This document shows positions 1 through 20,573 of a stretch of 20,573 nt of DNA, piece by piece. A program made the translations under genes and the position numbers. Source of the stretch: a virus. Position 1 is the first letter of the stretch; every line of letters starts with the position of its first letter. Under the pieces are notes generated by a model, which was given only the letters and a program-made list of their open reading frames with translations, had not been told where the DNA came from and searched no databases. The stretch spans positions 1 through 20,573 of IMG/VR virus record IMGVR_UViG_3300038701_001826, one strand, 5' to 3'.

Positions 1-621
1 AGCAAAACCGGGCGGCTCCAAAAATGGCCAACCGTCCCCGAACTGATCGAGCCCAAGCGAACCCCGCAAGCTTGGTTGGCAAGCGAATTTAATTCGCTGC
101 TTGACGCGACCGATCGGTGTGAAGGTTATTTCGATTCTGTGCCACGCTCGCTTTGGTGGCGGACCATTCTCATGGTTTGCTTGGATACCGGCGAGAGAAT
201 CAACGCAGTGCGGCAAATGGAGTGGAACTGGCTGAGCTCGGACTGGTTGAACGTGCCTGCCGAAGCAAGAAAAGGACGCCGGAAAGACAAAGCATATCGG
301 CTGAGCAACACCACGCTCGGGCACCTGACCGCAATTCGGTTCGTCTCATCTGCCAAACCGTTTCCGTGGCCGTACTGCGACAGCTACCTGTGGACACTGT
401 ACGGAAAGCTACTCGAATCGGCTGGATTGCCTTCCGGCAGAAAAGATAAATTCCACAAAATACGGAGGACCACCGGTTCCGTCGCATACGCGGCTGGACT
501 GGACCCGCAAGAAGTTCTCGACCATCAATACCGCCGGACCACCCAAGGCTACCTGGATCCTCGATTCACGAGGGTCCAGCAAGTTTCTGACACCACCAAC
601 GATTTCTTGACGCTACCATGA
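1..621 (+). CDS. int: Tyrosine recombinase / phage integrase, C-terminal catalytic part (5' end outside window)
   Basis: The reading frame is open from base 1, so the N-terminal arm- and core-binding domains lie beyond the left edge; a TTG at 76 is internal, not a start. The visible 206 residues hold the catalytic domain of site-specific tyrosine recombinases, which insert and excise the element at an att site. Counting from the first visible codon, the box I Arg is R66 in TGERINAV, the HxxR motif is H152 to R155 in FHKIRR, the second His is H175 in LDHQYRRTT, and the nucleophile is Y184 (codon 550-552) in QGYLDP. A basic hairpin (KGRRKDK) could carry the catalytic Lys. All key residues look intact. 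The gene faces the structural genes and marks one end of the element. The family is clear; the exact subgroup is not. Confidence 0.9.
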   Translation, partial: SKTGRLQKWPTVPELIEPKRTPQAWLASEFNSLLDATDRCEGYFDSVPRSLWWRTILMVCLDTGERINAVRQMEWNWLSSDWLNVPAEARKGRRKDKAYRLSNTTLGHLTAIRFVSSAKPFPWPYCDSYLWTLYGKLLESAGLPSGRKDKFHKIRRTTGSVAYAAGLDPQEVLDHQYRRTTQGYLDPRFTRVQQVSDTTNDFLTLP

Positions 622-704
622 AACCCGCCAGCACAGGAAAAACCGGCACAAACCTACCGCGACGTTGGATAATCCGACGCAATCCAGCGCCCCGCCAAGC
701 CCCC

Positions 705-749
705 TTTGCCGCCTTGGTTTAGCTAGTATGTTTCCGGGGGTTCGGCAAA
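705..749. repeat. Inverted repeat between integrase and small membrane protein
   Basis: The heptamer TTTGCCG (705-711) is repeated inverted as CGGCAAA (743-749), with 31 bases between. It lies in the 622-771 spacer behind the integrase and just before the start at 772. It could be an operator, an integrase/excisionase arm site or chance. No T-run follows, so it is not an obvious terminator. The rest of the spacer shows nothing recognisable. Confidence 0.25.
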
Positions 750-771
750 TGGTCACCAACAGGGGCGAGGA

Positions 772-1197
772 ATGAACAGGCGAAACGGCGAAATCGTGAT
801 GTGGCTTTTCGGCGCGGTGTTGGTCACCGGGGTCTGCTGGCCGATCCTATGCGTGTGCTCGGAGATGGCGAATCGCGAGGAACCGCGGCAAATCGTGCGG
901 TCCAAACCAATCGACCACTGGGAGCGGAGCGTTGAACAACAGGCGGCCGATGCGTTGGCGACTGAACAATTCCAAGCCACGCCAGCCAATGCCGAGTTGA
1001 TCCGTCAGGTCAAAGGCTGGTTGCCTCGCCCGGAAACTTTCGAACACCTTTCGACTGCGTGCATCACGGAAGAATCGGGGACGATCGCAATCCGGATGGA
1101 ATTTCAGTGTGTCGACGACGAAGGCAGCGACGTGATTTACGCGGCGATCGCGGAAGCAGACGAGTCGGGAAACGTCCGACTGTTGCAGTTTCAGTGA
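772..1197 (+). CDS. Small membrane-anchored protein of unknown function
   Basis: This 141-residue protein is not recognised. Its N-terminus is short and basic (MNRRNGE), followed by one hydrophobic segment of about 20 residues (roughly 9-29, VMWLFGAVLVTGVCWPILCV). That fits a signal anchor or an uncleaved signal peptide, which would leave about 110 residues outside the membrane. The exported part is acidic with no coiled coil, lipobox or known catalytic motif. A purine-rich GGGGCGAGGA sits directly before the ATG. The gene shares the integrase strand and meets the phage late genes head-on, with its TGA ending immediately before the next stop at 1198. Placement and export suggest an accessory (moron) gene such as one for lysogenic conversion or exclusion, but this is inference from position only. 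Confidence 0.6.
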   Translation: MNRRNGEIVMWLFGAVLVTGVCWPILCVCSEMANREEPRQIVRSKPIDHWERSVEQQAADALATEQFQATPANAELIRQVKGWLPRPETFEHLSTACITEESGTIAIRMEFQCVDDEGSDVIYAAIAEADESGNVRLLQFQ

Positions 1198-1860
1198 TCA
1201 CCGGCGACCTGTCAGCACACCGATCAGCGAGACAAGCTGACGCTTGTTGACTCCGTACAAACTGCGGAACAATTCGTACCCAACGTCTCGTCCGACCTCG
1301 GGCCGAAACCGCTCGTGCTTCGCATGCAGAATGCCAGGGTCGTGGCTGGCTTCGATCAGATAGCCCTCGACGAGCATCGCCCAGATGATCCAGTAATCCC
1401 ACACGTCAGTGCCGAGCGAGTAGCCCACGTCTTCGACTTGCCCGCATTGAGCCGATGAAAAGCGGAACACGTCGATACCGTACTTGTTGAGCGACTTGTT
1501 CAGCTTCTTGTCCTGATCCCAGCGGATGCCGACTCGGAACACGTCGCCGGGAACGTCCACCCATTCGCGGCGGAACTTGGATGGATCGCACTTCATGGCG
1601 ATGTCCGAGTTGATAATCAAGACGCCGTCGCCATCATCGCGGTCAATCAATGCCTTGATCCGGATCGTGTCGATGAACCCAAAGTCCTTGCCGCTTCGGT
1701 CGTCCTCAATGAACGTGACACCAGCGAATTGGTCACGCAGTTGATCCAGGTGATGCGGCAACTGGACCGCTTCGATTTGGTAGCCGTACTTATGCCATGT
1801 CGATACGCAATACTGCTGGCGTTCGATGCGATTGGTTGCGAAGGATGTGATGATTTTCAT
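1198..1860 (-). CDS. Glycosyltransferase-like protein (GT-A type)
   Basis: This 220-residue protein begins MKIITSFATNR, a beta-strand start typical of GT-A nucleotide-sugar transferases. Residues 79-90 read GVLIINSDIAMK. The NSD triplet after a hydrophobic strand is where such enzymes carry the metal- and donor-binding DxD-like motif. Further on, WDYWIIWAML and GILHAKHERF supply aromatic and His residues that could line the acceptor side. There is no membrane anchor, so it should be cytosolic. It is the last gene of the minus-strand train and follows a second glycosyltransferase-like gene, so both may act on the same target, such as virion proteins or the host surface. The fold call rests on motif pattern only; donor and acceptor cannot be read from the sequence. 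Confidence 0.6.
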   Translation of the reverse strand: MKIITSFATNRIERQQYCVSTWHKYGYQIEAVQLPHHLDQLRDQFAGVTFIEDDRSGKDFGFIDTIRIKALIDRDDGDGVLIINSDIAMKCDPSKFRREWVDVPGDVFRVGIRWDQDKKLNKSLNKYGIDVFRFSSAQCGQVEDVGYSLGTDVWDYWIIWAMLVEGYLIEASHDPGILHAKHERFRPEVGRDVGYELFRSLYGVNKRQLVSLIGVLTGRR

Positions 1861-1884
1861 GCGTTGCGTTTTCGTTTGCTTGGG

Positions 1885-2064
1885 TCAGTCTTCGTAAGGT
1901 TCGGCCAAGTCGGATAGTTCAACCGTGACAGCGCAGACAGCCGCGGCGACTGTTGGCCTGACGTGCGTTGTCAGTGACCTCCCGTCTTCGCTGAGCAATT
2001 CAGCCGACCAACCGCCGCCGGCTTCCGGGTCGACTGGTGCGACCTTGATTGTGTAGCTGTTCAT
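1885..2064 (-). CDS. Small protein of unknown function (59 aa)
   Basis: The start is the ATG at 2064, which overlaps the TGA of the preceding gene as ATGA. This matches the coupling used elsewhere in the train and rules out the much longer upstream extension of the frame. The product runs MNSYTIKVAPVDPEAGGGWS and then has an acidic tail. The pattern of beta-strand, turn and Trp, followed by TVAAAVCAV as a likely helix, resembles a compact alpha/beta domain of the size of HicB-type N-terminal domains, but no partner toxin is present. It sits between the two glycosyltransferase-like genes. No function is assigned. Confidence 0.6.
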   Translation of the reverse strand: MNSYTIKVAPVDPEAGGGWSAELLSEDGRSLTTHVRPTVAAAVCAVTVELSDLAEPYED

Positions 2065-3197
2065 TTCTTGGGCCTCACTTGCTCGCTGAGTGGCATCGTG
2101 TGATCGGCACAGCGACCGCAGTTGCGTCGGCCGTTGTTGCCACCATGATTGATGGTTGAGTGGATTGCAGCGTGGTAGACCGGCGACGGATCGACGAACC
2201 ACATGGACAGACCCAGAGCGTTGATGATCTTGCCAATTGCCGTGTCGCTGTTGGCAATCAATGACGGGTTGGCTGATCGCTTTTGCCTCAAGTTCGCTCC
2301 ACTTTTTGATGTCGCCCCCAGCCACGTCTTGGCGATCTCGTGACGCACGACGCGGGCCAACGCTTGCCGGTCCCACACAAGGGCACACGCACCCCACAGC
2401 GATCGCGTTTTGATTCGGTTGACTCCGACCGCTCTGCCTTGCGAGTAGTGCTTTGGCGTGTAAAGAGACACGAACGCGGCGTGCTTCGCGGGCCACTTGA
2501 TCGAGTCGATAAACGACTTGGAATCCGGGTGGAACAACGAGTCATCTTGCACAGTCAGGATTCGCTTCGCTGACGTGTTAGCCAGTGCGTATTCCGCCGA
2601 TGCAAGCCAGTTCCGCCACACGCCGAGCTTGGTAGGGTTTGGTAGGGTTTGGGCGTTTGTCCTGGTCGAACCGGGCTCCGCAAACACAACGGGTTCCCAG
2701 CCCGCCGTCCTCATCGTGTCGATCGATGCCGCCAGTGTGCATTGCTTGCGAGGTGCGGTCGTAACAGCAACGAACCAATCCGGATCGAGAGCCGCACTCG
2801 GCAACGGTTTGCCGGCGTGGATGGATGCAAGGTCATGCCGGATCTTCGGCGGCTTAGGCGTCTTGCCACCACGCAGCCGGCGTTTGTTTTCGCAGTAGAT
2901 GCACACCTCGCCTTCCTTGACCAGTGCGGCGCGGGTGCATGCGGGGCAACGCTCGAGGATTCGCGGCCAGTGCCCCAGCGGACAAGCGTTCGCGATGTCA
3001 CGAACGCCGTTGCGGATTGATGACTTGCCCGGATACTTGGCTTCGATTGGCAAGCAAGTGTTGCCGCACCGGCATTCGGTCTGAGCCTGGCAGATATTCG
3101 ATCGCTCTTGCCAAATTGGGAGCGGTTTGGATTGGGTTTTCGCCACGGTTGGGACCGGCTTGGTAGATTGTTTGCGTCGGTGGACGGGGCACGCCAT
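2061..3197 (-). CDS. Glycosyltransferase-like protein with N-terminal Cys-rich region
   Basis: The 378 residues fall into two parts. Residues 1-105 are basic and Cys-rich (C3, C36, C42, C44, C48, C72, C84, C87, C99, C102, including CPAC and CIYC knuckles) and look like zinc-binding ribbons. Residues 138-300 look like a GT-A glycosyltransferase: a first strand WFVAVTTAPR, a donor-side stretch WEPVVFAEPGS, and the acidic pair in ILTVQDDSLFHP (D218, D219) at the DxD position, then LWGACALVWDR. There is no signal peptide. The start is coupled by TGATG to the previous gene and the end by ATGA to the next. A role in glycosylating phage or host-surface molecules is inferred from family type and position at the end of the tail genes. 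The zinc-ribbon and transferase combination is unusual. Confidence 0.55.
   Translation of the reverse strand: MACPVHRRKQSTKPVPTVAKTQSKPLPIWQERSNICQAQTECRCGNTCLPIEAKYPGKSSIRNGVRDIANACPLGHWPRILERCPACTRAALVKEGEVCIYCENKRRLRGGKTPKPPKIRHDLASIHAGKPLPSAALDPDWFVAVTTAPRKQCTLAASIDTMRTAGWEPVVFAEPGSTRTNAQTLPNPTKLGVWRNWLASAEYALANTSAKRILTVQDDSLFHPDSKSFIDSIKWPAKHAAFVSLYTPKHYSQGRAVGVNRIKTRSLWGACALVWDRQALARVVRHEIAKTWLGATSKSGANLRQKRSANPSLIANSDTAIGKIINALGLSMWFVDPSPVYHAAIHSTINHGGNNGRRNCGRCADHTMPLSEQVRPKK
2629..2652. repeat. Short tandem repeat, 10-base unit, 2.4 copies
   Basis: The unit TTGGTAGGGT occurs twice in direct tandem plus a partial TTGG. It lies inside the glycosyltransferase-like gene and encodes part of the Pro/Asn loop QTLPNPTKLG. 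Ten is not a multiple of three, yet the frame is open on both sides, so this is not a fresh uncompensated duplication. Confidence 0.6.
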
Positions 3198-3742
3198 CAG
3201 TCACAACACCCGAGAGCGGCAACGTCAACGGCCTGCCACGCTTGATGGATCGTGATTCCGCCATCGGCCATCTCGTCTTCTTCGCAAGTCGTGTCCAGCT
3301 CGACTGACGAGTAAATTTGCTCAGTTGTCGGATCGGGATACTGGAACCCAGGTGACGCAGGCGAAAACGTGACAGCGCTTTCGGCACCATTCAGAGCAAC
3401 GAGCACCGCTTGCAATTCGTTTTCCGCTCCGCCCATGCCGCCCCAGCCTGGACAGGTCAGATAGATGCAGTGAAGGCGAGCACTGCCCGAGTTGACGCAG
3501 GGTGATTGCCCCCATGATGCCGCGGCAAACAACAGCTTCGCGTCTGGCTTCGTGCCGCCGGGGTCAGCGATGCTCGCCGGGACCGTTGGGTCTTCTGGTT
3601 CTTGGGCGAGCTGCGACACTTCCCAGTTGATGAAATACAGGTCGTAATCCGGGCAATCATTGCAACAACAGTTTGTCGAAAACGCAGGCTTGCCGTCACG
3701 GAAAAGAATCTTGCCGTTGAGGTAGATCGGAAACGACATCAC
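3197..3742 (-). CDS. Cys-rich phage tail-region protein of unknown function
   Basis: The 181-residue product starts either at GTG 3742 or, more likely, at ATG 3739, which overlaps the stop of the preceding gene as TGATG. It opens with a beta-hairpin (FPIYLNGKILFRDGKPAF), a cluster of five Cys (STNCCCNDCPDYD, then C in PCVNSG) and a Gly-rich turn (CPGWGGMGGAENE). It ends in LGCCD. The many Cys could bind metal or be crosslinked in the mature particle. It lies in the tail-tip/fibre part of the train, after the Ser-rich protein and before the glycosyltransferase-like gene, so a minor virion role is plausible. No family is recognised. Confidence 0.6.
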   Translation of the reverse strand: MMSFPIYLNGKILFRDGKPAFSTNCCCNDCPDYDLYFINWEVSQLAQEPEDPTVPASIADPGGTKPDAKLLFAAASWGQSPCVNSGSARLHCIYLTCPGWGGMGGAENELQAVLVALNGAESAVTFSPASPGFQYPDPTTEQIYSSVELDTTCEEDEMADGGITIHQAWQAVDVAALGCCD

Positions 3743-4785
3743 GCACTCCCGCTGCTGCTCGAGTCCTCTTCGCAGTCGGTGCCTTCAATGACTTCGTCTT
3801 CCAGCTTGCACTCGTCCCAAACTTTGAAATTGTGTCTCTCGACCGTGATTTGATTGTCGCCGAAAATGATGTCTTCCACGCCAGTCGTCCAGCGAAACCA
3901 ATCAATCCAGATGATGACCCATTGGCAGCGTGGAATGTCACTCGCAGAAGAACTCACCGAAGAACTGCCCTCTGGCTCTTCGTAAGCTGGATTCGAAAGA
4001 TACGCTGCAAACCCGGTCTTGCCTTCCAGTTCCGCCGCTTGCCGCTCTTTCAGGAACCCGCCCGCGGCCGAGTCGTAGACCGTTACAAAACCACCCTCTT
4101 CGCCTGGCACTGACGACGAACCGCATGGACGGCGAATCACTCGAGCGGTTGCAAACGTTGGGGCGTCGTCAGCTCGATCGTCGCACAAGTCGGACTCATC
4201 GCTGGACGCACTGACGCTGCTGGTCGATGTGCTCGTTGACCCCGCCTCAGTGATCTCAAATTCGATGATCGATCCGCCACCACCGTTGCCCGGATAAAGG
4301 AAAATCCGGAACACGTCGTCGCCGATGTCGTCCGCACCACCAGCGATAAACAGCCCGGCGGAATCCTTCTTGGTTTCCCAGCTCCCAGTCGTTGGCGACA
4401 CGCGATCGCCTGCACTGACGCTGCCATCGGTTACCGATCGAGTCTCCACGCCCGCATCGCCGTTGCCGTACTCATCGGCGGCAACGCTTCGGTGGAGGTT
4501 AAACAGGTACGCTCCGCTGGTGGCGTCTTCGTCGGCGGGCTTGTCGACCGTGAAATAGTTCTGCCCGCCAAACTCCACCGTGCCTGTGACCTGCATGCAC
4601 GCATAGGGCGGGATCTCTTCGCCGCTGTCATTACGGAAGAACAACGGAGGATCAGCCGCCGAGTTTGCGTTTGCTTGTGGTCGTTTTTGACCGCTCGCGA
4701 TTACAAAACCGTTTGCTTTGAGATACCGGACCGTGGCCAGGATCATCTTTGCTGTTGGTGGATCGAACCCGCCGATGTCACTCAT
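3739..4785 (-). CDS. Ser-rich virion-type protein, probable tail fibre or decoration protein
   Basis: The 348-residue protein has a short helical start (MSDIGGFDPPTAKMILATVR) and a beta-rich domain with RNDSGEEIPPYACMQVTG (51-68), a motif of phage proteins that carry small cement-like beta domains. Three low-complexity Ser tracts separate its parts: about 183-198, 273-282, and the very C-terminus DSSSSGSA. Isolated Cys sit near each tract. Aromatic-rich WVIIWIDWFRW (289-299) marks another beta domain. Ser/Thr linkers of this kind are flexible and possible glycosylation acceptors, notable given the two glycosyltransferase-like genes downstream. The start overlaps neither neighbour unusually: TGATG joins it to the gene before and the gene after. 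The exact role is unknown. Confidence 0.6.
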   Translation of the reverse strand: MSDIGGFDPPTAKMILATVRYLKANGFVIASGQKRPQANANSAADPPLFFRNDSGEEIPPYACMQVTGTVEFGGQNYFTVDKPADEDATSGAYLFNLHRSVAADEYGNGDAGVETRSVTDGSVSAGDRVSPTTGSWETKKDSAGLFIAGGADDIGDDVFRIFLYPGNGGGGSIIEFEITEAGSTSTSTSSVSASSDESDLCDDRADDAPTFATARVIRRPCGSSSVPGEEGGFVTVYDSAAGGFLKERQAAELEGKTGFAAYLSNPAYEEPEGSSSVSSSASDIPRCQWVIIWIDWFRWTTGVEDIIFGDNQITVERHNFKVWDECKLEDEVIEGTDCEEDSSSSGSA

Positions 4786-5198
4786 CAGGGAACTTGAACC
4801 CCGCTGACTTGGATTGATAGTTCAAGCTTGCTTGTCGTCGTCGCAATGCCCAACAGCGTCACCCAATCATCGCTCGCAAGATCGGCACTTGGCTTGATGC
4901 CGCCTTTCGTGTCGCTGGCATAGTAGGATTCACCGACCGTTAGGGTTGCACCCACGTTGACCGGCCCAAGCGTAGCGAGCACTGCGTACCCATCCGCCGC
5001 GGCTGGCGTCAGGAAGATTCCCGCGACATTCGCAGCCGCCGCCGACGCGTCTGCATCTGCTTGGTAATACTTCACGTCTGTCGAATTCAGATAGGCTGGC
5101 TGGCCCTGCGTCACCGCTTCGCCAACTTGCACAACCCGAGTAGACGCACCCGATCCCGCGATGCCAACGTTCGCGGCTGTTTGTGATAGGTCTGCCAT
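4785..5198 (-). CDS. Small beta-rich capsid-cement-like protein in the tail region
   Basis: The product is 137 residues, Ala/Gly/Thr-rich with alternating hydrophobic pattern and no Cys. Segments such as GEAVTQGQPAYLNSTDVKY, VAGIFLTPAAADGYAVLATLG, GATLTVGESYY and WVTLLGIATT follow the pattern of small phage beta-barrel domains (DUF2190-like cement or decoration proteins): a 'value supplied - added to list - updated' strand order with repeated VG/AG turns. Its place after the tape measure suggests it decorates the tail or fibre rather than the head, but a head role cannot be excluded. It is coupled by TGATG to both neighbours. The family call is by pattern and is tentative. Confidence 0.55.
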   Translation of the reverse strand: MADLSQTAANVGIAGSGASTRVVQVGEAVTQGQPAYLNSTDVKYYQADADASAAAANVAGIFLTPAAADGYAVLATLGPVNVGATLTVGESYYASDTKGGIKPSADLASDDWVTLLGIATTTSKLELSIQVSGVQVP

Positions 5199-6109
5199 CA
5201 GATAAGGCCCAGTGTGTTGTAGGGGAGGGATTTGTAGATTTCGAATTCCAGATAGTGCGGGTCAGAACCATCTGGCAAACGGGTGCCGTTCTCTGCTAGC
5301 AACACTCGGCTGGTGACCTTCTCTTTGTTGTCGTCCACCGCGTGCATGATGTAGGAACGCGTTTCTTCGGTTGGGTCTTCTTCACCCTCGCCGGGAACGA
5401 TGACTTGGTAGATCACCTTTTCGTAAAAGCCTTCATGCCTGACTCGTGCATACCAGGCTTTCTTCGGGGTCGTGTTGTACGGGACGCGAAACTGGATTTC
5501 GGCGGTGATGTCCCACCAGCCTTCGTGCCCTGCGTCCCATCGTTGCTTCGCGTTGTATTTCACCATCCGGCCAGTTCCCGCCGGGTAGCTTTGGAAAGTG
5601 TCGGAGTTGACGCTGTGTCGATACTCGCTCGTCAGGTGCGGATTAAAGAACCGAAACGGCCTTTTCACTTTCAGTATGTTGTCCGCTCGCTTCATCGTCG
5701 CACCGTCGATCGGTTCGCCGTTGGCGGTGACGATCGCGTTTCCGTTCACGTCTTCTTCGATGCCCTGATCTTCTTCGGTGTCAGTCCACTCGATTTCGGG
5801 CGGCTGTAACTCGGCACGGGCTTGCGGTCCCGCTGGTCCGAATTCACCTTCGTATGTCAACGATGCAATCCAAAGAATCGGGCTGACTCGTTGAAACTGC
5901 CTGTCCACGCAAAAGACGGTTGGCATGTCCGGGTAGTTTGTGTTCCGCTGCGGAACGTCCGGCGCAAGTGACACGTCAACTTTGCTTGTGTCTGGATCGC
6001 AGAGAACTTGGTACGCCTCTTGAATCCGAACCTTCGAACGAAGACCACGTTCCGACTTCGCGTCAAATGCGTCTCGCGACCACATGCGGTTTGATTCTAG
6101 GACTGCCAT
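5198..6109 (-). CDS. Tail-tip/baseplate-region protein of unknown function
   Basis: This 303-residue protein directly follows the tape measure, the place where siphophages encode the distal tail protein. It is mainly beta by pattern with many charged and aromatic residues, for example RPFRFFNPHLTSEYRHSVNS and WWDITAEIQFRVPYN (about two-thirds along), and it contains the strand SPILWIASLTYEGEF near residue 85. No signal peptide, membrane segment or catalytic motif is visible. It overlaps the tape measure stop and the next start by one base each (TGATG). The position supports a tail-tip or baseplate structural role; I do not recognise the family. Confidence 0.6.
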   Translation of the reverse strand: MAVLESNRMWSRDAFDAKSERGLRSKVRIQEAYQVLCDPDTSKVDVSLAPDVPQRNTNYPDMPTVFCVDRQFQRVSPILWIASLTYEGEFGPAGPQARAELQPPEIEWTDTEEDQGIEEDVNGNAIVTANGEPIDGATMKRADNILKVKRPFRFFNPHLTSEYRHSVNSDTFQSYPAGTGRMVKYNAKQRWDAGHEGWWDITAEIQFRVPYNTTPKKAWYARVRHEGFYEKVIYQVIVPGEGEEDPTEETRSYIMHAVDDNKEKVTSRVLLAENGTRLPDGSDPHYLEFEIYKSLPYNTLGLI

Positions 6110-8139
6110 CAGTTCACTATCTCCACACGCAAGGTGTCATCGTCATCCATCTTCCGCAGCATTTCCACGAGATAGCCGTTTGCTTCCGATTGCTTCTCGG
6201 TTTGGACCTTGCTCTGTTGCCACTGACGTTGCGTCGATGCAACGAGGTCGACCATCGACTGCGAGCCGCGGTTGATTGGCGTGGTCTTTTCAGTCGACTC
6301 CGCATTCCCTCGCTTTGCCTCCGCAAGCAGGTTGGCAAGTTCAATTCGGCTTTGGACAATTTGATTGTCTGCAAAGCTTCGGCCGCTGGAGTTGTCGGGT
6401 TGTCCAGACCCAAGCATTCCCGCGGTCAGAGGCTTGACGAATGCAGTGCTGGGGGACTGGATTGCCTGCGTGACAAACATCGCTGTCTTTGCCGTCGCCT
6501 TTGCCCATCCAAGTAAAAAGTCCCTGATCGTGATCCAGATTTTTGGAAGCATTTGCAAGAACGCGTTATGCACTTCTCGCAACCCTTCCCAGAACGCGAC
6601 CTTGACCCCGGCCATGCCGATCCGCGTTGCAAGCTCCCAGTCGCCGGAAGAAAGAGCGTCCGCGATTCCGCTGCCTGTGATCTTCGCAACGTCGAGCAAT
6701 TTGCGGAGGACACTGGTTGCGTGCTGAACTGCCGATTTCATCAGCCCTGTCTTGTATGCCACAACGCCAAACGCAACGCCCAGACCAGCGACTGCGATTG
6801 CTAGCGGCGCAACAACCAAGCCAACAGGAGTCAACGCGGCAGTCATCGCCGCCCCGGCCACACCGGCAACCGTACCCAACGCACTGATCGAAGCACCCGC
6901 CAGAACAGTCGCCGCGCCGATGCCGACCAATGCAATCCCAATCCCAGTGATTGCAACGGCGGACGCAGCAGCCGCAGCGACGAAGTCGCGGTTCTCGTGG
7001 ATCCATTCTGTTGTGTCACCAAGGAATCCTGCGATAGCTTCACCGGCAACCCTCAGAGGTGCTTCGATAGATTCACCGATCGCAATTTGCACGCCTTCCA
7101 GGGAGGACATCAGGCGAGTGCCCAAGCCGCCGAGCCCCGTTTGCATTGTCTCTGCCATCGTCTTGGCGGTGACATTCGCGTCGACCATCTTCGCCCGCAT
7201 GTTGTCGACTTCGTCCGCAGCATCCGAAAGGATCAGTGCGGACTTGCCGCTGTACTTTCCGAACAACTGCATCGACAGTGCGAGCTTCTCTGGCCCGGTC
7301 ATGCTTTCCGTTTGCTTGCCAAAGTCTCGCATGATGTCGAGCATTGGCCGGAACTCGCCGTTGCTGTCTTTGATCGTGACGCCAAGATCCTTCATCTTCT
7401 TTTGGACCTTGCCGACAGATAAACGCGAAAGCACGTTCTTCAAGTCAGTACCAGCCGAAGACGCTTGGATACCGCTGTTCGCGAGGATCCCCAGAGCCGC
7501 GGCGGTTTCTTCGATGGATTGGCCAGCGGTCTTCGCGATCGCCGCCGATTGGTTGAACGTCTCGCCCATCATCAGAATGTCAGTGTTCGCCGACGTTGCC
7601 GCGCGAGCCATCACGTCAGCAACTCGACCAAACTCATCGGCCGACAAACCAAATCCGGCCGCAACGTTCGATGCGATGTCCGCGGCTTCGTTCAGCTCAA
7701 CACCGCCGGCAGCAGCGAGCGACAACGCGGGACCAATCGCCGACAAGATTTGCTCGGTCTTGAAACCTGCTTGTGCCAGGAACTCCATCCCTGACGCGGC
7801 TTCACTTGCTGAGAACTTGGTGGTGCTCCCAAGCTCTTTTGCCATTTCCCGAAGTCTCATCAGGCTTTCGCCGGTCGCGCCGCTCTTGGCACTGACCGCG
7901 GCCATCGCATCATCGAACCCGGCAAACGTCTTGGTGGCAACTGCAAAGGCACCCGTCACCAGTCCGCCGGCAGTTGCGAGTCGCTGACCCGCACCCGTTG
8001 CGATGGAACCCATGCTTTGCATGGACGAACCAACTTTGTCCAATCCGACGCCAAGCCGTTTGACACTGCCAGCCACCTTTCCAAAGATCGCCGACGCTGT
8101 GTCAGTCGCCCCGATCTTGATGTTGATGTCTTTGGCCAT
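6109..8139 (-). CDS. Tail tape measure protein (TP901 type)
   Basis: At 676 residues this is the longest tail gene, and in siphophages the tape measure sets tail length. The N-terminal 120 residues predict helix and coiled coil (GKVAGSVKRLGVGLDKVGSS). Residues about 80-260 show the TP901 core: KELGSTTKFSASEAASGMEF, AGFKTEQILSAIGPAL, ELNEAADIASNVAAGFGLS and ETFNQSAAIAKTAGQSIEE, followed by GTDLKNVLSRLS. A long hydrophobic stretch of Ala, Gly, Val and Ile (about 385-475) would form membrane-crossing helices that may act during DNA entry. The tail end is polar. It starts one base after the stop of the frameshifted chaperone (TGACATG). The length is short for the family, so the tail may be correspondingly short. 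Confidence 0.92.
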   Translation of the reverse strand: MAKDINIKIGATDTASAIFGKVAGSVKRLGVGLDKVGSSMQSMGSIATGAGQRLATAGGLVTGAFAVATKTFAGFDDAMAAVSAKSGATGESLMRLREMAKELGSTTKFSASEAASGMEFLAQAGFKTEQILSAIGPALSLAAAGGVELNEAADIASNVAAGFGLSADEFGRVADVMARAATSANTDILMMGETFNQSAAIAKTAGQSIEETAAALGILANSGIQASSAGTDLKNVLSRLSVGKVQKKMKDLGVTIKDSNGEFRPMLDIMRDFGKQTESMTGPEKLALSMQLFGKYSGKSALILSDAADEVDNMRAKMVDANVTAKTMAETMQTGLGGLGTRLMSSLEGVQIAIGESIEAPLRVAGEAIAGFLGDTTEWIHENRDFVAAAAASAVAITGIGIALVGIGAATVLAGASISALGTVAGVAGAAMTAALTPVGLVVAPLAIAVAGLGVAFGVVAYKTGLMKSAVQHATSVLRKLLDVAKITGSGIADALSSGDWELATRIGMAGVKVAFWEGLREVHNAFLQMLPKIWITIRDFLLGWAKATAKTAMFVTQAIQSPSTAFVKPLTAGMLGSGQPDNSSGRSFADNQIVQSRIELANLLAEAKRGNAESTEKTTPINRGSQSMVDLVASTQRQWQQSKVQTEKQSEANGYLVEMLRKMDDDDTLRVEIVN

Positions 8140-8140
8140 G

Positions 8141-8515
8141 TCAGTTTTCTTGTCCGTCGTTTTGGATTGTGTTGACTTCGCTTTCTAGTGCTTGCTTCAA
8201 ACTGACGAACCAAGCTGATTGCCGCAGCAACCCGCCTTCGACTGGCCAGTCACCGCTTCCACACATGCCCGCCAAGTTGATTGCTTCCGTCATCTCGTTG
8301 CCGATGATTTTCCTTGGGCACTCAGTCAGCTTGACCGCACCGTTCCGGCAGTGTTTGCATGCAATCGGCTTCTCGTTTTCGTCTTTCCCTGCGATTCCGC
8401 TCCCACCGCAAACCGCACATTCGATGACCGAAACACCCTTCTTGAATTCCTCGCCGCACGCCGAACCGCATGTGCGGCAAAGTTCGCCACACCTGACCAG
8501 CGCGGCTATTCGGAC
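8141..8515 (-). CDS. Tail assembly chaperone, frameshift extension (gpGT-like) with zinc-binding motifs
   Basis: This frame has no ATG near its beginning; its only upstream start candidate is a TTG at 8557 inside the preceding gene. It is best read as the -1 frame entered at the slippery site 8515-8521, which gives a product of 107 + 124 = 231 residues. The extension carries paired Cys resembling DnaJ-type zinc centres: CGELCRTCGSACGEE, IECAVCGGSGIAG, ACKHCRNG and then TECPRK. Its end, PVEGGLLRQSAWFVSLKQAL, has the GG-x-x-x-Q pattern of tail chaperone C-termini. In lambda, the equivalent GT product binds the tape measure and recruits tube subunits. It lies between the tail tube and tape measure genes, exactly as expected. 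The zinc motif is a departure from lambda gpT. Confidence 0.75.
   Translation of the reverse strand, partial: VRIAALVRCGELCRTCGSACGEEFKKGVSVIECAVCGGSGIAGKDENEKPIACKHCRNGAVKLTECPRKIIGNEMTEAINLAGMCGSGDWPVEGGLLRQSAWFVSLKQALESEVNTIQNDGQEN
8486..8506 (-). promoter_or_regulatory. Predicted RNA hairpin downstream of slippery site
   Basis: Starting eight bases after the slippery heptamer, GCCGCGCT (8506-8499) can pair with GGTGTGGC (8493-8486) around a five-base loop. Three of the eight pairs are G-U. Spacing and placement fit a stimulator of -1 frameshifting. Pairing was done by eye; stability was not computed. Confidence 0.4.
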
Positions 8516-8835
8516 TTTTTTCGTTCGCTGTCGTCCAGCCTCTGTTTTGCAAGGCAAGCGGTTGAAATCTCGTATGCCATCTGGGCATCGATCGTCTCCA
8601 TGAATTCGTCGCTTGGATCTGCCAATACCATTCGCACCATCGCGTCCGACTTGTCGTAGCTGTCCAGCACCCGGATCTGGTCGCCCGATTCTTCGCCCTC
8701 GAGCATCTCTCGCATCAATGCTGTCAAGCGACGTTGGCTGCCAAGCGATAGCGAGACAACGTCAACCGATCGGCCATCTCCGAACCCGACTGGAAAGATG
8801 TCGCCTGGTGCGATTGACTTTGGTTTGTCACTCAT
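8506..8835 (-). CDS. Tail assembly chaperone, zero-frame product (gpG-like)
   Basis: This 109-residue acidic protein sits between the tail tube and tape measure genes, the place of lambda G. It begins MSDKPKSIAPGDIFPVGFGD, has a helical middle (QRRLTALMREMLEGEE) and ends in a charged helix, DDSERKKSE. The ATG at 8835 follows a good ribosome site (GAGGA, five bases before). Its last codons contain the A-AAA-AAG heptamer, and the zero-frame TAG (8508-8506) comes two sense codons later, so most ribosomes should make this short form and a minority the longer fusion. The assignment rests on position and the frameshift arrangement; sequence similarity to lambda G is not evident by eye. Confidence 0.75.
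   Translation of the reverse strand: MSDKPKSIAPGDIFPVGFGDGRSVDVVSLSLGSQRRLTALMREMLEGEESGDQIRVLDSYDKSDAMVRMVLADPSDEFMETIDAQMAYEISTACLAKQRLDDSERKKSE
8515..8521 (-). promoter_or_regulatory. Programmed -1 ribosomal frameshift site (A-AAA-AAG)
   Basis: The heptamer AAAAAAG lies on the minus strand in the right phase: A is the third base of a CGA codon, followed by zero-frame AAA and AAG. Slipping back one base gives AAA AAA GTC and opens the overlapping frame that ends at 8141. The site is the classic X-XXY-YYZ type. The zero-frame stop follows 9 bases later, and a hairpin begins after an eight-base spacer. Confidence 0.75.
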
Positions 8836-8851
8836 GAATTCCTCGGGGTGA

Positions 8852-9781
8852 TCAAGTTGCGTCGGTGAATGTCAGGGAAACTTCTTCGTCCTTGGTCGTT
8901 CCGTTCTTGGCACAGAACAGTTCCATGTCGTCGGTTAACACGTCTTCGCGATCACCCTCTTTGCTGCTGGTGATTTGTGCCTTCGGTGCACCAAGTGTGA
9001 ACGTTGAATCGCTCGCACCCGTGGCAACGAGCGAGAACGCATACTCGTTGGCCGCGATCCAATCGCCAAAACGATCTTCGGTGGCAACCAACTGCGCTTC
9101 GGGGTCCAACGTCAGCTTCGGCATGCGGTCCTTGATGACCGCGTACTTGTAGCCGGACGCAGTTGAAGGGCATTGCAAGCGCGTGATCTCATTGCCCGCG
9201 TCAAACTCAACGTTTGAAACGCACTGAGCGACTGAGTTGTAGGTCAGCGTTGCTTCGCCAAACCTTGCTGCCGTGTCGTCAGGATGGGTTGGGGTGAGAA
9301 TCGTCGCGTCGATCGGTTCTTGCCAGACGCCTTGGAACTCCCATTCAATCGTGCAAAGGCTGGCGTTCGGGAACTTCATCTTGAAATTCCCGGCAGCACC
9401 GGCGAGGAACTTTTTGCGACCGTCGTAAACTCCCAGCGTCACAGTCTTGACGTTGGTCCCAGGTGCTTCGCTGCGAGGCGTGAACACTTGCGACGACTCG
9501 ACGTAGCCGCAAGCGGGGAGCAGTGTCGATGCCCACGCTGGCAACCCTGTGCCACTCCAAGCCAAGTCAGTTTTGAACGAGAGCGAACCTGGATAAGGGC
9601 CGGGAACGCCTGTCTGCCTACCGAAACTGCCACCCGATTCCCGCATCTGCACGTCGATCTCGGCATCGATCTCGACATCGTAAGCGTTGTATGCACCTTC
9701 GGTGTTGGTCAGCGCGACTGCGGTGCCAGGAGTCGTTTCGATCTTTGCGGCGAAGACTCGCAGTTTTTTAAGAATTGGCAT
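8852..9781 (-). CDS. Major tail tube protein
   Basis: The 309-residue product is beta-rich and begins MPILKKLRVFAAKIETTPGT, with the 'xxE-TT-PGTAVAL' opening typical of phage tail tube subunits, which stack into the hollow tail. Other tube-like stretches are YDVEIDAEIDVQMRESGGSF and PGSLSFKTDLAWSGTG, then a conserved-looking inner strand GAAGNFKMKFPNASLCTIEW and FGEATLTYNS. It sits just before the tail chaperone pair, as lambda V precedes G/GT. A ribosome site (AAGGAAAG, about five bases before the ATG) is present. The start at 9781 overlaps the stop of the preceding gene by 14 bases. Fold and role are supported by position and pattern; the exact family is not certain. Confidence 0.78.
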   Translation of the reverse strand: MPILKKLRVFAAKIETTPGTAVALTNTEGAYNAYDVEIDAEIDVQMRESGGSFGRQTGVPGPYPGSLSFKTDLAWSGTGLPAWASTLLPACGYVESSQVFTPRSEAPGTNVKTVTLGVYDGRKKFLAGAAGNFKMKFPNASLCTIEWEFQGVWQEPIDATILTPTHPDDTAARFGEATLTYNSVAQCVSNVEFDAGNEITRLQCPSTASGYKYAVIKDRMPKLTLDPEAQLVATEDRFGDWIAANEYAFSLVATGASDSTFTLGAPKAQITSSKEGDREDVLTDDMELFCAKNGTTKDEEVSLTFTDAT

Positions 9782-10052
9782 CGCTCTTTCCTTCTTTGGG
9801 TTGGCTTTTGACTTCGTCGGTGAACTGAACTTTGTCGCCGAGCTTCGAACGGATGGACGCTTTGAGCGATTCCAGGCACTTGCCTTCCGCGTTGATCGTC
9901 ACGGATGCTTTGCCACCGCTGCTGACAACCTGAACGCCACGGACCGCCTTGGTTGGCTTGTCGGTGACGATCGAAGGCGTGTAGGTGAAACCGTTGGCCG
10001 CAGTGATGGACTGGACCGTGGCGACTTCTGCGGAAGGTGTTTTGGTGGACAT
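9768..10052 (-). CDS. Small protein of unknown function in tail module (94 aa)
   Basis: The start is the ATG at 10052, overlapping the stop of the gpZ-like gene by one base (TGATG); a longer upstream extension of the frame is excluded because it would cover that gene. The product begins MSTKTPSAEVATVQSITAAN, contains beta-strand stretches (AVRGVQVVSSGGKASVTINA) and a short helix (LESLKASIRSKL), and ends in a charged, Ser/Lys-rich tail that looks disordered. It lies between the gpZ-like and tail tube genes. There are no catalytic or metal motifs. It could be a minor tail or tube-associated factor, but no function can be assigned. Confidence 0.65.
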   Translation of the reverse strand: MSTKTPSAEVATVQSITAANGFTYTPSIVTDKPTKAVRGVQVVSSGGKASVTINAEGKCLESLKASIRSKLGDKVQFTDEVKSQPKEGKSDANS

Positions 10053-10624
10053 CAAATCAGCCCTTGTTTTTTGAGAGTGTTGAAGCGAACTCGTCGCTGG
10101 ACTTGTTTGGCAAGTTCGGTTGCGCCGTCGTTGATCGTTCGCGGTCGCATGTTCTGTTTTTCGTAAGCACCACCAGGCGATGCTCCGTGCATCCGGACGA
10201 TCGGGTAACGAGCAGGACCGCGGCGGATGTAGGCATGCCCGCCAAGTCGTGCTGCTGGGCGTCCAGGTTTCGGACCCATGAACCCGCCACGAACCGTCTT
10301 GCGTCCAGTGCGTTTGCTGATCTTGAAACTGACACCGGCGCGGGTCTGGCGGACGCCGAACGCTTTGAGCGAAAGCCGTTTGGTTTTGTCGAGCCGAACC
10401 AATGCACTGATTTGCGACCGGTTCGCTTTCTTGCGGACCTTCAAAATCGGTTTGAGGTCTTTCGCTTTGACCGTCAGCTCTTCGCGGACTTGCCGCCCCA
10501 TCCCTGTCCGAACCTTCTTTGCCGTCGCGTTGACAGCAATCATCAGCTCGCGAGGCAATTGCTTGCTTGTTCCTTTGAGAGCCTGTTCCAGCCCTTTGAT
10601 TCCGATCACTTCCAAATCGATCAT
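10052..10624 (-). CDS. Minor tail protein, lambda gpZ-like (tail completion)
   Basis: This 190-residue, strongly basic protein matches the pattern of the prophage minor tail protein Z family (Pfam PF06763): an N-terminal helical region, then SLKAFGVRQTRAGVSFKI (85-102), a basic loop with GGFMGPKPGRPAARLGGHAYI (113-132) and RYPIVRMHGASP (139-150). Lambda gpZ acts late in tail assembly, at the head-proximal end, so that the finished tail gives infectious particles. It begins three bases after the stop of the tail-terminator-like gene and ends by overlapping the 94-residue gene. Length agrees with the family (about 190). This is the most secure of the small tail-completion assignments. Confidence 0.8.
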   Translation of the reverse strand: MIDLEVIGIKGLEQALKGTSKQLPRELMIAVNATAKKVRTGMGRQVREELTVKAKDLKPILKVRKKANRSQISALVRLDKTKRLSLKAFGVRQTRAGVSFKISKRTGRKTVRGGFMGPKPGRPAARLGGHAYIRRGPARYPIVRMHGASPGGAYEKQNMRPRTINDGATELAKQVQRRVRFNTLKKQGLI

Positions 10625-10627
10625 CTG

Positions 10628-11128
10628 TCACCGCCTCACAAATGGATCGATTTCGGACGTGCGGTATTGCACGGTCAGCACGACTTGTGCCCCGTCATGG
10701 CCCGGTGCATCCACTGTGGTGGACGTTCCGAACGACGCGTTGAAAGCGTTGCCGTCGAAAGTGTGCCATCCCGACGCATCGTTGTTCGCGAGTGCTTTCC
10801 GAATCGCGGCGATCATCTGCGTGTCAGTGACGTTGGTGTTGAGCACACCCACTTCACCCTTCACGTCCAATTGGCTTGCGTAACCGGTGATCTCAAACTG
10901 CACGTCGTAAGCGACCGCCGGCGGATTGCCTGGGTAGTTGTGGTCTGGATTCTCGGTTTCGGTTGTTTGATTGATGATGATCCGCCGCGGCTTGGCGTCC
11001 CATGCGTTCGTATCACGGTTGACCATCACGACAGCCGACGCGTCGAACTCGTATCCATTGGCGATCGTGATGCTTTGCAATCGTGCAAGCACCTCGTCGG
11101 CAATCTTTTCGAGGATCGGTTTCGCCAT
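10628..11128 (-). CDS. Probable tail terminator-like protein
   Basis: The ATG at 11128 overlaps the preceding stop as TGATG and is preferred over a start 33 bases further upstream. The 166-residue product begins MAKPILEKIADEVLARLQSI, an amphipathic helix, followed by beta strands (VVMVNRDTNAW, RRIIINQ, AVAYDVQFEITGYA), a second helix (DTQMIAAIRKALAN), and a last strand pair (QVVLTVQYRTSEIDPF). A helix-strand order of this kind, ending in a strand that rejoins the sheet, is typical of tail terminators (lambda gpU type), which cap the tail tube and mate with the head. The neighbours (stopper-like before, gpZ-like after) agree. Direct family similarity was not tested. Confidence 0.6.
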   Translation of the reverse strand: MAKPILEKIADEVLARLQSITIANGYEFDASAVVMVNRDTNAWDAKPRRIIINQTTETENPDHNYPGNPPAVAYDVQFEITGYASQLDVKGEVGVLNTNVTDTQMIAAIRKALANNDASGWHTFDGNAFNASFGTSTTVDAPGHDGAQVVLTVQYRTSEIDPFVRR

Positions 11129-11496
11129 CAGTCTTCGAGCAGTCGAACGTGTGTCAGCCAATCCGCACCGGAGTTAAACGGTTCGGCGGCTGGTGTTTCA
11201 TTGTTTGGGCAAAACGCCTCCCAGCGTTCCGTTCCGATGTGCAGGATGTCACCAGCACGGGGTTGCGTCTCGTCGCCATCCAAGACGACCGAAGCAACCG
11301 GCAGGAGGTAGTCGCGGACGTTGATCCGCATGTCAATTCCGACTTCCTGCCCCATCGAAACCGTTTGATACTCTTGGCGTCGTGCCGTGATTTCTTCGCT
11401 GACCAGTGCCCCGCGTGACAGGCACACCGCAACACCAAAGGCCCGCTCATTCGCGGGCATCACTCTGGTGTTGAACGTTGTGTCAAATCGTGACAT
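11128..11496 (-). CDS. Probable head-tail stopper-like protein (gpFII position)
   Basis: The best start is the ATG at 11496, with GGAG five bases before it; an in-frame GTG at 11502 is the alternative. The roughly 122-residue product begins MSRFDTTFNTRVMPANERAF and is beta-rich. GDILHIGTERWEAFCPNNET and DMRINVRDYLLPVASVVLDG fit the compact beta-barrel of head completion/stopper proteins, which plug the portal until the tail joins. It lies after the capsid genes and before the tail-terminator-like gene, the place of lambda FII. Its end overlaps the next start by one base. The assignment is from position, size and strand pattern, not a confirmed family. Confidence 0.55.
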   Translation of the reverse strand: MSRFDTTFNTRVMPANERAFGVAVCLSRGALVSEEITARRQEYQTVSMGQEVGIDMRINVRDYLLPVASVVLDGDETQPRAGDILHIGTERWEAFCPNNETPAAEPFNSGADWLTHVRLLED

Positions 11497-11507
11497 GGTC
11501 ACTCCGA

Positions 11508-12218
11508 TCAGGCGGCTTGGTTGACTTCGACAGTCATTTCCAAGATGTCGAGCGAATCGACGTTGGTGTCAGCCGTCTTCTGAATCTGAGCGTAGAGCTG
11601 CAGACCGCTGGTGTAGTTCGACATGTCGAAGCGAGTTCCGCTGGCAACGCGTCGAAGCGATCCGTTGTTGTTCGCGCCGTAGAAGCCGATGTTGCTTTTG
11701 CGACCAAGTGAAACGGAAGGTGGCTCCATCGTGGTGTTGCGTTCGGCGAAGTTGATCGCGAAACGCTTCCAACTCGTGCCAAGCGTCAAGCCAGTGGCAA
11801 CGTCGTCGTTGTCGTTCGTGCCGTCGTCGGTTTCAACAACGACGTTGTTGTCGCCGATGCAACGGAACGAAGCGTGAGCAGCCAGCGAATCAATCGCGTC
11901 GTTACGTGCCGAGCAAACGCCGAAAGCGATCGACGTTGCGGAGTCCAGCGTGGCAACCGTCTTGGCGATGATTTCGACGCTGATCAAGTCGTCGATGTCG
12001 AAGGGCAACACGTCGCCCATGTAGACACAGAGGTTTTCAACTTCGCTGGTCGACGCCAGTTTCAACTGGATCCCGCCACCGGTCAGACCGCCAACCGTGG
12101 GCGAACCAGACGCGGACGTGTCAGCTTTGACGAACGGTCCACCGGCACCACTGCCAGCCGCGGCCAAAGCGATTTCGCCTCGGAAGTCGTAATGAATTTT
12201 TCGGGTTTGAAGTGCCAT
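11508..12218 (-). CDS. Beta-rich virion protein of unknown function, possibly capsid decoration
   Basis: The 236-residue protein begins MALQTRKIHYDFRGEIALAA, then has a Gly/Ser-rich segment and repeated hydrophobic strands: CVYMGDVLPFDIDDLISVEI, TSIAFGVCSARNDAID, WKRFAINFAE, and at the end LQLYAQIQKT and SLDILEMTVEVNQ. The pattern suggests a jelly-roll or beta-sandwich. It is the first gene after the capsid fusion and a strong hairpin, and is followed by the stopper-like gene, which is where lambda-like phages encode decoration (gpD) or head-completion proteins. No start overlap: it has its own spacer of 145 bases with weak SD (CGAGA). The role is inferred from position only. Confidence 0.6.
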   Translation of the reverse strand: MALQTRKIHYDFRGEIALAAAGSGAGGPFVKADTSASGSPTVGGLTGGGIQLKLASTSEVENLCVYMGDVLPFDIDDLISVEIIAKTVATLDSATSIAFGVCSARNDAIDSLAAHASFRCIGDNNVVVETDDGTNDNDDVATGLTLGTSWKRFAINFAERNTTMEPPSVSLGRKSNIGFYGANNNGSLRRVASGTRFDMSNYTSGLQLYAQIQKTADTNVDSLDILEMTVEVNQAA

Positions 12219-12235
12219 TGTCTCGGATCTTTCGT

Positions 12236-12265
12236 GGTAGAGGACTGCGGAATTGCAGGCGTCAA
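12236..12265 (-). promoter_or_regulatory. Weak sigma70-like promoter candidate before the 236-residue gene
   Basis: TTGACG (12265-12260) and TCTACC (12241-12236) are separated by 18 bases on the minus strand. The first box fits well and the second poorly. The location, after the hairpin and before the start at 12218, would allow separate expression of the tail genes. Confidence 0.22.
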
Positions 12266-12286
12266 AGTTCGTCTGTCACTGCCGCA

Positions 12287-12315
12287 AGCCCGCCCCGATT
12301 GCTCGGGAGCGGGCT
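12287..12315 (-). terminator. Strong hairpin between capsid and downstream genes, possible (attenuating) terminator
   Basis: AGCCCGC (12287-12293) pairs with GCGGGCT (12309-12315), continued by CCCGA (12294-12298) with TCGGG (12303-12307), leaving one bulged A and a TTGC loop: 12 base pairs in all. There is no T-run on either side, so it is not a standard intrinsic terminator; it may attenuate transcription or protect the capsid mRNA 3' end. It is orientation-neutral; the minus strand is assumed from the genes. Confidence 0.5.
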
Positions 12316-12363
12316 GCAGAGAGGCTTTCACGAAGTGATCGCCTTGCCGGGTGAGTCGGTGGG

Positions 12364-14010
12364 TTACGCCACGTTTCGCACGGCGTATCGCCAGTTTTTG
12401 ACGGCGGTTGCAACGCGACCTTCCAACGAGATGTAAGTGGTCTTGTTGCCTGGGTCATACCAGCGTTCGCGACGGCCGGCGGTTCCGAATCCGTTGAAGT
12501 AGGCTCGAACAACCGTTGCCGTGTTGAGACGGGTTGGGTTTCGCAACCCATACCAGGTCGTATCGGATGCCGATCGCAATTCGCTTTCGGTGATCACGCC
12601 GACATCGCCGCGGTACAGGCCAACGTTTGCTGTCGTTGCCGCGGCCTTGGGCTCGAGACCCGCCAGCGGGAAGAACGTCCGCCGAGCTTCCTGAGCACGA
12701 GCACCGGTTGGCACGAAGCATGTGTTGAGCGTTCCGCGAACACGTTTGCCAGTGTTGATGCCGCCGATGTCAGCGTATTTGACTTCCATTGCAGCCCATT
12801 CCGAATCGCTCGGAGCGCCACCGCTGGTCTTGTCGTTGTCGTTGGCTGCTGGGTTCGTTCCCGTTCCGGTGTCAGGACGGTTGGCGAACAGCGAATAGCC
12901 ATCCAGCAAGGTTTCGTTCGAAGTGAATCGATCGATGACCAAGCGGTTCTGCGTGACCTGCCAAGCTTCCGCCAAGCCAATCATGCCTTCCGCGAACGCG
13001 TTCAGATCGTCGTTGGCGATCATCACGGGAGTCCAGCCGAACTTGTTGCCGAATCGACGCAGGAACACGTAGGACAGAACCTCTTCTTCCATCCCAAGTT
13101 CCTTGAACTGTTCAGCGTCCTGCAGTTCGTCCAACTCTTCGACAACGCCCTTGTTGACCATCAAGCCGGGTTTGAAGTCGTTCAGGCCGCCGGGAAGCAA
13201 AGCGGAAACTTTGCCATAGCTGTAGTCTTCATCCAGTTCGATCGAGTCCAGGAACTTGTTGGCAAGCCCTGACAAGATGTTCGGGAAGTCACCGGGGCGA
13301 GCGTTTGGGATGCCCGAGTTTTGCACATAGCGACGGTCTTCGCTGGTGCTGAAAAACGTCTGACGTCCGGTCCCGCCCATCTGCATCGCTTCTTCTGCGA
13401 TCAGCTCGCGTGAACCGTACATGTCGACTTGCCGGCCAGCGATTTGCAACGCTTGGCCAGCGATCGCCCACAAAGGACGATTGGACAGTGCCGCGGCTCC
13501 GTCCGAGATTTGCATCTGCGGATTGTCGCTGCTGCGATAAACCATCGCGTCAATCGCGTCTTGGGCGAACTGGTCCGAACCCTCAGCGGTCACGTTGGCT
13601 CGCGAAGTTGGCACAGACGATTCCTTCTTGGAAATGGTTTCGTTCCACGCTTGGATTGCGGCGTTGGTGTTCTGTCCCGCTTCGAAAGCGTCCATCACCA
13701 TCGCGTCGCTGATGAAAGCCTCGCTGGTGACGCTGTTGAGCAACGCGGCGGACGCTCGCAGGTCTTGCAGCCGGGCTTCGCCTTGCTCGGTCTTGTGAGC
13801 TTCGGCAACGTTCGACGCTGGTGCGGGATCCGGCGCGGGAGGCGGATTCGACTTGCCCTGCAACGCTTCCAGCATGCCGGATTCGTTGTCGGGAACATCG
13901 ATCCCCTTGCCGCTGCAGAATGCACTGACGACGGCGTTGCAGGTTTCGTCGGTTGCTTCCATCGAAGCGATCATGCCCATTGCAAACAGTTGGGCGCGTA
14001 CTTTGTCCAT
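12364..14010 (-). CDS. Nested in-frame scaffold-capsid product from internal start (Nu3-like arrangement)
   Basis: Inside the fusion gene, the ATG of residue 312 (14010-14008; MDKVRAQLFAMGM) is preceded by GAGGT seven bases upstream, one of the best ribosome sites in the window. Translation from here would give 548 residues comprising the scaffold-like and capsid parts without the protease. Lambda uses the same device to make the scaffold Nu3 from within gene C. It would let the particle hold many capsid subunits and few protease copies. Shown by sequence: start, spacing and frame. That it is used is inference. Confidence 0.6.
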   Translation of the reverse strand: MDKVRAQLFAMGMIASMEATDETCNAVVSAFCSGKGIDVPDNESGMLEALQGKSNPPPAPDPAPASNVAEAHKTEQGEARLQDLRASAALLNSVTSEAFISDAMVMDAFEAGQNTNAAIQAWNETISKKESSVPTSRANVTAEGSDQFAQDAIDAMVYRSSDNPQMQISDGAAALSNRPLWAIAGQALQIAGRQVDMYGSRELIAEEAMQMGGTGRQTFFSTSEDRRYVQNSGIPNARPGDFPNILSGLANKFLDSIELDEDYSYGKVSALLPGGLNDFKPGLMVNKGVVEELDELQDAEQFKELGMEEEVLSYVFLRRFGNKFGWTPVMIANDDLNAFAEGMIGLAEAWQVTQNRLVIDRFTSNETLLDGYSLFANRPDTGTGTNPAANDNDKTSGGAPSDSEWAAMEVKYADIGGINTGKRVRGTLNTCFVPTGARAQEARRTFFPLAGLEPKAAATTANVGLYRGDVGVITESELRSASDTTWYGLRNPTRLNTATVVRAYFNGFGTAGRRERWYDPGNKTTYISLEGRVATAVKNWRYAVRNVA

Positions 14011-14943
14011 TTTCTTGACCTCGGAATTGTTGACCGGCGAAGTTGCCGGAGAAGTGTTGGCAAAAGCCGAAACTGGGCGATCGCCACCCAACTGAGAACT
14101 GATTGCTGACATCGCTTCGTTGAAACCTGAGACGATCGAATCGACCATCCCTTTCTTCACCGCCACATCTGCACGGAATGCGTCACCCTTTCCAAAGTCG
14201 GAAATGACGACCTGAGAATCGACGCCTCTGTATCGGGCAACGTCTTGAATGAAGCCGCTGCCGTAGGAGTCGACGAACTCTTGAATTTGTTTTTTCGCTT
14301 CGTCAGTCAGGGGCTCGGAATCGTTGCCGACTCCCTTGGCTGGCGAATCTGTGTTGGTGAATACGGTCGCGGTCACGCCGTACTCTTTGAGCATGCCGCT
14401 GATTTCCTGGTGCTTGTAGATCGTGCCGATCGAACCCCAAAGCGAATCCGCTGTGCCGCTGCGATGCGAGCAAGCCGAAGCGATGTAGTAGCAAGCCGAC
14501 CCGCAAATGCCTTGCGAGTAGAAGTAGACCGGCTTTTGATCGCGGGCCGCAAAGATCATGTCGGCAACACGCTTGCAGCCAATCGCGGATCCACCAGGCG
14601 AATCGCCGTAGATCATCACGCCTTTGACTTCTGGGTTGCCGATGACTTTAGCGAACTCGGTTTCGAACTGTTGGTAGGACGATGCGAACCCCATGCGGAC
14701 CATGATGTCCGTGGTGTCTCGCAAAACTCCCGTCATCGACAAGACAGCAACCCCGTCGATGATCTTGGTTTGTGACTCGCTTTCGCCACCGAACGACATG
14801 GCGTTTTCAAGCGAATCCATGTCGCCGCTCTCGATCGCTTGCGAAATCGAAGCGAACGCGGAAGGAACGATAAACCAAGGCTGGCCATCGTTGATGCAGG
14901 CTTGGAGCTGTCCCAGCTTTCGCTTTTTGGTCAGAGGAATCAT
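12364..14943 (-). CDS. Prohead protease / scaffold / major capsid fusion protein
   Basis: The ATG at 14943 overlaps the preceding stop as ATGA and gives 859 residues. Residues about 60-280 are an S49 (SppA/ClpP-like, lambda gpC type) protease: GVMIYGDSPGGSA, then GICGSACYYIASA with likely nucleophile S149, and SPAKGVGNDSEPLT with likely general base K203. Residues 312-500 are Ala/Glu/Met-rich with a Pro-rich linker and look like a scaffold. From about 510 the sequence is a major capsid protein; MIANDDLNAFAEGMIGLAEA (641-660) and LLDGYSLFANRPD match the Mu gpT family pattern. Protease-capsid fusions of this sort are known in some phages. The protease should process the prohead; where it cuts cannot be read. 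Confidence 0.88.
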   Translation of the reverse strand: MIPLTKKRKLGQLQACINDGQPWFIVPSAFASISQAIESGDMDSLENAMSFGGESESQTKIIDGVAVLSMTGVLRDTTDIMVRMGFASSYQQFETEFAKVIGNPEVKGVMIYGDSPGGSAIGCKRVADMIFAARDQKPVYFYSQGICGSACYYIASACSHRSGTADSLWGSIGTIYKHQEISGMLKEYGVTATVFTNTDSPAKGVGNDSEPLTDEAKKQIQEFVDSYGSGFIQDVARYRGVDSQVVISDFGKGDAFRADVAVKKGMVDSIVSGFNEAMSAISSQLGGDRPVSAFANTSPATSPVNNSEVKKMDKVRAQLFAMGMIASMEATDETCNAVVSAFCSGKGIDVPDNESGMLEALQGKSNPPPAPDPAPASNVAEAHKTEQGEARLQDLRASAALLNSVTSEAFISDAMVMDAFEAGQNTNAAIQAWNETISKKESSVPTSRANVTAEGSDQFAQDAIDAMVYRSSDNPQMQISDGAAALSNRPLWAIAGQALQIAGRQVDMYGSRELIAEEAMQMGGTGRQTFFSTSEDRRYVQNSGIPNARPGDFPNILSGLANKFLDSIELDEDYSYGKVSALLPGGLNDFKPGLMVNKGVVEELDELQDAEQFKELGMEEEVLSYVFLRRFGNKFGWTPVMIANDDLNAFAEGMIGLAEAWQVTQNRLVIDRFTSNETLLDGYSLFANRPDTGTGTNPAANDNDKTSGGAPSDSEWAAMEVKYADIGGINTGKRVRGTLNTCFVPTGARAQEARRTFFPLAGLEPKAAATTANVGLYRGDVGVITESELRSASDTTWYGLRNPTRLNTATVVRAYFNGFGTAGRRERWYDPGNKTTYISLEGRVATAVKNWRYAVRNVA
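14018..14022 (-). promoter_or_regulatory. Internal Shine-Dalgarno for the scaffold-capsid start
   Basis: GAGGT on the minus strand lies seven bases before an in-frame ATG within the protease-capsid gene, between the protease and scaffold portions. It decides the internal start. Confidence 0.6.
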
Positions 14944-15293
14944 TCGCTGGTTACTCCCAGAGCTTCGAGCACTTGGGCTTCGGACTTGTCGCCGAGACCG
15001 TCCACCGCATCGCTGAGGTCGCCGCCGCCGTTGATCCAATCACGCAACGCGTCAGCCGAAGCGAACTGGTCGCCTTCTGCATCGTTTAGCAGTTTGGTGA
15101 TCCGAGTAGACAAGCCAAGCGAATCGAACTTGCCAGAATCGCTCGGGGTCGGTGTCGACTGTTCGTCAACCTCGATCGTCACGGTTGGAACTGGGTGTAG
15201 ACCGCCGGCGTTGTGCTTTCCGCAGCCTTTGACCGTGATCGTCTTGCCGCCGATTTCGGTTGACTCGCCAACCTTCAAAGTGATTTCTTTCAT
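14940..15293 (-). CDS. Small acidic protein between portal and protease-capsid genes
   Basis: This 117-residue protein starts at 15293 with ATGA overlap to the portal stop and ends with ATGA overlap to the protease-capsid start. It begins with a beta-hairpin and a Cys/His-bearing turn (EITLKVGESTEIGGKTITVK, then GCGKHNAGG), has a Thr/Pro/Ser-rich linker, and ends in an acidic helical domain (STRITKLLNDAEGDQFASAD, VDGLGDKSEAQVLEALGV). No family is recognised. Its place suggests a head factor produced with portal and protease. Tight coupling on both sides makes it very likely to be a real gene. Confidence 0.7.
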   Translation of the reverse strand: MKEITLKVGESTEIGGKTITVKGCGKHNAGGLHPVPTVTIEVDEQSTPTPSDSGKFDSLGLSTRITKLLNDAEGDQFASADALRDWINGGGDLSDAVDGLGDKSEAQVLEALGVTSE

Positions 15294-16957
15294 CTTTCGC
15301 CGTCTCCCATGAGGTACAGGTAGCTCGCGACGTCTTCCGCCGTCGGTGCTCCGTTCTGCTGTTGCTGTTGCGGACCCGATCCTGATTTCGTCCAGTCGGG
15401 CTCAGCGTCAAACATCTTGAAGACGTGCTTCTCGATTGCTTGCTGCATGAGGACACGAATCCAGTGCTTTCCGTTTCGAGCACATTCCTCTTTGAACGTT
15501 GCCATCCCAGTTCGCAGCCGTGCAGTCCTGGCCTCGCCCTCTTTGAACGGGTCGAGCAAGTCACGACCGGACCCAACAACGTCGAACCGTTGATAAGTTC
15601 GTTGATTGCGTCGGAACTCAGATGGCCGGATGCTTCGAATCAATCCGCCTGCAACTGCAGCACGGTTGAACGTTCGTCGAACTGGCAGCGCGACCGTCGA
15701 TCCAAACCACTGCTGCAGCGGTGCAATGTCGAGATCTTCATCGAGCTTCGCCCCACGCGTGGACGTGAAGTTCGCTGATTCGTAATCGCCAGTGAGCGTG
15801 AAGTAGCTGAGCCCAGCGCTGCTCGCGATGTCGCGATCGAGCAGCTTCATGAACTGGTGTGCGTCGGGGTTTGGTCGGTTTGCAGTGACGACACCCAGTT
15901 CTTCGTCGGTGCCAATGATCGAAGCCACTGGCGAGTGACCAAGGTGAAATTCGCGATTGCCGTAGTCGTCTGTGCTGTCGTCACCGGAAGCAAATCCCCA
16001 GTCGCCGTACTTCTCTGCGTCTTTGAGCTTGGCGTAGAACGCGAGTACCGCACCGGCTGCGGCGGCTCGGATCTCGGAATCCATGTACGAATCGCGATCG
16101 AACGTCGATTGCCCGGATGCGTCCATCCAAGAACGCCCCGTCGATGACGATGGGCGATCGAACAATGCCAAGTCGATGACGCGATCGGCAGTGACGCGAA
16201 CGCTTCGACCGTCGGTTGACGTGCCAATGCCGAAATAGTCGTGCGGGTGATCGAGCAGCAGGTGATAGGCAACGGCAACGTTGTCAGCGTCGAACTCAAT
16301 CCCCGAAACAATCTTGTTTGTCTGTCGAGATGGCTGGCGATCTTTCGAGCAATCCAGTTGCTCACGCTCGAACATCTGCCAGCAAACTGGCACGAGGTCG
16401 CGGTCTGAATTGAAATTCCGGCGGAAGACTCGCACCATCAGACCGTTGCCGACCGTGACAGTCTCGCCCATCAGCATCCGGTACATTTCCGGACCCGAAA
16501 GCCGACGTTCGGCGTCGAAACTCTTCTTCTCGCTGAAATACTCTTCGAACAAATCATCCGATTCGAGAGCGTACTGCAGCCGCGGCCCAAGCGTTCCGCC
16601 CTGGATCGTCTCGATCTCCGTGGTCAGTTCGAACAACTCAGACGGCAAGAACGGCCATGCAAAGGTTTGCATGCCCTTCCCGACCACCAAGTTCGTGAAC
16701 GCTCGGACAATCTTCTTGCCCTGGGCGGTGTTCCGCACCAGGTCACGCGTCCGGCGATTCATAAGGTCAGACGACCCTAGAATTGCCGCGTCACCGCTGA
16801 CAGGTTGAGGCTGAAAAGCCTCATTGGGGCGATTCCGACGACCAAGCCGATACGCTTCCATCGCAGCATCGAGAGTCGCTTGCATTTCCGCTGGCAACTC
16901 TTGGCGGTTTTGAACGTCCGACTTCTGCTTCTTGCGGTTCTTCTTTTTCTTGGCCAT
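15290..16957 (-). CDS. Portal protein, lambda type
   Basis: The 555-residue product matches the lambda gpB portal family (Pfam PF05136): a very basic N-terminus (AKKKKNRKKQK), then LMNRRTRDLVRNTAQGKKIV and FTNLVVGKGM (66-96), and, near residue 390, YFTLTGDYESANFTSTRGA, the family's LTGDYS-x-x-N-Y-S-S region. The C-terminus has a Gln-rich linker (PQQQQQNG) and a short helix. Twelve copies form the ring through which DNA passes and to which the tail complex attaches. It follows the gpW-like gene by a TGATG overlap and is placed before the protease as in lambda (W-B-C). Length agrees with the family, about 530. Confidence 0.92.
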   Translation of the reverse strand: MAKKKKNRKKQKSDVQNRQELPAEMQATLDAAMEAYRLGRRNRPNEAFQPQPVSGDAAILGSSDLMNRRTRDLVRNTAQGKKIVRAFTNLVVGKGMQTFAWPFLPSELFELTTEIETIQGGTLGPRLQYALESDDLFEEYFSEKKSFDAERRLSGPEMYRMLMGETVTVGNGLMVRVFRRNFNSDRDLVPVCWQMFEREQLDCSKDRQPSRQTNKIVSGIEFDADNVAVAYHLLLDHPHDYFGIGTSTDGRSVRVTADRVIDLALFDRPSSSTGRSWMDASGQSTFDRDSYMDSEIRAAAAGAVLAFYAKLKDAEKYGDWGFASGDDSTDDYGNREFHLGHSPVASIIGTDEELGVVTANRPNPDAHQFMKLLDRDIASSAGLSYFTLTGDYESANFTSTRGAKLDEDLDIAPLQQWFGSTVALPVRRTFNRAAVAGGLIRSIRPSEFRRNQRTYQRFDVVGSGRDLLDPFKEGEARTARLRTGMATFKEECARNGKHWIRVLMQQAIEKHVFKMFDAEPDWTKSGSGPQQQQQNGAPTAEDVASYLYLMGDGER

Positions 16958-17169
16958 CAGAGGTTGATCCTCCGAATTGGCTGAAAGACAGAACGCCCGC
17001 CGGCTGCAGCCGTCTTTGTTTCATAGCGATCAATCAACCGCTCGAGCTTGTCGATCTCGAGTTGTTGTTGATTACGCTGCGATTCCGACCAACTAGACGT
17101 ATCGGTTTGCAAAATCCGCAAGAGCGAATCTTTTGCCTCGTTCAGAATTTGTTGGTCTGTCGCTGCCAT
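16957..17169 (-). CDS. gpW-like head-tail connector
   Basis: The product is 70 residues, the size of lambda gpW (68). It has an N-terminal helix (DQQILNEAKDSLLRILQTDT), a short Ser/Trp turn, a second helix (LEIDKLERLIDRYET), and a basic, aromatic tail with RRINL at the end, matching the helix-hairpin-helix order of gpW. Lambda gpW joins the filled head to the tail complex. It lies between the phosphatase gene and the portal, like W between A and B in lambda, and overlaps the portal start by one base. The start at ATG 17169 has no clear ribosome site. Pattern, length and position agree; no direct comparison was made. Confidence 0.72.
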   Translation of the reverse strand: MAATDQQILNEAKDSLLRILQTDTSSWSESQRNQQQLEIDKLERLIDRYETKTAAAGGRSVFQPIRRINL

Positions 17170-17208
17170 GCTTGAAAGTTAGAGCACAGCATTCATATAT
17201 CAATGGAC

Positions 17209-17230
17209 TGGTTGCCTGATCCGGCAACCA
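17209..17230. repeat. Perfect hairpin between HAD and gpW-like genes
   Basis: TGGTTGCC (17209-17216) is inverted as GGCAACCA (17223-17230) with a six-base loop, TGATCC on the plus strand. It lies in the only real gap (17170-17246) inside the packaging genes, 17 bases after the phosphatase stop. No T-run follows, so it may be a regulatory or RNA-processing hairpin rather than a terminator. Confidence 0.5.
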
Positions 17231-17246
17231 TATTCCGTGGTCTGCT

Positions 17247-17594
17247 TTACCTTCGTCGGTGACGCGAAACATTCGCCCGCCATAACTTTGATTGCGTCCT
17301 GACAACCGGCCTTGAATCGACCTTCCCATAGACGCACATATCTGGATCGTCGTCGATCCAAATATCGATTTTGACGCCACGCTTGTTTTCCATGTACCAG
17401 ACTTTGGATGCAAACCCACAGAAAACCGTCTCCACACCGGGGATGACAACCTCGCGGATGTTCTTTGGGCTCTTGACTCTGGATGTCACGCACCAAACGT
17501 GATGACCAGATTCGTGGGCATCAGAAACAAAGCGATCCCACAACTGCGGCGCAGATGTGTATGTTTTGTCGAAATCCAATCCAATGTTCAGCAT
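17247..17594 (-). CDS. HAD-superfamily phosphatase-like protein
   Basis: The ATG at 17594 overlaps the preceding TAA as TAATG, giving 115 residues; a longer upstream extension is excluded since it would cover the zinc-ribbon gene. Motif I is IGLDFDKTYT with D7 and D9, motif II is VWCVTSR (T38), a Lys near residue 64 could be motif III, and motif IV is IDIWIDDDPD (D81-D83). The small size and lack of a large cap suggest a 'capless' phosphatase acting on a large substrate such as nucleic acid ends, or a nucleotidase. It sits between the terminase block and the gpW-like gene. The HAD assignment is strong; the substrate is unknown. Confidence 0.8.
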   Translation of the reverse strand: MLNIGLDFDKTYTSAPQLWDRFVSDAHESGHHVWCVTSRVKSPKNIREVVIPGVETVFCGFASKVWYMENKRGVKIDIWIDDDPDMCVYGKVDSRPVVRTQSKLWRANVSRHRRR

Positions 17595-18082
17595 TATCGG
17601 TCGCCGATCCCCATAGGTTCCACTCGCATTCGCCGGCCTTCGAAGTGCTGAGCGGCGAGCGATGGAATCGCAAGTTTTCCAGACTTCCAACCGCACTCGG
17701 GGCACTGCAAAACCACCGCTCCATGTGACGAGTGCTCTTTGCTTTTCGAGCAGACAACCGGACGGTCAGGTGTCGAGCAGTGCGGACACTGGACCGGTTC
17801 TTTCGGGACCACCGAATCACGCTTGGTGTTAATGATCTGCTCTTTGCATTCGCAACCCTTGACCGGGCATTTGTAGTAGACCGTTGGCGAGCCTTTCTTG
17901 CCGCCGCTGTACCTCTTCATGCGAACATGGTGGTCGCGGCAGTACGGGATTCCGTCCACGTCTTTTGCTGGTCCGGTCGGCTCTTTTTCCGCTGGCTTCG
18001 CCGCGGCCTTTGGTTCAGGCTTGGTTGACTGCACGACAGGTGCATCGTCAAAATCTGTTGGGAGGCTGCTTGTTTCCGGCAT
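17594..18082 (-). CDS. Double zinc-ribbon protein next to terminase
   Basis: This 162-residue protein starts directly after the terminase stop (TAG then ATG). Residues 1-45 are Ala/Lys/Pro-rich and probably disordered. Two Cys groups follow: C48 with H51/H52 and C72, C77, C79 (KCPVKGCECK), then C99, C102, C111 and C127, C130 (QCPHCS and LQCPECGWKSG). These are zinc-ribbon patterns, likely for nucleic-acid or protein contact. The coupling to the terminase suggests a packaging accessory or late regulator, but no family is recognised. There is no signal peptide. Confidence 0.7.
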   Translation of the reverse strand: MPETSSLPTDFDDAPVVQSTKPEPKAAAKPAEKEPTGPAKDVDGIPYCRDHHVRMKRYSGGKKGSPTVYYKCPVKGCECKEQIINTKRDSVVPKEPVQCPHCSTPDRPVVCSKSKEHSSHGAVVLQCPECGWKSGKLAIPSLAAQHFEGRRMRVEPMGIGDR

Positions 18083-20299
18083 CTAACGGGCTCCAATTTC
18101 TTGGGGTTGTGAATGCGATTGGCGACCTGGTCGCCCGCCGCGTGGTGGCTTCTTTGCAACGAGATTCCCGCGGAACCAACGTTCGATTGACTTGGCGACC
18201 AAGGCCATCGCGACCGAGTCCCACCAGTGATCACGCACAAACCGCGGCTTGCGGCTTCGCGTGCCACGGGTCAATTGCTGCTTCAATTGTTCGGCTCCCA
18301 CTTTGATGTGCTCGCCAAACGCTTTGTGATTCGAAAATATCCCGTCAGTCGGCTCGAATAATTCAAACCGGTCAACGCTGTCTTCGGGCAGAAGGAAAAG
18401 CTCTTCGACCAATAGATGCCAGTGACTGGCGTTCCAGATCACTTCGGTGCAACTCCGCTTGCCGTCATCGGTCTCGCCATTCCCTCGGTTCATGTGCCAG
18501 TTGTCGCCAACAATGCACTTGTCTGATGGTTCGGGTGTCCGATAGTTCGGCTGGCCTTTGGCCGGAAGCCAACGTCGAAGCCCACGTTCCATGCAGAATT
18601 GTTCGACTGGCTGAGTCACCCATGTCTTTACTGTACCGTCTTCCGTCCAGTTCCCAACCCACCCTTTGTCAACAAGGCAAAGGTCTGTCGTTCGCGGGGT
18701 TCCGTGCTCATCACAAATTGGGTTTTCCTCCCAGTCGTCCGCAAGCTTGTGCAACGCACCAAGAATCAAATCCTCTGCCTGCTCAACAGTCGTTTCGGAC
18801 GACCCATGCGTCTGGATGTCATAGTCCGGAATGCGATGGTTGCGGTGTTTCTCAACCGAGAGGGTTGCATGGTGCAATTCGATTTTGCGAACGTCGATAG
18901 CGCGAGTGATCATGTCGGAAGTTGAGTCCACAATCTTTCGCTGATACTCTCCGGCACAGCTCGACACCACGTAGGGCGAAACCTTGTTCTCGAAGAAGTC
19001 TTCTTTCTTCGGCGGATCGTTCTGGTATTCGGTGTCGAACGCCTCCCGCGATCCGTCCGCAATAAAGTTGAAACTGTTCTGCAGGTTGGAAACCTCTTTC
19101 TGGCTTCCGTCTTCGAGCAAGTCAGCTTCGAAGTTGTACGGGTTGGAAACCTCCGCACCTTCGTCCATCGCTTCGCGGTTCGCGAGGTAGAAGTTGTGGG
19201 CGTCTCTTGCGTTCGGGTCTCCGTCCTGCATCCCCTTTTGCCGCATCTGGACGTACTTGTCCCACATGGCGATGTTCGTGGGCCAAGTCTTGATCGCCGC
19301 TTTTCTTGACCCGCCCCATGCTGGTTTTTGCTTGGGATCGGAATACTTGTACGCCGCGGCCTTGGTGCTCGTGATCGTACAGAGGTAATACTGCCCAAGC
19401 TTTCGCGACTGGCCTTTGAGCCCGGCAATCGTCTTCTCGATCGCTTCTTCAATCTTGCCAGCAACCACGCCATCCTCGGCCGCCAAAGAATCGCGAGAAT
19501 CAAGGTCGTCCAGCATGAGACAATCGGGCCGCATATCGTAAACGTTGCAGCCTTGCAATTCGTCCGACGACCAACCAATTGCCTTGATGATTGGCCCGAT
19601 GGCTTCCTCATCTTCCCAAGTCGGCAAGATGAAGTGACCTTCCGCGGTGCCCCATTCGACGTGGACGCTTCGCCCGCCATTGGCTGTGACGTTCTTCGCC
19701 CGGCTGGGCCAAGGGTCAACGTACTGGGCAACGTAGCATTCAAGCGGAAAGTCTCGTGAGAACGGGGTCTGTTTCTTCGCGGCCAGCTTGCGTTTGAGCG
19801 AGCCAGTGATTCCTTTCGCCTTGCCTCCCGTCGCAGCAATCACGAGCGGGAAACGCACCTGGCGATAGAGTGCGTATTTGAGCATCAGGTATTTGACGAT
19901 CGAACTTTTGCCGTCGCCGCGGGGTGCTGCCTTGCATTTCTTCAATCCGTATTTCAGCACCTCGCCACAGTCGTGAATGATTTCGAGTTGGTCATCGGTG
20001 AACGGGTTGTAGAACACATCGCCGAAGTAGTACCGCAACCAAGCCGCGTCATCCTCGCCGAGTTGCCTCCGACGATCAGGATCCTCCACATCGGGAATGA
20101 TCAGGTCGCGTGCTGATGCTCGGCGATCAGCGGCACGGCCCTTCTGTTTTTCGTTCTCAGTCTGCGGCCGACTCGATAGCGACCGGCGAGCAATCTCCCG
20201 GTGCTCCGTCGGCAATTCCTGCAACACTGCCTCTCGCTCTTGCGGACTCAAGGAGTGCAAGAAGTCGATTTCCTTCGGACTTAGCTTCCAGGTGCTCAT
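18083..20299 (-). CDS. terL: Terminase large subunit
   Basis: The ATG at 20299 gives 738 residues; a TTG at 20326 would add nine, and the true start is uncertain. Near residue 125 is a deviant Walker A loop, APRGDGKSS, and at 259-267 the Walker B strand, DCLMLDDLD, showing the packaging ATPase. The C-terminal third should hold the RNase H-like nuclease, with candidate acidic residues in LCLVDKGWVG and in HWWDSVAMAL near the end. The protein cuts concatemeric DNA and pumps it into the prohead through the portal. The N-terminus, LSPKEIDFLHSLSPQE, resembles other terminase N-termini. It overlaps the preceding small gene by 143 bases in a different frame, far more than other junctions here. It is slightly long for the family. 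Confidence 0.88.
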   Translation of the reverse strand: MSTWKLSPKEIDFLHSLSPQEREAVLQELPTEHREIARRSLSSRPQTENEKQKGRAADRRASARDLIIPDVEDPDRRRQLGEDDAAWLRYYFGDVFYNPFTDDQLEIIHDCGEVLKYGLKKCKAAPRGDGKSSIVKYLMLKYALYRQVRFPLVIAATGGKAKGITGSLKRKLAAKKQTPFSRDFPLECYVAQYVDPWPSRAKNVTANGGRSVHVEWGTAEGHFILPTWEDEEAIGPIIKAIGWSSDELQGCNVYDMRPDCLMLDDLDSRDSLAAEDGVVAGKIEEAIEKTIAGLKGQSRKLGQYYLCTITSTKAAAYKYSDPKQKPAWGGSRKAAIKTWPTNIAMWDKYVQMRQKGMQDGDPNARDAHNFYLANREAMDEGAEVSNPYNFEADLLEDGSQKEVSNLQNSFNFIADGSREAFDTEYQNDPPKKEDFFENKVSPYVVSSCAGEYQRKIVDSTSDMITRAIDVRKIELHHATLSVEKHRNHRIPDYDIQTHGSSETTVEQAEDLILGALHKLADDWEENPICDEHGTPRTTDLCLVDKGWVGNWTEDGTVKTWVTQPVEQFCMERGLRRWLPAKGQPNYRTPEPSDKCIVGDNWHMNRGNGETDDGKRSCTEVIWNASHWHLLVEELFLLPEDSVDRFELFEPTDGIFSNHKAFGEHIKVGAEQLKQQLTRGTRSRKPRFVRDHWWDSVAMALVAKSIERWFRGNLVAKKPPRGGRPGRQSHSQPQEIGAR

Positions 20300-20483
20300 C
20301 AGATTGGTTTTGCGCCTCCGCCTCAATCAATGCACGGAACGCTGTGACCTTGTCGCGTGGTGATGCTTCGCAGTCTTTCATCACATCGCACATGCATTGG
20401 ATCCCCGCCTGCATCTGTTCCTCGGAGATGTTCCAACGCTTTTTCACAGCCATCGCAAATAGCCTCAGATCCTTTCGATTCAT
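20157..20483 (-). CDS. Small terminase-like protein (terminase-adjacent, 108 aa)
   Basis: The product begins MNRKDLRLFAMAVKKRWNIS, a basic helix, followed by EEQMQAGIQCMCDVMKDCEA and DKVTAFRALIEAEAQN, then a tail that overlaps the large terminase frame. Helix-rich small proteins with a 'basic helix, ...SPRDKVTAFRALIEAE' order precede terminase large subunits in several phages and act as the DNA-recognition subunit. The codon pattern of the first 70 residues looks like a true gene; the last 40, lying over the terminase N-terminus, could be less constrained. No clear ribosome site is seen before ATG 20483. The small-subunit role is inferred from position, size and helical make-up. Confidence 0.6.
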   Translation of the reverse strand: MNRKDLRLFAMAVKKRWNISEEQMQAGIQCMCDVMKDCEASPRDKVTAFRALIEAEAQNQSDEHLEAKSEGNRLLALLESARARGSVAGIADGAPGDCSPVAIESAAD

Positions 20484-20495
20484 GGTCTACGGCCC

Positions 20496-20513
20496 GGCCG
20501 GCGCGCACCGGCC
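20496..20513. repeat. GC-rich hairpin upstream of the small terminase-like gene
   Basis: GGCCGG (20496-20501) is inverted as CCGGCC (20508-20513) with a six-base loop. It lies in the 90-base leader (20484-20573) before the first gene of the train. It could be a regulatory hairpin or part of a packaging start region. The rest of the leader shows nothing recognisable. Confidence 0.35.
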
Positions 20514-20573
20514 CCCAACCCCCAGAGGACGCTAAACGTACGAACTTTCTCTACAAAAACCGGGCTCTTTCTT

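What the first reader, a model, noticed from the sequence alone, without database searches (positions are those of the whole stretch)
14008..14022. Nu3-like internal start inside the protease-capsid fusion
GAGGT, seven bases, then an in-frame ATG at residue 312, exactly at the junction between protease and scaffold-like portion. This would make a protease-free 548-residue product in excess, solving the stoichiometry problem of a fused protease-capsid gene. Lambda C/Nu3 uses the same principle, but here the nested product would also carry the capsid.
Basis: partly seen in the sequence, partly recalled or inferred. Interest (0 to 1): 0.6.

Follow-up and report, generated by a model that had tools for sequence, protein, structure and literature searches.

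The report
Hidden capsid start inside protease-capsid gene
A phage gene that fuses a head-building protease to the capsid protein contains a second, conserved start site just after the protease part, so one gene very probably makes both a protease-bearing protein and a protease-free scaffold-capsid protein, and the same arrangement recurs in nearly all such fused phage genes examined.

Summary
On the minus strand, GAGGT (14022-14018), seven bases, then in-frame ATG (14010-14008), codon 312 of an 859-codon gene (14943-12364). On its own it is weak: about 10% of internal ATGs in such genes have as good a Shine-Dalgarno (SD).

Comparison makes it strong. All 16 S49-protease/capsid fusions studied (down to 27% identity) keep a start codon there (15 ATG, one GTG encoding Val) in an otherwise unconserved linker, each with an SD-like stretch upstream (weakest in L028). 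Codon choice exceeds a synonymous null (z -8.7), and the site is unusually unstructured RNA.

The arrangement extends beyond this family. In 44 fusion genes carrying S49, ClpP-like or S78-type proteases, including Gifsy-2 and small actinophages, a scan of all internal ATGs ranks the junction ATG first in 40. The same scan picks codon 309 of lambda C; other long genes in the same loci score far lower.

Best explanation: nested genes. Full length is the minor, protease-delivering subunit; the internal start makes the scaffold-capsid. "In excess" is inferred, not shown. Tripartite fusions and lambda's nested scaffold are known; a conserved nested start carrying the capsid I found described nowhere, but the key Gifsy-2 paper could not be read.

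The parts
12364..14943 (-). Full-length protease-scaffold-capsid fusion gene, 859 codons; ATG at 14943-14941 overlaps the stop of the upstream 117-aa ORF (ATGA)
   Evidence: homologues keep the fusion
14107..14544 (-). Peptidase S49 domain (residues 134-279 by Pfam); catalytic-type Ser149 (14499-14497) and Lys203 (14337-14335) align with lambda C Ser166 and Lys218
14014..14088 (-). Poorly conserved, predicted-disordered linker (residues 286-310)
   Evidence: pLDDT below 50; hardly any conserved column
14018..14022 (-). Internal Shine-Dalgarno GAGGT, seven bases before the ATG
14008..14010 (-). Internal ATG, codon 312, conserved start codon
12364..14010 (-). Nested ORF, 548-aa protease-free scaffold-capsid protein, same stop as the full-length gene
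13624..14010 (-). Helical scaffold-like (delta-domain/Nu3-like) part, about residues 312-440; first helix starts at 313
   Evidence: (phrog_53 match 20-452)
12373..13302 (-). Capsid domain, Phage_capsid_4 (residues 548-857)

Best explanation
The gene is two nested genes on one frame. Ribosomes starting at 14943 make a protease-scaffold-capsid protein of 859 aa. Ribosomes starting at the internal SD/ATG (14022-14008) make a 548-aa scaffold-capsid protein. Because both share the scaffold and capsid parts, a minority of full-length subunits would co-assemble into the procapsid and carry the S49 protease inside, where it would cut the linker and scaffold before packaging. Shown here by sequence: the gene structure, the conserved start codon with its SD and unstructured RNA, and the conserved catalytic residues. 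Inferred: that both products are made, that the short one is in excess, co-assembly, and cleavage.
For: Start codon at the same place in 16 of 16 S49 fusions (15 ATG, one GTG/Val), down to 27% identity. The column of codon 312 is the only one that combines a conserved start codon with a conserved SD; mean anti-SD energy -7.8, the strongest in the gene together with its neighbouring column. Synonymous-codon null: z = -8.7; Arg codons just upstream are AGA/AGG in 12 of 14 against 29 of 818 elsewhere. The site is in very unstructured RNA, mean 96th percentile of each gene. The SD core occurs in all three codon registers (18/12/14), so it is not an amino-acid motif. Scan of every internal ATG in 44 fusion genes: the junction ATG ranks first in 40; best-ATG score median 2.45 against -4.10 in 44 other long genes of the same loci, P = 7e-14; lambda C gives codon 309. 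Ser149 and Lys203 conserved. M312 sits between a disordered linker and the first scaffold helix.
Against: No protein or ribosome-profiling data. The window's own SD is modest and not significant alone (P = 0.26). L028, VaPF430 and Mano have weak SDs (-3.5 to -3.9). SD strength does not itself favour the internal start over the full-length start. The score (SD energy plus 0.6 x folding energy) was my choice, made after the junction sites had been seen, and was not varied. Many genes in the set are related, so the 44 are not 44 independent events. AlphaFold did not model the capsid part well.
Confidence: 0.87

Rival explanations
1. Polyprotein only: every capsid subunit is made full length and the protease cuts itself off in the linker; the internal Met and SD are incidental.
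For: The S49 active-site residues are conserved and the linker looks cleavable. Cleavage could occur as well as internal initiation.
Against: A poorly conserved linker has no reason to keep a start codon, an SD in any register, AGR arginine codons and unstructured RNA. The GTG/Val start in L014 fits a start codon, not a required methionine. Other long genes rarely have such sites.
Confidence: 0.07
2. The site is a relic of a former gene boundary: an ancestral separate scaffold-capsid gene fused to the protease by loss of a stop codon, and its start site lingers without function.
For: FP_Epona has adjacent separate protease and capsid genes, the capsid gene with its own SD.
Against: A relic would decay; here the linker around it is hardly alignable while the start codon persists in all 16 homologues to 27% identity, with SDs in shifted registers.
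Confidence: 0.04
3. The methionine and flanking residues are conserved for protein reasons (start of the scaffold helix) and the SD is a by-product of Lys/Arg/Glu codons.
For: The scaffold helix starts there. In the window, L014, L017, L026, L027, L028, L029 and L030 the synonymous-codon null is not significant gene by gene.
Against: Summed over 16 genes z = -8.7; rare AGR arginines are concentrated at the site; in L014 the residue is Val encoded by GTG.
Confidence: 0.02

Closest known systems
Phage lambda C/Nu3 (nested scaffold in the S49 protease gene)
   Same: Homologous S49 protease with aligned catalytic residues; SD and in-frame ATG just after the protease, lambda CAGGAGGGCGA-ATG at codon 309, here GAGGTCAAGAAA-ATG at codon 312; shared stop codon.
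   Different: Lambda's nested product is scaffold alone and capsid protein E is a separate gene. Here the nested product also carries the capsid.
Gifsy-2 'tripartite capsid gene' (Effantin et al. 2010, doi 10.1016/j.virol.2010.03.041; title seen in reference lists; content from memory)
   Same: One gene for protease, central scaffold-like part and capsid. Gifsy-2 also has an SD-ATG at codon 221, right after the protease.
   Different: ClpP-like (S14) instead of S49 protease. I could not read the paper, so I do not know whether it proposed an internal start.
Actinophage protease-scaffold-capsid fusions (Clusters EE, AN, AX, FE, CW, DM and RRH1; PMC7302621, PMC5513430)
   Same: Same three-part gene; RRH1, Decurro and McGonagall have the junction SD-ATG.
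   Different: The protease is not S49 (RRH1's depositors call it a caudovirus prohead protease family protein). The passages I searched in the two papers do not mention an internal start.
HK97 / D3 scaffold-capsid (delta domain) protein with separate protease
   Same: The nested product has the same plan: scaffold domain at the N-terminus of the capsid protein. HK97 Prohead 1 has 415 capsid subunits to about 60 proteases (PMC12749128), the kind of ratio a nested start could give.
   Different: Protease is a separate upstream gene there.
Herpesvirus protease-scaffold genes UL26/UL26.5 and phage Mu I/Z (from memory, not examined)
   Same: Nested, co-terminal protease-scaffold and scaffold-only products.
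   Different: Nested product lacks the capsid protein; UL26.5 uses its own transcript.

Membership tests
Lambda C/Nu3-type nested protease/scaffold gene | S49 head-maturation protease homologous to lambda C with catalytic Ser and Lys | tested here: met
   E 4e-24 pairwise, Ser149/Lys203 align with Ser166/Lys218; phrog_53, 1.2e-60
Lambda C/Nu3-type nested protease/scaffold gene | In-frame SD and start codon just downstream of the protease domain | tested here: met
Lambda C/Nu3-type nested protease/scaffold gene | Nested product is scaffold only, with a separate capsid gene | tested here: not met
   the nested product carries Phage_capsid_4
Lambda C/Nu3-type nested protease/scaffold gene | Both products present in infected cells | not testable with these tools
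   no expression data
NCBIfam NF045541 / NF045540 protease/major capsid fusion proteins | Score above the curated cut-off | tested here: not met
   100.4 bits against 525, and 54.7 against 475; matches lie mainly over the scaffold-capsid part
HK97-like scaffold-capsid protein (nested product) | Capsid domain of a known phage capsid family | tested here: met
   PF25209 Phage_capsid_4, 52.6 bits against cut-off 27, residues 548-857; the fold itself was not modelled confidently
HK97-like scaffold-capsid protein (nested product) | Helical N-terminal scaffold domain before the capsid domain | tested here: met
   helices, mostly confident, from residue 313 to about 440; scaffold function itself not tested

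The most novel reading that the evidence does not exclude
Fused protease-scaffold-capsid genes of tailed phages, with S49, ClpP-like or S78-type proteases and two different capsid families, are as a rule two nested genes with a conserved internal start that makes the scaffold-capsid protein. Today's annotations miss this start, and it is the common solution to making far more capsid than protease from one frame.
Probability: 0.78. Interest if true: 0.7.

Novelty: new variant of a known kind. Interest (0 to 1): 0.63.

Why it matters
A single gene that fuses a protease to the capsid protein poses a ratio problem: heads need hundreds of capsid subunits but few proteases. A conserved nested start answers it and joins two textbook designs (lambda's nested scaffold, HK97's scaffold-capsid fusion) in one gene. 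It implies that the major capsid protein of many fused phages is annotated with the wrong N-terminus, which matters for proteomics, structure modelling and capsid engineering, and it can be tested at once in several cultured phages.

Tried and rejected
Single-sequence significance of the SD: not significant, so the case rests on comparison. Genome-contig scans found no relative, and kin of the virus record are not drawn. Direct tblastn of the nested product against cultured phages found nothing; more distant homologues were needed as bridges. Profile search of the nested product against solved structures gave only doubtful phosducin hits. AlphaFold of the full and nested proteins left the capsid unmodelled, so no capsid fold search was run. 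'Excess from a stronger SD' was tested and not supported. Amino-acid conservation as the cause was rejected. No Rfam family or tRNA in the window. Literature searches found fusions described but no internal start.

Full report
Observation. The minus strand of the window carries, at 14022-14008, GAGGT, the spacer CAAGAAA and ATG. The ATG is codon 312 of an 859-codon gene (14943-12364), and the frame from it encodes 548 residues. The first-stage description is accurate. The record is a 20,573-base virus contig.

The gene. Residues 134-279 match Peptidase_S49 and residues 548-857 Phage_capsid_4. phrog_53, head maturation protease, matches residues 20-452 at 1e-60. The protease part aligns with lambda C, with Ser149 and Lys203 opposite lambda Ser166 and Lys218, and its predicted structure and profile match SppA. 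Residues 286-310 are a very low-confidence linker; a helix starts at 313 and helices continue to about 440. The ATG therefore lies exactly between linker and scaffold. The portal gene lies upstream. The full-length ATG overlaps the stop of a 117-aa ORF (ATGA).

Chance in one gene. An SD of -5 kcal/mol or better is found before 28 of 279 internal ATGs in the homologous genes, and the window gene itself has two others, at codons 266 and 618. Given its amino acids, the window's SD has P = 0.26 under a synonymous-codon null.

Homologues. A capsid-segment search and then an alignment search of viral contigs gave fusions from about 60% down to 27% identity. They were found through capsid and protease patterns, not through the start site. 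All 16 distinct genes keep a start codon at the junction: 15 ATG, and in L014 GTG, which encodes valine inside the long frame but is a bacterial start codon. Upstream lie AAAGGAGG, AAAGGGAGG, AAGGAGA, GAGGAG, CGGAGA, AGAGG, AGGAGC, AAAGGA and, weakest, CGGAA (L028). Between residues 300 and 312 hardly anything else is conserved.

Statistics. Among all alignment columns the junction is the only one with both a conserved start codon and a conserved SD; its mean anti-SD energy, -7.8, is the strongest in the gene, shared with the neighbouring column. Against synonymous recoding, the summed SD strength is z = -8.7, and arginines in the six codons before the start are AGA/AGG in 12 of 14 cases against 29 of 818 elsewhere. 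RNA around the start is less structured than 96% of windows of the same gene on average, over 15 genes. Over all 44 fusion genes studied, the SD core falls in codon register 0, 1 and 2 in 18, 12 and 14 genes, so the conserved thing is a nucleotide signal and not a peptide.

Generality. Cultured phages hold fusions with other proteases: ClpP-like (mEp460, Fels-1, Gifsy-2, mEp213, F10, Ostro, LESphi2, Psul1, Sc-Yong805-1, Va_PF430-3) and S78-type (RcOceanus, MinM1, yong2, PY223, ep3, VP882, Mano and others), with Phage_capsid_4 or the HK97 family PF05065. Protease type was checked by Pfam for only part of these; in S1 no protease family was found, and for the rest it is assigned by similarity. 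Small actinophages have protease-scaffold-capsid fusions by published description (PMC7302621, PMC5513430). I scored every internal ATG by SD energy plus 0.6 times local folding energy; the formula was set once, after the sites had been noticed, and not tuned. In 44 fusion genes the junction ATG ranks first in 40. The exceptions are L014, whose start is GTG and so not scanned; MinM1; and mEp213 and Sc-Yong805-1, where it ranks second. Controls: lambda C gives codon 309, and the annotated nu3 start at codon 239 in J02459 has no SD; 44 other long ORFs in the same loci have a median best score of -4.10 against 2.45 for the fusions, P = 7e-14. For 20 genes with Pfam boundaries, 17 have an ATG with SD of -5 or better within 65 codons after the protease. 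None of the annotated feature tables I fetched lists a nested same-strand gene in a fusion; lambda's record lists nu3.

Mechanism. The most likely reading is two nested, co-terminal proteins. The long one brings the protease into the procapsid through its shared scaffold and capsid parts; the short one is the bulk shell protein with a scaffold domain, as in HK97, where Prohead 1 holds 415 capsid proteins and about 60 proteases (PMC12749128). Excess of the short form is an inference: SD strength is not significantly greater at the internal start (P = 0.13), but its RNA is less structured (P = 0.002) and its start codon is ATG in 43 of 44 against 33 of 43. Self-cleavage in the linker probably also happens but cannot explain the conserved start.

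Comparison and novelty. It works like lambda C/Nu3, but it is not strictly a member, because the nested product carries the capsid. By curated cut-offs it is not a member of NF045540 or NF045541. Tripartite genes are known (Gifsy-2, actinophages). A conserved internal start across such fusions I did not find in the literature searched; the Gifsy-2 paper itself was not available and may have anticipated it. I call it a new variant of a known kind.

Noticed in passing
L003 1633 and 1843 (J02459 5132 and 5342): The lambda record annotates nu3 from codon 239 of C, where there is no SD; the scan and the CAGGAGGGCGA sequence point to codon 309. Later literature is believed (from memory) to have revised the start this way.
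   Followed up: partly
window 14940-15293 (-): A 117-aa ORF between portal and fusion gene matches no Pfam or PHROG family and has no counterpart in L002, where the portal ORF runs up to the fusion gene.
   Followed up: partly
window 9768-10631 (-): The 287-aa ORF overlaps a gene matching phrog_27 (10052-10624); an internal ATG with SD at codon 194 (10052) suggests the real gene is about 94 aa.
   Followed up: partly
L006 and L008: Fusion genes nearly identical up to the early scaffold part and clearly diverged after it, as if recombined a little downstream of the nested start.
   Followed up: no
L030 from 5913: The start of the scaffold part contains a tandem duplication (IKMGLIAADANDTAQAA / QKMGILADVNDTAARA).
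   Followed up: no
L042 906-3042: Faecalibacterium phage FP_Epona has adjacent but separate protease and capsid genes, the capsid gene with a strong SD: a natural unfused counterpart.
   Followed up: partly
window 18083-20326 (-): A 747-aa ORF in the large-terminase position has no Pfam, NCBIfam or PHROG match at E 0.01.
   Followed up: no
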